From: Sphaerochaeta sp. Phil3
Lineage (GTDB): Bacteria > Spirochaetota > Spirochaetia > Sphaerochaetales > Sphaerochaetaceae
Assembly: GCA_001940825.1 (NCBI GenBank)
Contig: MSGT01000046.1
Coordinates: 1-64,000, forward strand
Direction of reading: 5' to 3'
Length of the DNA stretch: 64,000 nt
The notes under the pieces are model-generated. The model saw only the letters and a list, made by a program, of their open reading frames with translations, had not been told where the DNA came from and searched no databases. A program made the translations under genes and the position numbers. Shown in pieces: positions 1-64,000 of the stretch (the stretch's first letter is position 1; each line of letters starts with the position of its first letter).

Positions 1-28
1 ACCCGACTTTTGTTACAGCCCCTCAAAG

Positions 29-101
<73 letters not shown>

Positions 102-121
102 ATGTCCTTTAGAACAATGAG

Positions 122-150
122 AGAGTACTCCATTGGCACGTTTTAGTCAA
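122..150 (-). promoter_or_regulatory. Promoter of tRNA-Asn
   Basis: On the minus strand TTGACT (145-150) is followed after exactly 17 bp by TACTCT (122-127), about 20 nt before the mature tRNA 5' end. This is the spacing expected for a sigma70-type promoter feeding a short tRNA leader. Confidence 0.6.
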
Positions 151-190
151 TATGGTTTTCATCGTTGCGTCAAAAACGGCGAAAAAGGTG

Positions 191-223
191 AAAAAAAACC
201 GTCACGACCAAAGGAGGTGACGG
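191..223 (-). terminator. Intrinsic terminator after the phosphohexomutase gene
   Basis: Minus-strand stem CCGTCAC/GTGACGG (199-205 with 217-223), followed by a run of eight T. It lies 27 bp past the stop codon at 250 and closes the two-gene unit 2123-250. Confidence 0.8.
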
Positions 224-249
224 CGGGTTTTCGTTCAATGAACGGGTGG

Positions 250-1593
250 TCAGTGGAACTGATGGATGATGTCCTCAATCTCCTTGAAGTGTTCATCAAG
301 CTCCTGCTGTGTCTTGGCCTCTGCTACGACACGAAGGTAAGGTTCTGTGTTGGACTTCCTGACATTGAACCACCATGTTGGGAACTCTATTCTGTAGCCA
401 TCGAAGTCCAGGACCTTGGTTGGGTTGAGCTTTGTGAACTTCTCATAGAGGGCGTTCATTGCGCCATCCTTGTCCTCAAGCTTGAAGTTGCGCTCTCCGC
501 TGTTGGCATAGACGACAATCTCGTCTATGAGCTGTCCAAGGGTCTTTCCTTCCTTCTTCAATGCAGCGACAGTCTGAAGTACAAGCAGGGAAGCAAGGAT
601 TCCGCTGTCGCAGTTGTTGAAGTCTCTGAAATAGTAGTGGCCTGCAAGCTCTCCACCAAATATGCAGTGCTTCTCCCTGAGCTTCATCTTTGCAAAGGCG
701 TGGCCTACCTTCCATGTTATGACCTCCGTTGCACCTTTCTTGAGAAGATATTCGGTGGTTGAACGGGATGTCCTTATGTCAACAAGAACCGATCCTTTCT
801 CCTTTGCAAGGTAATAGGCTCCAATGATGCCTGTGACGTAGTCAGGCTGTATGAATCGACCCCTTTCATCTATGAACATGACACGGTCCGCATCGCCGTC
901 GTAGATCACGCCACAATCGGACTTGTTGGCCTTGACTGCATCCATTATCTGCTTGCAGTTTTCGACCTCAAGTGGGTTTGGCTCGTGGCCTGGGAATGTG
1001 CCGTCGAGCGTGTCGTTGATGTAGTGGGCATGGTCGCCAAAGATTTCGTGCACGAAAAGGCTGCTCATGCCATTGGAGCAGTCCACGGAGAGGTTGAGGT
1101 TCGAAAGGTCAGGGAGGAAGCCCTTTAGATAGTTGAGGTAGGCTTCGTGGACGTCCTTGTCTATGATGCAGCCCCTGTGGCATGGACACACAGGCTCGAC
1201 CTTCTCTTCATTGACCATCCTTTCAAGTTCCTTGAGGCCTGAATCACCGCCTACTGGGATGGCCATGGCCCTTGAGATCTTCATGCCGTTGTACTGCTTT
1301 GGGTTGTGGCTTGCGGTTATCTGAACCGATGCCTCCGCCTTGAGGTACACCGTTGAAAAGTAGACCATTGGCGTTGTGGCAAGGCCAACGTTCCATACGT
1401 CAACGCCTGCATCGTTGATTCCGTTGCAGAGGTTCTCGAATATCTCGTCGCTTGTGAGACGTATGTCCCTACCAACTACGACGAACTTGCAAGGGAGAAG
1501 CTTTGGAAGGAAATATCCAATCTTGTACGCTGTCTCTTTGTTGAAATCCTGGTTGTAGACACCACGGATGTCATAGGCTTTGAAAACTCCCAT
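250..1593 (-). CDS. manB: Phosphomannomutase/phosphoglucomutase
   Basis: Alpha-D-phosphohexomutase of 447 aa that interconverts hexose 6- and 1-phosphates in the cytosol, feeding sugar-nucleotide or glycogen synthesis. The four family landmarks are in order: the phosphoserine loop TASHNP near residue 95, the metal loop DGDADR near 233, the sugar-binding GGELAGH near 315, and the C-terminal phosphate-binding RKSNTEP near 415. The length is normal for bacterial PMM/PGM. The ATG at 1593 has AGGAG 8 nt upstream. It is the second gene of a unit with the hypothetical gene at 1626-2123 (32-bp gap). Whether mannose or glucose phosphate is preferred cannot be read from sequence; GlgC and GlgA at 20-23 kb would use glucose 1-phosphate. 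Confidence 0.9.
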   Translation of the reverse strand: MGVFKAYDIRGVYNQDFNKETAYKIGYFLPKLLPCKFVVVGRDIRLTSDEIFENLCNGINDAGVDVWNVGLATTPMVYFSTVYLKAEASVQITASHNPKQYNGMKISRAMAIPVGGDSGLKELERMVNEEKVEPVCPCHRGCIIDKDVHEAYLNYLKGFLPDLSNLNLSVDCSNGMSSLFVHEIFGDHAHYINDTLDGTFPGHEPNPLEVENCKQIMDAVKANKSDCGVIYDGDADRVMFIDERGRFIQPDYVTGIIGAYYLAKEKGSVLVDIRTSRSTTEYLLKKGATEVITWKVGHAFAKMKLREKHCIFGGELAGHYYFRDFNNCDSGILASLLVLQTVAALKKEGKTLGQLIDEIVVYANSGERNFKLEDKDGAMNALYEKFTKLNPTKVLDFDGYRIEFPTWWFNVRKSNTEPYLRVVAEAKTQQELDEHFKEIEDIIHQFH

Positions 1594-1625
1594 ATTGTTA
1601 CTCCTTATCTATATGTGTCTCTGTT

Positions 1626-2123
1626 TTATGCTTTGTTGTTTTTTCCATACTGATGCCAATTGTCTATCATGTTCTGAAGCGTTTTATCGGCCAGCTCGAA
1701 GAAAAGGACAGTTCCATCCTTGAGAGAGACCTCTGTAACGCATTGCGAGAAGCAACGTGCAAGGATTCCTGCTGCCTTCACTTTGGAACGTGGTTTGAAG
1801 CCTCCTGCCAGTGACTTGGCCGCGTTTTTCTTTACTGTTCGCGTTTCCAGAACATCGTTTGGGTCGAACCTGGATTCGAACTTGACGTATGGAGCTGCGT
1901 TCTTGCTCTTTGGAAGCTTGAATCCAAGGATCTGAGGCTCATGCTCGAAGTCCTCGAACCAGAAACGTCCGCCGGCTTCATACAGGAACACTCCGTATTG
2001 GCGTACAACCCCATTGCTGTCTGCATAGAACGTGGAGTATGTACGCCACCCAACGGGGCAGCCCCTTTTGGCTTCAAGCCCTTTGATGAACTCGTTTCCG
2101 TCGCCGTCTTGGACCGTGGACAT
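1626..2123 (-). CDS. Hypothetical protein, 165 aa
   Basis: I do not recognise a family. The product is soluble, with no signal peptide or membrane segment. It has a tryptophan-containing N-terminal half (around WFEDFEHEP), a basic middle (KPRSKVKAAG) and an acidic/hydrophobic end (TVLFFELADK). The ATG at 2123 follows GGAGG with a 7-nt gap. It lies upstream of, and probably co-transcribed with, the phosphohexomutase gene. The domain pattern faintly recalls a PH-like beta fold, but that is a guess. Confidence 0.6.
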   Translation of the reverse strand: MSTVQDGDGNEFIKGLEAKRGCPVGWRTYSTFYADSNGVVRQYGVFLYEAGGRFWFEDFEHEPQILGFKLPKSKNAAPYVKFESRFDPNDVLETRTVKKNAAKSLAGGFKPRSKVKAAGILARCFSQCVTEVSLKDGTVLFFELADKTLQNMIDNWHQYGKNNKA

Positions 2124-2176
2124 CTATGGACCTCCATTGGAACAGAAAAGCTGCTCCATCCGACTATCTTTTTTTC

Positions 2177-2193
2177 ATTGTAACATATATAAT
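2177..2193. promoter_or_regulatory. Overlapping divergent promoter elements
   Basis: The 100-bp gap between the divergent genes starting at 2123 (minus) and 2224 (plus) holds a perfect plus-strand TATAAT (2188-2193). On the minus strand TACAAT (2177-2182) has a weak TTTCTC 17 bp upstream. The two -10 boxes nearly abut, so the promoters probably interfere with each other. Confidence 0.4.
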
Positions 2194-2223
2194 CCCATCG
2201 AGAAAGGCACACCGGGAAGGAAA

Positions 2224-4053
2224 ATGGAATACTTCGAGAAAGATTTTGGTAAGATACTCAAGAACAACGCCCAAGATATGAGGCATAGTCTCCTTCCTGA
2301 AGGTACCAATTGCTTCAGAGTCTATGACCGCAACCTCTCGCAGTTTCCAGTCACGGTCGATATATACGGCAAGTACGCCAAGGTCACGGACTTCGGCGAA
2401 TCGGAGCCACTGCCTGACGAAATGAGGGCCACCTGCCTTGATATATGCTCTCGCATGCTATACCTGGAACCCGGCAACATCGTCTATTCGTACAGGGCCA
2501 AACGCGAACAGGGGCAGCAGCATGAAAAGGCACAGACCGATGCCCTTGTGGTGGATGTCCTTGAGAACAACCTCACCTTCAAGGTTGATCTGACCACATA
2601 CGTGGACACCGGCCTTTTCCTTGACCACAGGCTCACCCGTATGCTCATAAGGGAGAGAAGTGTAGGGTGCGATGTCCTAAACCTCTTCTCCTATACAGGA
2701 AGCTTCTCCGTCTATGCAGCAGCGGGGCTTGCAAAGAGCGTGAAAAGCGTTGACCTTTCAGCGACCTATACTAAGTGGGCGCAGGAGAACCTTGCAGCCA
2801 ACGGCTACGAAGGATCCTCATACGAATGTGTATGCATGGATGCCTCAAAATACGTCGCAGACGCTATAGATAGAAAAGAGAAATACGATATAATCATCTT
2901 CGATCCGCCATGCTTCTCCAACAGCAGGAAGATGGACGGGGACTTTGACGTAGCACGAGACTACGTCGATTGGATAAAGAATCTAGCCAAGCTAATGAAG
3001 AAGACTGGAATCCTCCTTTTCTCCACGAACCTTGGAACTTTCAGAATGGATAGAAGACGCCTCAGAGGAATGAGCGTCAAAGAGATTACAGGAGTCGTAG
3101 AGGCTCCGGGATTTGTTAGAGGCCGCAAAGGTGCGGCCAGGAGTTGGATGATGGCATTTGATGACGATTCACTCAAATTGGATTGGAGTGAGCCAAGCGA
3201 GAAGTCCCAGAAGGGTTCGGACGAGAAGACGGAGAAGAAAGCGGAGAAAGGCTCTTTCGAGAAGAGAAGCGACTATGCAGGAAAGAGCAGAAGAGACGGC
3301 GACAGAGGCCGTGGCTATGGTTCCTACGGAAGGGACAGGGACGGCTACAGAGGCTCCAGGGACTCAAGAGGTCCAAGGAGTTTTGGAGATTCCTCAAGGG
3401 ACAGAGGCTTCGGAAGGGACGATAGGGAAGATAGGGGCGGTTACAGAGAAGGTCGCAGAGACGGCTACAGAAATTCAGATCGGCCATCATACGGCAGAGA
3501 CAGAGACTATTCCGACCGCAGGTCATACGGACGCAGAGACGATAGACGCGACGACTTTAGACCTCGCTACAGAGAAGAAGGCGAAGAGCGCAGCGAAAGA
3601 CGCAGCTTCAATAGGGACAATCGAGAGGATCGTCCAAGACGCGACTATTCCAGCGACCGTGGATCCAGCCGTGGTTTCAGGTCCGATAGATACGAAAGAA
3701 ACGACAGACCTCGCTTCGACAAAGACAACGAGAGAGGCTTTGACAAGCCGAACCGCTACGAGGGTCGCGACAGATCAGAGAACAGGTTTGCAGGCCGTGG
3801 CGAGAGAAGATCCTATGATTCTCCAAGATATGAAAGACGCGACCGCGATGACTACAGCGGACGCAGAAGCTCTTCCATAGAGTACAAGGGCCGAGGAGAG
3901 AACAGGTTCGAAGGTTTTGGCAGCAAGTCTGTAAAATCCACGAAGAAGCCATATGGCTTCGATTCCTTCAAGCCTGCCCGTTCAAGGGACGACAGCTCTG
4001 ATTTCTTCTGGAACAGCGAAGACCTTGATTCGAAGCCAAAGAAGGAAGACTGA
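2224..4053 (+). CDS. RlmK/RlmI-like class I SAM methyltransferase with a ~290-aa Arg/Asp/Gly/Ser-rich tail
   Basis: Residues 1-320 are a SAM-dependent methyltransferase of the RlmK/RlmL-C/RlmI (COG1092-like) group, which methylates bases of 23S rRNA. The SAM loop VLNLFSYTGSFSV, the acidic end of strand 2 (KSVDLS) and the catalytic DPPCFS motif are visible. Residues ~322-609 are low-complexity, built of RD, RG, YGR, SRD and DRR steps, and end in a short acidic, aromatic stretch (DFFWNSEDLD). This tail resembles RNA-binding RGG/RD regions of DEAD-box helicases and is not part of the usual enzyme. The start at 2224 has AAGGA just upstream; the same frame is open further 5' but without a ribosome site. 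A strong terminator follows. Confidence 0.8.
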   Translation: MEYFEKDFGKILKNNAQDMRHSLLPEGTNCFRVYDRNLSQFPVTVDIYGKYAKVTDFGESEPLPDEMRATCLDICSRMLYLEPGNIVYSYRAKREQGQQHEKAQTDALVVDVLENNLTFKVDLTTYVDTGLFLDHRLTRMLIRERSVGCDVLNLFSYTGSFSVYAAAGLAKSVKSVDLSATYTKWAQENLAANGYEGSSYECVCMDASKYVADAIDRKEKYDIIIFDPPCFSNSRKMDGDFDVARDYVDWIKNLAKLMKKTGILLFSTNLGTFRMDRRRLRGMSVKEITGVVEAPGFVRGRKGAARSWMMAFDDDSLKLDWSEPSEKSQKGSDEKTEKKAEKGSFEKRSDYAGKSRRDGDRGRGYGSYGRDRDGYRGSRDSRGPRSFGDSSRDRGFGRDDREDRGGYREGRRDGYRNSDRPSYGRDRDYSDRRSYGRRDDRRDDFRPRYREEGEERSERRSFNRDNREDRPRRDYSSDRGSSRGFRSDRYERNDRPRFDKDNERGFDKPNRYEGRDRSENRFAGRGERRSYDSPRYERRDRDDYSGRRSSSIEYKGRGENRFEGFGSKSVKSTKKPYGFDSFKPARSRDDSSDFFWNSEDLDSKPKKED

Positions 4054-4080
4054 CAACCATATCCGTTTTTGGTTGGTAGA

Positions 4081-4116
4081 CCCCAGATCCTAATTGCAGG
4101 ATTTGGGGTTTTCGTT
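4081..4116 (+). terminator. Intrinsic terminator
   Basis: CCCCA(g)ATCCT pairs with AGGAT(t)TGGGG, followed by TTTTCGTTTT. It sits between the convergent methyltransferase (stop 4053) and response regulator (stop 4118) genes. Confidence 0.85.
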
Positions 4117-4117
4117 T

Positions 4118-4822
4118 TCACTCCTCCATCATTCTGTACCCCACACCAAGCTCATTGATGATGTATCGCCTTTCACCTGGGGTCACTCCCATCTTCTTTC
4201 TGATGTTCTTCATGTTCACCTGAAGCTTCTTGGTGCTGCCGTAGTCTGAGTACCCCCATATAGCTTGGATTATGGACGCGTATGTAAGGACCTTTCCTGC
4301 ATGCTCAGACAGATACGCAACTATGTTGTATTCCGTTTGGGTGAGGTCTATTTCGTTTCCCTTTATCGTGACCTGCCTTTTGTCGTAGTCTATGACCATG
4401 TCCTTGAGCTGGAACCTCCCTCCTGGAATGCTTCCAAGTTCAGAGCAGTGTCTGTTGCTTCTAAGGACGGCTCTGATACGAGCCAACAGCTCCTCTGTTC
4501 CAAAGGGTTTTGTTATGTAGTCGTTTGCTCCTAGGTCAAGGGCGAACACCTTTTCGTTTTCAGATGTGCGTGCGGACAAAACGATTATTGGAATGGCTTC
4601 AGACTTCCTTATCTCTTGGATGAACTCAAGTCCATCTCGGTCAGGCAGTCCCAAATCAAGAACCACAAGGTCTGGGTGATGGGAGGAGAACATTCTTAGT
4701 CCCATCTCGCACGTCCCTGCACATATCACCTGATAGTTGTTGATTTCAAGGTTCGTCCTGATGAAACTGGCTATGTTGTCCTCATCTTCTATGACGAGTA
4801 TCTTGTATTTGTTGTTTCCCAT
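4118..4822 (-). CDS. OmpR/KdpE-like response regulator
   Basis: This 234-aa two-component regulator has a receiver domain at 1-122 with the phospho-acceptor D56 (VVLDLGLPD) and the conserved lysine K105 (DYITKPF). An OmpR/PhoB-type winged helix at ~130-232 ends in GVGYRMMEE. The overall pattern is closest to KdpE. It is the second gene of a pair: the kinase stop and this start are separated by one base (TGA-C-ATG), with AGGAA as ribosome site. No kdpFABC potassium pump genes are within the window, so the target is unknown. It probably acts as a phosphorylation-dependent DNA-binding activator. Confidence 0.9.
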   Translation of the reverse strand: MGNNKYKILVIEDEDNIASFIRTNLEINNYQVICAGTCEMGLRMFSSHHPDLVVLDLGLPDRDGLEFIQEIRKSEAIPIIVLSARTSENEKVFALDLGANDYITKPFGTEELLARIRAVLRSNRHCSELGSIPGGRFQLKDMVIDYDKRQVTIKGNEIDLTQTEYNIVAYLSEHAGKVLTYASIIQAIWGYSDYGSTKKLQVNMKNIRKKMGVTPGERRYIINELGVGYRMMEE

Positions 4823-4823
4823 G

Positions 4824-5909
4824 TCAATTGCCGTTCCTTTTCAAAGAGAAGCGGAATGTAGCTCCTCCTTCGTCGTTGTTCTCTTCCGTAAGGTCTCCAC
4901 CATGCGCCCTCACTATTGCTGTACACACGGAAAGTCCAATCCCCATGTTGTTTCGTTTCCCGTCCACAGGAGCACCTGAATCTACGAAACTTCCTGTGAA
5001 AAGACCTTCCTTGATTTCATTTGGAATGCCGCAGCCATCGTCCGATACTTCGAATACGGCATCCGTACCTTTCATTCTCACCGTAAGTCCAAGCCTTGTC
5101 ATGCCTTTTGCATGTAGGACTGCGTTTTCCAAAAGATTCATCAACACCTGCTCTATGAGCATGGAATCCATTGGTATGTCTATGAATTCATCCGGTATGT
5201 TCGTTTCGACCCGTTGGCTTGGGTGCTTCTTCTCGAATTTCATAAGCACAGAGTCTATCAGCTCATCCAAAACGATGGGTGTCTTCACTATTTCAACCTT
5301 TCTATCGTCTATTCTTGTTACCGACAAAAGGTTCTCCACCATTCGTATGAGCCATTCGCTGTCCTCCTGTATTTCTCCAAGGAGCTTTCTCTTCGTGTCG
5401 TTTGGAAGAGAATCATTGGCTGCTATCAGAGTGGATGTTGCTCCATATATGGAAGTCAAGGGTGTCCTTAGGTCGTGGGATATGGCTCTAAGGAGGTTTC
5501 CTCTCATCCGTTCCTTTTCGCTGTCTGCCTTGAGTTTCTCCTGTTCTCGTATTCGTAGAGTCTCCTGGTCCCTTATCCTTATGTTCAATGTACTCGTGGA
5601 GACTGCGACGACCAACATGATTATTGCGGAGAAGATGCTTTCCTCCACGAAGAAGTCCAATTTGTAGTAGGGGTATGTGAATGCGAAGTTGACGGCAAAG
5701 ACGCTCACGATCGCCGCTGCAATGCCATAGCAGTATCCATGGGTTCTAAGGGATATGAGAAAAACCCCAAACACGAATATCATGGGAACCAATGTCTGTG
5801 TCGTAAACAACCTTTGTATCAGCAGGTTGACTGCAAATGTCAGGCAGAAGACCGCAATCGAGAACAGGATGTCTTTCAGGTTTTGATTGTCTTTCTTGTC
5901 GTTTTCCAT
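4824..5909 (-). CDS. KdpD-like membrane sensor histidine kinase lacking the N-terminal KdpD/USP domains
   Basis: The protein has 361 aa. Residues ~12-108 contain four hydrophobic helices of the DUF4118 type found in KdpD. Next come a short coiled linker rich in R/E/Q, the HisKA helix with phospho-acceptor H145 (AISHDLRTP), and an HATPase domain with N box (NLLENAVLHA), G1 (DDGCGIP) and G2 (NMGIGLS). Full KdpD is about 900 aa and carries cytosolic KdpD and universal-stress domains before the membrane part; both are absent here. Such short versions are common. It is co-transcribed with the response regulator. The ATG is preceded by AGGAAAG. Confidence 0.9.
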   Translation of the reverse strand: MENDKKDNQNLKDILFSIAVFCLTFAVNLLIQRLFTTQTLVPMIFVFGVFLISLRTHGYCYGIAAAIVSVFAVNFAFTYPYYKLDFFVEESIFSAIIMLVVAVSTSTLNIRIRDQETLRIREQEKLKADSEKERMRGNLLRAISHDLRTPLTSIYGATSTLIAANDSLPNDTKRKLLGEIQEDSEWLIRMVENLLSVTRIDDRKVEIVKTPIVLDELIDSVLMKFEKKHPSQRVETNIPDEFIDIPMDSMLIEQVLMNLLENAVLHAKGMTRLGLTVRMKGTDAVFEVSDDGCGIPNEIKEGLFTGSFVDSGAPVDGKRNNMGIGLSVCTAIVRAHGGDLTEENNDEGGATFRFSLKRNGN

Positions 5910-5977
5910 GGAGCTTTCCTATGTGGAATCGTACAGCTGAGGTTTCATTGCATCAATGAATCCCTGATTCTTTTTAC

Positions 5978-6006
5978 TGAATCTACACCAATGATACTGG
6001 TATACT
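5978..6006 (+). promoter_or_regulatory. Possible extended -10 promoter for the CorC-like gene
   Basis: TATACT (6001-6006) is preceded by TGG, giving an extended -10, with a poor -35 (TGAATC) 17 bp upstream. The transcript would start about 25 nt before the ATG at 6036. Confidence 0.35.
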
Positions 6007-6035
6007 CAAAGCCATTGCAAGGAGGAACGATCCAT

Positions 6036-7274
6036 ATGGATTCTGACGGTAGTCATTTAGGTAGCATTCTGGCTATGGCTGTCTGTCTTTTGATGTCTGC
6101 GTATTTCAGCGCAACGGAAACGGCATTTTCGTCTTTGAACAGGACCCGCATCAAAGTTCTGGCCGACAACGGCAACAGGAAGGCTTCTCTTGTCTTGAGC
6201 CTTTCGAACAACTATGACAGGCTCATTTCGACGATTCTGATTGGCAACAACATCGTGAACATAGCGGTTGCATCCATAGGTACGCTTTTGTTCGTGGAGA
6301 TATACGGTGACATTGGAGCCACGGTTTCATCCGTAGTCGTGACGGTCGCCGTTCTGATATTTGGAGAGATCACACCAAAGAGCATAGCAAAGGATTCTCC
6401 TGAGAAGTTCGCTATGTTCTGTGCTGGGTTCATTCGTTTTTGGCTTTTTGTCCTGACCCCATTGAATTTCATTTTCTCGAAGTGGAAGAAGCTTGTTTCA
6501 AGGTTCTTCAAGACTGATGAATCATCCAAGATGTCACACGAAGAGCTTCTGGTTCTCGTGGAGGACGTCGAAAACGATGGAGGGATAGATCGAAGCGAAG
6601 GCGAACTTCTGAAGAACGCCATTGAGTTTGGCGATTTGTCCGCAGAGGAGATCCTTACACATAGAATGGATATAGAAGCCGTTGGAGTGGATGAAAGCAA
6701 GGAAAACATTGCAGAGAAGTTCACCAAAACCCGTTTCTCAAGGCTCCTCGTGTATGAGGATTACATAGATAGGATCGTTGGGGTTCTGCATCAGAAGGAT
6801 TTCTATGTGGACGGCCGAGTGTCGGACAAGCCTGTCGTTGAGATAATGACTAAGCCCGTTTTCGTCTACCAACACACAAAGGTACGTGAAATCCTGAAGC
6901 GTCTTCAGGTCAACAAGTCCCATATTGCCGTCGTCGTCGATGAATTTGGCGGTACCATGGGGATGGTCTCAATGGAGGATATCCTTGAGGAGTTGGTTGG
7001 AGAGATTTGGGATGAACATGACGAAGTGGAGAAGTCCTTTGAAATGCTGGGCAACGGTTCGTATCGAGTTGATTGTTCCGTCAGCCTTGGTGATTTCTGC
7101 GACTTCTTTGGCGTGGACATAGAGTCTGACAGCGTCTCCGTTGGTGGTTGGATTCTGGAAAGGCTAAATGGAATACCAAGCGAGGGCGATGGCTTTGACT
7201 TCGATGGTCTTAGGATCACCATAGCCAACCTTGATGCAAACAGGGTCTCCTTCGTCACTGTGAAGAAGATTTGA
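6036..7274 (+). CDS. CNNM/CorC (HlyC/CorC) family transporter, 412 aa
   Basis: Membrane protein of the CNNM/CorC family, linked in other bacteria to Mg2+/Co2+ export or homeostasis. The N-terminal DUF21 domain (residues ~5-175) has three to four membrane spans and the family motifs SAYFSATETAFSSL and FGEITPKSIA. A CBS pair occupies ~205-325 (FSRLLVYEDY, VVVDEFGGTMG), and a CorC/HlyC C-terminal domain ends the protein (VDIESDSVSVGGWILE). The start at 6036 is fixed by AGGAGGAA 9 nt upstream; the same frame is open for another 99 codons 5', but that stretch lies over the kinase gene and its promoter. A bidirectional terminator follows. Confidence 0.88.
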   Translation: MDSDGSHLGSILAMAVCLLMSAYFSATETAFSSLNRTRIKVLADNGNRKASLVLSLSNNYDRLISTILIGNNIVNIAVASIGTLLFVEIYGDIGATVSSVVVTVAVLIFGEITPKSIAKDSPEKFAMFCAGFIRFWLFVLTPLNFIFSKWKKLVSRFFKTDESSKMSHEELLVLVEDVENDGGIDRSEGELLKNAIEFGDLSAEEILTHRMDIEAVGVDESKENIAEKFTKTRFSRLLVYEDYIDRIVGVLHQKDFYVDGRVSDKPVVEIMTKPVFVYQHTKVREILKRLQVNKSHIAVVVDEFGGTMGMVSMEDILEELVGEIWDEHDEVEKSFEMLGNGSYRVDCSVSLGDFCDFFGVDIESDSVSVGGWILERLNGIPSEGDGFDFDGLRITIANLDANRVSFVTVKKI

Positions 7275-7290
7275 CGATTTCTCTGAAACG

Positions 7291-7326
7291 AAAAACAGCT
7301 CCTGGTGGGAACCTGGAGCTGTTTTT
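7291..7326. terminator. Bidirectional intrinsic terminator
   Basis: Perfect 12-bp stem AAAAACAGCTCC/GGAGCTGTTTTT with a 12-nt loop. T tracts lie on both strands, so it serves the convergent CorC-like (plus) and glnS (minus) genes. Confidence 0.9.
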
Positions 7327-7384
7327 GCATTATATCGTAGCCAACAAGGGCATCGGTCTAAATGACCAATGTCCAGCAATGGGA

Positions 7385-9112
7385 TTACAGGCCCATCTTG
7401 GCCTTCTGCTTGGCCCAGGAGTCCTTGAGCGTGACCGTTCTGTTGAACACAAGGTGATCCGAGGTGCTGTCGTAGTCAGGCGTGAAGTAGCCGCTTCGTA
7501 TGAACTGAAGGTAGTCGCCCGGCTTGGAGTCCTTGACCGATGGCTCTATCTTTGCGTTCTTGACGACGATGAGCGAGTTTGGATTGAGGTCGTCAAGGTA
7601 GTTGCCGGTCTCTCCACCTGGGTACTCGGTTGCAAAGAGCTTGTCGTAGAGCCTTACCTCCGCTTCTATGGCGTGCTTTGCGCTGACCCAGTGGCTTGTT
7701 CCCTTGACCTTGCGTCCGTCAGCGGTCTCTCCGCCACGGGATTCGGGGTCGTAGGTGCAGTGGACGACCGTTACGTTGCCGTTTTCGTCCTTCTCGCAGC
7801 TTGTGGCCTTTACGTAGTATGCGTTCTTCAAACGTATCTCGTTTCCAATGTAGAGCCTGTGGTAGCCCTTTGGTGGAACCTCCATGAAGTCTTCGCGCTC
7901 GATGTAGAGTTCGTTGGTGAATGGAATCTCGCGCTTGCCCATCGATGGGTCCTCAGGGTTGTTCTCGGTCTCGAAGAACTCGGTTTTGTCGGCAGGGTAG
8001 TTGTCTATGACAAGTTTGATTGGATCAAGGACGGCCATGACGCGCTTTGCACGCTTGTTAAGGTCCTCCCTTACGCAGAACTCCATGAGGGAGTAGTCGA
8101 CGACTGACTCGACCTTTGCCACTCCTATGCGGTTTACGAAGTCACGCATGGACTCAGGTGAGTATCCACGTCTTCTTATTCCGCTTATGGTTGGCATTCT
8201 TGGATCGTCCCAACCGCTTACTATGCCAAGCTTTACAAGGTTCAAAAGCTTTCTCTTGCTCATCACGAAGTAGTTTATGTTGAGCCTTGCGAACTCGTAC
8301 TGGTGAGGTGCGTGTTCAATGCCGTCTATGGAGCATGCCCAGTCGTATGCAGGTCTATGGTCCTCGAACTCAAGGGTGCATATTGAGTGGGTTATGCCTT
8401 CTATTGCATCGGATATCGGGTGGGTGAAGTCGTACATTGGGTAGATGCACCACTTGTTGCCCGTCCTTGGATGCTCTGCGAACTTTATCCTGTAGAGGGC
8501 AGGGTCGCGCATGTTGATGTTTGGGCTTGCCATGTCCAGCTTTGCCCTAAGGAGGTACTTGCCTTCTGTGTATTTTCCTTCACCCATCTCCTTGAAGAGC
8601 CTAAGGTTCTCTTCTATGCTTCTGTTGCGGTCAGGGCTGTCCTTTCCCGGAGTGGTGAGGGTCCCTCTGTTCTCCCTCACTTCCTCTGGGGTCTGGCTGT
8701 CAACGTATGCCATGCCTTTCTTGATGAGGTCAATTGCAATCTCATGCAGCTGGTCGTAGTAGTCCGATGCATAGTATTCGTGCTCTCCCCAATCGAATCC
8801 AAGCCATTTGATATCCGACTTGATGGAGTCTATGTATTCCATGTCCTCCTTGGCCGGGTTCGTATCGTCCAGCCTGAGGTGGCATATTCCGTGGTATTTC
8901 TGGGCAAGACCAAAATTCAGGCAGATGCTCTTGATGTGTCCAATGTGAAGGTATCCGTTTGGCTCCGGTGGGAACCTTGTCACTATCGTGTTGTTTGGAA
9001 CCCTTCCGTTTGCAAGGTCGTCTTCGATGATCTTCTCAATGAAGTTGAGTGGAGCCTTTTCCTTTGCTTCCGGTGTTTCCACTGCTTCTACGACTTTTCC
9101 GTTCTTGTCCAT
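7385..9112 (-). CDS. glnS: Glutaminyl-tRNA synthetase
   Basis: Class Ic aminoacyl-tRNA synthetase of 575 aa that charges tRNA-Gln directly. The catalytic core carries the HIGH box (residues 56-59, within [12 protein letters not shown]) and a KMSKS-equivalent VMSKRKLL near 270. The C-terminal half is the beta-barrel anticodon-binding region typical of GlnRS ([15 protein letters not shown]). The start at 9112 has GGAGG 6 nt upstream. Presence of GlnRS implies that this organism need not rely on the GatCAB transamidation route for Gln-tRNA. The gene is monocistronic and shares its terminator with the convergent CorC-like gene. Confidence 0.97.
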
Positions 9113-9261
9113 ATTGTCCTCCGCGGCCCTTCCAAAGGGGCCCTAAAGTACCAAGGAGCCCTGTGCGCTCCTCTTAGATTATTTGTTAGCCGATGATAGC
9201 ATATTGCCTTGAAAGATGCCATAATTACAACGATTATATGGAATGCAAAGGAGGTGGACGC

Positions 9262-10221
9262 ATGATAGTCTGCATTGGGGAGTCCCTCATAGATGTCGTG
9301 GATGGTGAGAACCATGTTGGAGGGTGCCCCTTGAACGTGGCTTTGGCTGCCTCCCGACTAGGGGCGTCAGTGGCCTTGTTTTCAAAGATATCCCAAGATT
9401 CCATGGGAAGACTCATTCTGGAGACCCTCATTGACAACTGTATAATGTTCGATCCTCCGATGTGTTCAAGCCATCTTCCTACAATGAAGGGCCATGCCGT
9501 TGTGGATGAAAATGGCTGTGCCTCCTACAAGTTCGACTGGGAAGGCTCAGCGACCGTTTCTTTTACGCATAAGGAGCTTGAAAACGCATTCTCAGTCATG
9601 ACGGACATAGACTTCGTCATGACAGGCTCCCTTGGAACCGTATTGCCTCCTGGCTGTGATGAGATTTTCCCTGCCATATCCACAATAGAACCAAAGCCTG
9701 TTGTGTTCTACGACCCAAATGTAAGGCCTGCGGTGATAGCCTGTATGGAGGACTTTGGGCGAAAAATGTTGGAATATACGGCCAAAAGCGACATAGTTAA
9801 GGTAAGTGACGATGATTTAGCTTTGGTGTATGGATCCAAAGATGCATATGCAGCGTTAAATGGATTCAAGGTGTTCTGCAAGGACAACAACGTCCATTTG
9901 ATAGTCACGAAAGGCTCCAAGGGCTCCACTTGGTTCGCTCCTTCGTTCACGGTCGATGTCCCCGCTGCGGAGGCCAAGGACGTTGTGGATACGATAGGTT
10001 GCGGAGATACCTTCGACGGTGCGATCCTCATGCAGCTTCAGAAAATGAAGGATGATATGAATCTTCCTTCTTCAACACCGCGTGCCGTTTTGGACTCCCT
10101 TGGACCTGAGGACGTGAGACGCATGCTTGTGTTCGCCTCAAAGGCATCGGCCTTGAACTGCCTGGAGAAGGGGTGCAACCCTCCTCGTTTGGTTGATGTG
10201 ATGTCTTGTCAGACAACTTAA
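9262..10221 (+). CDS. PfkB-family carbohydrate kinase (fructokinase-like)
   Basis: Ribokinase-fold sugar kinase of 319 aa, likely phosphorylating a ketose or related sugar. The N-terminal signature GGCPLNVALAASRLG and the C-terminal ATP/catalytic motif DTIGCGDTFDGA are clear. The usual anion-hole sequence is GAGD; here the second residue is Cys (GCGD), which keeps the catalytic Asp. The order and spacing resemble fructokinase ScrK, but substrate cannot be fixed. The ATG at 9262 has GGAGGTGG upstream; the frame is open earlier without a ribosome site. The htrA-like gene follows from its own promoter, which overlaps the end of this gene. Confidence 0.85.
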   Translation: MIVCIGESLIDVVDGENHVGGCPLNVALAASRLGASVALFSKISQDSMGRLILETLIDNCIMFDPPMCSSHLPTMKGHAVVDENGCASYKFDWEGSATVSFTHKELENAFSVMTDIDFVMTGSLGTVLPPGCDEIFPAISTIEPKPVVFYDPNVRPAVIACMEDFGRKMLEYTAKSDIVKVSDDDLALVYGSKDAYAALNGFKVFCKDNNVHLIVTKGSKGSTWFAPSFTVDVPAAEAKDVVDTIGCGDTFDGAILMQLQKMKDDMNLPSSTPRAVLDSLGPEDVRRMLVFASKASALNCLEKGCNPPRLVDVMSCQTT

Positions 10222-10235
10222 TTTTCATGTAGTAT
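10206..10235 (+). promoter_or_regulatory. Promoter giving a leaderless htrA-like mRNA
   Basis: TTGTCA (10206-10211), an 18-bp spacer and TAGTAT (10230-10235), then only six bases before the ATG at 10242. There is no Shine-Dalgarno sequence, so transcription would begin at or next to the start codon. Confidence 0.5.
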
Positions 10236-10241
10236 TTCAAT

Positions 10242-11525
10242 ATGAAGACAAAGAGCTTGGTAGTCAGAATAGCCATTGTCTCATTGGCAGTGGTTCTGGC
10301 GGTTGTCATAGGGTATTTCCTTGTAAGGTGGACGGTTGCAATCGAGTCGAAGCAAAGGCAGGCCCAGCTTAGGGATGCACTTCAAGATGTGATCGATGCC
10401 TCTGGTGAGCGAGGGCTTCTTGAAATGGCCGGCGTTCCTGTGAACAACATCTTCTATGGTGATACGGGTGTGACGCTCTTTCAGGGTGACGAAGCCTCTT
10501 GGAACTACAGTGCGGCCGAGCTTCAGAACATGAGCATTTTCCAAAAGTGCAACCAAGCTGTAGTCCATATAGAGACCAAGGTCTCGAACGACTCCTCCTA
10601 TTTCGATGCCGTTCCTACTGGCGATACGGGATCCGGATTCCTCGTTTCCGCAGATGGTCTCATAGTTACGAACGAACACGTCATAACTGATGCGTCTGTA
10701 ATAACGGTATCTCTTTACGATGGCTCTGTCTACGAAGCTGGATTGGTTGGAATCGACAGCGAGAACGACATTGCGGTGATTCGCATAAACGTTGACGAGG
10801 GCACTCAGTTGAGCTACCTTGAGTTCGGCGATTCCAGTACGCTTTCAGTAGGGCAGAAGGTCCTTGCGATAGGAAACCCGTTTGGCTACGACAGAACCAT
10901 GGTCACAGGTATAATATCGGGCTTGAGCAGGCCTATCAGGGACGAGGACGGCAAGGTCCTCCTTGGCATGATCCAGACCGATGCCCCCATAAACCCCGGC
11001 AATTCAGGTGGTCCTCTTCTCAATACGAAGGGGCAGGTGATTGGCATAAACACAGCAATTTACTCGACAAGTGGAACCAGTCAGGGCATGAACTTTGCAG
11101 TTGCATCGAACACTGCAAAGGCATCAGTCAATGACCTTGTGAAGTATGGAAAGGTCAGTCGTGGCTGGCTTGACATAGTCCCTGTACAGCTTTCCCAATC
11201 AATAGTGGACTATGCAGGACTCAAAGTATCGAAGGGCCTTCTGGTAAGCCAGGTGGTTCCAGGCGGAAAGGCTGACAGTGCAGGCCTCAAGGGCGGGACC
11301 TCCCAGGTTCTGTACGGTTCGTCCGTGATATATCTTGGCGGGGATGTGATAACACAGGTCAACGATGTGGACATAGAGGAATACAATGATCTCTTCACGG
11401 CGCTTTCGAATACTAGACCTGGAGACAAGGTGTCGGTTGTTGTGAACCGCAATGGTTCAAGCGTTAAGCTCAGCATTGAACTTGTCGAACGTAACGACGA
11501 GAACCTTGGGTGGATAACGCAGTAG
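10242..11525 (+). CDS. HtrA/DegP-like membrane-anchored serine protease
   Basis: Periplasmic quality-control protease of 427 aa. An N-terminal signal anchor (residues ~6-30) precedes a linker. The trypsin-like domain has the triad H146 (VTNEHVITD), D176 (ENDIAVIRI) and S255 (NPGNSGGPL). One PDZ domain follows at ~315-415 (GLLVSQVVPGGKADSAGLKGG). A single PDZ and a retained anchor resemble DegS-type or Gram-positive HtrA rather than DegP, which has two PDZ domains. The gene lacks a ribosome binding site and appears to be transcribed as leaderless mRNA. It is followed by uvrB after 16 bp and may share transcripts with it. Confidence 0.92.
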   Translation: MKTKSLVVRIAIVSLAVVLAVVIGYFLVRWTVAIESKQRQAQLRDALQDVIDASGERGLLEMAGVPVNNIFYGDTGVTLFQGDEASWNYSAAELQNMSIFQKCNQAVVHIETKVSNDSSYFDAVPTGDTGSGFLVSADGLIVTNEHVITDASVITVSLYDGSVYEAGLVGIDSENDIAVIRINVDEGTQLSYLEFGDSSTLSVGQKVLAIGNPFGYDRTMVTGIISGLSRPIRDEDGKVLLGMIQTDAPINPGNSGGPLLNTKGQVIGINTAIYSTSGTSQGMNFAVASNTAKASVNDLVKYGKVSRGWLDIVPVQLSQSIVDYAGLKVSKGLLVSQVVPGGKADSAGLKGGTSQVLYGSSVIYLGGDVITQVNDVDIEEYNDLFTALSNTRPGDKVSVVVNRNGSSVKLSIELVERNDENLGWITQ

Positions 11526-11541
11526 ATTCGAGGGATTACCT

Positions 11542-13704
11542 ATGCAGACATACGAAGAAAACGAAGGGCTCAATGATGGAATGCCGGAAGGCGGAATGGA
11601 AAGCGGGAAGGAATATGTAAGCCAAGACTGCGAATTCCAAGGCGAAGGACGACTTGATTCCTCCTGGGGAGGAGACCTTGTCCAGAACATACATGGTGCC
11701 GTCAAATGGATGGACAAGCCGTTTGTCGTACACTCTCCATTTGAGACTTCAGGGGACCAGCAACAGGCCATAGACAAGTTGTCCCAGGGGGTCCTTGATG
11801 GCGACCGCTACCAAACCCTCAAAGGCGTAACGGGGTCCGGAAAGACGTACACCATGGCAAAAATCATAGAGAAGGTGCAGCGTCCTACCCTTATTCTGTC
11901 CCATAACAAGACCCTTGCCGCTCAGCTTTACAAGGAGTTCAAGTCCTTCTTTCCTGAAAACAGGGTGGAGTACTTCGTGTCCACATACGACTACTATCAG
12001 CCAGAGGCATACGTTCCAGGGAAGGACCTGTACATAGAGAAGGACGCCGACGTAAACGAAGAGATCGACCGCATGAGGCTCTCCGCCTCTTTCTCTCTCA
12101 TGGAGCGGCGTGACGTTATAGTCGTTTCCACCGTATCCTGCATATTCAGCCTTGCAAACCCTGTTTCGTTGCGTGATATGACCCATGTATTCCGTACCGG
12201 CATGCTTTTCGATCACAAGGCGGAGCTTGAGCAGCTTACCAGAATGCAGTACGAACGCAACGACATGGTCCTTACTCGTGGCTGCTTCAAGGTTCATGGG
12301 GATGTCATTGAGATATTCCCCCCGTATCTGGAGAATGCGGTGAGGATAACACTGGATTGGGATACCATAGAGTCCATCCAGTGGTTCGATCCAATCTCTG
12401 GCGAAAGGCAGAACAGGCAGGACTGCTTCACATTGTATCCTGCAAAGCAGTTCGTAATGCCAAAGGAACAGGTCATAGCCGCTCTTGGCCGTATACGAAG
12501 CGAGATGGAGAGCCAATACGAGCATTTCATGAACACAGGTCATCCCCTTGAAGCAGAGAGGATAAAGACACGCGTCGAGTACGATTTGGAGATGCTTCAG
12601 GAGCTTGGCTACTGTTCTGGAATAGAGAACTATTCAAGGCCTCTTTCGAACCGTGCACCTGGTGAGCGACCTGCAGTGCTTCTTGACTACTTCCAGCCGG
12701 ATTTCCTCACCTTCATAGACGAATCCCATGTGACGCTCCCTCAGATAGGGGCTATGTACGAAGGCGACCATTCAAGAAAGCTCAACCTCGTGCAGTATGG
12801 ATTCAGGCTGCCATCAGCTTTGGACAACAGACCACTCAAGTACGACGAGTTCGACAAGGTTGCAGGGCAGCGCATATTCGTGTCTGCAACGCCCGGAAAG
12901 ATAGAGAAGGAGCTGTCGTCTCAGATCGTGACACAGGTCATAAGACCTACTGGTCTTCTTGACCCTGAAATCATCGTGCGTCCAACGGAAGGCCAAATGG
13001 AGAACCTCCTTGGAGAGATACGAAAGCGCACGTCCGTTGGTGAAAGGGTCCTTGTCACGACGCTTACCAAACGCATGGCAGAGGACATTGCTGACTTCTT
13101 GGCCTCAAAGGGAGTGAAGGTCCGCTACCTGCACTCCGAGATAGACACCATAGAAAGGGTTGAGATCCTCAAGGAGCTCAGAGCAGGAAAGTTCGATGTA
13201 CTGGTTGGAATCAACCTCCTTAGGGAGGGCTTGGACCTTCCAGAAGTCTCTCTCGTCGCTATCCTTGATGCCGACAAGATTGGATTCCTCCGTAGCACGA
13301 CATCCCTCATCCAGACGATAGGCCGCGCCGCAAGGAACGTGAACGGAAAGGTCATCATGTACGCGGACCGCATGAGCGATGCAATGGAGGAGGCTATAAC
13401 CGAGACCCGCGAGCGCCGTGCCATTCAGATGCGATACAACGAAGAGCACAATATAACGCCGCGCTCGATAGTAAAGGCCGTCGAGGACATCCTCGAAAGG
13501 GAGAAGACCGATGCCGTTGAGAACAGCAAACAGGATGTCAAAATCATCAAGGCTGGCTACAACCTACTCAATGCAGCAGAGCGCAAACGTTGCATAAAGG
13601 ATCTTGAGACCCAGATGCTTCAGGCTGCCAAAGACCTTGAATTCGAGAGGGCCGCTCTCCTTAGAGACGAGATCCAAAACATCAAAAAACTAAAACTTGA
13701 TTAA
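11542..13704 (+). CDS. uvrB: Excinuclease ABC subunit UvrB
   Basis: DNA damage-verifying helicase-like subunit of nucleotide excision repair, 720 aa. Walker A GVTGSGKT (95-102), the beta-hairpin region (STYDYYQPEAYVP), motif II FIDESHVT, motif VI QTIGRAARN and a C-terminal UVR domain (last ~35 residues) that contacts UvrC are all present. UvrB usually has about 660-680 aa; this one has some 56 extra acidic, glycine-rich residues at the N terminus. GAGGG sits 8 nt before the ATG at 11542, supporting the long form. An internal ATG at 11710 would give the canonical start (MDKPFVVHSPF) but lacks a good ribosome site. Confidence 0.97.
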   Translation: MQTYEENEGLNDGMPEGGMESGKEYVSQDCEFQGEGRLDSSWGGDLVQNIHGAVKWMDKPFVVHSPFETSGDQQQAIDKLSQGVLDGDRYQTLKGVTGSGKTYTMAKIIEKVQRPTLILSHNKTLAAQLYKEFKSFFPENRVEYFVSTYDYYQPEAYVPGKDLYIEKDADVNEEIDRMRLSASFSLMERRDVIVVSTVSCIFSLANPVSLRDMTHVFRTGMLFDHKAELEQLTRMQYERNDMVLTRGCFKVHGDVIEIFPPYLENAVRITLDWDTIESIQWFDPISGERQNRQDCFTLYPAKQFVMPKEQVIAALGRIRSEMESQYEHFMNTGHPLEAERIKTRVEYDLEMLQELGYCSGIENYSRPLSNRAPGERPAVLLDYFQPDFLTFIDESHVTLPQIGAMYEGDHSRKLNLVQYGFRLPSALDNRPLKYDEFDKVAGQRIFVSATPGKIEKELSSQIVTQVIRPTGLLDPEIIVRPTEGQMENLLGEIRKRTSVGERVLVTTLTKRMAEDIADFLASKGVKVRYLHSEIDTIERVEILKELRAGKFDVLVGINLLREGLDLPEVSLVAILDADKIGFLRSTTSLIQTIGRAARNVNGKVIMYADRMSDAMEEAITETRERRAIQMRYNEEHNITPRSIVKAVEDILEREKTDAVENSKQDVKIIKAGYNLLNAAERKRCIKDLETQMLQAAKDLEFERAALLRDEIQNIKKLKLD

Positions 13705-13725
13705 AACAACACTCTGCATTACAAT
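13697..13725 (+). promoter_or_regulatory. Promoter of the 13773 gene
   Basis: TTGATT (13697-13702), 17-bp spacer, TACAAT (13720-13725). The -35 box overlaps the uvrB stop codon. The predicted start leaves a leader of about 40 nt with GAGGCGGG before the ATG. Confidence 0.55.
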
Positions 13726-13772
13726 GATTTAGAAAGGTATGAAACTCTAAATAGAAACATTGTGAGGCGGGT

Positions 13773-14606
13773 ATGTCCAAGAAGAACAAGGTTGTGAAGT
13801 TGGGGTCCAAGAACAGAGAAAAGGGGAGAAGGGGTTTTGTCGTCTACAACGGAGTGGAGATGACGAGGGCGGAAAGGGAAGCCTTCCTTAGGGCTCAGTC
13901 AAGCGACAGACCTGAACGAGTCAAGGAAACCAAAGGACCTAAGCTCAAGAAGGGCACCAAGGTCGCCGAGCCAAGACACAGCAAACTGTTCAACCTCCTG
14001 CATCCCAATAGAAAGCAGACGACCGTTCCTGACCTCAAGTCCGTGGATGTCTCTGCATACAATGCAAAGAAGAGCGAGAGTAAGGAAGCCTCGAAGAAAG
14101 CCTCCGTCATTGAGGAGGTGCCTCCAGTCGAGAAAACTGAAGTGGTCGAGGAAGTGGACGATGCCTCTTCCCCAATAACGATAAGCAACGCAAAGAAGCG
14201 TATAAGTCCAAATTTCGTCAAGAGGGTTGGGACCATATCAGCAAAGAGCTGCGATGAGCTCATACTTGAAGATTCCAAACTTGCACAGGAGATTGCCCAT
14301 ATAGACAAGTCGATTGCAAAGGCAAAGACCCCAAAGGATGCTTCCGATGAGACCAGGTCTCAGTTGTCTGCAGAGAGGAAGGCTCTAAGGGCCAAAAAGG
14401 CAAAGCTTGTGGCAAAGCGGGACATAAACAAGGAAAAGGCCATGGCCCTTGAAAAGGCATCCGACGGCTACTGCGACATCTATAGACTGCTTACCGGAAA
14501 CGAGCTTTCGCTGCGAAAGACTGAAAGGATAAACGAGTATGCGAGCCTTTCTTCTGAGCAGGAACAGGAAGTGCTTGATTCCCTTTGGGCCAAACAGAAG
14601 GGCTGA
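13773..14606 (+). CDS. Basic, coiled-coil hypothetical protein, 277 aa
   Basis: I do not recognise a family. The first ~100 residues are very basic (KKNKVVKLGSKNREKGRRG), followed by a Lys/Glu/Ser/Val-rich linker (EEVPPVEKTEVVEEVDD). A helical, probably coiled-coil part at ~150-245 is rich in Ala, Lys and Glu. There is no signal peptide or membrane span. GAGGCGGG precedes the ATG. The composition suggests a nucleic-acid or ribosome-associated protein, but this is only inferred from charge. Its stop lies 3 bp from the convergent ABC ATPase stop, with no terminator between them. Confidence 0.75.
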   Translation: MSKKNKVVKLGSKNREKGRRGFVVYNGVEMTRAEREAFLRAQSSDRPERVKETKGPKLKKGTKVAEPRHSKLFNLLHPNRKQTTVPDLKSVDVSAYNAKKSESKEASKKASVIEEVPPVEKTEVVEEVDDASSPITISNAKKRISPNFVKRVGTISAKSCDELILEDSKLAQEIAHIDKSIAKAKTPKDASDETRSQLSAERKALRAKKAKLVAKRDINKEKAMALEKASDGYCDIYRLLTGNELSLRKTERINEYASLSSEQEQEVLDSLWAKQKG

Positions 14607-14609
14607 TGC

Positions 14610-15674
14610 CTAGTGCGTCAGCTTTCCGTTGTTGAACTCCAATATCTTTGTCATTCTAATGCCGGCAGTAAGGGTGTCGCCCATTGGTTTGTATGTGGTG
14701 TATGCCTTTATTGTATGACCATCGTACTGCGCTGTCACCAAATACTCCTTACCCATGTACTCACAACGCATTATCTTTGCGTTTTCAAATCTTAGATGTG
14801 GATAGAATTCCGGAAACGGAAGGCTTGGTATATCGTTGACAACCATGTCTTCAGGTCGGAAGAACAGTTTGTGTTCAGGCCCAAAGCATTGGTAGATCAC
14901 CTTTGAACGATCTGTCTCGGGAACCCTCAAGGTCTTTAGGATTATCTCGTAGGGGAGAATGTTGCATTCTCCCATGAATGTTGCAACGAACTCGGTTCCA
15001 GGCCGTCTGTATATTTCTTCAGGAGTGCCAATCTGTTCTATCTTGCCATTGTTGAGTATTATCATGCGGTCAGACACGCTCAGGGCCTCTTCCTGGTCAT
15101 GCGTCACATACAGCGTCGTGGTTCCAGTCTTTCTTTGAATATCCCTTATCTCCTTGCGTAGGCTCACCCTTAGCTTCGCATCAAGGGCGGACAGCGGTTC
15201 GTCTAGAAGAAGTACGTTTGGTTTTGATGCAAGCGCCCTTGCAAGCGCAATCCTTTGCTTCTCCCCTCCGGACATTTCGTCTATATGTCGTTTCTCGTAG
15301 CCTGAGAGGTTCACAAGTTCCAGAAGCCTGCGGACTTCTCCTGTAATCTCATCCTTGTGCATCTTGAGGTTCTTCATTGGGTAGGCTATGTTCTGCTCAA
15401 CGTTCATGTGGGGAAAAAGCGCATAGTCTTGGAACACGAATCCAACCTTCCTCTGGTCTGGATTCAGGTTCGTGACATCGTTTCCATCTATAAGGATGTT
15501 GCCGCTTTGTGGTTTGAGAAGGCCGCTTATCAGTGACAGCGCCGTGCTTTTCCCACTGCCGGAAGGGCCAATGAGGGAAACCAGCTCCCCTTTGCCAATG
15601 GAGAAGTCAAGCTCCATTGTGAACTGTGGGTATGAAACCTTTATGTTTCTGCAACTCAAACCGTACTCAGACAT
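14610..15674 (-). CDS. ABC transporter ATP-binding protein (thiamine-type importer)
   Basis: Cytosolic ATPase of a binding-protein-dependent importer, 354 aa. Walker A GPSGSGKST (near 36-44), Q loop FVFQDYALFP, signature MSGGEKQRIALARALA, Walker B NVLLLDEPLSALDA and the switch histidine (YVTHDQEE) are intact. A C-terminal TOBE-like extension of ~120 aa makes it more like FbpC/PotA than ThiQ, which has ~230 aa and no such domain. It is the last gene of a unit with the binding protein and fused permease and overlaps the permease by 8 bp. AAAGGAG lies before the start. The ligand is inferred from the binding protein. Confidence 0.9.
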   Translation of the reverse strand: MSEYGLSCRNIKVSYPQFTMELDFSIGKGELVSLIGPSGSGKSTALSLISGLLKPQSGNILIDGNDVTNLNPDQRKVGFVFQDYALFPHMNVEQNIAYPMKNLKMHKDEITGEVRRLLELVNLSGYEKRHIDEMSGGEKQRIALARALASKPNVLLLDEPLSALDAKLRVSLRKEIRDIQRKTGTTTLYVTHDQEEALSVSDRMIILNNGKIEQIGTPEEIYRRPGTEFVATFMGECNILPYEIILKTLRVPETDRSKVIYQCFGPEHKLFFRPEDMVVNDIPSLPFPEFYPHLRFENAKIMRCEYMGKEYLVTAQYDGHTIKAYTTYKPMGDTLTAGIRMTKILEFNNGKLTH

Positions 15675-17316
15675 AGCTTCTCCTTTTCAAAGTCTCGCTT
15701 ATGAAGAACACCACGAAACATACCAGAATGAGAATGCATCCTAAAGCGCACGCTCCCTGATAGTTGTATGATGAAATGAGTCTATATATTTGTATTGGAA
15801 TCGTCTGCATGCTTGTGGTTCCAAGAAGGAGTGTGGCATTGAGCTCTCCCATGCTCATTGCAAACGAGAACACCATGCCCGTGAGCATGGCAGGCATGAG
15901 TATTGGTCTAATGACCTTCCTGAACGTCTGGCGTGCACCAAAGCCCAATGTGTACGAAGCGTTCACAAGGTTTTCAGGGATCTTCCTGTACACAGGGAGG
16001 ATCGTTCTCACTACGAACGGCATGGTTATCACACAGTGGGCCAGGACAACCAACACGAACGGAGGCATGAACTTCATGTACTTGGATACTATAAAGTAAC
16101 TGAGCCCAACTATTACGGAGCTCGTCACCATGGGAAGCATTACAGCAACGTCGGTTGCGACTCCCGCTTTGTTTGATCTTGCAATGCTTGTGCATATACG
16201 CAGTGCCGCAGCCGTTGCCAGGAGCGACGACGCCAAGGCTATTGCAACGCTTGCAGCCACAGCCTTTAGGTTGGAGCTTCCTGCTGCGAACAGCCTTTCG
16301 TATGCCGCAAGCGAGAACGTGAGACCTCCTGAGCGGGTTGCATTTCCAAGAAGGGATCTTGCCACTATGCTGAGTATTGGGCATAGGATGAAAAGCAAGG
16401 AGAATACGAGGTATATGACTATGCCAAGATGCTGTCCAAAGCCCCTTGGCTTACGTTCGAGTTTTACGTTTTGGTTTCCAAGCGCTTCGCCGTGGTTCTG
16501 CTTCCTTTGGGCTGCGGAGTATACGAACATGACGACGACTGCCACCAGCATTGAGAAGAGGCTGAGTGCACAGGCCCTGCCAGTGTCCATGCTTATGCGC
16601 GCAAGGCGGTATATCTCGACCTCAGTGGTGGTAAGCGAAGGTCCTCCTCCAAGGACGAGTATGATTGCAAAGCTTGTGAAGCAGAAAAGGAATACAAGCG
16701 ATGCCGCACTTAGGATCGAAGGTGCGAGGCGGGGTAGTGTGATGGTCCTAAAGACCTTGGCTCTCTTCGAGCCAAGAGTCGATGCTGCGCTTTCGCATGA
16801 GCTGTCAAGCCTTTGCCAGTAGTCTCCCACTATGGACACGACTACTGGGAAGTTGTAGAAGGCATGTGCAAGAAGCACAGCCGTGAAGGAGTAGAGTATT
16901 CTAAGAGGTGGCTCCTTAAGTCCAAACACGGCCATGATAGCTTTGTTCAGGAAGCCGCTGTTGCCGTAGAAGATTACGAATCCCAGGACTACAAGGATTG
17001 AAGGAAGCACGAACGGGATGGTGTACAGGGTCTTGAGAAGTCGTTTTCCAGGGAACCTGTACGTAGTCATGAGATACGCCCCTGGAAGACCTATGAGCAG
17101 TGAGGCGAGTGTGCTGCATAGTGCCTGTATGAGCGTGAACGCCATTATCCTCAGATAATAGGGGTCTGTGAACGTGCTTGCTATGAGTGAGAACGAAAAG
17201 CCTCCGTCAACGACGAAGGCCTGTCCAAGTGTCATGCATACAGGAACAAGGAACAGGACAAGCAGGACCATGAAGCCCGGCAGCGGATATGTACTGTAGA
17301 ACAATTCTCTTTTCAT
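15667..17316 (-). CDS. ABC transporter permease with two fused membrane domains (ThiP/FbpB-like)
   Basis: Inner-membrane channel of the importer, 549 aa and about twelve membrane spans. Two homologous BPD_transp_1 halves sit in one chain. The coupling-loop EAA-type motifs are visible as STLGSKRAKVFRTITLPRLAP in the first half and YTLGFGARQTFRKVIRPILMP in the second. ThiP and FbpB share this fused layout. The start at 17316 is chosen because AGGAG lies 8 nt upstream; the frame is open for 13 more codons without a ribosome site. It lies between the binding protein and the ATPase, overlapping the latter. Confidence 0.9.
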   Translation of the reverse strand: MKRELFYSTYPLPGFMVLLVLFLVPVCMTLGQAFVVDGGFSFSLIASTFTDPYYLRIMAFTLIQALCSTLASLLIGLPGAYLMTTYRFPGKRLLKTLYTIPFVLPSILVVLGFVIFYGNSGFLNKAIMAVFGLKEPPLRILYSFTAVLLAHAFYNFPVVVSIVGDYWQRLDSSCESAASTLGSKRAKVFRTITLPRLAPSILSAASLVFLFCFTSFAIILVLGGGPSLTTTEVEIYRLARISMDTGRACALSLFSMLVAVVVMFVYSAAQRKQNHGEALGNQNVKLERKPRGFGQHLGIVIYLVFSLLFILCPILSIVARSLLGNATRSGGLTFSLAAYERLFAAGSSNLKAVAASVAIALASSLLATAAALRICTSIARSNKAGVATDVAVMLPMVTSSVIVGLSYFIVSKYMKFMPPFVLVVLAHCVITMPFVVRTILPVYRKIPENLVNASYTLGFGARQTFRKVIRPILMPAMLTGMVFSFAMSMGELNATLLLGTTSMQTIPIQIYRLISSYNYQGACALGCILILVCFVVFFISETLKRRSYV

Positions 17317-17389
17317 CTCTGCATCTCCTGTCCCATTCCATTTCGAAGGGTCCATTGCGAAAACAACGAACCCTTTGGATCATTACATT

Positions 17390-18385
17390 CTATAGTACCA
17401 TGGTTTGTGCCCAACGGGTAAGATACTCGTTGGTTTTCTCTACAAAGGCATCTGTGTCGTATTCCACAATCCTGCTTGGCATAAGGGCCGCCTTGAAGGC
17501 CTCTGGAAGCTCAACGCTTCCGTTTGCAGGGAACATTGTGTTGGCTACGGCTATCTGCTCCTGACCCTGGGTGAGGACGAATTCGCAGAACTTCTTGGCG
17601 TTCTCGACGTTCTTCGATGTCTTGAGGATTCCAAGATATTCAGTTGTCTTTACATGTCCGTTTGTAAAATCGATGGCCTGATAGCGGTCCGTGCCTTCAT
17701 AAAGTGCGTGGTACACAGGGCTTGTGGTATAGCTTATGACCAAAGGAGCCTCGCCTTCCGTGAAGAGTCCGTATGAAGAAGACCAGGAATCCCCAATCGT
17801 CAGGGCATTGTCCTTCATTGCCTTCCACCAGTCGAACGCTGCATCCTCTCCAAGTGTGTTGACCGTCCATGCAAGAAGTCCAAGACCTACTGAAGAAGTC
17901 CTTGGGTCTATGAGTATGACCTTGTCCTTGAACTCTGGCTTGGTCAGGTCCTCAAGGCATGTAGGAAGCTCGTGGTCCTTGAAATACTCCATGTCTGCGA
18001 TGAAAGCAAAGAAGCCATAGTCGAACGGCACAAGGTTTCCCTTCTTTCCAACTGAGAGATCAGCCATGCAGTCAGGCTGCCAGTCCAAAAAGAGACTCTG
18101 ATCCACATTTATCGAGTCCGATATTCCAATTACGACGTCAGCAGGGCAGTCTGCACCTTCGTAGACAACCTTCGTATACATCTCAACTGCACCGGATGCC
18201 CCAACTAGGTTGACCTTGATTCCAGTCTGTTCTTCAAAGGCCTTGACTATATCGTTTCCAGGACCCCAATCGCCTGTGAATGAATCGTAGGCATAGACTG
18301 TAAGAACCTGTTCGCTCTGTGGCTGTGCGACGACTGGCACCGATACACAGAAAACTGCAACTAAAAGTAAAAGAATCTTCTTCAT
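17390..18385 (-). CDS. thiB: Thiamine/TPP-type ABC substrate-binding protein
   Basis: Periplasmic binding protein of 331 aa with a Sec signal peptide (residues 1-20, cleavage near VVA-QP). The line LTVYAYDSFTGDWGPG, then ADVVIGISDS, PFDYGFFAFIADMEY, DPRTSSVGLGLL, YGLFTEGEAPLVISYTTSPVYHALYE (in parts) and MFPANGSVELP follow the ThiB/TbpA family along the whole length, including the ligand-contacting Tyr/Trp/Asp positions. That family binds thiamine and its phosphates. Strong AAGGAG precedes the ATG. The leader is about 45 nt and contains no THI-box riboswitch, so regulation, if any, must be at the promoter or the small hairpin upstream. Confidence 0.85.
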   Translation of the reverse strand: MKKILLLLVAVFCVSVPVVAQPQSEQVLTVYAYDSFTGDWGPGNDIVKAFEEQTGIKVNLVGASGAVEMYTKVVYEGADCPADVVIGISDSINVDQSLFLDWQPDCMADLSVGKKGNLVPFDYGFFAFIADMEYFKDHELPTCLEDLTKPEFKDKVILIDPRTSSVGLGLLAWTVNTLGEDAAFDWWKAMKDNALTIGDSWSSSYGLFTEGEAPLVISYTTSPVYHALYEGTDRYQAIDFTNGHVKTTEYLGILKTSKNVENAKKFCEFVLTQGQEQIAVANTMFPANGSVELPEAFKAALMPSRIVEYDTDAFVEKTNEYLTRWAQTMVL

Positions 18386-18400
18386 AATGCGCTCTCCTTG

Positions 18401-18423
18401 GAGGACTCTTGCGACTTGTCCTC
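18401..18423 (-). promoter_or_regulatory. Leader hairpin upstream of thiB
   Basis: Minus-strand GAGGAC/GTCCTC stem with an 11-nt loop, located just 5' of the thiB ribosome site (AAGGAG). It could modulate translation. It is too small to be a TPP riboswitch. Confidence 0.35.
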
Positions 18424-18430
18424 GCTACCA

Positions 18431-18458
18431 ATTATGCCCACGCAGTTTTTTTGGTCAA
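18431..18458 (-). promoter_or_regulatory. Promoter of the thiB transport operon
   Basis: Minus-strand TTGACC (18453-18458), 16-bp spacer, CATAAT (18431-18436), about 45 bp before the thiB start codon. Confidence 0.6.
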
Positions 18459-18527
18459 TTGGGTTCTCTTCTTTTTACACACTCATTACAGCCCGATGTT
18501 ATTGCGCTCACTTTGTTCTTCTTTTTC

Positions 18528-18599
18528 TTCCTGTCGTTCTAGCCAGTCTGGTCGCTCTGGTCGTTCCAGCCACTCCAGCCTTTCTTGCCGTTCTAAAAC
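18528..18599. repeat. Degenerate 9-bp tandem array (8 units)
   Basis: Consecutive units TTCCTGTCG, TTCTAGCCA, GTCTGGTCG, CTCTGGTCG, TTCCAGCCA, CTCCAGCCT, TTCTTGCCG and TTCTAAAAC, with consensus near YTCYNGYCR. It is intergenic, between thiB and the poly-G lipoprotein gene, and one of several 9-bp-period arrays in the window. Confidence 0.7.
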
Positions 18600-18626
18600 G
18601 GTCTAAACCATGCTTGCAGGGGACGA

Positions 18627-18660
18627 TCAGGCACTGTCAGGTACACTCAGTTGCTATCAG
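18627..18660. repeat. Four TCAG motifs in exact 10-bp phase
   Basis: TCAG occurs at 18627, 18637, 18647 and 18657, each preceded by two variable bases, so the copies lie on one face of the helix. They are 100-135 bp upstream of the poly-G promoter -35 box. They could bind an activator or bend DNA; this is inference from phasing only. Confidence 0.45.
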
Positions 18661-18668
18661 GCGCGCGC

Positions 18669-18680
18669 TAGAACGTTCTA
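18669..18680. promoter_or_regulatory. 12-bp perfect palindrome
   Basis: TAGAACGTTCTA, perfectly self-complementary, about 80 bp upstream of the poly-G promoter. Candidate binding site for a dimeric regulator; no equivalent is seen upstream of the second poly-G gene. Confidence 0.3.
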
Positions 18681-18760
18681 CTTCCAGTGTGGTTCAACCG
18701 TCCACAAGCACCATGACCGCCACAACCGCCCGCCTTTTTTATGGAACAGGCGATGTTTAC

Positions 18761-18789
18761 TTGACAATATGCCAGGGGGGGGGTAGACT
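18761..18789 (+). promoter_or_regulatory. Promoter with a nine-G tract in the -35/-10 spacer (copy 1)
   Basis: Perfect TTGACA (18761-18766), a 17-bp spacer ending in nine consecutive G (18775-18783), then TAGACT (18784-18789). Slippage in the G tract would change the spacer length and thus promoter strength, the classical layout of transcriptional phase variation. The same arrangement recurs at 41026-41053. Confidence 0.8.
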
Positions 18790-18838
18790 GACGTCGTCAG
18801 TCGGGGAGATTATTCGTCATGCCCCGCTGTCAAAGGGG
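18786..18838 (+). promoter_or_regulatory. Conserved inverted repeat and structured leader of lipoprotein gene 1
   Basis: GACTGAC/GTCAGTC (18786-18792, 18796-18802) overlaps the -10 box and the start site. In the leader, CGGGG (18802-18806) can pair with CCCCG (18822-18826), while the same CCCC can instead pair with GGGG (18835-18838), which is the ribosome binding site. The alternatives exclude each other. The arrangement is conserved at 41050-41103. Confidence 0.5.
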
Positions 18839-18845
18839 TAATTAG

Positions 18846-19985
18846 ATGAAGAAGAACGTTTTGTTTGTAGTTCTCATGCTTGCACTTGTCCTTGTTGGCT
18901 GTGCAGAGCATGAACATGTCTGGAATGAGGGTGAGATTTCAAAAGACGCTTCCTGTACTGAAGTAGGAGAGATGACCTACACGTGTGAAACTTGCAAAGC
19001 CACAAGAACAGAAGTGATTCCTGCTATGGGGCACTCCTATGAATTCGAGGTTACAACTCCTGCTACATGTATAGAGGATGGGGTTGAAACGGAGATTTGC
19101 AGTCGTTGCTCTGCCAAAGGAAAAACAAGATCCATTGTAGCTGCCCACAAATACGATTCAAACGGTGAATGCACCGTCTGCCATGCAAAGAAGGATGATG
19201 TTGATAAAGCAGAGGCAAGGATCGGAACGAAGTATTTCGATACTCTTACTGGTGCCATTAAATCATTGAAGGATGCAGAGTCCAAGACTGCGGAGATTGT
19301 TGTCCTTAAGAATTCGGTCAAGTTGGAGAATTTCAGCACGATTACTGGAAGCAACGATAATTCTGCCTATGATATTACTTTCGTTGGAAATGGTAAGGAA
19401 AAGACAACGATTGATATTTCAACGGATTTGACAATGCCTCCTTATGAAGGGAACCATATAAACTACATTGAAGGTGCAAACCTTGCTTTCAAGGACATGA
19501 CGGTGGTAATAGGTGATGGTTCTAATTACCAGGGATTTGCGAGAGCAGGTTCTCTTGAATTCGACGGATGTGCAATCGTTGGAATGGGAGCGCATTGGGG
19601 AAATGGTGATGTCATATTCAAGGGATGCGAATTCAAGGACAATGGCAACTATAGTCTGTGGCTTTACACTGGAAAAAACTATGTGTTCGAGAACTGTTCA
19701 TTCATTAGTTCTGTTGGCAAATTTCTTCATCCGTACACCGAGCGTCCTTTGTCTCTTACAATTACGGTGAAGAACTGCTCGTTTGAAAATACAAACGAAG
19801 CAGCGGAATCCGGCAAGCCAGCATTGAACATTAAAACTAAGGTTGTTTGCAATGTTTCGTTCGAGGGATCCATTGAGTTTAAAAACGTCGCCACTGGAGC
19901 GCAGGGGTCGAAATACTTCCAGCTTGAGAGTAACAATGGTTCAATCATCAAAATCAACGGAGTACAGATCTATCCAGAAGTCTGA
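18846..19985 (+). CDS. Surface lipoprotein with CxxC repeat modules and a beta-helix-like domain (copy 1)
   Basis: 379 aa. The lipoprotein signal peptide ends in LVLVGC (lipobox Cys at 19), so the product is exported and lipid-anchored. Residues ~20-115 hold two and a half Cys/His-rich modules (HEH..W, C...C..C, GHSYEF) of the kind seen repeated in gut-bacterial surface proteins; the CxxC pairs could bind zinc. Residues ~120-379 have short repeats with alternating hydrophobic and Asn/Gly residues (FKDMTVVIGDG, FEFDGCAIVG-like, FENCSF), suggesting a right-handed beta-helix as in adhesins. It is a paralogue of the 41110 gene and shares its promoter and leader. Function is unknown; exposure and phase variation are inferred. 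Confidence 0.85.
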   Translation: MKKNVLFVVLMLALVLVGCAEHEHVWNEGEISKDASCTEVGEMTYTCETCKATRTEVIPAMGHSYEFEVTTPATCIEDGVETEICSRCSAKGKTRSIVAAHKYDSNGECTVCHAKKDDVDKAEARIGTKYFDTLTGAIKSLKDAESKTAEIVVLKNSVKLENFSTITGSNDNSAYDITFVGNGKEKTTIDISTDLTMPPYEGNHINYIEGANLAFKDMTVVIGDGSNYQGFARAGSLEFDGCAIVGMGAHWGNGDVIFKGCEFKDNGNYSLWLYTGKNYVFENCSFISSVGKFLHPYTERPLSLTITVKNCSFENTNEAAESGKPALNIKTKVVCNVSFEGSIEFKNVATGAQGSKYFQLESNNGSIIKINGVQIYPEV

Positions 19986-20018
19986 TATGTGAACAATGGC
20001 TATGATAGGCTGTGGTTC

Positions 20019-20057
20019 GGTCGCATGGCGGCTGGGCTGCGGCCTTTTTTGTTTTTT
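20019..20057 (+). terminator. Terminator after lipoprotein gene 1
   Basis: GGTCGC (20019-20024) pairs with GCGGCC (20039-20044, one G-U), followed by six T and a further T-rich stretch. Confidence 0.65.
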
Positions 20058-20067
20058 GTGGGGATGC

Positions 20068-20096
20068 TTGAACAGGGGGCTTTGTGCCGCTAGAAT
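20068..20096 (+). promoter_or_regulatory. Promoter giving a leaderless mRNA for the 20103 gene
   Basis: TTGAAC (20068-20073), 17-bp spacer, TAGAAT (20091-20096), then six bases to the ATG at 20103. No ribosome binding site. Confidence 0.5.
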
Positions 20097-20102
20097 TGGT
20101 GT

Positions 20103-20492
20103 ATGCCTCAGGTCTATTTCGTCAGCGTGGTATATCTTGTTCTTGCATCTTGTCTTCTTCTTGTGGACAAGTACGGCCCAAGCATGCTGTTTCTGATAAA
20201 CCTGCAGAGCTTCTACCGTTCCCGCAAACAGTATCCTGTCATATTCATCATCCTAGGTGTGGTCGTTGCTGCATCGTTGGTTCTGTTTCCAATGGAGCCT
20301 GGGCCTATGGTGCTTGGAGACTTCATCCCGGCTTTCACCACCCTTGTCGTTGTCTTCTACTTCCTCAAGGCCTACAATTCCAGGACCGATGCCGTCGTGA
20401 GCTTCAACGATGCAAAAAGAAACGCCCTTGGATATGTGTCCTTGGGCGTCGCAACGCTTCATTTCCTTTTCCCTTCAATCGTCCTGATTTGA
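20103..20492 (+). CDS. Small integral membrane protein, 129 aa
   Basis: Unrecognised family. Four hydrophobic segments are visible, at residues ~5-22, 45-62, 68-88 and 110-128, with a basic cytosolic loop (FYRSRKQYP) after the first. There is no cleavable signal peptide and no motif I can assign. The start at 20103 has no Shine-Dalgarno, but it lies 6 nt beyond a -10 box, fitting a leaderless transcript. It converges on glgC with a 58-bp gap and no clear terminator between them. Confidence 0.7.
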   Translation: MPQVYFVSVVYLVLASCLLLVDKYGPSMLFLINLQSFYRSRKQYPVIFIILGVVVAASLVLFPMEPGPMVLGDFIPAFTTLVVVFYFLKAYNSRTDAVVSFNDAKRNALGYVSLGVATLHFLFPSIVLI

Positions 20493-20550
20493 CATGATTG
20501 ATGGCATGGATGCCATACATTGTGCCAAATCCAACGATATCGGTTTGGAA

Positions 20551-21843
20551 TCAGATTATCGTTCCGTTGGGGATTACAGCGTTCTTGTTTATGACTATGA
20601 TGCCGTCGTGGATGGAGTAGGTGGGGTAGTCGCCGTCCTTGCGCTCTATGTCGTCTATGCCAATGCGGCAGCCCCCTCCTATGCGTGCATTCATGTCGAT
20701 GATGGCCTTTCGTATGAGGGTGCCTTCTCCTATTCCAATGTTGGGGATGCCAATTTCACGGTTGTGGGCCTTTTGCTCGTCCGTTTCGTAGTAGGTGGCA
20801 CCCATGCAGTAGACTCCGTTGAGGGACGCCCCGCTTTCTATGAGCGTACGGACTCCAATTATGGAGTTGACTATGGATGCGTTGGTTATGATGGAGCCCT
20901 CGGATGCGAGCGAGCTTGAGAACGTGCAGAAGTTGAGCTTCGTTGCCGGGAGGTAGCGCCTGTGAGTGTAGATTGGCATGTCCTCATCGTAGAAGTTGAA
21001 CTGCGGGCGAATGCTTGCAAGGTCTATATTCGTCTCATAGAAGGCCTTTATTGTTCCAATGTCCTCCCAGAAGCCATCGAACAGGAACGATGCCACCTTG
21101 CGGTCCTTGATGGAGTCAGGGATTATCTCCTTGCCAAAGTCTGTCTTGTCGTTGTCAAGGACCTCCTCCATGGTCTTTGCGGAGAAGATGTAGATTCCCA
21201 TGGATGCAAGGTATTCGTTGGACTCGTCGGCTTTGACGCCAAGGCTGTTCTCAAGGTATGTAGGGTTGACCTTGTAGTCGCTTATGTCCATGTCTGGGCT
21301 TGGCTTTTCGTAGAACTTGTCTATCATGCCGTCTGCGTCGGTTCCCATGATTCCAAGGCCGGTTGCCTGGCTTCTTGCTATTGGCTTGGCAGCTATGGTT
21401 ATCTCGGCCCCGGTCTCTATGTGGCGCTTGAGCATGAGGGAGAAGTCCATTCTGTAGAGCTGGTCTCCGCTGAGTATAATGTAGTATTCGGCGCTCTGGT
21501 CATGGAAGTGTATGAGGTTCTTCCTTACTGCGTCTGCTGTTCCCTGATACCAGGATTCGCCCTTGTATGTCTGCTCCGCAGCAAGGATCTGTACAAAGCC
21601 CTTCGTGAACTGGTCAAAGGTGTAGGTCCCTGCTATGTGGTTGTGAAGGGATGCGGAGTTGAACTGCGTAAGAAGGTAGATCTGCTTGAATCCGCTGTTT
21701 ATGCAGTTCGATATTGGAATGTCCACAAGCCTGTACTTTCCAGCAAACGGTACGGCAGGCTTCGCCCTGTCCATTGTAAGCGGGTAGAGTCTTGTGCCTT
21801 TTCCACCTCCAAGAATGATTGCAACTACTTTGTCCTTCTTCAT
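20551..21843 (-). CDS. glgC: Glucose-1-phosphate adenylyltransferase
   Basis: ADP-glucose pyrophosphorylase of 430 aa, the committing step of glycogen synthesis: glucose 1-phosphate + ATP to ADP-glucose. The nucleotidyltransferase motif GGGKGTRLYPLTMDRAKPAV (residues 13-32), the substrate region YYIILSGDQLYRMD and FYEKPSPD are present, followed by a left-handed beta-helix C-terminal part with hexapeptide-like repeats (IGIPNIGIGEGTLIRKAIID in spirit). The length matches the bacterial enzyme. It lies 38 bp downstream of glgA in the same direction, forming a glycogen operon. Allosteric effectors cannot be inferred. Confidence 0.96.
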   Translation of the reverse strand: MKKDKVVAIILGGGKGTRLYPLTMDRAKPAVPFAGKYRLVDIPISNCINSGFKQIYLLTQFNSASLHNHIAGTYTFDQFTKGFVQILAAEQTYKGESWYQGTADAVRKNLIHFHDQSAEYYIILSGDQLYRMDFSLMLKRHIETGAEITIAAKPIARSQATGLGIMGTDADGMIDKFYEKPSPDMDISDYKVNPTYLENSLGVKADESNEYLASMGIYIFSAKTMEEVLDNDKTDFGKEIIPDSIKDRKVASFLFDGFWEDIGTIKAFYETNIDLASIRPQFNFYDEDMPIYTHRRYLPATKLNFCTFSSSLASEGSIITNASIVNSIIGVRTLIESGASLNGVYCMGATYYETDEQKAHNREIGIPNIGIGEGTLIRKAIIDMNARIGGGCRIGIDDIERKDGDYPTYSIHDGIIVINKNAVIPNGTII

Positions 21844-21881
21844 GTTTCAACCCTCCTATGTTTTTCTTATCGTGTCCTTGA

Positions 21882-23333
21882 TCAATCCTCGAGAAGCCTC
21901 TCGTAGAGGTTGATATATTCGCTTGCGGATGCATTCCATGAAAAATCCTGCTCCATGGCTCTTCTGCGAATCCTTTCCATGCATCCGCTTCCTTCTTTCC
22001 TGTTGTACAGCTCAACGGCCCTTGAAATGTGCTTTCGTATCTCACTGGGTGTAAGCTCGTCGAACAAGAGGCCTGTGCCCTTGTTTGGATACTCGTCCAC
22101 ATCTATTATGGTGTCCGCAAGGCCGCCTGTCCTGTGGGCTATTGGTATTGTCCCATACCGTAGCGAATAAAGCTGGTTTAGTCCACAAGGTTCGTATCTG
22201 CTTGGCATTAGGAAGAAATCGCTTCCCGCCTCTATGAGGTGCGCCGCTTTGTTAGAGAACAGGATGTTGACGGACAGGTTCGCATGCCTTTTCTTCATTT
22301 CAAGGAGCTCTCCCTCTATTTGGGAGTCTCCTGTGCCAACTATCACGAATTGGAGTTCCATATCGTCCAGTACGTTGTCAAGAACCTGGAGAAGCACATC
22401 GAACCCCTTCTGTGATGCAAGGCGGCTTATCATTGCAAAGAGCGGCACGTTGGGTTCCTCCATGAGTCCGAACTGCTGCTGGACCTGTGCCTTGAGCTTT
22501 GCCTTTCCATCCATCCTTCCAATGCTGAAGTGATATGGTATGAGGGCGTCCTTCTGGGGATTCCACTCGTTTGTATCTATGCCGTTGGTTATGCCTTTGA
22601 GCCTGTTCTTCCTTTTCACGATTATGTCTTCGAGTCCGCATCCCTGTTCAGGAGTCTGGATCTCCTTTGCGTATGTTGGACTCACCGTCGTTATGAAGTC
22701 TGCATAGACAAGGCCTGTCTTGAGCATGTTGACCTGCTCGTTTCCAAACATCTTTGCGTTGGGCTTTGAGTCTGCAAGCAGGAAGTCCATCCTTGGAAAC
22801 GTTCCCTGGTATGCCAAGTTGTGTATGGTGAACACCGTTTTCGTACCCATGAAGAACTGGCTGTTGCGCTGCTTGAGAAAGTAGGGGACAAGCCCTGTCG
22901 TCCAGTCATGGCAATGGATGATGTCAGGTTTCCATCCAAGCTCCTCGCACAGCTGCAGAGCCGCCTTGCAAAGGATGGAGAAACGTTCGAAGTTGTCAAC
23001 GTATGGCTGGAAGCTTGTGTCTCCATAGATTCCAATCCGTTCGTTGAACTTTGGGTGGCACACGAAATAGTAGGTGGTGCCGTCCACGGACTTGCTGCGT
23101 ACCTCGACTTCTTCCTGGGATGCCAGCATTGGGACGTTCAATGTGCATACATGCTCGCCTGAATCATCTATGGACGTGTTGTATGATGGCACTACTATCC
23201 TTGCGTCGTGCCTTTCCTTACTCCTTGCAGTCTTTTGTCTATTGAGGGCGCAGGAGAGCGCACCTACTACATCGGCCAAGCCTCCTGATTTGGAGAAGGG
23301 CACGGCCTCGCTTGTCACCATTAGGATTTTCAT
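21882..23333 (-). CDS. glgA: Glycogen synthase (ADP-glucose)
   Basis: GT5 glycosyltransferase of 483 aa that elongates alpha-1,4-glucan from ADP-glucose. The N-terminal KSGGLADVVGAL motif (residues 14-25, ADP-glucose binding) is intact, and the C-terminal Rossmann half carries PSRYEPCGLNQLYSLRYGT, where the catalytic Glu lies. The start at 23333 (MKILMVTSEAVPF) is the family start; the frame continues upstream only to a TTG at 23435 without a ribosome site. It is followed by glgC. A branching enzyme is not in the window. Confidence 0.96.
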   Translation of the reverse strand: MKILMVTSEAVPFSKSGGLADVVGALSCALNRQKTARSKERHDARIVVPSYNTSIDDSGEHVCTLNVPMLASQEEVEVRSKSVDGTTYYFVCHPKFNERIGIYGDTSFQPYVDNFERFSILCKAALQLCEELGWKPDIIHCHDWTTGLVPYFLKQRNSQFFMGTKTVFTIHNLAYQGTFPRMDFLLADSKPNAKMFGNEQVNMLKTGLVYADFITTVSPTYAKEIQTPEQGCGLEDIIVKRKNRLKGITNGIDTNEWNPQKDALIPYHFSIGRMDGKAKLKAQVQQQFGLMEEPNVPLFAMISRLASQKGFDVLLQVLDNVLDDMELQFVIVGTGDSQIEGELLEMKKRHANLSVNILFSNKAAHLIEAGSDFFLMPSRYEPCGLNQLYSLRYGTIPIAHRTGGLADTIIDVDEYPNKGTGLLFDELTPSEIRKHISRAVELYNRKEGSGCMERIRRRAMEQDFSWNASASEYINLYERLLED

Positions 23334-23421
23334 GTCTTCATGATACACCATTTGGGGCATAAATGATAGGAAAAGTTGCAGTGCCCTGAAGCTGGTCCAA
23401 TGCGCGTTTTCCAGTGTGTCT

Positions 23422-24393
23422 TCAATCTTCTTCAAGCCTGTCTATGTACTCGCTTGCGTAGTGCGCAGCTATGGCTCCGTCCGCCGCCGCTGTGACTATT
23501 TGCCTGAACGGGGTGTCCCGTACATCACCCACGGCGAAAAGGCCCGGTACGCTTGTCATCATGGTCCTGTCTGTGGCTACGAAGCCTGCTTCGTCCTTTT
23601 TGCAGAACGGAACAAGCTGTGTCTGAGGTTCGCTTCCAACGAACACGAACACGCCGTCGAACTCCTGTGTGTATTCTTCGCCCGTCGCCACATCCTTGAG
23701 CGTGACTGACTTCACCTTTCCGTCCTCTCCGTTTATGGAGGCAACTGTCGTGTTGAGCTTCACCTTTATCCCTGCGGTGTTCTCCATTGCCTTTGCTATG
23801 GATGCCTGTGCGCGGAACCTGTCCCTTCTGTGGCATACCGTCACATCCTGAGAGAGCTTTGCAAGGTACATTGCTTCCTGACATGCACTGTCTCCGCCTC
23901 CGCACACAAGGATTCTCTTGCTTTTGAAGAACGGTCCATCGCAGGTTGCACAGTAGCTTACACCTCTTCCTGTGAACTCCTTCTCTCCTGGAACCCCCAG
24001 GGTCCTGTGCTTCGCCCCAGTTGCAAGAACAACGGCATTGGCTTTGTATGCGCCATCGCTGGTCTGGACGGCAAACGTACCATCATCAAGTGGCTTTATC
24101 TCAGATACGCTTGCATAGACCGTCTGGCATCCAAAGGCATTGGCCTGGCTTTCGAATTTCTCGGCAAGTTCAAAGCCTGACACCTTCCCAAGGCCTGGGT
24201 AGTTCTCTATTGCATCTATTATCATGGTCTGCCCACCAGGAGCCATTTCTTCAATCATGACTGTACTGCGACCAGCTCTTGCACTGTATTGACCGCATGC
24301 AAGGCCGGCAGGACCCGCCCCAATTATTAGGATGTCCACTTCCTTGGCACCGTTGTCATTGGTGTCGTTGTTTCTGATATCGTTGTCCGCCAT
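23422..24393 (-). CDS. trxB: Thioredoxin reductase
   Basis: FAD/NADPH flavoprotein of 323 aa that reduces thioredoxin. The FAD-binding GAGPAG (25-30), the redox pair CATC (C148, C151), the NADPH motif GGGDSACQEA and the C-terminal FAD motif GLFAVGDVRD are all present. The first ~18 residues (Asn/Asp-rich) are an extension relative to most TrxB. AAGGAGG precedes the ATG at 24393, and the start follows the tsaB stop as TGA-C-ATG, so it is the last gene of the TPR-tsaE-tsaB-trxB operon. No thioredoxin gene is adjacent. Confidence 0.96.
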   Translation of the reverse strand: MADNDIRNNDTNDNGAKEVDILIIGAGPAGLACGQYSARAGRSTVMIEEMAPGGQTMIIDAIENYPGLGKVSGFELAEKFESQANAFGCQTVYASVSEIKPLDDGTFAVQTSDGAYKANAVVLATGAKHRTLGVPGEKEFTGRGVSYCATCDGPFFKSKRILVCGGGDSACQEAMYLAKLSQDVTVCHRRDRFRAQASIAKAMENTAGIKVKLNTTVASINGEDGKVKSVTLKDVATGEEYTQEFDGVFVFVGSEPQTQLVPFCKKDEAGFVATDRTMMTSVPGLFAVGDVRDTPFRQIVTAAADGAIAAHYASEYIDRLEED

Positions 24394-24394
24394 G

Positions 24395-25171
24395 TCAGAC
24401 CTCCTTGGCCTTGGCTTGGTTCGTTGCAGACAGCTTCTGAGCAGCCTGCTTTTCTTCCAGGGCAATCTCTGCATCGCTCTTTCTTAGGTATAAAGGGCCT
24501 TGCCCTATATCATCTGCACCATTGGCTTCGTACTGCTTGATACCAAGTTCGTAGAGAGTCGTTGCAATGGCCTCATTTGCCTTTGTATCCACAAAAATGT
24601 GCTTGTCTTTGAAACATTGTGACATTGTAAGCATTCCTGCGAATGCCTGGGCATCTGGTCCTGTCACAAGTACGTTGCAGTATGGAGAGAGGGCTTCCAC
24701 GAGGTCTGCCTCAGTGCCATCGGTGTCAGGGATGAGTCTGGAAATGGCATTCTGTCCTGCATTGGAGCTGCCGTGTGACTTTGAGAATGCAGCTAGGTAC
24801 CAGCGCTGCTTCTTTGCGTCTATCACCGGTACGACGGCCCCTTCGAAGGCACTGACACATCCTACGCAGGATGCATAGGCTTCAAGGGTCGAGACGGAGA
24901 CGATTGGCTTTCCAAGTGCGAACGCCATGCCTTTGAACGCCGCCATTCCAATCCTGAGCCCCGTGAAGGATCCTGGGCCTCGCGTGCATACGAGAAGGTC
25001 TATGTCCTTTGTGTCTATCTTTGCATCGTTGCACAGTTCAATGACGGTTGGGACGAGCCTTTCAGAATGCTGTACCGTACGGCCCTGCAAGGTGCGCACT
25101 TCCTTAAAGGTGTCTGTGAAAAGCCCTGTGGTAAGGGCCTGTGATGATGTATCGCATACAAGGACGTTCAT
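24395..25171 (-). CDS. tsaB: tRNA threonylcarbamoyladenosine protein TsaB
   Basis: 258-aa partner of TsaD/TsaE in making t6A37 on ANN-decoding tRNAs. The N-terminal ASKHA-type strand MNVLVCDTSSQALTTGLF and the motif RGPGSFTGLRIGMAAFKGMA are diagnostic. The C-terminal ~30 residues are Glu/Ala/Lys-rich and poorly conserved. The ATG at 25171 overlaps the tsaE stop as ATGA and has AGGAG 8 nt upstream; the frame runs on 5' through tsaE out of phase, which is not a real extension. tsaD is not in the window. Confidence 0.93.
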   Translation of the reverse strand: MNVLVCDTSSQALTTGLFTDTFKEVRTLQGRTVQHSERLVPTVIELCNDAKIDTKDIDLLVCTRGPGSFTGLRIGMAAFKGMAFALGKPIVSVSTLEAYASCVGCVSAFEGAVVPVIDAKKQRWYLAAFSKSHGSSNAGQNAISRLIPDTDGTEADLVEALSPYCNVLVTGPDAQAFAGMLTMSQCFKDKHIFVDTKANEAIATTLYELGIKQYEANGADDIGQGPLYLRKSDAEIALEEKQAAQKLSATNQAKAKEV

Positions 25172-25671
25172 TGCTTGTCTCCTGTTTTCGTGTCTGGCTC
25201 CACAGCGCATGGCGTTTCTATGTTTGATGCCTCTATGGTTGTCACTTCTATGTTTGGTGCTTCTATGTCCACAGTCCTGCTTTGGTCCGGGTTCACGGCT
25301 ATGGATATGTAGATTGTGTCCTTTGGAAGAAGCTCGTCTATGACCTCGCTCCATTCTATGAGGCATACACCGTTGGAGTAGAGCATGTCCTCTCCTCCTA
25401 TCATTTCGAAGTCCTCTACGGTCTCTATCCTGTAGAGATCCATGTGGTAGAGGGGGAGTCTTCCATCGTACTCCTGCACCAGCGTGAAGGTTGGGCTGAC
25501 TATGGCCTCTTCAATGCCAAGGCTTCGTGCGACGCCTCTTGCAAAGACCGTCTTGCCTGCGCCAAGGCTGCCTCTTAGGGAGACCACCGTGCCCTCATGG
25601 AAGGAAGAGCCCATTTTCCTCCCAAGCTCAACCATTTCATCCTGTGTCCTACATGTCAAAGTCGTATGCAT
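25168..25671 (-). CDS. tsaE: tRNA threonylcarbamoyladenosine ATPase TsaE
   Basis: 167-aa P-loop ATPase needed for t6A formation with TsaB and TsaD. Walker A is GSLGAGKTVFARG (near 34-46), followed by SPTFTLVQEY and the DLYRIE motif, all typical. The usual length is ~150; here the last ~35 residues are an Ile/Glu/Thr-rich tail with repeated IE-A-NIE steps of no known role. The ATG directly follows the TPR gene stop (TGAATG) and GAAGAGG serves as ribosome site. Translation is probably coupled on both sides. Confidence 0.93.
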   Translation of the reverse strand: MHTTLTCRTQDEMVELGRKMGSSFHEGTVVSLRGSLGAGKTVFARGVARSLGIEEAIVSPTFTLVQEYDGRLPLYHMDLYRIETVEDFEMIGGEDMLYSNGVCLIEWSEVIDELLPKDTIYISIAVNPDQSRTVDIEAPNIEVTTIEASNIETPCAVEPDTKTGDKQ

Positions 25672-26865
25672 TCAAACCTCTTCGTGGTGGTGATGCTCCT
25701 CGTGTTCCTTCCTGTGGAGCTCTTCGAACTGCTCGTCCGTATAGATCTCTTCGCTTATCACATCACCAATGACATCGCCCGTCTTCCTCTCGTATTCCTG
25801 CATGAGGAACTTGAGCTGAGGGTCGTTTGGATCTATGGTGCGGGCCTTTTCAAGAAGTTCACGGCTCTCCGTGTACTCGCCATCGGCAAGGTGAAGGAAT
25901 GCAAGGTTCGTTATGTAGACCATATCCTCGTCGTCAAGGTCCAAGGCTATCTGGAGGTAGTTCTTCGCAAGCTCCACATCCCCGTGCTCGCGGGCGCATA
26001 TCGAAAGCTCGTTGTAGACCTCTGCGTTCCTGGCATCAAGCCTTAGGCTTTCCAATAGGTCCTTCTGCGCTCCATCGTAGTCTTCTAGCACGCGTTTCGC
26101 CCAGCCTCTTATGAAGTAGGACTCCCATGTCTTGTTCCCTTGGGCTATGTGCTGTTCTATGACTGTGAGGGCTTCGTCTGCACACCCCATCATCATTTTG
26201 TCGTATGCGTACATGAGCTTGTCGTTGGATTCCAGGATGCTGTTGAACCTCTCAAGGGACTTCTGGGATTCCTCTCGCTTCTTGTCATCCTTTTCAAGCC
26301 CTACATAGCGTGAAAGGTAGTCCCTTGCGCTTTCTATGTCCCCATGCCTCATGTGGAATGCACTTGCTTCGCTGTATGCAGGTGCATAGCCGGGGTGTTT
26401 CTCCATGCATTCGTTTAGGACCTGAATTATCTTGTCGTCGTACATGTCGGCCTTGACGTCGTCTCCCTTTTTGTGGAGGTCAACGGTCATTTGGGCGTAG
26501 AGTACGGCAAGATTCACGTAGCTTTCCGGGGCGTCTGACAGGTTCTTGACCGCAAGCATGAGCTCTTGGGCGAACTCGTAGTCCTTCTTCTGGCTTTTGG
26601 AGATTGCTGCAAGGTTGAGCTCCTTGACGGCATCGGGCTGCATTCCAAGCAGTATTTGCCTGTAATAGCCTATGTTTTCGTTTTCAGGCTCCCATGCCAC
26701 TACCTTGATGAGGCCTGCAACTATGCTGTTGAAGTCTATGTCCTCAGGCTTCTGACCTGCTTGGAACTGAACCGGAAGGGGCTTGTCTCCCTTGAGCACC
26801 GTATCGCCAATCTTCCTGTCTCCAGGAAGCCTTATGAATTGAACATCTTTGAGTTTTTCTGACAT
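25672..26865 (-). CDS. TPR-repeat protein with histidine-rich C terminus
   Basis: 397-aa soluble protein made largely of helical tetratricopeptide repeats: after a ~60-residue N-terminal part, repeats such as SYFIRGWAKRVLEDYDGAQK and VYNELSICAREHGDVELAKN run to ~360. The end is unusual, with EELHRKEHEEHHHHEEV, and could bind metal. The role is probably protein scaffolding; there is no enzymatic motif. It is the first gene of the tsaE-tsaB-trxB operon. The start codon has no ribosome site and sits 6 nt after a good -10 box, so the operon may begin with a leaderless cistron. Confidence 0.8.
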   Translation of the reverse strand: MSEKLKDVQFIRLPGDRKIGDTVLKGDKPLPVQFQAGQKPEDIDFNSIVAGLIKVVAWEPENENIGYYRQILLGMQPDAVKELNLAAISKSQKKDYEFAQELMLAVKNLSDAPESYVNLAVLYAQMTVDLHKKGDDVKADMYDDKIIQVLNECMEKHPGYAPAYSEASAFHMRHGDIESARDYLSRYVGLEKDDKKREESQKSLERFNSILESNDKLMYAYDKMMMGCADEALTVIEQHIAQGNKTWESYFIRGWAKRVLEDYDGAQKDLLESLRLDARNAEVYNELSICAREHGDVELAKNYLQIALDLDDEDMVYITNLAFLHLADGEYTESRELLEKARTIDPNDPQLKFLMQEYERKTGDVIGDVISEEIYTDEQFEELHRKEHEEHHHHEEV

Positions 26866-26871
26866 ACTCTA

Positions 26872-26900
26872 AATATATCGGTTTTCCGAGGTTTTTGCAA
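26872..26900 (-). promoter_or_regulatory. Promoter of the TPR-tsaE-tsaB-trxB operon (leaderless)
   Basis: Minus-strand TTGCAA (26895-26900), exact 17-bp spacer, TATATT (26872-26877), then six bases to the ATG at 26865. The -35 box lies inside a sequence resembling one end of the 168-bp dispersed element (26888-26915). Confidence 0.65.
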
Positions 26901-26915
26901 AACGAGCTTTGTTTG
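26888..26915. repeat. Solo end of the 168-bp dispersed element
   Basis: GAGGTTTTTGCAAAACGAGC and the following CTTTGTTTG match the end of the element at 29907-29935 (GAGGAACTTGCAAAACTGAG, CTTTGTGTG) with few changes. No other part of the element is found nearby, so this is a truncated copy or a chance match. Confidence 0.4.
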
Positions 26916-26959
26916 TTCCGCATCCTTTTGTTTTGTACCCTTCAAGGAGGTTGTTCCAT

Positions 26960-27700
26960 ATGCTGCCGTTTTTCAATGAAGAGGAGCTTCTCAAGCCTTC
27001 CATGCTTGCAAAGAGGGTCCCGAACTTCCCCTCTACAGTCCTCATCGTGTGGTCGTCGTCCCTTTGCGCCGCAGTAAGGGACCGCTTCAAGCCCAAGACC
27101 ATCTCCACATTCCGCTGCGGAGTCCCATGCCCCGTCTACGGCTTCAAGTACAAAGGCCGCGAGATTGCATGCGTCAACATTCCAATAGGCGCCCCCGTGG
27201 CAGCCGGTTTCATAGAGGAATACATCGTCTGCGGAGCCAAACGCTTCGTTTGCATAGGCACATGCGGCTCCCTTTCTCCTCTCACTCAAGGCAACCTCAT
27301 AGTCCCCACCCATGCCTACAGGGACGAAGGTGTCAGCTGGCACTACGCCACGCACGACAGCCCTTGGATCAAGGTATCCACAGCCATGGAGACCGATGTC
27401 ATTCTGGACAGCCTTGGCGTGCCTCATATCTGCGGTAAAGTGTGGACGTGCGATGCCTTCTATAGAGAGACCCCCTCTGCAATCAAACTCATGAAGGACC
27501 AGGGCGTACTAGCCGTAGAGATGGAATGCGCCGCCAACATGGCCGTCTCTCAGTTCCGCGGCGTTGACTGCTACCAGATGCTCTTTTCCGCAGACCGCCT
27601 CGAGGGCGACTACTGGGAGCAGGGTTCCCTGGGCAAGCGAAAGAGGTCCGTTGACGACCGCCTCGTGGAGATAGCTCTTGAAGTCGCCATTGCAGATTGA
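26960..27700 (+). CDS. PNP/UDP-family nucleoside phosphorylase
   Basis: 246-aa phosphorylase that splits a nucleoside with phosphate to give base and ribose 1-phosphate in salvage. The family fold is shown by GSLSPLTQGNLIVPTHAYRDEGVS, the phosphate/ribose region CIGTCGSL and the purine/uridine site motif AVEMECAANMAVSQFRG, with the ribose-binding Glu-Met-Glu-Cys. The arrangement is nearer to uridine phosphorylase-like members than to DeoD, but base preference is not decided. The start at 26960 has AAGGAGG 9 nt upstream. It is divergent from the TPR operon and followed by the 6S-like RNA. Confidence 0.85.
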   Translation: MLPFFNEEELLKPSMLAKRVPNFPSTVLIVWSSSLCAAVRDRFKPKTISTFRCGVPCPVYGFKYKGREIACVNIPIGAPVAAGFIEEYIVCGAKRFVCIGTCGSLSPLTQGNLIVPTHAYRDEGVSWHYATHDSPWIKVSTAMETDVILDSLGVPHICGKVWTCDAFYRETPSAIKLMKDQGVLAVEMECAANMAVSQFRGVDCYQMLFSADRLEGDYWEQGSLGKRKRSVDDRLVEIALEVAIAD

Positions 27701-27752
27701 TGGTGAAGAATCCTCTTCCATTGCTCGCTCTTGTATGCTAACATTGCCATAC

Positions 27753-27917
27753 GCGGAGATGGGACGAAATTCTCTTGCTCAAACTTTTTAGACGGATCCC
27801 GGCATAGAAACGGTGCATTGCTCCCGCCTAGTGGTTTTAGGGAACAGAATCCGAGACTTAACTGGGGAGCCACCTTGAACACATTGCAGTTCAAGAGGTT
27901 GTCCCTCTCCGCTTTTT
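27753..27917 (+). ncRNA. ssrS: Likely 6S RNA
   Basis: A 160-nt segment closed by a long stem: GCGGAGA-GGGAC (27753-27765, one bulged U) pairs with GTCCC-TCTCCGC (27901-27912), followed by five T. Inside, GCTCCC pairs with GGGAGC near the middle, and the 3' side carries the small hairpin CTTGAAC/GTTCAAG, which recalls the hairpin of E. coli 6S RNA at the same place. 6S RNA binds the sigma70 holoenzyme in stationary phase. There is no coding frame here. The shape matches; a covariance search would settle it. Confidence 0.55.
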
Positions 27918-28047
27918 CCTTTTTCTTCCACAATACACTGCAGAATTGTTCTTCTCGGCCATGACTGCAAAAGACTCTTTTCCACTGAAAGAAGGCAAAA
28001 GCCGTTTCATTGGAAATTGCTTTTCAATGGTTCAACAGTCTTCAAGC

Positions 28048-28110
28048 GCCCTAACAGCCCCAACGGCCCCATAAGCCCAATAAGCCCCATAGGCCCTAAC
28101 AGCCCCCAAA
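28048..28110. repeat. 9-bp tandem array, seven units
   Basis: GCCCTAACA, GCCCCAACG, GCCCCATAA, GCCCAATAA, GCCCCATAG, GCCCTAACA and GCCCCCAAA, in perfect 9-bp register. It ends 42 bp before the pyrophosphatase start codon and so probably lies in its promoter or leader region. Confidence 0.85.
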
Positions 28111-28152
28111 AGTGAGGTTGAGTTCTTCTTGAAGATAGGTTACCCTTTGGGC

Positions 28153-29790
28153 ATGAGAGAGAATCTTAGAAACGAAGTATACATCACAGGGCATAGAAAC
28201 CCTGACATGGACAGCCTATGCGCTGCATACGCATACGCAGCCCTCAAGGGCTCGATAGACAGGATACATGAGTACAAGGCCGTAAGGTGCGGCCATCTTT
28301 CAGACAGCGTTAAGGGGCAGCTGGAGGTGTTGGGAATAGAGGCCCCACCCTACATGAGGGACGTCCATCCAAAGGTTGGGGATGTCATGAGAACTGGGGA
28401 GCATGGGCTTGACTGCAAGGCGCCCATCTTCGATCTCATAAGGATATACGACCAAACGAAGCCAAGTGCCGTTGCCATCTTCGACGGGCAGCAGTTCAAG
28501 GGACTCCTCTCTGTGGACGACATAACCTCGTGGTTCCTCAAGGACAATTCAGGCGGGTGTCCATGCTACGTGTTCAACAGCGAGAACTTTGGAAAGGTCA
28601 TTCCCGGCCGCTACATTTCGCAGAAAGGCGATTCTGACTCACCTGTAGAGTTCCGCGCCGTGATCAAGGCTGATACCAACGACATTGACAATCCAATGGA
28701 AAGCATCGTTGTGATACCATTTCCAACGGACTACGATGAGAGGGGAAAACTCGCCAAGGCAATTGCACTCAATGTGCCTGCAATAATCATTACAGGCGTG
28801 AATGGTGAAGAAAATCCAGCTATTGATGGTTATCAGGGCATCGTCTATGCCTCAAACGAAGGGATTGCAGAGACCATAAGAAGGCTTAGGATGGCACCAT
28901 CGGTCTCTACCATTTTGGGTCAGCAGGGGCCTATCCTCCAGGTTGATGATTTCTTCGACGTTGCCAAGGAGCAGCTTTCGTCCTCCAAGCTCAGAGGCCT
29001 TGCGGTGTTCGACCAGGACAGGTATGCGGGGTTCGTGACGAGGCGATGCTTCCTCAAGAAGCCAAAGTACAGCGTGATCCTCGTTGACCACAACGAGCCT
29101 GACCAGAGCATAAGGGGCATAGAGACTGCGGAGATAAAGGAGATAATCGACCACCACAGGCTGGATGCTCCAAAGACGGACCTTCCCATCTTCATAGACT
29201 CGGAGCCACTTGGAAGCACGTGCACAATAATCTATCAGCTCTTTCTTAGGAACAACGTCGTGCCAGACAAGACCACGTCAAAGGTGCTTCTTGCCGGAAT
29301 CCTCACGGATACGATAATCCTAAGAAGCCCAACCACCACTGGCATTGACATTTGGTCTGCAGAGAGGCTTGCTCCAATGAGCGGGGTAGTGGACCTTGAG
29401 GAGTTTGGGCGCTCGCTTTTCACCAATGTTGGAAGCCTTGTCACCAGAGAGCCTGAGACCGTCATTTCAAGTGACTTCAAGACCTACAAGGAAGGCAACA
29501 TAAACCTTGGGATAGGGCAGTGCGAGGTGCAGACCCTTCAGGACATAGAAGAATACAGCGCAGCCTATCTTGCAGCTCTTGAGAAGATAAAGCGGCTCAA
29601 CCACCTTGATTGGGTCATGCTCATGATAACTGACGTCCTCAAGGGGCAGAGCCTATTGCTGTCGTCCGACTTCGCGCTTGAAAGCAAGTTCTCATACGAG
29701 AAGCTTGCAGATCACGTCTACGACATACAGGACACGCTGTCAAGGAAGAAGCAGTTGCTTCCTGAAATAATACATATCATAAACATGTAG
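28153..29790 (+). CDS. ppaC: Manganese-dependent inorganic pyrophosphatase with CBS/DRTGG insert
   Basis: Family II pyrophosphatase of 545 aa (PPi to 2 Pi). The DHH core is clear: GHRNPDMDSLCAAYAY at the N terminus, DHNEPDQS and the DHH-type motif IIDHHRLD in the middle, and the DHHA2 domain at the end with SRKKQLLP. Between the first motif and the second lies a ~250-aa insert with two CBS repeats flanking a DRTGG domain, as in nucleotide-regulated CBS-PPases (inhibited by AMP/ADP, activated by ApnA in known members). The start is uncertain: ATG 28153 gives the usual short N terminus, while a TTG at 28129 would add 8 residues. The 9-bp array lies just upstream. Confidence 0.92.
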   Translation: MRENLRNEVYITGHRNPDMDSLCAAYAYAALKGSIDRIHEYKAVRCGHLSDSVKGQLEVLGIEAPPYMRDVHPKVGDVMRTGEHGLDCKAPIFDLIRIYDQTKPSAVAIFDGQQFKGLLSVDDITSWFLKDNSGGCPCYVFNSENFGKVIPGRYISQKGDSDSPVEFRAVIKADTNDIDNPMESIVVIPFPTDYDERGKLAKAIALNVPAIIITGVNGEENPAIDGYQGIVYASNEGIAETIRRLRMAPSVSTILGQQGPILQVDDFFDVAKEQLSSSKLRGLAVFDQDRYAGFVTRRCFLKKPKYSVILVDHNEPDQSIRGIETAEIKEIIDHHRLDAPKTDLPIFIDSEPLGSTCTIIYQLFLRNNVVPDKTTSKVLLAGILTDTIILRSPTTTGIDIWSAERLAPMSGVVDLEEFGRSLFTNVGSLVTREPETVISSDFKTYKEGNINLGIGQCEVQTLQDIEEYSAAYLAALEKIKRLNHLDWVMLMITDVLKGQSLLLSSDFALESKFSYEKLADHVYDIQDTLSRKKQLLPEIIHIINM

Positions 29791-29872
29791 TTTCATGCGA
29801 TTTTGTGTAGGGTATATTTCCATCTACATAACGGATATAAGCTGTACCTAATGGTCAAATCCTCGAAAAAAC

Positions 29873-29878
29873 TATAAT
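29873..29878 (+). promoter_or_regulatory. Possible -10 box for adhE
   Basis: Perfect TATAAT with only a weak -35 (TGGTCA at 15 bp). If used, the adhE leader is about 210 nt and contains the whole 168-bp element. A direct repeat TTCTAGA(A)TGTTTT occurs twice just downstream (from 29878 to 29905). Confidence 0.35.
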
Positions 29879-29905
29879 TTCTAGATGTTTTTTCTAGAAT
29901 GTTTT

Positions 29906-30073
29906 GGAGGAACTTGCAAAACTGAGCTTTGTGTGGATTGGACACGGATTGCCGAGATGGAAGCCGCATGAGGCGACTGAAACAATACTTTGTGTATTGT
30001 GAAGTTGCCAAAGGCGGGGTTCCAACCGTGCAGGGCGTGACCAAGACGCATGAAGGAGTTTTGAAAGTCCCTC
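29906..30073. repeat. 168-bp dispersed element with inverted ends (copy 1)
   Basis: The ends are inverted repeats: GGAGGAACTTGCAAAACT on the left and AGTTTTGAAAGTCCCTC on the right. The body is roughly 85% identical to the inverse complement of 45916-46083, which is the same length. A central hairpin ACAATAC/GTATTGT is kept with a compensating base change in the other copy. It carries no transposase, so it is MITE-like or a structured RNA. It lies between the putative adhE promoter and start codon. Confidence 0.8.
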
Positions 30074-30091
30074 TTTGGAGGAACTAGGTAC

Positions 30092-32725
30092 ATGAAGAAT
30101 CAGAAACGCGTTTTGATCGACAGCGTTGAGGCTCTGGAGAATGCTCTCGTAGGAGTGAGAAGCGCTCAGAGGATATACTCCACATACACGCAGGAGCAAG
30201 TTGACCGCATATTCCTTGCAGCTGCAAGTGCGGCAAACAAGGCCAGGATTCCACTAGCAAAGATGGCGGTGGAGGAGACCGGTATGGGCATCGTCGAGGA
30301 CAAGGTCATAAAGAACAACTACGCATCCGAGCACATATACAATGCATACAGGAATGTGAAGACCTGCGGTGTCATAGAGGAGGACAAATCCTATGGCATG
30401 AAGAAGATAGCAGAGCCTGTAGGTGTCATTGCAGCGGTAATTCCAACCACCAACCCAACATCTACTGCAATCTTCAAGTGCCTTTTGGCCCTCAAAACCA
30501 GAAACGCCATAGTGATAAGCCCCCACCCAAGGGCCAAGAACAGCACGATAGAGGCTGCGCGCATAGTCCTTGATGCCGCCGTTGCAGCAGGTGCACCTGA
30601 AGGCATCATAGACTGGATAGATGTTCCAAGCCTTGATTTTACGAACCTCATAATGAAGGATGCCGACCTCATACTTGCAACAGGTGGCCCTGGCATGGTC
30701 AAGGCTGCATACTCGTCAGGAAAGCCAGCCGTTGGTGTTGGACCTGGAAACACCCCTGCAATAATAGACGACAGTGCGGATATCGTGCTTGCTGTGAACT
30801 CCATAATCCACTCCAAGACGTTCGACAACGGAATGATATGCGCATCCGAGCAGTCCGTCATAGTCCACAAAAAGGTCTATGATGCAGTGAAGAAGGAATT
30901 CAAGGCTCGTGGATGCCACTTCCTCAATGCAGAGGAGTTGGACAAGGTGAGGAAGACCATTCTCATAAACGGGTCGCTCAATGCAAGGATCGTAGGCCAG
31001 AGTGCAGGGAAGATCGCAGAGATATCGGGCTTCAAGGTGCCTGATATCACGAAGATCCTCATTGGCGAGGTGGAGAGCGTGGACCTTTCGGAGGAGTTCG
31101 CCCATGAGAAGCTGTCTCCTGTGCTTGCAATGTACAAGGCCAAGGACTTCGATGATGCCCTTGACAAGGCCGAGCACCTCATTGCAGACGGCGGCTACGG
31201 TCATACTTCGTCAATCTATCTTGACGTCGTGACCCAGCAGGACAAACTCAACGAGTTCGAAGCTCGCATGAAGACCTGCCGCATACTGGTCAACACTCCT
31301 TCTTCTCAGGGCGGTATAGGAGACCTGTACAACTTCAAGCTCAGACCTTCCCTTACTTTGGGCTGCGGCTCATGGGGAGGAAACAGCGTGAGCGAGAACG
31401 TTGGGGTCAAGCATCTTTTGAACATCAAGACAGTAGCGGAGAGAAGAGAGAACATGTTGTGGTTCAGAGCACCTGAGAAGGTCTATATAAAGAAAGGATG
31501 CCTGCCTGTTGCGCTTGACGAGCTCAAGACGGTCATGGGCAAGAAGAGGGCGTTCATCGTAACGGACAGCTTTCTTTACAAGAACGGCTACACGAAGCCA
31601 ATCACGGACAAGCTTGACGAAATGGGTATCGTCCACGAGACGTTCTTCGATGTCGAGCCGGACCCGACTCTTTCATGTGCGAAGAAGGGAGCTGCACTCA
31701 TGACATCGTTCCAGCCAGACTGCATCATAGCCCTTGGCGGCGGCTCTGCAATGGACGCAGGAAAGATAATGTGGGTTCTTTACGAGCATCCGGAGGCCGA
31801 TTTCATGGACATGGCCATGCGATTCATAGATATACGCAAGAGGGTCTACACGTTCCCAAAGATGGGTGAGAAGGCCTATTTCATTGCAGTCTCTACAAGT
31901 GCCGGTACGGGCAGCGAGGTCACGCCATTTGCAGTCATCACGGACGAGACGACCGGTGTCAAATACCCGCTTGCAGACTATCAGCTCCTTCCAAACATGG
32001 CAATCGTGGACACGGATCTCCACATGACGGCACCAAAGGGCTTGACGGCTGCATCTGGCATAGACGCCGTAACGCACGCCTTGGAGGCCTATGCATCGGT
32101 GATGGCCACAGATTATACCGATGGCCTTGCGCTCCAGGCCCTCAAAGTGATCTTCAAGTACCTTCCAAGAGCCTATGACAACGGCCTTACGGACATTGAG
32201 GCCCGCGAGAAGATGGCCAACGCCGCCACGATGGCCGGCATGGCTTTTGCAAATGCATTCCTTGGCGTGTGCCACTCAATGGCCCACAAGCTTGGAGCCT
32301 TCCACCATCTTCCACATGGAGTTGCGAACGCACTCATGATAGAGGAGGTCCTCAGGTTCAATGCCTCCGAGGTCCCTGCAAAGATGGGTACCTTCTCGCA
32401 GTACGACCACCCCCATACGCTTGAACGCTATGCGAATGTGGCCACTGAACTTGGTCTTGGTGGAAAAACAAATGAAGAAAAGCTTGAAAATCTCATAAAA
32501 GCGGTCAATGATTTGAAGAAGAGGATTGGAATCAAGTCTTCCATACGCGAGTACGGCATAGACGAGAAGGATTTCCTCGACAGACTCGACGACATGGTTG
32601 AGCAGGCCTTCGACGACCAGTGCACGGGTGCAAACCCAAGATATCCTCTTATGAGCGAGATCAAGCAGATGTACCTCAATGCATACTACGGCGACAGGCA
32701 TTTCCAGGAGAAGGCCTCCAAGTGA
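30092..32725 (+). CDS. adhE: Bifunctional aldehyde-alcohol dehydrogenase
   Basis: 877-aa fermentative enzyme that reduces acetyl-CoA to acetaldehyde and then to ethanol, recycling NADH. The N-terminal aldehyde dehydrogenase half (1-~440) has the CoA-acylating catalytic Cys at about residue 250 (NGMICASEQS) and GVGPGNTPA. The C-terminal iron-dependent alcohol dehydrogenase half (~460-877) carries GGGSAMDAGK for NAD and the iron-ligand histidines in FHHLPHGVANALM. Family length and domain order are normal; AdhE forms spirosomes. The ATG at 30092 has GGAGG 10 nt upstream. No Rex-type operator was seen. It marks an anaerobic, ethanol-producing metabolism. Confidence 0.97.
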   Translation: MKNQKRVLIDSVEALENALVGVRSAQRIYSTYTQEQVDRIFLAAASAANKARIPLAKMAVEETGMGIVEDKVIKNNYASEHIYNAYRNVKTCGVIEEDKSYGMKKIAEPVGVIAAVIPTTNPTSTAIFKCLLALKTRNAIVISPHPRAKNSTIEAARIVLDAAVAAGAPEGIIDWIDVPSLDFTNLIMKDADLILATGGPGMVKAAYSSGKPAVGVGPGNTPAIIDDSADIVLAVNSIIHSKTFDNGMICASEQSVIVHKKVYDAVKKEFKARGCHFLNAEELDKVRKTILINGSLNARIVGQSAGKIAEISGFKVPDITKILIGEVESVDLSEEFAHEKLSPVLAMYKAKDFDDALDKAEHLIADGGYGHTSSIYLDVVTQQDKLNEFEARMKTCRILVNTPSSQGGIGDLYNFKLRPSLTLGCGSWGGNSVSENVGVKHLLNIKTVAERRENMLWFRAPEKVYIKKGCLPVALDELKTVMGKKRAFIVTDSFLYKNGYTKPITDKLDEMGIVHETFFDVEPDPTLSCAKKGAALMTSFQPDCIIALGGGSAMDAGKIMWVLYEHPEADFMDMAMRFIDIRKRVYTFPKMGEKAYFIAVSTSAGTGSEVTPFAVITDETTGVKYPLADYQLLPNMAIVDTDLHMTAPKGLTAASGIDAVTHALEAYASVMATDYTDGLALQALKVIFKYLPRAYDNGLTDIEAREKMANAATMAGMAFANAFLGVCHSMAHKLGAFHHLPHGVANALMIEEVLRFNASEVPAKMGTFSQYDHPHTLERYANVATELGLGGKTNEEKLENLIKAVNDLKKRIGIKSSIREYGIDEKDFLDRLDDMVEQAFDDQCTGANPRYPLMSEIKQMYLNAYYGDRHFQEKASK

Positions 32726-32732
32726 GGCCTTT
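32711..32732 (+). terminator. Weak hairpin at the end of adhE
   Basis: AAGGCCTC/GAGGCCTT overlapping the adhE stop codon, without a real T tract. It may attenuate read-through into the next gene or stabilise the 3' end. Confidence 0.35.
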
Positions 32733-32771
32733 GCTGGGGTTCTGCATCATGTGAAGAGAGAGGAGGATTAG

Positions 32772-33524
32772 ATGAATCTAGACAATGTGATAGCTATAAG
32801 AAAGCATAAAACCATATACAGGGAGGGAAACCTTTGCTACAAGGTTTTCGACAAGAGCTTCTCCAAGGCCGATATCTTCAACGAAGCCTTGAACCAGGCC
32901 CGTGTAGAGGAGACCTGGCTGCACGTTCCAAAGATCCATGAAGTCACCACCGTGGAGGATGGACGCTGGGCCATAGTCTATGACTACATAGAAGGCAAGA
33001 CCCTTGCCCAGCTCATGGAGGAGAATCCTGATAAGAAGGACGAATACCTCAACGAGTTCGTAGACCTCCAGATAAGCATGCATGCCCTCAAGTGTCCGCT
33101 TTTGAACAAGCTCCGCGACAAGATGGAGCGCAAGATATCGGAGACGACGCTTTCCGCTACGGTCAAGTACGAACTCAATACACGCCTCAAGGCCATGCCA
33201 AAGCACGTGAAGCTGTGCCATGGGGACTTCAACCCGTCCAACATAATCATCACGCCAGAGGGAAGGCCCTACATCATAGACTGGGCCCACGCAACACAGG
33301 GCAATGCATCGGCGGACGTAGCAAGGACATACCTTTTGTTCTGCCTCAAAGGCGACGAGGAGACGGCCAAGAAGTATCTGAACCTTTTCTGCGAAAAGAG
33401 CGACACTCCAAAGCAGTACGTCCAGAAATGGATGCCAATCGTTGCCGCATCCCAGAGCGTGAAGGGCAACGAACAGGAGCGTGAATTCCTGTACCGTTGG
33501 GCCGATGTCGTTGAATATCAGTAG
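32772..33524 (+). CDS. Aminoglycoside/choline phosphotransferase-family kinase
   Basis: 250-aa protein-kinase-fold enzyme. The catalytic loop CHGDFNPSNII (near residue 155) with Asp and Asn and the metal-binding IIDWAHA motif mark the APH/choline-kinase family. An N-terminal hinge region (WAIVYDYIEGKTLAQLM) binds the nucleotide. In this family such stand-alone members phosphorylate small alcohols, sugars or aminoglycosides; nothing here points to antibiotic resistance. AGGAGG precedes the ATG by 6 nt. It follows adhE after 46 bp and may be read through from it. Confidence 0.8.
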   Translation: MNLDNVIAIRKHKTIYREGNLCYKVFDKSFSKADIFNEALNQARVEETWLHVPKIHEVTTVEDGRWAIVYDYIEGKTLAQLMEENPDKKDEYLNEFVDLQISMHALKCPLLNKLRDKMERKISETTLSATVKYELNTRLKAMPKHVKLCHGDFNPSNIIITPEGRPYIIDWAHATQGNASADVARTYLLFCLKGDEETAKKYLNLFCEKSDTPKQYVQKWMPIVAASQSVKGNEQEREFLYRWADVVEYQ

Positions 33525-33601
33525 ATTCTTTGGTATATCAGGTATATGATTTCGTTTGCAGCGGTCTCTTGGCCGCTGTAAGTGTTTGGGAGGGTCTGTA
33601 G

Positions 33602-34339
33602 ATGTTTTTTCCGTTCTTCTATTTCTTCTACCTCAATCCAATACTCATTGCAGCTGCCGTGATTCCAGCTGTCGTGCTTCTTGTGAAGGTGTACAAGGTC
33701 GATCATCTGGACAAGGAGTCTCCAAGACTTTTGTGGAACCTCGTGGTAAGGGGAGTCATAGCCACCGTCTTTGCAATGCTGACCGAGTGGATAGGGGAGT
33801 TCGTGCTTTCCAGCTTCGTGCAGGAGCAAACGGTTCTCTACAACTTCCTATTGTATTTCATTGTGGTTGCGGTGTCTGAGGAGGGCTTCAAGTACCTTCT
33901 CATGAAGCAGCGCACATGGAAGGACCCTGAGTTCAACTTCCAGTTCGACGGGGTGGTCTACGCTGTGTTCGTCTCCCTTGGATTCGCCCTTTGGGAGAAC
34001 ATAAGCTATGTGCTCATGTATGGTTTTGGAACAGCTCTCATACGTGCTGTAACTGCAGTCCCAGGCCATGCCTGCTTTGGGGTGTTCATGGGAGCGTGGT
34101 ACGGCCTTGCAAAGAAGTACGAAAGCTATGGCATGCATTCGCAGTCCAAGACATGCAGAGTCGTAGCCCTTCTCAGTTCCATAGTCCTTCACGGCTGCTA
34201 CGATTTCACTGCCTCCATAGAGAACCAGAACTACGCTTGGATATTCGTGGCGTTCGTCGTCGTCATGTTCATTGTGGCATTCAGGCTCGTCAAGAAGCTT
34301 TCTCAGAACGACCGCTATGTTGGAAGGATGCAGTGGTGA
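33602..34339 (+). CDS. prsW: PrsW-family intramembrane metalloprotease
   Basis: 245-aa polytopic membrane protein with about seven spans. The PrsW signature is present: EEGFKYLLM (Glu-Glu pair with Lys), then VPGHACFGVFMGAWYG and a final LHGCYDF, which supply the putative metal-binding Glu and His residues. In Bacillus PrsW cleaves an anti-sigma factor; no anti-sigma gene lies adjacent here, so the substrate is unknown. The ATG has GGGAGGG 8 nt upstream. A small hairpin (CAGCGG/CCGCTG) sits ~20 nt before the ribosome site. Confidence 0.85.
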   Translation: MFFPFFYFFYLNPILIAAAVIPAVVLLVKVYKVDHLDKESPRLLWNLVVRGVIATVFAMLTEWIGEFVLSSFVQEQTVLYNFLLYFIVVAVSEEGFKYLLMKQRTWKDPEFNFQFDGVVYAVFVSLGFALWENISYVLMYGFGTALIRAVTAVPGHACFGVFMGAWYGLAKKYESYGMHSQSKTCRVVALLSSIVLHGCYDFTASIENQNYAWIFVAFVVVMFIVAFRLVKKLSQNDRYVGRMQW

Positions 34340-34427
34340 CTTCTTGAAGGCGTCTTCTTGAAGTGGTGAATGTTTGAACCTCGTCGCTCGGCTTTTGCCT
34401 TGCAACGAGGCCTCTGTATGGTCGTCT

Positions 34428-34685
34428 TCATATCGTTATCTTCACATGCGTGCCGTCCGACTGGACTTCGACAAGGGTGAAGTGCCCGTTGGCTTTGATG
34501 TAGTCTTTGATTTCAGAGTAGGCCGTAGTGAACGCCTTTTGGAGCTTGTCCGCCAGTTCAGGTGTCATTCCCTTGGCCTTTTCTGCCTGCTTCCAGATGA
34601 ACCTTGACTTTATGAGACCTGCGGGGACCCAAAGGTTCAACTTGAACCTTGAGTCCTCATCGTCTACGTTTATGTGTATTTTCAT
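34428..34685 (-). CDS. Small protein resembling the C-terminal domain of the adjacent XRE regulator, 85 aa
   Basis: Unnamed small protein. It starts MKIHINVDDED, then has a beta/alpha pattern: KLNLWVPAGLIKSRF, a helix-rich middle (ELADKLQKAFTTAYSEIKDY) and a final strand LVEVQSDGTHVKITI. Two of these blocks parallel the end of the neighbouring XRE protein (KVRVNLPLSLVK and LVSVQSADGDNVSIVVE), so the two share a domain. It lies 16 bp after the XRE stop in the same operon. The frame runs upstream to a TTG that overlaps the XRE end, but ATG 34685 is the better start. The role is perhaps to bind or tune the regulator. Confidence 0.6.
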   Translation of the reverse strand: MKIHINVDDEDSRFKLNLWVPAGLIKSRFIWKQAEKAKGMTPELADKLQKAFTTAYSEIKDYIKANGHFTLVEVQSDGTHVKITI

Positions 34686-34701
34686 AAGCAGAGCTTCGTT
34701 C

Positions 34702-35208
34702 TCATTCAACCACTATGGAGACATTGTCTCCGTCTGCTGACTGCACGCTTACAAGCTCTCCAATGACACCTTTCTCAATGAGGGAGAACATCTGCTGCCA
34801 GTCTATATTGGAAAGGGCTTCTGCAGTGGCCTTGTTCCCTGAAACCTCCGGCATTGAAAGTCCTGTTTCAAGACATATCTTGACAAGGGAGAGTGGTAGG
34901 TTCACACGTACCTTGTCTCCATCCTTGGAATCCACGACGATTCTAAGGAGCATTTGCTCGAAAGGCTTCTTCTGCGAAGCATCAAGCATCCTAACCGCTG
35001 GAACCGTCTCCTTTCCAAGAAGTTCGTCCGTAGTCACTCCCAAGAGGTCGCTCAGCATTGGAAGCAGTGTGATGTCAGGCATGTTTATGTCGTTTTCCCA
35101 CTTTGAGACGGCCTGAGGGCTTACATTCGCTTTCTCCGCTACGAAGTCCTGTGTGAGACCCTTTTCCTTTCTGAGTCTTGCAAATCTTGTTCCAAATGTT
35201 TCTTTCAT
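34702..35208 (-). CDS. XRE-family helix-turn-helix regulator, 168 aa
   Basis: The DNA-binding domain at ~5-62 is a Cro/CI-type HTH: RFARLRKEKGLTQDFVAEKA then VSPQAVSKWENDINMPDITLL. After a linker, the C-terminal half (~85-168) is a small alpha/beta domain whose outer strands are similar to the next gene's product. The start at 35208 is fixed by AAGGAG; the frame continues 8 codons more without a ribosome site. It forms an operon with the 85-aa gene. The target is not evident. The region between it and the transaldolase gene (about 200 bp) contains a CTCAAC/GTTGAG hairpin (around 35350-35370). Confidence 0.85.
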   Translation of the reverse strand: MKETFGTRFARLRKEKGLTQDFVAEKANVSPQAVSKWENDINMPDITLLPMLSDLLGVTTDELLGKETVPAVRMLDASQKKPFEQMLLRIVVDSKDGDKVRVNLPLSLVKICLETGLSMPEVSGNKATAEALSNIDWQQMFSLIEKGVIGELVSVQSADGDNVSIVVE

Positions 35209-35409
35209 CTTCTTTTCTCCTTGGAGGGTCAATTGAGAACTCCCCTTTGGGATTTCCTTTGGCCCCTACACCAGGAAATCTAGCTTTTCTTCTGGACCTT
35301 TGTAATGGACCTGTAGTTGAACAACCCGTATCAATGGTTGTTTTATCGCTCAACTTGCGGTTGAGTTGGCTTTTTGGAGCCTCCATATGGATTCCAGCGG
35401 ATTTCTTGG

Positions 35410-36090
35410 TCAAAGGTCAGCTATTGTGACGTTCTCTCCATGTACGGCGTTCCAGTCCTTTTTGAAGTCCTCGACCGCTTTGTCTATGCATGGCATCGAC
35501 AGCCCTTTCATGAAGACATCGTATGGAACAGTGCAGAACGATGCTCCGCAGGCGAACGAAGATGTTATTTCCTGTATGTTCTTGAAGGATGCGGCTACGA
35601 TTTGGCAGTCAGAGCCGCTTTCGTCTATGAAATGCTGTATCTCGCCTATGACCTGTTGTGCATCTATGTTCACATCAAGCATCCTATTGTAGTAGCAGGC
35701 CATGTATCGAGCCCCGGCAAGGACGGCCATGATGCCTTGGAATGTGGTGTATACGCTTGTGGCGGTAACCCCTATGCCTTCCTTTCTGAGGATTTGCATT
35801 GCCTTGAGGCCCTCCTTGGATACGGGAATCTTAACGAATGTGTTATCTCCAAGCTCTTTGTGGATGCGTTTTGCCTCCTTCACTATGGTGTCGCAGTCGT
35901 TGCCTATGACCTGTACGTGTAATGTGGCGTCTTCTCCTATGAGGGCTTTTATTGCACGCATGTGCTCAAAGAAAGGCACGTTGCCTTCCTTCTTCATTAT
36001 TGAAGGGTTCGTCGTGACGCCCGCCAACTGGCAGTATTGTAGTGCCTGTTCTATTTCCTTTAGGTTCGCTGTATCGAGCATTAGCTGCAT
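35410..36090 (-). CDS. Transaldolase / fructose-6-phosphate aldolase family protein
   Basis: 226-aa class I aldolase of the small transaldolase (TalC/Fsa) group. The N terminus MQLMLDTANLKEIEQAL, GVTTNPSIMKKEG and the Schiff-base lysine in FVKIPVSKEG are typical, as is GVTATSVYTTFQGI. Members either transfer dihydroxyacetone units in the pentose phosphate pathway or act as fructose-6-phosphate aldolase; the Tyr/Phe switch residue lies in YMACYYNRMLD, and I cannot assign activity safely. AGGAG precedes the ATG at 36090. The gene is divergent from the sugar ABC operon. Confidence 0.88.
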   Translation of the reverse strand: MQLMLDTANLKEIEQALQYCQLAGVTTNPSIMKKEGNVPFFEHMRAIKALIGEDATLHVQVIGNDCDTIVKEAKRIHKELGDNTFVKIPVSKEGLKAMQILRKEGIGVTATSVYTTFQGIMAVLAGARYMACYYNRMLDVNIDAQQVIGEIQHFIDESGSDCQIVAASFKNIQEITSSFACGASFCTVPYDVFMKGLSMPCIDKAVEDFKKDWNAVHGENVTIADL

Positions 36091-36228
36091 TTTCGTCTCC
36101 TGTGGAATGTTTGGTTTAGGGTAATCCTACATCTACTTGGCCCAAAGAAGATAGCACTTTACCTTCGTTTCTTCATGGAATCGCCAAAGAAAAATGAAAC
36201 TGCCAATCCTGGCTCTTGAGGGTCTTTC

Positions 36229-36257
36229 TTGGAAAAAGGTCAAAAAGTAGGTATAAT
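36229..36257 (+). promoter_or_regulatory. Strong promoter upstream of the sugar ABC operon
   Basis: TTGGAA (36229-36234), 17-bp spacer, consensus TATAAT (36252-36257). It drives the 35-codon frame at 36288 and possibly the whole operon. The preceding 36091-36228 shows no gene. Confidence 0.75.
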
Positions 36258-36287
36258 TTCATTGGAAAACGTACAAGAGGTGCTTTT

Positions 36288-36395
36288 ATGCTTAAACGAA
36301 AGAAAGGTAACATACTTTCCTCTATATGTGGTTATATTCCTACGGTGAAGCGACGTTTGACTTTGCTGATATTTCTCCAGAGAGATACATTCTAA
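36288..36395 (+). CDS. Small basic open frame (35 aa), possible leader peptide
   Basis: Starts ATG after AAGAGG, 24 nt beyond the expected start of the 36229 promoter. The peptide begins MLKRKKGNILSS, has a KRRLTLLIFL core and ends at TAA 36393. It is basic and amphipathic with no family match. The tidy promoter, ribosome site and frame suggest it is translated, either as a leader peptide of the sugar transport operon or as an independent small protein. Region 36396-36507 downstream is AT-rich and otherwise empty. Confidence 0.45.
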   Translation: MLKRKKGNILSSICGYIPTVKRRLTLLIFLQRDTF

Positions 36396-36507
36396 ACGAA
36401 GAATAGACCTTCATTGGGGAAACATTGCCAATTTTACATCTTCTTGACCAAAAAAATATAGCCGTTTGCAATTTGTAGTGATAGAACATACCTTGTCATT
36501 AATTCAA

Positions 36508-36523
36508 AGGGGGCAATCCCCCT
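36508..36523 (+). promoter_or_regulatory. Hairpin just before the binding-protein ribosome site
   Basis: AGGGGG-CAAT-CCCCCT, a tight 6-bp stem with a 4-nt loop, ending 5 bases before the GGAGG at 36529. Without a T tract it is more likely a stabilising 5' structure or processing site than a terminator. Confidence 0.45.
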
Positions 36524-36538
36524 GGATTGGAGGAAAAA

Positions 36539-37837
36539 ATGAAAAAGACAATTGTTGTTCTCGTAGCTCTTGCACTTGTTCTTTCAAGCGCATTTGCACA
36601 GGCTTCTGCTGAGAATCAGACAGCAAAGCAGGGTTCCGTCTATTGGCTCAACTTCAAGCCGGAAGCTGACGCAACCTTCCAGGAAATCGCTGCTGCATAC
36701 ACAGCGGAGACTGGTGTTCCTGTAAAAGTCGTTACAGCCGCTTCAGGAGAGTATAGCACGACTCTCACCGCAGAGATGGACAAATCCACTCCTCCTACGC
36801 TCTTTGTCATTGGAAACGATGGTGCAGTAAGAACTTGGGGTGAGTATGCATACGATCTCACGGGAACCAAGGTCGCCAACGAGCTTACCACGGCTGCATA
36901 CAACCACTACGATGAAAACGGTAAGCTCTGCTCAATTGGCTACTGCTATGAGAGCTTTGGCATCATCGTGAACAAGGAGCTCCTTGCAAAGGCCAGCTAT
37001 GCAGTAGAGGACATCAAGGACTTCGCATCCCTCAAGGCCATCGTTGAAGACATCCATGCAAGAGCTGCTGAGCTTGGCTTCGATGCATTCACATCATCTG
37101 GTATGGACGGCTCCTCTTCCTGGAGATTCTCCGGACACCTTGCAAACGTCGCTCTCTACTACGAAGCAAGAGACGATGGTTGGACGGACGGCCCTCAGCC
37201 AGCAAAGATCACAGGCAAGTATCTTGGCAACTTCAAGAACCTTTGGGATCTCTACATCAACAACTCCGCATACGCTCCTAACTCCCTTGCAACAGGCGGA
37301 TACGATGCAAAGAACGAGTTTGGTACGAAGAAGGCTGTATTCTACCAGAACGGAAGCTGGGAGTACGAATCTCTTGTGAAGGATTATGGTCTTGATCCTG
37401 AAAACCTCACAATGATTCCTTTCTACTGCGGTGTCGAAGGCGAGGAGATGGCCGGTCTCAACTGTGGAACAGAGAACTGCTGGGCGGTCAATGCAAAGGC
37501 TTCTCAGGAAGATATCGAGGCAACTCTTGATTTCATGTACTGGATGGTCACTTCCAAGACTGGAACAGAGCTTCTCGTTAGGACACTTGGTGCAATCCCA
37601 TACAAGCAGGCTCCTGTTTCTGACAACGTGTTCCTCAAAGCCGCAAGCGAATACGACAAGAAGGGTAACTATGTCATGGCTTGGGCATTCAACTACACTC
37701 CAGCTGTAGATGACTGGAGAGCAGGTGTCGTTTCTGCAATGAACCAGTATGACAACGCTCCTTCAGCTGAGACTTGGAAGCTTGTCGAGACTGCATTCGT
37801 CCAAGGTTGGGCAACGCAGTATGCAAACGAGCACTAA
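36539..37837 (+). CDS. Carbohydrate ABC transporter substrate-binding protein
   Basis: 432-aa extracytoplasmic sugar-binding protein of the MalE-like (CUT1) group. A Sec signal peptide covers residues 1-24 (cleavage near AFA-QAS). The mature part has the expected bilobal pattern with VYWLNFKPEADATFQEIAAA at the N terminus, PTLFVIGNDGAVRTW, and aromatic ligand-site residues (YCYESFGI, WRFSGHLA, YQNGSWEYE). Substrate is unknown. The ATG at 36539 has TGGAGG upstream. A strong hairpin with a short T tract follows the gene, so permease levels are probably lower, as is common for such operons. Confidence 0.92.
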   Translation: MKKTIVVLVALALVLSSAFAQASAENQTAKQGSVYWLNFKPEADATFQEIAAAYTAETGVPVKVVTAASGEYSTTLTAEMDKSTPPTLFVIGNDGAVRTWGEYAYDLTGTKVANELTTAAYNHYDENGKLCSIGYCYESFGIIVNKELLAKASYAVEDIKDFASLKAIVEDIHARAAELGFDAFTSSGMDGSSSWRFSGHLANVALYYEARDDGWTDGPQPAKITGKYLGNFKNLWDLYINNSAYAPNSLATGGYDAKNEFGTKKAVFYQNGSWEYESLVKDYGLDPENLTMIPFYCGVEGEEMAGLNCGTENCWAVNAKASQEDIEATLDFMYWMVTSKTGTELLVRTLGAIPYKQAPVSDNVFLKAASEYDKKGNYVMAWAFNYTPAVDDWRAGVVSAMNQYDNAPSAETWKLVETAFVQGWATQYANEH

Positions 37838-37853
37838 TCTCTAGAAGATTCTG

Positions 37854-37887
37854 ATGGCGGAGTCAAGGCTCCGCCATCTTCTTTTAA
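37854..37887 (+). terminator. Intercistronic terminator/stabiliser
   Basis: Perfect 10-bp stem GATGGCGGAG/CTCCGCCATC with a 6-nt loop, followed by TTCTTTTAA, between the binding protein and permease genes. It likely gives partial termination and protects the upstream mRNA. Confidence 0.75.
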
Positions 37888-37929
37888 TCACTTGCTTTTT
37901 GAAAATTGCACTAGGAGTTGACTAAGTAC

Positions 37930-38859
37930 ATGACAGCGACGAAAAAGAAGGTCCGCAGTCAGGGGGGCGGTCTTAGGTCCTCCCTTATAAAGAAACCAAT
38001 CAAGCATTGGTTCCCCCTGTTCATGGGTCCTACGATTATAGCCTTTGCAATAGGATTCGTATGGCCATTCATTCAAGGCATATACCTTTCGTTCTGCAAG
38101 TTCAGAATCACATCAGACGCCACATTCATTGGCGTTGGAAACTACATCAAGGCGTTCAAAGACGCATCGTTCATGCATGCGTTTTGGTACACAGCTTTGT
38201 ATGCGGTAGTATCGGTATTGATAATCAACGTTTTGGCCTTTGCAATTGCGCTGGCCCTCACTCAGAAGATAAAGGGCAGCAACCTGTTCAGGACAGTGTT
38301 CTTCATGCCCAACCTAATTGGAGGAATCGTTCTTGGCCATATCTGGTCAATGATTTTTGACGGAATCCTCGCAAAATACAACACATCCATCCTCCTTGAA
38401 ACCAAATACGGCTTTTGGGGACTTGTCATCCTCATGTGCTGGCAACAGATAGGCTACATGATGATAATCTACATCGCAGGTATCCAGGCCATCCCAGACG
38501 ACATCATTGAGGCAGCCGAGATTGATGGTGCGAACCGCTGGCAGACGCTTGTGAACATAACCATCCCAAACGTCATGTCTTCCATCACGATATGCACGTT
38601 CCTAACGCTCTCAAACGGCTTCAAGCTCTTTGACCAGAACCTGGCGCTCAATGGTGGCCAGCCATTCATCTTCAAGGCCGATGGTTCTGTGGTCAAGACC
38701 ACGGAGATGCTTGCCTTGAACATCTATTCGACGTTCTACGGCTCGAACACCGCTGCACGAGGAACCGCACAGGCAAAGGCCGTGATCTTCTTCGTTCTTG
38801 TTGCCGTAATTGGTCTGTTGCAGCTTAAGTTTACCCGCGAAAAGGAGGTACAGCAGTAA
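37930..38859 (+). CDS. Sugar ABC permease 1 (MalF/UgpA-like)
   Basis: 309-aa inner-membrane subunit with six spans. After a basic N terminus, the membrane part starts at WFPLFMGPTIIAFAIGF. The EAA coupling motif EAAEIDGANRWQTLVNITIP lies near residue 200. The start is ATG 37930 with AGGAG 12 nt upstream; an in-frame TTG at 37918 sits too close to the ribosome site. It pairs with the next permease, which overlaps by one base. No ATP-binding subunit is encoded here, so a shared MsmK/MalK-type ATPase must act in trans. Confidence 0.93.
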   Translation: MTATKKKVRSQGGGLRSSLIKKPIKHWFPLFMGPTIIAFAIGFVWPFIQGIYLSFCKFRITSDATFIGVGNYIKAFKDASFMHAFWYTALYAVVSVLIINVLAFAIALALTQKIKGSNLFRTVFFMPNLIGGIVLGHIWSMIFDGILAKYNTSILLETKYGFWGLVILMCWQQIGYMMIIYIAGIQAIPDDIIEAAEIDGANRWQTLVNITIPNVMSSITICTFLTLSNGFKLFDQNLALNGGQPFIFKADGSVVKTTEMLALNIYSTFYGSNTAARGTAQAKAVIFFVLVAVIGLLQLKFTREKEVQQ

Positions 38860-39713
38860 TGGCAGCCAGTCTTACAGGAGAAAAGGTCAGAAGAACAGTC
38901 CTCTCCGTTTTCTTTGCTTTGTTGTCTCTTCTTTGGATATTCCCAATCGTCCTTGTCATCTTGAACTCCTTCAAGATCAACACCTTCGTCAAGACCAACA
39001 CCTTCTCGATTCCAGCCGGAGAGATGTGGGCGGGCTTCTCCAACTTCGTAAAGGGCATGACGTTTGGAAACTATCCTTACCTCAAATCCGTTGGATATTC
39101 GTTCCTCATCACCATAGTCTCCACTGCGGTCATCCTCCTTTGCACGAGCATGTCCGCTTGGTACATCTCAAGGATAGACTCCCTTGTATGCCGCATAGTC
39201 TACTATCTTTGCGTTTTCAGCATGGTTGTTCCTTTCCAAATGGTTATGTTCACGCTATCCAAAACCGCCGACACTCTAAAGTTTAATACCCCGTTCACAA
39301 TCCCCGTCGTTTACCTTGGTTTTGGTGCTGGCCTTGCAATCTTCATGTTCTCAGGCTTCATGAAGACGATTCCACTTGAGATGGAGGAGGCCGCCGTCAT
39401 AGACGGCTGCGGCCCTATCCGCACATACTTCCAGGTTGTTCTTCCTGTCCTCAAGCCAACTTTGATCTCCGTTGCAATTCTTGAGATCATGTGGGTCTGG
39501 AACGACTATCTTCTTCCGTACCTCGTCCTTGACAGGACCAAATACATGACAATTCCAATCCACATCCAGTACCTCAAGGGCAGCTATGGTGTTGTTGACC
39601 TTGGTGCCACAATGGCTATGGTTCTTATGGGAATCATACCAGTGATAATCTTCTACCTTTGCTGTCAGAAGTACATCATAAAGGGTGTGGCCGCCGGTGC
39701 CGTCAAAGGCTGA
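38859..39713 (+). CDS. Sugar ABC permease 2 (MalG/UgpE-like)
   Basis: 284-aa inner-membrane subunit with six spans. The EAA motif is EEAAVIDGCGPIRTYFQVVLP near 185-205, with the usual MALG-type hydrophobic first helix at 12-32. The ATG overlaps the stop of permease 1 (TAATG), with AAAGGAGG upstream, so translation is coupled. It ends the transport operon. The sequence beyond it is a ~750-bp repeat-rich intergenic region with no clear terminator. Confidence 0.93.
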   Translation: MAASLTGEKVRRTVLSVFFALLSLLWIFPIVLVILNSFKINTFVKTNTFSIPAGEMWAGFSNFVKGMTFGNYPYLKSVGYSFLITIVSTAVILLCTSMSAWYISRIDSLVCRIVYYLCVFSMVVPFQMVMFTLSKTADTLKFNTPFTIPVVYLGFGAGLAIFMFSGFMKTIPLEMEEAAVIDGCGPIRTYFQVVLPVLKPTLISVAILEIMWVWNDYLLPYLVLDRTKYMTIPIHIQYLKGSYGVVDLGATMAMVLMGIIPVIIFYLCCQKYIIKGVAAGAVKG

Positions 39714-39749
39714 TTTCTTCGTTCTTCGTGTGACCTACTGCGTCACTTC

Positions 39750-40140
39750 GGCACAGGCCGTGCATCACAGCACTGTCCTGTGCCTTGCTTCTTGTATGTC
39801 GCACGGACAACTTCGAAATCTCTCTTGCTCTTTGCGTGCATTGCGTTGTCAGTTCGGGCACAGCCGTACAGAGAAGTACTGTCTGTGCCCTTCGTCCTAG
39901 CACTGCCTCGCAAATAGCCGCGAGACGTAGCTTCTTGGCCTTTTGGTGTCAGCCGTTGTCGATGCGCTCAAGCCGTACAGCATAGTAATGTCGCGGTTCC
40001 CCCTCCTTGTTCTGACCGCGAATAGCTTCGAAATTTCTATTGCTCTTTGGGCCGTCTTCATCGTTGCTGCACTCGGGCTGTGCACTCTAGCACTATCCCT
40101 TGTTTTGTTTCGTGTACTAAGCTCACTATGCTCATTACGC
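39750..40140. repeat. Diverged ~215-bp tandem duplication with palindromic units
   Basis: The blocks CTTCGAAATCTCTCTTGC (from 39811) and CTTCGAAATTTCTATTGC (from 40026), each followed by TCTTTG, are ~215 bp apart, and flanking sequence aligns as well. The hairpin GGCACAG...GTGC-GCAC...CTGTGCC (39750-39784) recurs as GGGCACAG...GTAC-GTAC...CTGTGCCC (39856-39890), with a compensating base-pair change. Degenerate relatives occur near 39971 and 40074, giving a period of ~107 bp. No convincing gene lies here; short open frames in the repeats are chance. Confidence 0.6.
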
Positions 40141-40168
40141 TTACAACTCTCACTACGCCTACTAATGC
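40115..40168. repeat. 9-bp tandem array, six units
   Basis: TACTAAGCT, CACTATGCT, CATTACGCT, TACAACTCT, CACTACGCC and TACTAATGC in strict register, with consensus YACTAMGCT. Confidence 0.75.
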
Positions 40169-40226
40169 GCTTTAATCGACTATATTGTGTGGATGTCTTG
40201 CGCATTTCGAACATCACGCACGTACT

Positions 40227-40280
40227 TCACGTGCAACACTCACTTCACGAACTTCTCTCACATCACGGACTACTCGCACC
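40227..40280. repeat. Weak 9/18-bp tandem array
   Basis: TCACG recurs at 40227, 40245 and 40263 (18-bp steps), with intermediate nonamers ACACTCACT and TCTCTCACA. More degenerate than its neighbours. Confidence 0.5.
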
Positions 40281-40331
40281 AAAACGCACTGTTTTGGGAC
40301 TTTCGTTTGGAAATTGTCAGCGTTTTGTAGC

Positions 40332-40375
40332 GATGGTGAGCATGGTGAGTGTGGTGGGTTGGTAAGCATGGTGAG
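40332..40375. repeat. 9-bp tandem array (NATGGTGAG)
   Basis: GATGGTGAG, CATGGTGAG, TGTGGTGGG, an 8-bp unit TTGGTAAG, then CATGGTGAG. Confidence 0.65.
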
Positions 40376-40392
40376 TAATTTGAGCTTGGTTG

Positions 40393-40475
40393 AATCTGTA
40401 GCCAATCTGTAGAGGTTGTAGTGGTTGTGGCGGTTGTAGCACCTGTAGAATCCGTGTCGCTTGTGGCAGGTGTCG
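40393..40475. repeat. 9-bp tandem array (NNNYTGTAG), nine units
   Basis: AATCTGTAG, then CC, AATCTGTAG, AGGTTGTAG, TGGTTGTGG, CGGTTGTAG, CACCTGTAG, AATCCGTGT, CGCTTGTGG and CAGGTGTCG. The opening 20 bases are nearly identical to those of the array at 57914. Confidence 0.8.
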
Positions 40476-40508
40476 AGACCAAGTAAAACCAAAATCAAGG
40501 CTAAACTT

Positions 40509-40537
40509 TTGATAAGTTACAATGCATGTGTGATAAT
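40509..40537 (+). promoter_or_regulatory. Promoter of the toxin-like small gene
   Basis: TTGATA (40509-40514), 17-bp spacer, GATAAT (40532-40537), giving a leader of about 108 nt before the ATG at 40652. Confidence 0.55.
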
Positions 40538-40595
40538 GAAGATGGAACTGCCGTGAAACGGTGGACGGTTCGACCTCTCGTATTCGTAGTAGGAT

Positions 40596-40618
40596 ATCGG
40601 GAGGGGTTGCCTCCCGAT
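40596..40618 (+). promoter_or_regulatory. Leader hairpin of the toxin-like gene
   Basis: ATCGGGAGG/CCTCCCGAT, a 9-bp stem with a 5-nt loop, about 20 nt upstream of the GGAGG ribosome site. In type I systems such leader structures delay translation. Confidence 0.5.
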
Positions 40619-40651
40619 TCTTCTGAAAAGTCGAAGAAGGAGGTTTTGCCT

Positions 40652-40729
40652 ATGAGCGATTTCGAATTGCTGATGATTGTATTCACAGTCCTTAGCCTGT
40701 TGATAATGGCTTACAATGGTAGAAAGTAG
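40652..40729 (+). CDS. Putative holin-like type I toxin, 25 aa
   Basis: A tiny single-span membrane peptide, MSDFELLMIVFTVLSLLIMA followed by YNGRK. An acidic start, one ~17-residue hydrophobic helix and a basic end match the Hol-Tox/'putative holin-like toxin' peptides of Firmicutes (Asp/Glu-Phe-Glu-Leu-Leu-Met pattern). These damage membranes when overexpressed. AAGGAGG lies 9 nt before the ATG. It has its own promoter, a leader hairpin, a terminator hairpin, and a strong antisense promoter (40817-40845) whose RNA would overlap the 3' end, the layout of type I toxin-antitoxin loci. In frame, an upstream extension to 40526 is open but has no ribosome site. Confidence 0.6.
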   Translation: MSDFELLMIVFTVLSLLIMAYNGRK

Positions 40730-40764
40730 TACCGCCCAGCCCTCGACAGCTGAGCGGTATTTAT
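40730..40764 (+). terminator. Terminator hairpin of the toxin-like gene
   Basis: TACCGC-c-CAGC ... GCTG-a-GCGGTA followed by TTTAT, starting directly after the stop codon. Confidence 0.6.
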
Positions 40765-40810
40765 CGTAAAGCAATCTGAGGTTGACCGTCCACAGGCGGT
40801 GCCTCTTTTC
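40730..40810 (-). ncRNA. Candidate antisense antitoxin RNA
   Basis: Transcription from the minus-strand promoter at 40817-40845 would begin near 40810 and run into the 3' end of the toxin transcript, making a complementary RNA. The 5' end is inferred from the promoter; the 3' end is not defined because no T-tract terminator is seen on this strand. Confidence 0.4.
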
Positions 40811-40816
40811 ATTCGA

Positions 40817-40845
40817 AGTATCGCAAAAGAAACACCAACTGTCAA
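40817..40845 (-). promoter_or_regulatory. Strong antisense promoter facing the toxin-like gene
   Basis: Minus-strand TTGACA (40840-40845), exact 17-bp spacer, GATACT (40817-40822). It is among the best promoters in the window and points at no minus-strand coding gene. Confidence 0.65.
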
Positions 40846-40977
40846 GTTTTGTGAAAATGTATCTTTGGGTTCATTCCTACTGGAAGGTGGATGACTTTCT
40901 TCCTTTTCCTTCGTTTTCGGGCTCTACTGAAGAAAACTTTCTTCATAAATCTGCTTTTTTCGGTTTGGTGAAGAACG

Positions 40978-41020
40978 CTTGTTCCGTTTCATTCATGTCT
41001 TTTTGAATGAGCGGAACAAG
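40978..41020. promoter_or_regulatory. Large inverted repeat next to the second poly-G promoter
   Basis: CTTGTTCCG(ttt)CATTC pairs with GAATG(ag)CGGAACAAG across a 10-nt loop, ending 5 bp before the -35 box. It could be a read-through barrier or an operator. Region 40846-40977 shows nothing else. Confidence 0.45.
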
Positions 41021-41025
41021 TTCAC

Positions 41026-41053
41026 TTGACAATGTGCTGGGGGGGGGTAGACT
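41026..41053 (+). promoter_or_regulatory. Promoter with a nine-G tract in the spacer (copy 2)
   Basis: TTGACA (41026-41031), a 16-bp spacer ending in nine G (41039-41047), TAGACT (41048-41053). Same as copy 1 except that the spacer is one base shorter. Confidence 0.8.
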
Positions 41054-41103
41054 GAAGTCTGTCAGTCGGGGAGAACATCAATCATACCCCGCTGTCAAAG
41101 GGG
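41050..41103 (+). promoter_or_regulatory. Conserved inverted repeat and structured leader of lipoprotein gene 2
   Basis: GACTGA/TCAGTC (41050-41055, 41062-41067), then CGGGG (41067-41071), CCCCG (41087-41091) and the ribosome-site GGGG (41100-41103), the same three mutually exclusive pairing segments as at 18786-18838. Confidence 0.5.
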
Positions 41104-41109
41104 AATATG

Positions 41110-42417
41110 ATGAGAAAGAACGTTTTGATTGTCGCATTGGTTCTGCTTGTCGCTCTCGTGAGCTGTGCAGACCATGAACACGCATGGAGTGAGTGGAAAG
41201 TTGTTGAGGAATCAACCTGTACGAAAGCTGGTTCCAGAACAAGAACCTGTATAGGTTGCAACGAGGTCGAGACCGAGAAGCTTCCTTTGAAGGAACATTC
41301 CTATGAGTGGACAGTCGTTGTTGCTCCTAACTGTGTCGATTCTGGAAAGAGCGAGCAGGTCTGCTCTGCATGTGGCGCCAAGGGTGAAACCAAAGACGTT
41401 GATGCACTTGGACATGAATACGGCGAAGAAGGCAAGTGTACAAGGTGTGGCAATACAAAGGATATAGTTGACAATGCGGTTGCAAGAATCGGAACTGAGT
41501 ACTATGCCATATTCGAAGAGGCTGTGATTGCTGCTTTGAAATCTGACATTGATTCAGAGAAAACTGTTGAAGTTCTTGCAAAGGAAATCTCTTTGGGAGA
41601 TCACTTCCCAGTGAACGGTTCTGTCACGATAAATGCAAATGGAGCAGACTTTAAGAACAAAGACCTTTCAGTTTATCACTATGAAGTATACACTTCTGCG
41701 TCTGGAAAGGTGATGGACAATGATATTGTCACAAAACAAGGCGACATAAAAATAGTGGTGAATGATGCCAAAAACCTTCATCTTTGGGGTAACGATGATA
41801 ATTTTAGAGATGAAGGTACAACCATTTCCATTGAAATGAAAAACTGCAGGTCGGAAGGTGATTCCAGGACTGCGTCCAATGGGTTGTTGATTTACCTAAC
41901 AGGGAACAAAGGCATAACGAATGTTTTGCTTGAAGGTTGTTCTTCTACGAAATCCAGTTCTCCTGTCTACACGAACGCAAGTGGAGAGATTGTCATAAAG
42001 GACTGTACCTTCACTGAATGCGCCGTTCCAATCAACATGAACTACAAGGCTGCTGAGGGTACACGTAGGGTGACGATAGATGGCTGTACTTTCACGGCCT
42101 GTGGTTGCACAGCTGAAGAAAACGAAGGCCTTTCAGCATATGCAGCTCCTATCAGAGTCCTGCATACTGTAGAAGGTTCTGACGATTGCGTAACAATCAG
42201 AAACACGTCTATTACTGGAACTGTTGGAACTAATGGAGATGTCCTGCTTCTTGCCAAGCATGAAAATGATTCGAAAATCAAGGCCGAGAAAGCAATCTTG
42301 GAGAACAACAAGACAGATATCGAGGTTGTCTATGGAAAGAATGCATCCCATGTAAAGACAGTCGAAGCTGGTGCTTCAGAGACAATCGAAGTCGTCCTTC
42401 CTTCTGAAAGGACGTAA
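41110..42417 (+). CDS. Surface lipoprotein with CxxC repeat modules and a beta-helix-like domain (copy 2)
   Basis: 435-aa paralogue of the 18846 gene. The signal peptide ends in LVALVSC (lipobox Cys near 21). Cys/His-rich modules follow (HEHAWSEWK, CTKAGSRTRTC, GCNEVE, KEHSYEWTV, CSACGAKGE, GHEYGEEGKCTRCGN), then a ~300-aa part with beta-helix-like repeats (VTINANGADF, IVIKDCTFTECAVPIN, VTIDGCTFTACG). I start it at the second of two tandem ATGs (41107 and 41110) because the GGGG ribosome site is then 6 nt away, as in copy 1. It is likely an exported adhesin-like protein. The last ~30 residues differ from copy 1. Confidence 0.85.
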   Translation: MRKNVLIVALVLLVALVSCADHEHAWSEWKVVEESTCTKAGSRTRTCIGCNEVETEKLPLKEHSYEWTVVVAPNCVDSGKSEQVCSACGAKGETKDVDALGHEYGEEGKCTRCGNTKDIVDNAVARIGTEYYAIFEEAVIAALKSDIDSEKTVEVLAKEISLGDHFPVNGSVTINANGADFKNKDLSVYHYEVYTSASGKVMDNDIVTKQGDIKIVVNDAKNLHLWGNDDNFRDEGTTISIEMKNCRSEGDSRTASNGLLIYLTGNKGITNVLLEGCSSTKSSSPVYTNASGEIVIKDCTFTECAVPINMNYKAAEGTRRVTIDGCTFTACGCTAEENEGLSAYAAPIRVLHTVEGSDDCVTIRNTSITGTVGTNGDVLLLAKHENDSKIKAEKAILENNKTDIEVVYGKNASHVKTVEAGASETIEVVLPSERT

Positions 42418-42514
42418 TCCAATGTCATCGGACTAGGGGATTGTCAATCCCGTTCAACGAATCTGAATGGAAAAGAGGATTCGTTTTCCAAGCTAGGTTT
42501 GTTTTTCATTCCCA

Positions 42515-42550
42515 CCCCTCCCAAGTCAACTGCGGGGAGGGGTTCATTTT
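42515..42550 (+). terminator. Terminator after lipoprotein gene 2
   Basis: CCCCTCCC (42515-42522) pairs with GGGAGGGG (42535-42542), followed by TTCATTTTG. Confidence 0.7.
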
Positions 42551-42624
42551 GTTATGTTTTACATGAAGAAAGTTCCAATGACTTTTGTTGAAATGAGAAA
42601 AAATGGATTTAAAACCAGTTTTTC

Positions 42625-43911
42625 TCAAAATTGTAGGATCTCCTTGTTCAAAAGGAAATCAAAAAGTCCCACGGTAAGGATTCCTTTGTCGTTCATGTGA
42701 GGCTTTACTACGTCTTTTACGACTATCAGCTTTCCAAAGCTGTCGTTTATGCAGTTCAACGAATTGCTTTCTTGCTTTTCTTTTTCAATGTCAGGAATTG
42801 ACAATGCTGATTGTATGTAATATCTTCTGCTGCCTTTGTTCGCTACGAAATCGACTTCATAATAGACTCTTTTTGCTGAATCGGTTGGCTCTCGTCTTTC
42901 TACAACTCCAACATCTACATTGTAGCCTCTGTATCTAAGCTCGTTGTATATTACGTTCTCCATGATGTGACTTTCTTCGATTTGTCTAAAGTTCAGCCGT
43001 GCATTCCTGAGCCCAACATCTTCAAAGTAGTACTTCTTTATTGCACCTATATGTTTTTTTCCTTTTATATCATAACGACTTACTTCGGATACAATGAATG
43101 AATCCTGAAGTATAGATATATATTTCACGATGGTATTTGCACTTATCGATGAACCGATAACGCTTTTGAATTTGTTTTCAAGTTTGTTTGGATTGGTCAA
43201 AGAGCCTATGGATGATGCCAGTATGTCTATTAGACTGTCCAATTCCTGGCTTTTTGTTATTCTGTTACGAGATAGTATGTCTTTTACATAAGTTTCATTA
43301 AACAAGTTTTGTAGATACTTTTCTTTTTGCTCATCGGTCTGCATTGTGAGGGTGAATGGGAGACCTCCATAGGTTATGTACTCCGCCCAACCGTGATAGA
43401 CGTCTCCATTGTAGGTTTGCATGAACTCTGCGAATGTAAGGGGAAGGACATGTATTTCATCACCTCTTCCTCTGAACTCGGTTAGAATGTCACTGGAAAG
43501 GAATTTTGAATTGGAGCCTGTTACATATATATCGATGTTCTCTAGGTGAAGCAGTCCATTCAAAACACTGAAAACCTTTATGTAGCTGTTTTCGTTTTTC
43601 AATTCTTCTTCAGTAATAGCTAGTTGTATTTCGTCTAGAAAAATATAGTATTCCTTGGTTTTGTCTTTGACCAAAGACCTAATGTACTTCGAAAGGGCTT
43701 CTGCATCCCTCAGCTCTTCGTTTTGGTCATCATCAAGGGCAATCCTGATTATCCTATCTTCTGGCGTTCCAAGTTCAATTAGATATTTGTAGAAAAGCCT
43801 AAAGAGAATGTACGACTTTCCAACCCGTCTGATTCCAGTTATGACTTTTATCGCTCCATTGTTCATTCTAATCTTCAAGTCGTTTATGTATTTGTCTCTT
43901 CTTATTTCCAT
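42625..43911 (-). CDS. AAA ATPase with DUF4143-type C-terminal domain
   Basis: 428-aa protein of the AAA_14/DUF4143 family, found patchily in gut and oral bacteria and often near mobile or accessory genes. Walker A is GIRRVGKS (26-33), Walker B is EYYIFLDEIQ near 95, and a sensor-like TGSNSKFLSSD follows. The C-terminal ~200 residues include the RGYNVDVG and YYEVDFVANKG region characteristic of DUF4143, which resembles a nuclease-like fold (E-VDFV-K). Function is unknown. AGGA lies before the ATG. A near-palindrome lies directly upstream. The base composition is more AT-rich than the core genes, consistent with acquisition. Confidence 0.85.
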   Translation of the reverse strand: MEIRRDKYINDLKIRMNNGAIKVITGIRRVGKSYILFRLFYKYLIELGTPEDRIIRIALDDDQNEELRDAEALSKYIRSLVKDKTKEYYIFLDEIQLAITEEELKNENSYIKVFSVLNGLLHLENIDIYVTGSNSKFLSSDILTEFRGRGDEIHVLPLTFAEFMQTYNGDVYHGWAEYITYGGLPFTLTMQTDEQKEKYLQNLFNETYVKDILSRNRITKSQELDSLIDILASSIGSLTNPNKLENKFKSVIGSSISANTIVKYISILQDSFIVSEVSRYDIKGKKHIGAIKKYYFEDVGLRNARLNFRQIEESHIMENVIYNELRYRGYNVDVGVVERREPTDSAKRVYYEVDFVANKGSRRYYIQSALSIPDIEKEKQESNSLNCINDSFGKLIVVKDVVKPHMNDKGILTVGLFDFLLNKEILQF

Positions 43912-43926
43912 TGGGCGGTCCTTTTT

Positions 43927-43960
43927 TGAGTAAAATTGGTAAAAATACCACTTTTGCTCA
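43927..43960. promoter_or_regulatory. 34-bp near-palindrome upstream of the AAA/DUF4143 gene
   Basis: TGAGTAAAA...GGTA-aaaa-TACC...TTTTGCTCA, one mismatch in the outer arms, 16-49 bp before the start codon. Candidate operator or 5' hairpin. Confidence 0.4.
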
Positions 43961-44038
43961 GTTTAGCTGTATTCTGGGGATTTGTATATCCTTTTTTGCG
44001 ATGCCGATGCCCGATGTCGATAAATTAGATGCATTCAC

Positions 44039-44062
44039 TTGACAATATGCTGGGGGTATCCT
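44039..44062 (+). promoter_or_regulatory. Degenerate third copy of the poly-G promoter
   Basis: The stretch TTCACTTGACAATATGCTGG is identical to copy 2 apart from one base, but the G tract is only five long and the next TAT-like box (TATCCT) lies 12 bp from TTGACA, too close for a working sigma70 promoter. The conserved leader hairpins are gone. Confidence 0.65.
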
Positions 44063-44082
44063 CTCCATGAGACCTCCTGTCT

Positions 44083-44121
44083 GCATGTGCTGAGGCTTCA
44101 CATGCTTGTGTTTGTTTTTTT
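44083..44121 (+). terminator. Intrinsic terminator downstream of the decayed promoter
   Basis: GCATGTG/CACATGC stem with a 9-nt loop, followed by TTGTGTTTG and nine T. Confidence 0.7.
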
Positions 44122-44127
44122 TTAAGT

Positions 44128-44400
44128 ATGCAGCCGAATTCACGTCCTTGCAAACCTAGGGGGTCTCTTCATATTTGTCTAGCAGGGTATTTTGCTGAAG
44201 GTAAGATTGAAGGTGTTACAATCAAGAGTTCCACAATAAGAGGAGCAAAATATACTGGAGGGCTTTTGGGTAAGTTCTATTCGAATATACTGAATTGCAG
44301 AGTTGAGATTTGTGAAATATCGACAAATACGAAGGAAGTAGGTGGCCTCGTTGGCTTCTACTGCAATGGAAAGCTTTCTAGCTGTTGCTGGTGGTCTTGA
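44128..44400 (+). pseudogene. Remnant of a GLUG-motif surface protein
   Basis: An open stretch whose central part reads GVTIKSSTIRGAKYTGGLLG, then NILNCRVEICEISTNTKEVG and GLVGFYCNGKLSSCCW. The GGLLG and GGLVG steps at ~25-residue spacing are GLUG repeats, found in bacterial surface proteins and adhesins. There is no signal peptide, no ribosome site and no complete domain; the frame ends after two repeats. It sits 66 bp beyond the decayed poly-G promoter, so it is most likely the leftover of a third member of this surface gene group. Confidence 0.55.
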
Positions 44401-44519
44401 TTTGTGCAGACCAATGGACAAACACCCTCTGTCCTTTGTTGGCTTTTGATGATATATTTCAGGTAGCATTTCTCTCGCAATGGGGAAAACTCGAAAGAAG
44501 TAAACAGGAGATTTGAAAG

Positions 44520-45020
44520 ATGAAGAAGACAATCGCAATTATCGCTCTCGTAGCAATGATTATCGTTCCTGTCGCAGCAAAGAGCATCCTTCCAACTCAG
44601 AAGAGCTCCTTTGCAGTAGGTATCGAACTTGGACAGCCAACCGGCGTCACAGTCAACTATGACATTGACAGCAAGTGGGATGGCTACATCACAGCGGCAT
44701 TTGGTTTTGGCAGCGACAGCGGTTATATCAATGCAGTCCTTGGTGGTCAGTACAAGGCTGGAGAGTTCAAGATCAACAAGGCAAAGTTCGATGTCAATGT
44801 TGGTCTTCAGGCTGGTGCAATCATCAATCTTGGTCAGAGCGCAGGTGTAAGGCTTGCAGTTCGTGGAACAGGTTCCGTCTCCTATGACTGGACATGGAAG
44901 AACGTTGGTGCCTTCACGGCATATCTAAGAGCTGGTGTAGGTCCTGCAATCAACTTCGTTGACGGTGTAAACGTTGGCATCACATGGAATGCAGCACTTG
45001 GATGCGTATATCACATCTGA
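44520..45020 (+). CDS. Secreted, probably outer-membrane beta-barrel protein, 166 aa
   Basis: A Sec signal peptide (1-20, MKKTIAIIALVAMIIVPVAA) is followed by a mature part of alternating hydrophobic/polar residues with many Gly and Tyr: FAVGIELGQPTGVTVNYDI, GYITAAFGFGSD, VNVGLQAGAIINLG, AYLRAGVGPAINF, VGITWNAALGCVYHI. About eight beta strands and an aromatic final residue region suggest a small outer-membrane barrel. I cannot name a family. The ribosome site is weak (AGGAG 13 nt upstream, GAAAG nearer). A clean terminator follows. Confidence 0.75.
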   Translation: MKKTIAIIALVAMIIVPVAAKSILPTQKSSFAVGIELGQPTGVTVNYDIDSKWDGYITAAFGFGSDSGYINAVLGGQYKAGEFKINKAKFDVNVGLQAGAIINLGQSAGVRLAVRGTGSVSYDWTWKNVGAFTAYLRAGVGPAINFVDGVNVGITWNAALGCVYHI

Positions 45021-45046
45021 TTGTTTGAACCATTCGCAACAAAGAG

Positions 45047-45075
45047 GGCTCGTGCGTGCACGAGCCTTTCTTTTT
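45047..45075 (+). terminator. Terminator after the barrel protein gene
   Basis: GGCTCGTG-CGTG-CACGAGCC (45047-45066), an 8-bp stem with a 4-nt loop, followed by TTTCTTTTT. The following 45076-45273 shows nothing recognisable. Confidence 0.85.
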
Positions 45076-45273
45076 GCTCTTCACTGCTTCCAAACAATGG
45101 TCTTGGATTTCAAGTACCCCATTTCAAATGGAATTTTGCTGCAAAATATGGATCTAAAGTTGAGAAAATTGTCGCAAGCACCATTGTAAAATGAAAGAAT
45201 TTTGTCGCAAGGCTGTTGTGTTCTGAATCTGTTTTCTTCTCTGCTTGAACTTTTAAAAACTAGAACGGTGTTG

Positions 45274-45798
45274 CTATTTCAGCTTCTTTCCCATTTCAAT
45301 CCTTACTTCGTGCTGCTGTGGATCTGTATTCGAATAGGAGTAAAGGTCAAAGCCAATGATCGAGAACCCGTTTCTTCTGTAGAAGGCGATTGCGTTCTCA
45401 TTGCAGGACTGCGTCTCAAGGACGATCATGCGTGCACCTGAAGCCAAGGCCTCCCGTTGCATTGCATCCATCAAGGCTGTTCCAATACCAGTGCCGCGTT
45501 TTGCATCGTCGAATATGCATATATTGCTTATTCTGAAACGATTGTTCCAGCTTTCAATGGAGCCTTCCACGAATCCAATCAGCTCTTCTTCATCAAATGC
45601 GCCAAATGCGATTGGGTCTTCCAACCATGAGCCAAAGAACTCGTCTTCGAACGACTTGTCTACAGTGGAACCGAATGGCACATGGTTCATCTGAAAGCCT
45701 GAATCGGTCTCATGGATGTCATAATAGCCATTGGTTTTGTAGCATGTCGTGAATTTCCTGCCTGAAAACGTTTTCTTGTCCAATCGTTTGATTTCCAT
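45274..45798 (-). CDS. GNAT-family N-acetyltransferase
   Basis: 174-aa acetyl-CoA-dependent acyltransferase. The acetyl-CoA pyrophosphate loop is DDAKRGTGIGTALMDA (Q/RxxGxG/A pattern near residue 115), followed by LETQSCNENAIAFYRRNGFSIIGF, typical of motif B. The substrate is unknown. I start it at ATG 45798 (MEIKRLDKKTF); the frame runs 19 more codons through the promoter region. A good sigma70 promoter (45834-45862) lies ~35 bp upstream. The gene is isolated, diverging from the OPT transporter region. Confidence 0.85.
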   Translation of the reverse strand: MEIKRLDKKTFSGRKFTTCYKTNGYYDIHETDSGFQMNHVPFGSTVDKSFEDEFFGSWLEDPIAFGAFDEEELIGFVEGSIESWNNRFRISNICIFDDAKRGTGIGTALMDAMQREALASGARMIVLETQSCNENAIAFYRRNGFSIIGFDLYSYSNTDPQQHEVRIEMGKKLK

Positions 45799-45833
45799 AT
45801 ACGCACCCGTGGCCTTATACTTGATAATGACTA

Positions 45834-45862
45834 CTAATAATGATGAAAGATACAACTGTCAA
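45834..45862 (-). promoter_or_regulatory. Promoter of the GNAT gene
   Basis: Minus-strand consensus TTGACA (45857-45862), 17-bp spacer, TATTAG (45834-45839). Confidence 0.6.
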
Positions 45863-45915
45863 TGTGTTGTCAAACCAGTATTCTTTAGTTTGGATTTGAA
45901 GTATGATGGGCTTTC

Positions 45916-46083
45916 GGAGCAACTTCCAAAACTCCTTCATGCGTCCTGGCCATGCCCTGCACGGCTGGAATACCGCCTTCAGCAACTTCATAATACACAA
46001 AGTATTACCTCAGTTGCTTCAGGCGGCTTCCATCTCGGCAATCCATGTCCAATCCACGCAAAGCATAGTTTTGAAAGTTCCTC
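45916..46083. repeat. 168-bp dispersed element with inverted ends (copy 2)
   Basis: Left end GGAGCAACTTCCAAAACT and right end AGTTTTGAAAGTTCCTC are inverted repeats. It is in opposite orientation to copy 1 (29906-30073) and of identical length. The central hairpin here is ATAATAC/GTATTA, with a T-A pair where copy 1 has C-G. It ends 59 bp before the OPT gene. An open frame runs through the element into that gene but has no ribosome site. Confidence 0.8.
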
Positions 46084-46142
46084 TTCGAAAAAGGAAATAC
46101 ACATTGAAGGGGCCTGTCGGTCCCTCTAGGGAGAGAGTTTTC

Positions 46143-47729
46143 ATGGCTGATAGACAATTGACCGTGAGAGGTGTGATTACCGGAATCCTTGGACTTGTCG
46201 TGATAACGGCAAGCTCCATGTATGTAGCCCTTAGGATGGGCGCCCTTCCTTGGCCAACTGTGTTTGTGACCGTCCTTTCCATGACGGTCCTTGGAAGGAT
46301 GAAGGGTTCGACGCTTCAGGAGATAAACGTCACCCATACGCTCATGAGCGCCGGGGCGATGGTTGCAGGAGGGCTTGCCTTCACCATTCCAGGAATCTGG
46401 ATGATAGATCCAAACGCTGACGTCAAAGTCCTGCCTATAATGGTCATGGCGGTTTGCGGAGCGGTGCTTGGAACGTTGTTCTCCGCTGTCTATAGAAGGA
46501 ACCTAATAGAGGAGCAGAAGCTTGTCTATCCAATAGGGCAGGCATCCTACCAGACCCTTGTCACGGGTATAAGCAAGGGAAAGGAATCGCTGAAGCTTTT
46601 CGTCTCAATGGGAGCAAGTGTGGTGTTCACAGCCTTGAGGGATGCATTTGGATGGATTCCATCTGTCATAACTGTGTTCCTGGGAAACTCTCTTGTGCAG
46701 CCAATAACCATTTGGATAAGCCCAATGGCATTGGCAATTGGTGCCATGATTGGTAAGCTTTCTGCGTTTTTGTGGCTTGGCGGTGCGGTTCTGGGCTATC
46801 TTTTGATAGTTCCAATAGGACTTTCAACGAACCTTTTCGCGGATATGGCAGCTGCAAATCTCTTTAGAGAGAACCTTGGAATAGGACTCATGCTGGGAAC
46901 AGGCGTTGGGGTCTTCATCAAGGTTGCAATAGATGCGGTGAAGAAGAGAAAAGCCAACAAAGGCAACGAAAAGGCATCCTCTCTACAGAGCAGGAATATT
47001 GCAATATGCCTTGCAATTGGCATAGTCAGCGCCCTGATAATGGCTCTTTTTACTGACATGAGCCTAGGCACCGCCGCCCTTGCGGTCCTTGGCGTATGCC
47101 TTACTACGTTGCTTTCAGGAATACTCACAGGCCAAAGCGGGGTCAACCCCATGGAGGTGTTTGGAATCCTTGTCATGTTGCTCGTGCAGGTTTCGTTCAA
47201 TCCTTCGCTTATGGTGCTGTTCCTCACGGCCGGTCTCGTCTCCGTTGCGTGTGGCCTTTCCGGTGATGTCATGAACGATTTAAAGAGTGGCTACATGCTA
47301 AAGACCGATCCAAAACAACAGATTCTTGGGGAGGCCATAGGAGGAGTGCTAGGAGCTGTGATATCGGTCTTGGTGCTCTTTCTCATGAAGAAGAGCTTTG
47401 GCGGGTTCGGGACGGATCTTCTTCCAGCACCTCAGGCCCGTGCGGTGGCGTCCATGGCCAGCGGTCTTGGCGACTCGCCTGCGTTCTTCGTTGGCATTGC
47501 AATTGGTGCTGTGATGTACCTTTTGGGAGTGCCTGCCGCTACACTTGGACTTGGAATCTACCTTGCAATCAACATATCCCTCATAGTTGGCATTGGAGCC
47601 ATAGCCGCCCTTGTCATTTCAAAGACAACGAAGGTACAGAACAATGATATAGGCCTGGTTTCGAGCGGACTCCTTGGAGGAGAGGGCATCACTGGTGTTG
47701 TGATTGCAATAATAAGCATGCTAGGCTAA
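46143..47729 (+). CDS. OPT-family oligopeptide/metal-chelate transporter
   Basis: 528-aa polytopic membrane protein with about 14 hydrophobic segments. The OPT family is indicated by VRGVITGILGLVVITASSMYVALRMGALPWPT near the start, EQKLVYPIGQASYQTL (the conserved NPG/E-x-x-x-P-x-G region), and GLSGDVMNDLKSGYMLKTDPKQQ, which is highly typical. OPT proteins import oligopeptides or metal-chelates with protons. The ATG at 46143 has AGGGAGAG 7 nt upstream. A hairpin separates it from rlmN. Confidence 0.88.
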   Translation: MADRQLTVRGVITGILGLVVITASSMYVALRMGALPWPTVFVTVLSMTVLGRMKGSTLQEINVTHTLMSAGAMVAGGLAFTIPGIWMIDPNADVKVLPIMVMAVCGAVLGTLFSAVYRRNLIEEQKLVYPIGQASYQTLVTGISKGKESLKLFVSMGASVVFTALRDAFGWIPSVITVFLGNSLVQPITIWISPMALAIGAMIGKLSAFLWLGGAVLGYLLIVPIGLSTNLFADMAAANLFRENLGIGLMLGTGVGVFIKVAIDAVKKRKANKGNEKASSLQSRNIAICLAIGIVSALIMALFTDMSLGTAALAVLGVCLTTLLSGILTGQSGVNPMEVFGILVMLLVQVSFNPSLMVLFLTAGLVSVACGLSGDVMNDLKSGYMLKTDPKQQILGEAIGGVLGAVISVLVLFLMKKSFGGFGTDLLPAPQARAVASMASGLGDSPAFFVGIAIGAVMYLLGVPAATLGLGIYLAINISLIVGIGAIAALVISKTTKVQNNDIGLVSSGLLGGEGITGVVIAIISMLG

Positions 47730-47737
47730 CATTGGCT

Positions 47738-47757
47738 AAGGGCTGGGAAAAGCCCTT
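47738..47757 (+). terminator. Weak terminator between the OPT gene and rlmN
   Basis: AAGGGCT-GGGAAA-AGCCCTT with only two further T. Partial termination is likely; the rlmN ribosome site follows at once. Confidence 0.4.
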
Positions 47758-47769
47758 TTGGGAGGTGTT

Positions 47770-48816
47770 ATGGATATGAAGGACATCGAGGTTTTCTCTC
47801 TTTTTGCAAAGACTCCGGCCCAGATAGCCGACATCCTTGGTTTGGAGAAGAAGTTCCAAGGCAAGCAGGTCTATTGTTGGCTTGTGAAGGGCGCGCAGTC
47901 CTTCGACGAGATGACGAACCTCTCGTTGCCCCTTCGCAGCACGCTCTCATCCAAGCACCCATCCCCATTCTCGTCCAAGGTTGTATCCTCGCAGACCGAT
48001 GCCTCTGGGGCTGCAAAGCTTGCAATACAGCTACATGACGGAGGCATCATCGAATGCGTACTGCTAACGGACAAGGAAGGGGATCTGACAGCATGCCTTT
48101 CAAGCCAGGTAGGTTGTGCCATGGGATGCAGGTTCTGCAGGACAGGGACGCTTCGTTTCAAGCGGAACCTTGCGGACTATGAAATCATAGAGCAGTTCGC
48201 ACATCTTTGCCACATTGCAGAAAAGCCAATAACCCATGTGGTGTTCATGGGAATGGGGGAGCCCCTTGCAAACATAGACAACGTAGTGTCCGCAGTATCG
48301 TTCCTCCATGACCCTGAAGGCTACAACCTAAGTCACAGAAGGATAACGATATCCACCTGTGGTCTCGTACCTGGCATCCTTGACCTTTCCAACCGCAAGG
48401 TTCCTGTGAAGCTTGCGGTGTCGCTTGTGACCGCCAACGATGAGAAGCGCTCGTTCCTCATGCCAGTGAACAGGTCGTTCAACCTTGCGCAGTTGAGAAA
48501 CGCTTTGGTGAGGTTCCAGAAGGTCTCAGGCCGTCGTTTCACCCTTGAATACTGCATGATACATGATATGAACATATCGGCATCGGACGCAGATGACCTC
48601 AAACGGTTCTGCAACGGCCTTGAGGTCGTCGTGAACCTCATACCGTTCAATCCCTGCAACGAACTTGAGTTCGAGACCCCTACGTCTGAGGAGATCAAGT
48701 CGTTCACCTCTGCGTTGGACAAGAGGAACATCCCTTACACCATACGGATAAGCCGTGGACGTTCGATAAAAGGTGCGTGCGGGCAGCTTGCCGGAAAGCT
48801 TCAGGAAGAGGCTTGA
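47770..48816 (+). CDS. rlmN: 23S rRNA (A2503-C2)/tRNA (A37-C2) methyltransferase RlmN
   Basis: 348-aa radical-SAM enzyme that makes m2A in 23S rRNA and some tRNAs. The iron-sulfur motif CAMGCRFC (C116, C120, C123) is intact, as are MGMGEPLAN, the SAM-binding ISTCGLVPGI and the catalytic C-terminal cysteine in GACGQLAG. The start is one of two ATGs, 47770 (GGAGG 4 nt upstream) or 47776 (10 nt); 47770 is listed. There is no sign of the Cfr-type changes that give antibiotic resistance. Confidence 0.95.
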   Translation: MDMKDIEVFSLFAKTPAQIADILGLEKKFQGKQVYCWLVKGAQSFDEMTNLSLPLRSTLSSKHPSPFSSKVVSSQTDASGAAKLAIQLHDGGIIECVLLTDKEGDLTACLSSQVGCAMGCRFCRTGTLRFKRNLADYEIIEQFAHLCHIAEKPITHVVFMGMGEPLANIDNVVSAVSFLHDPEGYNLSHRRITISTCGLVPGILDLSNRKVPVKLAVSLVTANDEKRSFLMPVNRSFNLAQLRNALVRFQKVSGRRFTLEYCMIHDMNISASDADDLKRFCNGLEVVVNLIPFNPCNELEFETPTSEEIKSFTSALDKRNIPYTIRISRGRSIKGACGQLAGKLQEEA

Positions 48817-48854
48817 GAGGGCTTCCAATAAAACAAAGGAAGCTCTCCTTGGAA

Positions 48855-49469
48855 TCAGATATCTCTCACTACGATAAGTCCAACGAAGTCCATGTCCTTG
48901 TAGAAATCAGTCTCAAAGCCCGTTCCAAAGTAGACTACAGGTGCGGTGTCGGAGTCTTTGGTGGACGCTGCCCAGTAGTAGGTCTCTTCGAATTCCACAA
49001 GACCCGTCTCGAACAGCTGTGTGTATATAGCCAAGAGCTCATCGACAGATGGTAGCCTCCAGCCTGAATATGATTCATTATTTGTAATCATTGTGCAGTT
49101 TTGGGATATTGTTAGTGCTTCTTCGTAACTCATGCCATCTGTGTCCACCACAAATTCCTCAAGGTTTGCACCTTCGTAGGTGAAGACCACGCCACCAGCC
49201 TGCCCAGCTGTTCCAGGTTCGATCAATGGCTTGTCGTCTGTAGTATTTTCAATTGGTTCGCTGGGCTCAGTTGTCTCAATCTCTTCAAGTTCTTCAACCT
49301 TTGTGTTTTCGTTTGCCGTATCTGCCTCATTGGAAGTCTCAACGATATCGGGCTGAGAGGTGGGCTGTGCTGTGGATGGGATGTCCTCCTGCAAAGCCAT
49401 TGGGGTTGTCGTGGTGCATGATGCAAGTGCAAGTATGAGTGCAATCAGTAGTGATGCGAAGGTTTTCAT
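48855..49469 (-). CDS. Lipoprotein with DUF1566-like C-terminal domain, 204 aa
   Basis: The signal peptide ends in LALASC (lipobox Cys near 18), so it is a membrane-anchored exported protein. After a low-complexity Thr/Glu/Pro-rich linker (~20-95, e.g. EELEEIETTEPSEPIENTT), the C-terminal part GMSYEEALTISQNC, SGWRLPSVDELLAIYTQLFE and YYWAASTKDSD follows DUF1566/Lcl-type domains common in spirochaetes and other bacteria. Function unknown. Its ATG overlaps the hflX stop as ATGA with AGGAGG upstream, so translation is coupled to hflX. A GAGGGCTTCC/GGAAGCTCTC hairpin lies between it and rlmN. Confidence 0.8.
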   Translation of the reverse strand: MKTFASLLIALILALASCTTTTPMALQEDIPSTAQPTSQPDIVETSNEADTANENTKVEELEEIETTEPSEPIENTTDDKPLIEPGTAGQAGGVVFTYEGANLEEFVVDTDGMSYEEALTISQNCTMITNNESYSGWRLPSVDELLAIYTQLFETGLVEFEETYYWAASTKDSDTAPVVYFGTGFETDFYKDMDFVGLIVVRDI

Positions 49470-50629
49470 GTGTTTTCCTCCTGTGTGGCATCTGCGATGT
49501 CGAATGGGTTGTCGAATACGAGGGCTCCTATCCTTTCAAGGACGGTTTTCATGGATTTGTCTTCCAGAATCGAGACTTCCATGCAGTTTGGCTCGGTTGA
49601 TACGAAGGCATTCACCGCAAAGAGGTTCTCCTCAGTCACAAGATCCATTTTGTTGAGAAGGACAAGTCGTGGTTTCTCTAACGCACCAAGCGATTTCAAG
49701 ACCTGAGTTGTCGTCTCCCAACATTGCATGAGATCCTCGCGGGAGGCATCTAGGATTATGAGTAGGGCGTTTGCCAGAACCGCCTCCTCAAGCGTGGAGC
49801 GGAAGGCGTCTACAAGTTCATGGGGAAGATCGCTTACAAATCCTACGGTGTCTGTAAGGAGTATGTTCTCCCCGTTTGGAAGACGCACTCTTCTTGTAGT
49901 TGGATCAAGCGTTGCAAACAGCATGTCCTTTGACAGTACGTTTGAGTCAGCTATTCGGTTTAGGAAAGTGGACTTTCCGCTGTTTGTATAGCCTACAATG
50001 GCAACATTGGGCATGTTTTTCTGTAGTCTGTTGCGCCTTTGGACATCGCGTTGCTTGGAAATCTCCTTTATCTCCTTCTTGAGGCGGGTGATTCTCTCCT
50101 GAGCCTGTCGCTTGTCCAGTTCAAGCTGTTTCTCTCCGCTTCCTTTGGCACCTTTCACACCGCCACGCTGCTGAGAGAGGTTCGCCCATTTGCGTTTGAG
50201 TCGTGGAAGCGAGTACTGAAGCTGCGCAAGCTCCACTTGAAGACGTGCCTCCCTTGTGGTCGCCCTGTTTGCGAATATCTGAAGGATTATCTCCTGCCTG
50301 TCTACAACACAAAGGTCAAGGACCTGCTCAAGGTTGCGCTGTATGCGCGGGCTTATGCCGTTGTTGAACACAACAAGGTTGCTTTCGCTCTCCTGCGCCA
50401 TGAATGCAAGCTTTTCGACCTGGCCTTTTCCAAGATACGTTGCGCTGTTGAACTCCCTTATTGGAAAGTAAAGCCAACCTCCCACCTGGATGCCCACCGT
50501 GCTGCAAAGGGCTTCAAGCTCGTCACGGCAACGCTGGGCCTGCATCTTGGATGAGGCTTGGTCGCTTGTGACCACCAACATGGCCCTTATCCTGGAGAAT
50601 ATGTCCTGTTGTTTGGATATGTCTACCAT
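49466..50629 (-). CDS. hflX: Ribosome-associated GTPase HflX
   Basis: 387-aa TRAFAC GTPase that splits stalled ribosomes under stress. The N-terminal HflX domain with GVKGAKGSGEKQLELDKR precedes a G domain with G1 GYTNSGKST (near 210-220), G3 DTVGFVSDLPHELV and G4 NKMD. The length is slightly below E. coli HflX. There is no ribosome binding site; a TACAAT box ends 8 nt before the ATG, so the mRNA may lack a leader. It is the first gene of a two-gene unit with the lipoprotein gene downstream. Confidence 0.95.
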   Translation of the reverse strand: MVDISKQQDIFSRIRAMLVVTSDQASSKMQAQRCRDELEALCSTVGIQVGGWLYFPIREFNSATYLGKGQVEKLAFMAQESESNLVVFNNGISPRIQRNLEQVLDLCVVDRQEIILQIFANRATTREARLQVELAQLQYSLPRLKRKWANLSQQRGGVKGAKGSGEKQLELDKRQAQERITRLKKEIKEISKQRDVQRRNRLQKNMPNVAIVGYTNSGKSTFLNRIADSNVLSKDMLFATLDPTTRRVRLPNGENILLTDTVGFVSDLPHELVDAFRSTLEEAVLANALLIILDASREDLMQCWETTTQVLKSLGALEKPRLVLLNKMDLVTEENLFAVNAFVSTEPNCMEVSILEDKSMKTVLERIGALVFDNPFDIADATQEENT

Positions 50630-50637
50630 ACAAAAGG

Positions 50638-50666
50638 ATTGTAGCAGAGTTTCGCAAGGCTGTGTA
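50638..50666 (-). promoter_or_regulatory. Promoter of hflX (near-leaderless)
   Basis: Minus-strand TACACA (50661-50666), 17-bp spacer, TACAAT (50638-50643), eight bases before the ATG at 50629. Confidence 0.4.
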
Positions 50667-50730
50667 TAGTTGAGGTATAGTGGCGCAATGTTGGAAAAAG
50701 TGTTAGTATTTCCCCCATCCGGAGGGTCAT

Positions 50731-51834
50731 ATGGGACTTAATTGTGGCATTGTAGGGCTTCCAAATGTTGGAAAGTCCACGATATTCTCGGCATTGACAA
50801 GCGCACCTGCAGAGGCTGCGAACTATCCTTTCTGCACCATCGAGCCAAACGTTGGAATCGTCAACGTCCCGGACCCAAGGCTTGACAGAATAGTGGAGCT
50901 CATACCAACCGCAAAGGTCATCCCTGCTGTGACCGAGTTCGTGGACATTGCAGGACTCGTGGCAGGAGCCTCCAAAGGCGAGGGTCTTGGCAACAAGTTC
51001 CTTGCGAACATAAGGGAGGTTGGAGTCATAGCCCACGTAGTGAGATGCTTCGACGATCCCGATATCATACATGTCAACAACAAGATAGACCCTGCTGGAG
51101 ACATCGAGACCATAAACATTGAGCTTGCGCTTGCAGACTGGGACACCGTTGACAAGCGTTACCAGAAGCAGAGCAAGCTTGCCCGCATAGCCAAGGACGC
51201 AAAGGAGGCTGCGGCCCTCGTTCCAATCTATGAGAGACTTCTTGAAGGCCTTGGCAAGGGCTTGAGCGCAAGAAGCATAGTGACTGACACAGAAGAGCGC
51301 GCAATGCTAAGCGACCTTCATCTCATCACCATGAAGCCTGTCATCTTCGTATGCAACATAGACGAGAGCGCAATTGGACAGGACAACGATTATGTGAAGG
51401 CCGTAAAGGACATAGCCGCAAAGGAAGGTTCCAAAGTGGTGTGTATATGCGGCAAGACGGAATCCGAGATAGCATCGCTGGACACTCCAGAGGAACGGGC
51501 CGAGTTCCTTGAAGCCGCAGGCCTTGAGGAAAGCGGTATGAACGTCCTCATAAGGACCGCCTACGAGACATTGGGGCTAAGGACTTTCTTCACAGCTGGT
51601 TCAGATGAGGACCGTGCATGGACGTTCCGTGCAGGATACAAGGCTCCTCAAGCTGCAGGTGTGATCCACACGGACTTTGAAAAAGGCTTCATCAAGGCCG
51701 AGGTCTATAGCTGCGAAGACCTTTTCAAGTACGGCAGCGAAGCCAAGGTCAAGGAGGCCGGAAGGCTCCGTATAGAAGGCAAGGAATACATCGTGCAGGA
51801 CGGCGACATCATGCACTTCAGGTTCAACGTATGA
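50731..51834 (+). CDS. ychF: Redox-regulated ATPase YchF (Obg-like)
   Basis: 367-aa Obg-family P-loop protein that binds ribosomes and prefers ATP to GTP. G1 is GLPNVGKS (9-16), G3 is DIAGLVAGASKGEGLGN, and the G4 position is NIDE rather than NKxD, explaining ATP preference. A coiled-coil insert lies in the middle and a TGS-like C-terminal domain ends with ARLRIEGKEYIVQDGDIMHFRFNV-type sequence. The ATG has CGGAGGG 5 nt upstream. Its stop overlaps the start of the riboflavin-kinase/HTH gene (ATGA), so the two are translationally coupled. Confidence 0.96.
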   Translation: MGLNCGIVGLPNVGKSTIFSALTSAPAEAANYPFCTIEPNVGIVNVPDPRLDRIVELIPTAKVIPAVTEFVDIAGLVAGASKGEGLGNKFLANIREVGVIAHVVRCFDDPDIIHVNNKIDPAGDIETINIELALADWDTVDKRYQKQSKLARIAKDAKEAAALVPIYERLLEGLGKGLSARSIVTDTEERAMLSDLHLITMKPVIFVCNIDESAIGQDNDYVKAVKDIAAKEGSKVVCICGKTESEIASLDTPEERAEFLEAAGLEESGMNVLIRTAYETLGLRTFFTAGSDEDRAWTFRAGYKAPQAAGVIHTDFEKGFIKAEVYSCEDLFKYGSEAKVKEAGRLRIEGKEYIVQDGDIMHFRFNV

Positions 51835-52526
51835 TTTCCTGCAACGTTGACGGACGTGACATCCTAGTCTCCATTGAAGGTACTGTCGTCCATGGCAAAG
51901 GCTTTGGTCGCTTCATGAGCATTCCAACCGCCAACATAGACACGTCCTGCGACATCTCGTTCCTTGAAGAGGGCGTGTATTGCTCCTGCATAACAATTGG
52001 CGACATCGTCCGTTGCGGCACAGTGAACATAGGACGCAGACCAACCGTCGACAACATGGAGAAGGTCACCATAGAGGTCAACATCCTTGACTTCAACAGC
52101 GACATCTATGGCCGCAGCGTTGTCCTTGACGTCTTCAAGCTGCTCAGACCCACGCAACGCTTCGATTCGCTTTCGCACTTGATTCGCCAGATACGAAGCG
52201 ACAGTCTTGCAACGCTGGACTACTTTGGCATGGGATTGGGCGAGAAGGGGATAGCATTCCGTCTTGAGGCCGATGCCATTGTGTTCGACGGCGTTGAAGT
52301 CTCTTTCGACGAAAAAGGTCTGGGCCTTATGTTCATAATGCTCGTAAACCCCAGCTGTTCATTCACATTCGAGCAGATCTACCAATCCGTGTGGCATGAG
52401 AACGTATGCAAGGAAAGCTCTGAGCGTGTAGCCATGCTTGTAGACCAAGTGAATGAAAAGCTCCTTTGCAAAGGTATAAGTTGCAGGATTGCCCTCAAAG
52501 ACAGTGAATACAAAATAGAGTTCTAG
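51831..52526 (+). CDS. Riboflavin-kinase-like domain fused to an OmpR/PhoB-type winged helix, 231 aa
   Basis: Residues ~10-130 match the riboflavin kinase (RFK) half of RibF: GTVVHGKGFGRFMSIPTANI with the PTAN signature, EEGVYCSCITIGD, the NIGRRPTV strand, VEVNILDFNSDIYGRSVVLD-type sequence and FDSLSHLIRQIRSD. The FAD-synthetase half of RibF is absent. Residues ~150-231 follow the Trans_reg_C winged helix: FDEKGLGLMFIMLVNPS, CSFTFEQIYQSVWHENV, SERVAMLVDQVNEKL and a final strand EYKIEF. There is no receiver domain. A flavin-sensing transcription factor with or without kinase activity is inferred, analogous to the archaeal RbkR proteins. It is coupled to ychF. Confidence 0.8.
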   Translation: MISCNVDGRDILVSIEGTVVHGKGFGRFMSIPTANIDTSCDISFLEEGVYCSCITIGDIVRCGTVNIGRRPTVDNMEKVTIEVNILDFNSDIYGRSVVLDVFKLLRPTQRFDSLSHLIRQIRSDSLATLDYFGMGLGEKGIAFRLEADAIVFDGVEVSFDEKGLGLMFIMLVNPSCSFTFEQIYQSVWHENVCKESSERVAMLVDQVNEKLLCKGISCRIALKDSEYKIEF

Positions 52527-52549
52527 GATATATTTCCTAGTTGGGATTG

Positions 52550-53299
52550 CTAGTACTCAAGCCAGAACTCTATTGGTTCATGCAGAAGCAGGAAGTCGAT
52601 GAGAGGGAAGGAGAACTCAACGGTCTTGGCGTTCTTGAGCGTTCCGTCATGGTCCGTTACGGCCTTTGGTGCTACTACCTGGATCTTTATGGTTGACTCC
52701 GTTATCTCCTGCGGGCATTCCTCTCCAAGTATGAAGCCCATCATTTCAAGGTAGTTCTCTTCTGTAAGGTCATGGTTGTAGAGCGGACCGTAGACCTCGA
52801 AGTTTGGGTTCGCAAGGAAAGGGACCATCTTTGTAAGGTCTTCGTAGTTGTCCATTCCAATTCGTATTGAAACGTGCGTCGTATCTCCGTTCTTGGTTGT
52901 GGTTACGATGCTCTGGTCCGCGTTGCCGTTTGAAAGGTCAACCACAAGGGATTTGAAGTCGTTGAATGAGAAGTCCCCCATGTATGTATTCACACCGGCC
53001 TTTCTGAACCTTATGTTGGACGTGGTGCTTGAATTTTCAAGGTTCTGCACGAATTCGTCCATGGCTACGTCTATTATGGGGTCGCTTTTATCGCTTGCAT
53101 CCCAGTTTGAAAGGTCCTCTATGACGCTTACGAAGTAGTCGCTTACAGATAGGTCTATATGGTTGCGCCCTTCAAGGGTCTGCTCATTCGTAAGTGTAAG
53201 TTTTTCAGATACCCTGCAGGATGTAAGCGAAAGAAGCAGAATTGCAGAAAGCAGTGTAAAAAATGTAATGGTGCGTGACTTCGATGGTTTCTTCTTCAT
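52550..53299 (-). CDS. Putative lipoprotein, 249 aa
   Basis: After a basic stretch the signal peptide TFFTLLSAILLLSLTSC ends in a lipobox Cys near 28. The mature part is acidic with no recognised domain; segments such as YFVSVIEDLSNWDA, STTSNIRFRKAGVNTYMGDF and TTTKNGDTTHVSIRIGMDNY suggest a mixed alpha/beta fold. The start at 53299 has no Shine-Dalgarno; a -10 box TATTAT ends 7 nt before the ATG. It is divergent from the next lipoprotein gene, and the two promoter regions overlap. Confidence 0.75.
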   Translation of the reverse strand: MKKKPSKSRTITFFTLLSAILLLSLTSCRVSEKLTLTNEQTLEGRNHIDLSVSDYFVSVIEDLSNWDASDKSDPIIDVAMDEFVQNLENSSTTSNIRFRKAGVNTYMGDFSFNDFKSLVVDLSNGNADQSIVTTTKNGDTTHVSIRIGMDNYEDLTKMVPFLANPNFEVYGPLYNHDLTEENYLEMMGFILGEECPQEITESTIKIQVVAPKAVTDHDGTLKNAKTVEFSFPLIDFLLLHEPIEFWLEY

Positions 53300-53306
53300 G
53301 GAAAAT

Positions 53307-53335
53307 ATAATAAACTGCCACCTGCCGTTTGGCAA
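53307..53335 (-). promoter_or_regulatory. Promoter of the 53299 lipoprotein gene (leaderless)
   Basis: Minus-strand TTGCCA (53330-53335), exact 17-bp spacer, TATTAT (53307-53312), seven bases before the ATG. No ribosome binding site. Confidence 0.55.
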
Positions 53336-53349
53336 TTGGAAAGGAAAAA

Positions 53350-54003
53350 ATGAAAATGAACTGTTTCAAGAGAATGACTTTTGCGTTGTTGATGGTCGCC
53401 GTAGCTATAATGTCCGCTTCGTGCGTTGATGTGGATCCCCCGGTCAACGATGTTTACGAACCAGGTCCGGAACTTGGTTCCGGCGAATGGAACGGTATAT
53501 ACAAGTGGGTCAATCCAACCAACAAGACGAACAACGGAAAGTGTACGGAGATTGTGTTCGAGGTGAAGGAGGTCGAACTTGGGGACGGAGAGCTTTCCTT
53601 TGAGGTCTATGACCTTTCAAACCCATCCAGTCCAAGAAGAATGTTCCCAATAGAGCTTGAGCCAGAAGGCGGCTATCAGTGGCATGACTGGAACGAGAAC
53701 AGCGTCATTGCAGACAACTACCGTTTCAATGCAGGGAAGTTCAACACCACTTCAATAACCCCGTCCAAATGGAAAGTGAAATTGCTTGTAAGGGATGGAC
53801 ATACAGGTTCATGTATAGTCGAATCAAAAGCGGGTTTGACAGTTAAAACAGAAAACAGCTTTAAACTTAGATATAATTCCTCAAAAGGAAGGATGGAACT
53901 TGCGTTTACGATGGATGGCAGTGGTGTGGCAAGTTGGGGTCTTTTCTACAATCCGGCACCAGGTGCAGAAGGGAAGAAGGTCTTTCCACTCGTGAAGCAG
54001 TAG
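53350..54003 (+). CDS. Putative lipoprotein, 217 aa
   Basis: The signal peptide (MTFALLMVAVAIMSASC) has a lipobox Cys near 25. The mature protein is rich in Gly, Asn and aromatic residues, with strand-like blocks EWNGIYKWVNPTN, CTEIVFEVKEVELGDGELSF, KWKVKLLVRDGHTGS and MELAFTMDGSGVASWGLFYN, suggesting a beta-sandwich. No family is recognised. AAGGAAA precedes ATG 53350; a second ATG two codons on is also possible. The gene is followed by a converging fragment of another surface protein. Confidence 0.75.
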   Translation: MKMNCFKRMTFALLMVAVAIMSASCVDVDPPVNDVYEPGPELGSGEWNGIYKWVNPTNKTNNGKCTEIVFEVKEVELGDGELSFEVYDLSNPSSPRRMFPIELEPEGGYQWHDWNENSVIADNYRFNAGKFNTTSITPSKWKVKLLVRDGHTGSCIVESKAGLTVKTENSFKLRYNSSKGRMELAFTMDGSGVASWGLFYNPAPGAEGKKVFPLVKQ

Positions 54004-54013
54004 GCACCGCACA

Positions 54014-54556
54014 TCAAAGCGCGCTGAAGCTCAAAGTGACGGTGGCTTTGTAAGGTCCTGCCGGTAGGTCCTCCTTGTATTTCCAACCGTAGGCTATTGT
54101 GAATAGCTCCGTTCCCAGCGCTACAGGGGAGCCTGTCGTGTAGGTGACAGTGGCTTCGTATGAGCCTTTTCCAGCCGTTTCTTTGATGCTTGGAGTGATT
54201 TCCAATCCCTTTGTTTCCGTTGCGTGGCCGTTGTAGTACCAGAATGGAACGTCCGTCTTATAGTCTTCCATTCCTGTGTCTGTGTTTACGAACGGGGTTG
54301 CGGTCACGGATAAGATGTATCCTCCCTTGCAACGGCTTTGGTTGGCTTGAAACACTTTGAAGTATGCGTTGAGCACGTTCATTCCAATTGCAGGCTTTTG
54401 GGTAATTTCCAAGTCCCTTAATCTATAGATTAAGAGGTCTTTGCAAAGCCTTTTCGAGCGAAAAAACTTTGGATTCACTTGTTGACATCTTCCCAACTCC
54501 TCCTTATATATTAGGCACTGTTGCAGGACGCTGTCCTGCGGACAGTGCACACGCAT
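54014..54556 (-). pseudogene. 5'-truncated secreted-protein fragment
   Basis: The readable domain, roughly residues 55-180 of the frame, runs AIGMNVLNAYFKVFQANQS, GGYILSVTATPFVNTDTG, WYYNGHATETKG, SYEATVTYTTGSPVALGTEL and KATVTLSFSAL, the pattern of a beta-rich C-terminal domain from an exported protein. The frame continues 5' into sequence that has no signal peptide, no ribosome site and looks non-coding; it runs into the topA upstream region. The best internal ATG (54382) falls inside the domain. I therefore read it as a decayed gene missing its start. It could instead be a live gene with an unusual start. Confidence 0.45.
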
Positions 54557-54636
54557 ATCGAAACCTTAACGATACAGGGCTTAAAACAAGGGAATCGGTC
54601 TTGGAAACGGCCCTCTTTAGAACAAGGAGACTTCCA

Positions 54637-57168
54637 ATGGGGGAGAAGAAAGTAATCATAGTCGAGTCGCCAACGAAGGCCAAGACGATAAGGAATTTTC
54701 TGGGAAGCGACTGCACCGTAGTTGCAAGCAACGGCCATGTGCGAACCCTTCCAAAGAACGACCTTTGCATCGATGTGAAGAACGGCTACAGGCCCAAGTA
54801 CATAATAGACGAGACCAAGGAGAAGATAATCTCCCAGATAAAGGGCGAGCTCAAGGGTGCCCAGGAACTCATCCTGGCAACTGATGAGGACCGTGAGGGA
54901 GAGAGCATAAGCTGGCACTTGGTGGAGGTCCTAAAGCCATCGGTCCCGTATAGGAGGATGGTGTTCCACGAGATTACGAAGAAGGCCATTCTGGAGGCGT
55001 TTGGCAACGGTCGTGGACTGGACATGAACCTTGTCCACGCTCAGGAGGCCCGTCGTGTGCTTGATAGGCTCTACGGCTATACCATATCCCCCGTGCTGTG
55101 GTCAAAGCTTTCGAACAAGAGCCTCAGTGCCGGGCGTGTGCAGTCTCCGGGCCTTAGGCTAATCGTGGACCGCGAGAAGACGAGGCTCACCTTCAAGAAG
55201 TCCGAGTACTGGGATGTGAAGGCCACGTTCCATGAGGGGTTCAGCGCTGCAATTGAAAGCGTCGATGGCCTCAAGGTCGCCGACGGCAAGGACTTTGACA
55301 GCGAGACCGGCGCCTACTGCGGTTCGTCCAAGGTTGTCCTCCTTTCAAAGGACGACGCCAAGGCCTTGGTCGATTCCCTCCAAAACAGCGATTTCTCAGT
55401 GTTGGACATAAAGGAGAAGCAGGTCTCGCAAAGGCCGTATCCTCCATTCATCACCAGCACCCTACAGCAGGAAGGCAACAGAAAGCTGCACCTGTCTGCA
55501 AAGGACACGATGAAGATCGCCCAAAGCCTCTACGAGAACGGATTCATCACCTATATGAGAACCGATAGCCCAGCGCTCAGCCAAGAGGGGATAAATGCAG
55601 CCAGAGAGGCGGTTCTAGGACTCTATGGAAAGGATTTCCTTCCAGAACAGCCACGCCAGTATACTGCCAAGAGCACAAACGCACAGGAGGCCCATGAAGC
55701 CATAAGGCCATCTGGCGAGCATTTCAGGAAACCTGAAGAGACAGGGCTTTCCGGCAAGGAGCTTGACCTCTACACCCTTATATGGAAGCGTACCCTTGCA
55801 TCCCAGATGAACAACGCCCTCAAGCAGAACACAAGCGTCCAGATTGGTGCAAAGTGCAGTGATGGCCGCAGCACACTTTTCACTGCAACAGGTGTGAGAA
55901 TAGAGTTCCCTGGCTTCCTTAGGGTCTATGTGGAAGGCTCGGACGACCCAAGCGCAGCCCTTGAGGACAAGGAGTCGCCGCTTCCACGCCTTGCAGTGGG
56001 ACAGGTCCTTTCCTGCTCCCAGTTGGAAAGCGTAGGGCATGAGACCAAGGAACCCAACCGCTATACTGAAGCTTCATTGGTCCAGACCCTTGAAAAACTT
56101 GGAATAGGAAGACCATCCACATATGCCTCCATCATAGACAGGCTCTTTGAGAAGAACTACATTGTGCGCGAAGGCGGGACGTTGGTTCCAACCTTCGTTG
56201 GCTTTGGAGTCGTACAGCTTCTTGAAGGGTATTTCTCTGACCGCATAGACTACGGCTTCACCCGCGACATGGAGGATGGACTTGACCTCATAGCAGAAGG
56301 CAAGCTTGATGAGCTCAAGTTCCTTCAGGATTTCTACGAAGGCGTGCATGGACTTGAGAAGCAGGTAAAGGACAACAAGGTTTCGATCAACTCCAAGGAC
56401 GTGAAGAAACTGTCGCTTCCTCAGCTTTCCGAGGACAACTGCATAAACCTTGGTCCATACGGCCCTTATGTCAAAAGCAATGACGGCAAGTTCATATCCA
56501 TACCAAAGGACTGGACCCCAGCCTCCGTCACGGACGAGATGGTTTCAAAGCTCAAGGAGTCTGGAAACGGCGAAGGGGAGGGCCGTGCCAACTCCCCTGA
56601 ACTCATGGGAACGACCTCGTCTGGAATGCCTGTCCTGTATTGCACTGGAAAGTTCGGCGACTACTGGCAGCTTGGGGACAAGTCCCAGACGAGCGATGTC
56701 AAACGCTTCAAGGTTCCAAAGAAGTACATTGGAAACAGGACCGCTCCAATAGAAGACGTGCTCAAGTACTTTGGGCTTCCAATCACCATTGGAGCGTCTG
56801 AGGCTGGCGAGCCCATCACCGCCGATATTGGAAAGTACGGCCCTTATGTGAAATGCGGCGGCGATTTCAGGAGCGTCAAGGATTCCGACGACCTCTTCAA
56901 GATGACCGAGCAGGAGGCCCGTGAGCTTTTCAGCACTCCAAAGGAAACGTCGAAGAAAGTGTCGGCCAGGTCTGCATCCCGTAGCTCTTCGCAGGCTGTC
57001 GTGGATTTTGGGGACCATGAAGGGAAGCCTCTTGGAATCTACCATGGTCGCTATGGCTTCTACCTTAGGCATGGAAGCGACAACGTTCGCATAGCCAAGG
57101 AGTATCAGCAGAACGAGGAGGCCTGCAAGTCCATGAGCAAGGAGACAGCCGTTTCGTTTTTGAAATGA
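54637..57168 (+). CDS. topA: DNA topoisomerase I
   Basis: Type IA topoisomerase of 843 aa that relaxes negative supercoils. The Toprim domain (VIIVESPTKAKTIRNFLG, then DEDREGESISWHL) and the catalytic tyrosine Y306 in FITYMRTDS are intact. C-terminal to ~590 are repeated modules (CTGKFGDYWQLGDK, DIGKYGPYVKCGG, FGDHEGKPLGIYHGRYGFYL) of the Toprim_Crpt type instead of Cys4 zinc fingers; no CxxC pair is seen. The start at 54637 has AAGGAG 7 nt upstream. The upstream frame is open to 54469 but without a ribosome site. A GCAGGA/TCCTGC hairpin lies about 100 nt upstream of the start. Confidence 0.96.
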   Translation: MGEKKVIIVESPTKAKTIRNFLGSDCTVVASNGHVRTLPKNDLCIDVKNGYRPKYIIDETKEKIISQIKGELKGAQELILATDEDREGESISWHLVEVLKPSVPYRRMVFHEITKKAILEAFGNGRGLDMNLVHAQEARRVLDRLYGYTISPVLWSKLSNKSLSAGRVQSPGLRLIVDREKTRLTFKKSEYWDVKATFHEGFSAAIESVDGLKVADGKDFDSETGAYCGSSKVVLLSKDDAKALVDSLQNSDFSVLDIKEKQVSQRPYPPFITSTLQQEGNRKLHLSAKDTMKIAQSLYENGFITYMRTDSPALSQEGINAAREAVLGLYGKDFLPEQPRQYTAKSTNAQEAHEAIRPSGEHFRKPEETGLSGKELDLYTLIWKRTLASQMNNALKQNTSVQIGAKCSDGRSTLFTATGVRIEFPGFLRVYVEGSDDPSAALEDKESPLPRLAVGQVLSCSQLESVGHETKEPNRYTEASLVQTLEKLGIGRPSTYASIIDRLFEKNYIVREGGTLVPTFVGFGVVQLLEGYFSDRIDYGFTRDMEDGLDLIAEGKLDELKFLQDFYEGVHGLEKQVKDNKVSINSKDVKKLSLPQLSEDNCINLGPYGPYVKSNDGKFISIPKDWTPASVTDEMVSKLKESGNGEGEGRANSPELMGTTSSGMPVLYCTGKFGDYWQLGDKSQTSDVKRFKVPKKYIGNRTAPIEDVLKYFGLPITIGASEAGEPITADIGKYGPYVKCGGDFRSVKDSDDLFKMTEQEARELFSTPKETSKKVSARSASRSSSQAVVDFGDHEGKPLGIYHGRYGFYLRHGSDNVRIAKEYQQNEEACKSMSKETAVSFLK

Positions 57169-57282
57169 GGTTGATGTGGTTTTGCAGTTGTTCGAAGCTA
57201 GAACAAGGAAGGAGGACAATGACAGTACTTTTTGTACGGCATTGTCCGAGCTGACGATGTTATTGGTCACGAAGAGCTGCAA

Positions 57283-57330
57283 AACAAAAAAGGCTGCACA
57301 CAAGACGATAGCTTGGCGGTGCAGCCTTTT
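57283..57330 (-). terminator. Terminator of tRNA-Arg
   Basis: AAAAGGCTGCAC (57288-57299) and GTGCAGCCTTTT (57319-57330) form a 12-bp stem. On the minus strand it directly follows the tRNA and ends in a run of six T. It may also stop topA transcripts from the other side. The preceding 57169-57282 shows nothing recognisable. Confidence 0.8.
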
Positions 57331-57403
57331 GACCCTTGGGCGATTCGAACGCCCGACCCCTTCCTTAGGAGGGAAGTGCTCTATCCAGCTGAGCTAAAGG
57401 ATC
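57330..57403 (-). tRNA. tRNA-Arg (anticodon CCT)
   Basis: 74-nt cloverleaf on the minus strand: acceptor GATCCTT/AAGGGTC, D arm GCTC...GAGC, anticodon stem CTTCC/GGAAG with loop CTCCTAA (anticodon CCT, reading AGG), and T arm GGGCG-TTCGAAT-CGCCC. CCA is not encoded. Confidence 0.95.
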
Positions 57404-57413
57404 AACGTTGCAT

Positions 57414-57442
57414 AGGATAGTCAATAGTTTGGATTTGGTCAA
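57414..57442 (-). promoter_or_regulatory. Promoter of tRNA-Arg
   Basis: Minus-strand TTGACC (57437-57442), 17-bp spacer, TATCCT (57414-57419), ten bases before the mature tRNA 5' end. Confidence 0.65.
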
Positions 57443-57463
57443 GGAAGGTGGTGGATATGTGTG

Positions 57464-57913
57464 ATGGATATGAAAACCGATAGCTCAGACAAAAACTCAA
57501 AATCCAGTTTCGCTGACATCTACAGCCAATGGATGCAGACCCATGACGAAGATGCCGCCATATCCAAACGTCTCAAGGACCGCTCCCAGAACGGTTCCAA
57601 CATCAAAGGTTCAAACTCCCCCTCTATAAATGCACTAAGACAAATGAAAGCTCAGGACGAGCTTGATCTTCACAACTACAAATTGGAGGAGTCCTTCGTG
57701 GCAGTGAAGGCTTTTCTAGACCAATCCAAGGCAAGAGGTCTTAGGAAGGTGCTTGTGATAACAGGGAAGGGGATACACTCCGCAGGAGGCGAAGCCGTCC
57801 TTAGACCCGCTGTGAGCGCCGCAATTGCAAACCACCCTGCAGTGCGTGAGACCTTCACTCCAAAAGCCGCGGAAGGCGGCAGCGGTGCAATAGCCGTCAT
57901 ACTCAAAGGTTGA
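57464..57913 (+). CDS. Smr-domain protein, 149 aa
   Basis: The C-terminal Smr domain (~65-149) has the family motifs LDLHNYKLEES near its start, VLVITGKGIHS with the GKG loop and GGSGAIAVIL at the end. Small Smr proteins can act as nicking endonucleases or ribosome-collision factors. The N-terminal ~60 residues are polar and probably disordered (SSDKNSKSSFADIYSQW). The start is uncertain: ATG 57464 is listed; a GTG one codon earlier is in frame. It ends at the start of a 9-bp repeat array. Confidence 0.82.
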   Translation: MDMKTDSSDKNSKSSFADIYSQWMQTHDEDAAISKRLKDRSQNGSNIKGSNSPSINALRQMKAQDELDLHNYKLEESFVAVKAFLDQSKARGLRKVLVITGKGIHSAGGEAVLRPAVSAAIANHPAVRETFTPKAAEGGSGAIAVILKG

Positions 57914-58041
57914 AATCTGTGGCCAATCTGTAGCTTCTGTAGCGGTTGTGAGGTCTGTAGCAACTGTGGCGTTTGTCAAATCTGTAGCGTTTGTAGCAAC
58001 CGTGGCAATCGTAGCAACCGTGACATCCGTAGCATCCGTTG
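57914..58041. repeat. 9-bp tandem array, fourteen units
   Basis: Two AATCTGTRG units separated by CC, then twelve nonamers in perfect register from 57934: CTTCTGTAG, CGGTTGTGA, GGTCTGTAG, CAACTGTGG, CGTTTGTCA, AATCTGTAG, CGTTTGTAG, CAACCGTGG, CAATCGTAG, CAACCGTGA, CATCCGTAG and CATCCGTTG. It fills nearly the whole gap between the convergent Smr and PAP2 genes. The consensus CANYYGTAG is related to the array at 40393. Confidence 0.88.
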
Positions 58042-58049
58042 CAAAAAGC

Positions 58050-58967
58050 TCAACCCTCTTTCACGAACAGTCCTAGCTTCTTTCCCAAAAGAGGAAACAG
58101 ACCGCTGGCCCAGAACGTCACAAGGGCATAGCGCAGGATTGCCGTAATTGGGCAGTACGCACCAACGGCCTTCAGCAGAACCTTTGAAACAGGAAGGATC
58201 ACCACCGCCCCTGCTATTCCAACGAAAAAGCGCAGCACCTTGCGTCCCCAATGACCTTCCTCAACGACGTAGTCGAAGCATTTCCTTTCAATAAGATATC
58301 CAATTGCGGCACCAGAGAGCATTGCAACGTTCTTTGCAAACGTTGTGAAGGCCTCAGCTTCGACCAAGGCCAACTGCAGCAGAATTGCCAGGAGCACCCA
58401 CAATGCAGTTGAGACAACAGCCACCACATCAAATACCTTGTAGCCACGTTCAACGTCGTCGAACAGCTTTGAAACCACATCATAGAGGAAGAAAGTAGCT
58501 CCCACACCAATCAGAAGACCGCATGCCACATCCATTGGCCAGTGCACGCAAAGGTACATTCTGGAAAGGCCTACCAGTGCAATCATCACCGCACATGCAA
58601 TGGAGAGCCAACGCTTTTTGAAAGAAACGGCGACGGAGGAAAGCGTTGCGGCTGCATTGGAGGTGTGTCCGCTTGGAAACGAGTATCCCGTTGCGGTGCT
58701 TTGGCGCACAGAACTAAGACCTTCTATGACCTTCCACGGACGAGGAAACCTGACCAAGGCCTTGGTCAACGACATGACCTGGGCTGCAGAGAGCATGCAC
58801 ATACATGTCGTGAAGCCCTTTTTCTTGCTTATGTTCCAGTACATGAACGTGATGATCGCAACCGTTATGTACTCCTCTCCAAACATGGTGATGAATTGGA
58901 CTATGGCATCAAGGACCGGTGTCTGTATGCTTGCGAAGAAAAGCAGTATCTGTTTCTGGATCTCCAT
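58050..58967 (-). CDS. PAP2-superfamily membrane phosphatase
   Basis: 305-aa protein with about eight membrane spans. The three PAP2 catalytic motifs are present: KALVRFPRPW (C1), PSGHTS (C2, with the proton-donating His) and SRMYLCVHWPMD (C3, with the nucleophilic His). Such enzymes dephosphorylate phosphatidic acid, undecaprenyl pyrophosphate or related lipids at the membrane. The C-terminal ~120 residues form extra hydrophobic helices beyond the minimal domain. GGAGG precedes the ATG. It is followed by the 9-bp array at its 3' side. Confidence 0.9.
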   Translation of the reverse strand: MEIQKQILLFFASIQTPVLDAIVQFITMFGEEYITVAIITFMYWNISKKKGFTTCMCMLSAAQVMSLTKALVRFPRPWKVIEGLSSVRQSTATGYSFPSGHTSNAAATLSSVAVSFKKRWLSIACAVMIALVGLSRMYLCVHWPMDVACGLLIGVGATFFLYDVVSKLFDDVERGYKVFDVVAVVSTALWVLLAILLQLALVEAEAFTTFAKNVAMLSGAAIGYLIERKCFDYVVEEGHWGRKVLRFFVGIAGAVVILPVSKVLLKAVGAYCPITAILRYALVTFWASGLFPLLGKKLGLFVKEG

Positions 58968-59027
58968 GCGCGCCTCCTATGGCCTGTCCTTGACCCCTGT
59001 CCACCAGAGAATCCAAGGACAAAGGAA

Positions 59028-59690
59028 CTACTGTCTGAAATACTGAGGATACGCCTTCTGGTATTCGGCGGTCTCAACCTCTATCTTTGAAATGTGTTTT
59101 CTGTCAAGTTCAAGCAACCTTTCCACATCACCGGCCTTCAAGGCCTCCATGAGCTGTGCATGCTGAACGAGGATGTTCTTGAGGATGTCATCGAACAGGT
59201 AGCTCACCATTCGTATGCGGTGGTAGTTCCCACTTGTGCTTCTTATGGACTCGAAGACCCTGCTGTGGCCCGTCTCCTCGAAAAGCGCCATGTGCATGCA
59301 GTCGTCAAGGGCAAGGAATCCTGCCGTATCCCTGCACGAAAACGCCTCATGCTGCCGTGCTATGAGGTCTTCCCACTTTGACACAAGGCCTATCCTTTCA
59401 TAGCCCGATTCCCTTGCGCCCAGCTTCTCTATGGCGCCAAGCTCAAGGTACAGGCGCATGAAACGCTCGTCTCGTACACGTTCAAGGTCGATGAGAGACA
59501 CAGATGTTCCACTTTGAGGCTTTATCTCCACAAGTCCCTCAGACGCCAGCTTCTTCAGCGCATCGCGGATAGGGGAGATGCTTACGTTGTATTGCGTGCT
59601 CAAGGCGGAGAAGCTCAAAGGAGTGCCCGGTTTGAGCGAAAGGTTGAGTATTCTGTCTCGTAGGTCTGCGTATACGATATCGGTGAGCAT
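59028..59690 (-). CDS. GntR-family (FCD) transcriptional regulator
   Basis: 220 aa. An N-terminal winged HTH (ADLRDRILNLSLKPGTPLSF through SALSTQYNVSISPIRDALKKLASEGLVEI, ~5-65) is followed by an all-helical FCD ligand domain (~85-212), whose metal/ligand residues include the Asp and His in FLALDDCMHMALFEETGH. FCD regulators of hexuronate genes (UxuR, ExuR) bind uronates. It diverges from the hexuronate operon, and the shared gap contains a 26-bp palindrome over the operon -35 box. I use ATG 59690; the start has AAGG directly before it and lies 7 nt from a -10 box. Confidence 0.88.
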   Translation of the reverse strand: MLTDIVYADLRDRILNLSLKPGTPLSFSALSTQYNVSISPIRDALKKLASEGLVEIKPQSGTSVSLIDLERVRDERFMRLYLELGAIEKLGARESGYERIGLVSKWEDLIARQHEAFSCRDTAGFLALDDCMHMALFEETGHSRVFESIRSTSGNYHRIRMVSYLFDDILKNILVQHAQLMEALKAGDVERLLELDRKHISKIEVETAEYQKAYPQYFRQ

Positions 59691-59697
59691 CCTTGCC

Positions 59698-59726
59698 AGT
59701 ATAGCACAATGCAAATGACTTTTCCA
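59698..59726 (-). promoter_or_regulatory. Promoter of the GntR-family regulator
   Basis: Minus-strand TGGAAA (59721-59726), 17-bp spacer, TATACT (59698-59703) with an upstream TGC extension, seven bases before the ATG. Confidence 0.5.
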
Positions 59727-59762
59727 TTGAAATCTGCACAGGCTCCAGAGAGTGTGCAACAA

Positions 59763-59788
59763 AACGCAACTAAAATATCAGTTGCGTT
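59763..59788. promoter_or_regulatory. Candidate operator of the hexuronate operon
   Basis: Perfect inverted repeat AACGCAACT-8 nt-AGTTGCGTT. The right arm contains the -35 box of the plus-strand operon promoter, so a protein bound here would block it. Confidence 0.65.
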
Positions 59789-59810
59789 ATCTTACTAAAG
59801 CGGTTATAGT
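59782..59810 (+). promoter_or_regulatory. Promoter of the hexuronate operon
   Basis: TTGCGT (59782-59787), 17-bp spacer, TATAGT (59805-59810), about 60 nt before the first start codon. Confidence 0.6.
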
Positions 59811-59871
59811 TACAAATGGTGCAGCAAAAAGATTAATTTAAACCCTGTACCAAATGCAAATGGAGGCTTGT

Positions 59872-61338
59872 ATGTGGAAGACCGACGACGGACGTTCCTT
59901 TGAACTATACGAGGCGTCCAGGCATGACGACCTGTTCATGGTCGCCGCCTTGGATTGCGACTATCTGGTTGCAAAGCCAGAGCTTGGATTCGATGGAGAG
60001 ATCGTATTCAGCAACGACGAGAAGTGGATTCTAGCTCCGCTTTCCCATGCCAATGCAGATAGGCTTAGAAGCCTTTACCCCTTCACAGCCCCTTCAAGGG
60101 TCCTTGAAAGGGACAAGACAATGGGAGTTGGCGACCGCCTTGGCATTGCAACGGACGGACACCTCATGGTGTTCAGGGACTACCCGCAGGTGACTCCAAT
60201 ACTTGCACAGCAGTCCATAAGGGAGCTCAACCTCACCAACCGCACATTCCATGACGTCATAGACTGTGCGACCTTTGGTGTGTTCAGGAACAACTACACC
60301 ACAGGCTGGGGTGCTGACGGCGACCATGTGAAGACCGCAGACGAAGTGGAGTATGCCCTTTCAAGCGGCTGCACCATGATAACGCTTGACTGCAGCGAGC
60401 AGATAGACAACACGATAGACGGCCTTTCAAGTGCACAGGTAAGCGAGGGATACGAAGCGTTCAAGGCTCAGAACAAGGACTACGCCGCAGTCCTTGAAGG
60501 AATATACCTTGGAAAGACGTTCGACGTTGGAGAGGGCCACTGTATCCATTTCGACGAAGACATGTTCAAAAGATGCACTCTCATATACTGCAAGGCCATA
60601 GCCCATGCCATCGGTATATATGAGAACCATATCGTGTCGGGCGGCCAGTCCAAGGGGCAGAGGGCTGACTTCGAGATTTCAATCGACGAGACCATGACGC
60701 CAACCCATCCGGCCCAGCATTTCTTTGTAGCCAATGAGCTTTCAAGGGCAAAAGTGCATATAGCCACCGTGGCGCCTAGGTTCTGCGGCGAGTTCCAGAA
60801 GGGGATAGACTATATTGGCGACCTTGGCCAGTTCGAGCAGGAGATGAAGGTCCATGCCGCAATAGCAAGGCATTTTGGATACAAGCTCAGCATCCACAGC
60901 GGATCCGACAAGTTCTCCATCTTCCCATACGCAGGACGCGAGACCAAGGGAAGGTTCCATCTCAAGACTGCAGGTACCAACTGGCTTGAGGCCATGAAGC
61001 TTGTTGCAATGAAGGATTCATCGCTTTACAGAGAGGTCCACAGGTTCTCACTTGGTGCATTCAGCGAGGCGACCAAGTACTACCATGTCACAACAGACCT
61101 TTCCAAGATACCTGACATAGACACGTTGGACGATGCCCAGCTTGTGTCGCTGTTCTCCATGAACGATGCACGCCAGCTGATCCACATCACCTATGGTCTC
61201 ATTCTGAACGCAAAGGACAGCTCTGGTGCATCTTTGTTCAGGGATAGGCTCTACAGACTGTGGAGGACGTACAGAGAGGACTATGCAAGGCTTCTACACG
61301 AGCACATTGGAAACCACCTCAAGGCCATTTTGGTCTGA
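59872..61338 (+). CDS. Tagaturonate epimerase-family protein (UxaE-like)
   Basis: 488-aa protein. The block HSGSDKFSIFPYAGRETKGR and the following LKTAGTNWLEA are characteristic of the UxaE (tagaturonate/fructuronate epimerase) family known from Thermotoga and gut bacteria; conserved His and Asp residues for metal are spread through TLDCSEQIDN and FHLKTAGT. The enzyme would interconvert D-tagaturonate and D-fructuronate, joining galacturonate and glucuronate breakdown. The start at 59872 is chosen because GGAGG lies 5 nt before it; two earlier ATGs in frame have no such site. It is the first gene of the operon. The family call rests on motif memory. Confidence 0.75.
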   Translation: MWKTDDGRSFELYEASRHDDLFMVAALDCDYLVAKPELGFDGEIVFSNDEKWILAPLSHANADRLRSLYPFTAPSRVLERDKTMGVGDRLGIATDGHLMVFRDYPQVTPILAQQSIRELNLTNRTFHDVIDCATFGVFRNNYTTGWGADGDHVKTADEVEYALSSGCTMITLDCSEQIDNTIDGLSSAQVSEGYEAFKAQNKDYAAVLEGIYLGKTFDVGEGHCIHFDEDMFKRCTLIYCKAIAHAIGIYENHIVSGGQSKGQRADFEISIDETMTPTHPAQHFFVANELSRAKVHIATVAPRFCGEFQKGIDYIGDLGQFEQEMKVHAAIARHFGYKLSIHSGSDKFSIFPYAGRETKGRFHLKTAGTNWLEAMKLVAMKDSSLYREVHRFSLGAFSEATKYYHVTTDLSKIPDIDTLDDAQLVSLFSMNDARQLIHITYGLILNAKDSSGASLFRDRLYRLWRTYREDYARLLHEHIGNHLKAILV

Positions 61339-61420
61339 GTTTGGTGGAATGCGACAGGTACTGACGAATAAAGATACGAGATAGATACGAACAAAACGAA
61401 AAAGATTTTGGAGGAACAGG

Positions 61421-63025
61421 ATGAAACTTTGTCTTGACGGAATCAGGGACGCTGAATCCCGTAGACAGTGGCAGAATGCAGGCTATACGCTTCCTGCGTT
61501 CGACATAGAGAAGATGAGGGAGAACACCCTCAAAGGTTGCAGATGGGTGCATTTTGGTTCTGGAAACATATTCAGAGCCTTCCTTGCAGCCAGAATGCAG
61601 GACCTCTTGGACAAAGGACTTGAAGATACAGGAATCCTTGTTGGAGAGGCCTTCGATTGGGAGATGCTGGACGATGCATACGACAAATTCGACAACCTTA
61701 GCATAGACGTAACCCTCAAAAGCGATGGTACAGTGGGCAAGTCCGTTGTCGCATCTGTTGCGCAGGCTCTAAGATGCAGCCCTGCAAGAGAAGCCGACTG
61801 GTCGCGTTTCTGCCAGGTGTTCACAAGTCCGGCCCTCCAGATGGTGAGCTTCACAATCACGGAGAAGGGCTACTCGACTGCACCGGACTACGTGCAGGCC
61901 GATATCCTCAAGGGGCCTTCTTCATGTTCTACCGTGTGTTGTATGGTCACGTCCCTCCTTCTTGAAAGGTACAAGGCCGGCAAGCTCCCAATTGCGGTCG
62001 TAAGCATGGACAACTGTTCCAGAAACGGCGAAAAGCTTGGAAACGGCATCATGACCATAGCCCGCAGATGGCAGGAGCTTGGATTCGTGGAGCAGGGCTT
62101 CGTGGACTACGTATGCAACCCTGAAGTCGTCAGCTTCCCATGGTCCATGATCGACAAGATAACTCCAAGGCCTGATGCATCGGTTGCAGACATGCTCAAG
62201 GCCGATGGCGTTGAGGATATGGATATCGTCGTGACTTCCAAGAAGTCATGGGTTGCGCCTTTCGTCAACGCAGAGGAGTGCGAATACCTTGTCGTCGAGG
62301 ACTCCTTCCCAAACGGAAGGCCTGCATTGGACAAGGCCGGGGTGCTCTTCACTGACCGCGAGACCGTGACCAAGGTCGAGAGGATGAAGGTATGCACATG
62401 CCTCAACCCACTTCACACTGCAATGAGCGTCGCCGGATGCCTTCTTGGCTACAAGAAGATAAGCGATGAGATGAAGGATGATGACATAGTCGCCTACATA
62501 AAGAGGCTTGGCTATGTGGAGGGACTTCCTGTCGTGACGGACCCCGGCATCCTTTCACCAAAGAGCTTCATAGACGATGTCGTCTACAAGAGGCTTCCAA
62601 ACCCGTTCATGCCAGACACTCCTCAGAGGATTGCCACGGATACGAGCCAGAAGCTTGCAATCCGCTTTGGCGAGACCGTCAAGGAATACGAGAAGAGAGG
62701 CATGGACCTTTCGAATCTCAAGTGCGTACCGTTCGTGCTTGCATCATGGATGAGATACCTTCTTGCAGTAGACGACGAAGGCAATGCCTTTGAACCAAGC
62801 CCAGATCCACTTCTCGAGTCCGCTCAGAAGGATATGGCAGGCATTGTTTTTGGACAGCCAGCGAAGGATGGCGCATTGGTTGCAATAATGTCCCGTAGCG
62901 ATATATGGGGCTATGATCTGAACGCATCTCCTTTGAAGGAGGCTGTCGTTTCCAATTTCAAGAAGATGAACGAAGGTCCTGGTGCCGTAAGGAAGGCCCT
63001 TCACGAAATGGTTCAGACGTTCTGA
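61421..63025 (+). CDS. uxuB: Mannitol dehydrogenase-family oxidoreductase (fructuronate reductase-like)
   Basis: 534-aa polyol/hexuronate dehydrogenase of the long-chain MDR type that acts with NAD(H). The N-terminal Rossmann entry WVHFGSGNIFRAFLAARMQD, the central SMDNCSRNGEKLGNGI and the catalytic-lysine region KVCTCLNPLHTAMS are family hallmarks. In context it should reduce fructuronate to mannonate (UxuB) or tagaturonate to altronate (UxaB); presence of the epimerase upstream favours the fructuronate/mannonate route. TTTGGAGG lies before the ATG. It is followed by KDG kinase after 17 bp. Confidence 0.85.
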   Translation: MKLCLDGIRDAESRRQWQNAGYTLPAFDIEKMRENTLKGCRWVHFGSGNIFRAFLAARMQDLLDKGLEDTGILVGEAFDWEMLDDAYDKFDNLSIDVTLKSDGTVGKSVVASVAQALRCSPAREADWSRFCQVFTSPALQMVSFTITEKGYSTAPDYVQADILKGPSSCSTVCCMVTSLLLERYKAGKLPIAVVSMDNCSRNGEKLGNGIMTIARRWQELGFVEQGFVDYVCNPEVVSFPWSMIDKITPRPDASVADMLKADGVEDMDIVVTSKKSWVAPFVNAEECEYLVVEDSFPNGRPALDKAGVLFTDRETVTKVERMKVCTCLNPLHTAMSVAGCLLGYKKISDEMKDDDIVAYIKRLGYVEGLPVVTDPGILSPKSFIDDVVYKRLPNPFMPDTPQRIATDTSQKLAIRFGETVKEYEKRGMDLSNLKCVPFVLASWMRYLLAVDDEGNAFEPSPDPLLESAQKDMAGIVFGQPAKDGALVAIMSRSDIWGYDLNASPLKEAVVSNFKKMNEGPGAVRKALHEMVQTF

Positions 63026-63042
63026 TTCAAGGAGGTTTTGTC

Positions 63043-64000
63043 ATGAAGCTTAGAGGGAATTGCAAGTACGATCTGGTGTGCCCCACCAGCATGGGCGTGA
63101 GGATCACGCCTGTCGATAGACTTCCAGTGCACACAAGCCGCTTCTTCGAGATGCAGGCTACAAGTGCGGAGAGCAACGTTCTGAACGTGTCCTCGTCGCT
63201 TGGGCTCAAGACGAAGGTCCTTACATCGTTCGTCAAGGACAGCCCAATAGCCTCCTTCATAAAGGCTGAACTTAGGTTCAGGAACATAGACTACGAAGGT
63301 CCAGAGGTCCCACAGGGCGGTGCATGGGGCTATAGACACCAGTTCAACATTGCAGACAGCGGTTTTGGAAGCCGTGGACCAAGGGTCTGGAACGACCGCA
63401 GCGGAGAGGTTGGACGCACCCTCAAGGCCCAGGATTTCGATCTTGACAGGATCTTCCGTGTGGAAGGTGTGAGGATCCTCCACCTTTCAGGCCTTGTCTG
63501 TGCCTTGAGTCCTGAGACGACGGCTTTCTGCCTTGAGGTCGCAAGGGCGGCAAAGGCGAACGGCACCGTCATATCGTTCGACCTAAACTACAGAGCTTCG
63601 TTCTGGAAGGGTAGGGAGGAGGAGCTTCGCGCTGCATTCAGCGAGATCGCAGGTGTTGCTGACATCCTCATTGGAAACGAAGAGGACTTCCAGCTCGCCC
63701 TTGGAATGAAGGGACCTGAAGCCGGAGGAAAGGACCTTGAGAAGAAGATTGGACAGTTCAAGGACATGATAGCCCAGGTTAGGGCCTCCTATCCTCAGGC
63801 AAGCGTCTTTGCAACGACCCTCAGAGAGGTCGTGAGCGCCAACGAACACAACTGGGGCGCACTCGTCCTCGTTGGAGACACATGGTACGTGGAAGAGCCT
63901 CGTCCAATACAGGTCATGGACCGCATTGGTGGCGGTGACGGATTCGTTGGAGGCCTTCTCTATGCAATCCTTGCCGGAAAACCACAGGAGGATTGGATAA
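63043..64000 (+). CDS. kdgK: 2-dehydro-3-deoxygluconokinase (PfkB family), cut by the window end
   Basis: At least 319 codons, open at the window edge. A ribokinase-fold kinase: TSAESNVLNVSSSLGLKTKV in the substrate part, SFDLNYRASFWKG (typical of KDG kinases), GNEEDFQLALGM, and the catalytic DRIGGGDGFVGG with the general-base Asp near residue 300. The Phe/Gly after GGGD varies from the usual GGGDSF. It phosphorylates 2-keto-3-deoxygluconate to KDPG, the last activation step before KDPG aldolase. AAGGAGG precedes the ATG. UxuA (mannonate dehydratase) has not appeared by the end of the window. Confidence 0.88.
   Translation, partial: MKLRGNCKYDLVCPTSMGVRITPVDRLPVHTSRFFEMQATSAESNVLNVSSSLGLKTKVLTSFVKDSPIASFIKAELRFRNIDYEGPEVPQGGAWGYRHQFNIADSGFGSRGPRVWNDRSGEVGRTLKAQDFDLDRIFRVEGVRILHLSGLVCALSPETTAFCLEVARAAKANGTVISFDLNYRASFWKGREEELRAAFSEIAGVADILIGNEEDFQLALGMKGPEAGGKDLEKKIGQFKDMIAQVRASYPQASVFATTLREVVSANEHNWGALVLVGDTWYVEEPRPIQVMDRIGGGDGFVGGLLYAILAGKPQEDWI

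Follow-up and report, generated by a model that had tools for sequence, protein, structure and literature searches.

Does a run of nine G residues inside the promoter of a spirochaete lipoprotein gene act as a switch of its expression? The locus that raises this question lies on contig MSGT01000046.1 of Sphaerochaeta sp. Phil3, within a window of 64,000 nucleotides (the whole stretch of DNA that was analysed). Here, an initial annotation had described a TTGACA and a TAGACT hexamer separated by a 17-bp spacer with G9, and had proposed that slipped-strand mispairing in this tract makes the downstream lipoprotein phase-variable. Most of what is known about phase-variable surface genes comes from pathogens. 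If uncultured spirochaetes have a large, uniform set of such lipoprotein promoters, a single population would carry many surface types, which bears on phage resistance, adhesion and host recognition.

Architecture of the poly-G promoter

Direct reading of the forward strand at 18761–18846 returned exactly this geometry. A perfect −35 hexamer, TTGACA (18761–18766), is followed by a 17-bp spacer (18767–18783) composed of ATATGCCA (18767–18774) and the G9 homopolymer (18775–18783), the presumed slippage site, which ends the spacer and directly precedes the −10 hexamer TAGACT (18784–18789, matching TATAAT at four of six positions). With a −35/−10 score of 10/12 this is the top promoter-like site upstream of the lipoprotein gene, and the homopolymer lies within the −35/−10 spacer of a recognisable promoter. 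The palindrome GACTGACGTCGTCAGTC (18786–18802) overlaps the −10 hexamer and the expected start site, and the leader holds a Shine-Dalgarno-like AAAGGGG (18832–18838, forward strand). A leader hairpin or RNA switch was considered and rejected, as the minimum-energy folds of shared leaders vary from copy to copy; an Rfam search of the window returned only two tRNAs, with neither a riboswitch nor another RNA element assigned to the leader.

The gene behind this promoter (18846–19985, forward strand, ATG at 18846) encodes a protein of 379 aa with a lipoprotein signal at its N-terminus (MKKNVLFVVLMLALVLVGC), a lipobox (LVGC) and a Cys/His-rich region. Relatives of the protein are found in the source genome and in the family. 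Searches against Pfam gave a weak C-terminal beta-helix match only, with no match to a Tpr or OmpW domain, and a single-sequence structure model was of low confidence (mean pLDDT 41.5). An intrinsic-terminator-like stem with a T run (20007–20045, forward strand) stands 3′ of the gene, which is probably transcribed alone.

A second copy of the promoter, absent from the initial annotation, is present in the window on the same strand (41026–41053), with TTGACA, a 16-bp spacer containing G9 (41039–41047) and TAGACT. The surroundings common to both tracts take the form TTGACAATGTGCT-G9-TAGACTGA...GTCAGTCGGGGAGA...CCCCGCTGTCAAAGGGG. Downstream of the second promoter is a paralogous lipoprotein gene (41107–42417, forward strand), the 436-aa product of which shares 34% identity with the first lipoprotein over an N-terminal 246 aa.

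Recurrence in the source genome

Runs of eight or more G are not rare by themselves. The window contains four overlapping G8 words against a shuffled mean of 1.35, a count reached by five of 100 shuffles, and G9 by itself is not significant. By comparison, the window has two copies of a 28-nt element that overlaps the tract end and the −10 hexamer, and 100 shuffles produced no copy of it. The source genome (2.36 Mb, 72 contigs) holds approximately 33 tracts of G8 or longer, eight of which have TTGACA 2–14 nt upstream against 0.10 expected (P ~1e-13), and each of these eight promoters is found directly before a lipoprotein start, the counts resting on pattern searches and retrieved loci. The genes that carry them are scattered over different contigs.

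The TTGACA hexamer is identical in all eight copies, which also conserve a core ATnTGC and the tract, with spacers of 15–17 bp. The copy at 18761–18789, with its 17-bp spacer, should be more active than the other seven, provided that the usual optimum of 17 bp applies. Leader and signal-peptide DNA are common to five copies, and the remaining three have only the −35 to −10 core in common, with unrelated flanks. The Shine-Dalgarno-like motif is conserved in five of the eight. The palindrome is perfect or near-perfect in four, its arms are retained in a fifth, and most of the leader-sharing copies keep it; it is a possible candidate for an operator.

Two further ideas were rejected. One was phage cargo, for which neither phage records nor viral contigs yielded a match, and the other was that slippage is driven by a lost mismatch repair, as MutS is present in the source genome. 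The presence of MutS is also a counterpoint, in that it may slow slippage.

A 20-bp sequence, ACTTAAATAAATAACTTACC, is shared at or near the ends of contigs C3, C25, C27, C67 and C70 of the source genome (G000) and occurs inside C32 (L340–L345). It often adjoins G-tract genes and forms one end of an element that is repeated or recombines.

Distribution among relatives

Among 139 genomes of the family, 53 contained TTGACA followed by G8 within 2–13 nt, and the reversed pattern had almost no matches. A stricter pattern (TTGACA-G7+-TAnnnT) gave approximately 235 matches in 37 of 40 family genomes, a proportion that is not a prevalence because the 40 were pre-selected by an earlier pattern match; the reversed control gave none. 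Throughout the phylum, matches were found in 68 of 393 genomes, mostly from the family of the source genome and one other family, in which several genomes have a perfect TATAAT behind long tracts. The number of poly-G copies per genome is eight in the source genome and reaches 13 in a relative. None of ten other genomes of the same genus matched, hence its distribution around the species of the window is patchy. Several of the uncultured spirochaetes come from animal guts, judging by their record names. One single-contig genome (G454, family f3) has seven TTGACA-polyG-TAnnnT promoters with tracts of about G12 or longer, four of them with a perfect TATAAT.

Genes downstream of the tracts

When 130 distinct promoters were read, 113 stood before lipobox genes, ten were cut by contig ends and seven were assigned to other genes, at least two of which are lipobox genes by eye, all automated calls being pattern-based and made without a trained predictor. 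Tract-free controls gave a different picture, as none of 19 TTGACA-15..19-TANNNT sites from the same loci, and four of 65 sites in a broader control, preceded lipobox genes. On these calls, the promoters appear to control genes for surface or secreted proteins. For eight examples of HEH-type lipoproteins, taken from genomes of the genus and the family, the 130 nt upstream contained no G6+ run, hence HEH-type proteins do not always come with the tract.

The hexamer that follows the tract behaves as a −10 element. TANNNT stands immediately 3′ of the tract in 31 members of a set of 36 loci chosen almost wholly without requiring it, and over all loci the hexamer has T at position 1 (98%), A at position 2 (99%) and T at position 6 (96%), in part through selection of the loci. 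Furthermore, TTGACA has an A-rich stretch on its 5′ side that looks like an UP element.

A search of 138 genomes for tracts of C at the same promoter position found only four, of which the source genome has two, and all three of the promoters that were readable precede lipoproteins. As poly-C occupies the same place before lipoproteins, the tract appears usable in either orientation, a pattern that points to spacer length, more than to a G-specific factor or G-specific binding, as the relevant property. The source genome also has two further HEH-type lipoprotein genes of the same protein family with a C tract directly after the lipobox (C9 in L189, G000:C36:22554-22562; C8 in L194, G000:C58:18757-18764) and the long frame out of phase, which other tract lengths would open. 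These tracts appear to be candidate in-gene switches, a second kind of switch that the source genome would use alongside its promoters. Two loci with lipobox-like starts (L187, G000:C33:15446-15454; L192, G000:C49:9196-9204) have G9 in the coding sequence soon after.

Tract and spacer length variation

Tract length in the relatives ranges from 7 to 13 G with a mode of nine, and spacers range from 14 to 23 bp with modes of 16 and 19, not 17, the 19-bp mode being that of the largest genus. The number of G differs in 17 of 20 pairs of loci that are at least 80% identical, including all seven within-genome pairs. When 18 pairs were re-aligned, the number of G differed in 15 and the total spacer in 17, against five indels over all 18 pairs together in the next 96 bp downstream (1728 bp), in a comparison made between genomes or paralogues, not within one population, and with related pairs that are not all independent. 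The consensus sequence of a metagenome-assembled genome hides length mixtures and may misjudge homopolymers. Tract length is unstable in evolution, and the differences between related loci are the footprint expected of slippage.

For the phase variation by slippage that had been proposed at this locus, both the promoter architecture and the instability of the tract between related copies lend support, and the switching of expression is what we infer from them. Existing metagenomes offer a direct test, because read depth alone can reveal mixtures of tract lengths.

Comparison with known phase-variable systems

The mechanism is of a known kind, with precedents in tp0126, tprE/G/J/L and vlp that include experiments. 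In Treponema pallidum, tp0126 (an OmpW homologue) has poly-G between −35 and −10 with a transcription optimum of 17 nt, tprE/G/J require a tract of at most eight G, and tprL has 7–11 G, mostly nine; at tprE/G/J, a CRP homologue acts jointly with poly-G length (PMC7864442). The comparison with tpr genes drawn in the initial annotation is apt, and tp0126, with its tract between the −35 and −10 and its 17-nt optimum, is closer still. The present locus resembles all of these in belonging to a spirochaete, in having a poly-G of similar length in the promoter and in serving surface proteins. However, the Treponema genes encode a few outer-membrane proteins, whereas a large set of lipoproteins is concerned here, and the 379-aa protein, with its lipobox and weak beta-helix match only, does not belong to the Tpr or Tp0126 proteins.

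In Mycoplasma hyorhinis, the length of a homopolymer in the −35/−10 spacer switches transcription of the vlp lipoprotein genes on and off by slippage (PMC2268961, PMC10502178). Here the likeness lies in a set of related lipoprotein genes that have separate promoters, each with a homopolymer in the spacer. The vlp tracts are poly-A and occur in unrelated bacteria, whereas ours are poly-G before genes on different contigs. The system would work alike without being a member of the Vlp group. In Neisseria meningitidis, the level of porA transcription is set by the length of a poly-G in the spacer, and that of opc by the length of a poly-C (PMC7864442). These are single genes for outer-membrane proteins in unrelated bacteria. 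Our literature search found no paper coupling Sphaerochaeta with phase variation, and two in which Treponema denticola occurs together with both poly-G and phase variation, by their titles a review on syphilis vaccines and a paper on a mycoplasma genome. What is new is the breadth of the device, which in uncultured spirochaetes forms a lipoprotein system on the scale of a family.

Proposed mechanism and alternative explanations

We consider it highly probable that the window promoter is a contingency-locus promoter, one of a set in which spacers slip independently at dispersed lipoprotein genes. In such a system, the −35/−10 spacer of a sigma-70-type promoter contains a homopolymeric G tract, and replication slippage would add or remove G residues, changing the length of the spacer and with it the strength of the promoter. 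The result would be stochastic, reversible, cell-to-cell differences in the expression of one lipoprotein, and the same device acting independently on dispersed lipoprotein genes would generate a population mosaic of surface types. We infer slippage at the population level, length-dependent expression, surface exposure of the products and selection, whether by host, phage or adhesion. More tentatively, and with confidence a little short of even, we suggest that much of the lipoprotein surface in this family of uncultured spirochaetes is governed by a single modular promoter design that slips independently at each gene, with poly-G or sometimes poly-C, and by in-gene poly-C switches besides; the 16- and 19-bp modes may mark an optimum for poly-G that departs from the 17-bp rule.

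Other readings give the tract a different role or none. It could be a fixed cis element, with a regulator or a G-specific DNA structure that recognises poly-G and co-regulates the lipoproteins, and with length differences that are neutral drift. Finding the same core before one class of genes is indeed regulon-like, several copies have the palindrome over the −10, and T. pallidum offers a parallel in the CRP homologue that acts with poly-G length at tprE/G/J (PMC7864442). However, poly-C appears to work at the same position, the rest of the spacer is itself variable, with spacer length differing in 17 of 18 related pairs, and in-gene poly-C in lipoproteins of the same genome points to slippage as such, which leaves a fixed element distinctly improbable. 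The variation might instead consist mainly of swaps of the downstream gene, if promoter, leader and signal-peptide DNA were copied between genes as a recombining or mobile cassette with poly-G as a passenger. This sits poorly with the three of eight source-genome copies that keep only the −35 to −10 core between unrelated flanks, and with the hundreds of promoters in relatives that retain the design with different leaders, even though five of the eight have leader and signal-peptide DNA in common, in one relative (L262–L271) a common promoter and signal peptide precede differing mature parts in several genes, and several copies lie at contig ends, some adjoining a shared repeat. We regard the cassette as an unlikely account of the variation, and copying and slippage can in any case coexist.

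Finally, a G run may simply have happened to fall between two promoter-like hexamers, given that runs of G8–9 alone are not rare at this composition. The recurrence of the promoter, its association with lipoproteins and the controls contradict such a coincidence, to which we give almost no weight.

Similar promoters outside the spirochaetes

Two Alphaproteobacteria metagenome-assembled genomes, Emb289P3bin18 and Emb289P3bin118, have several TTGACA-G9/10-TAGnnT sites each (L043, L051, L105, L128, L131, L149), and the genes downstream of these are without an obvious secretion signal. TTGACA-G9/10-TAGAAT promoters are present in Clostridiales SIG415 (L062, L075, L104, L114, L122, L125, L151) and in Clostridia BRZ_GA bin74 (L103), where they occur several per genome upstream of a family of short secreted proteins. 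The similar design in some gut Clostridia, outside the spirochaetes, is perhaps a case of convergence.
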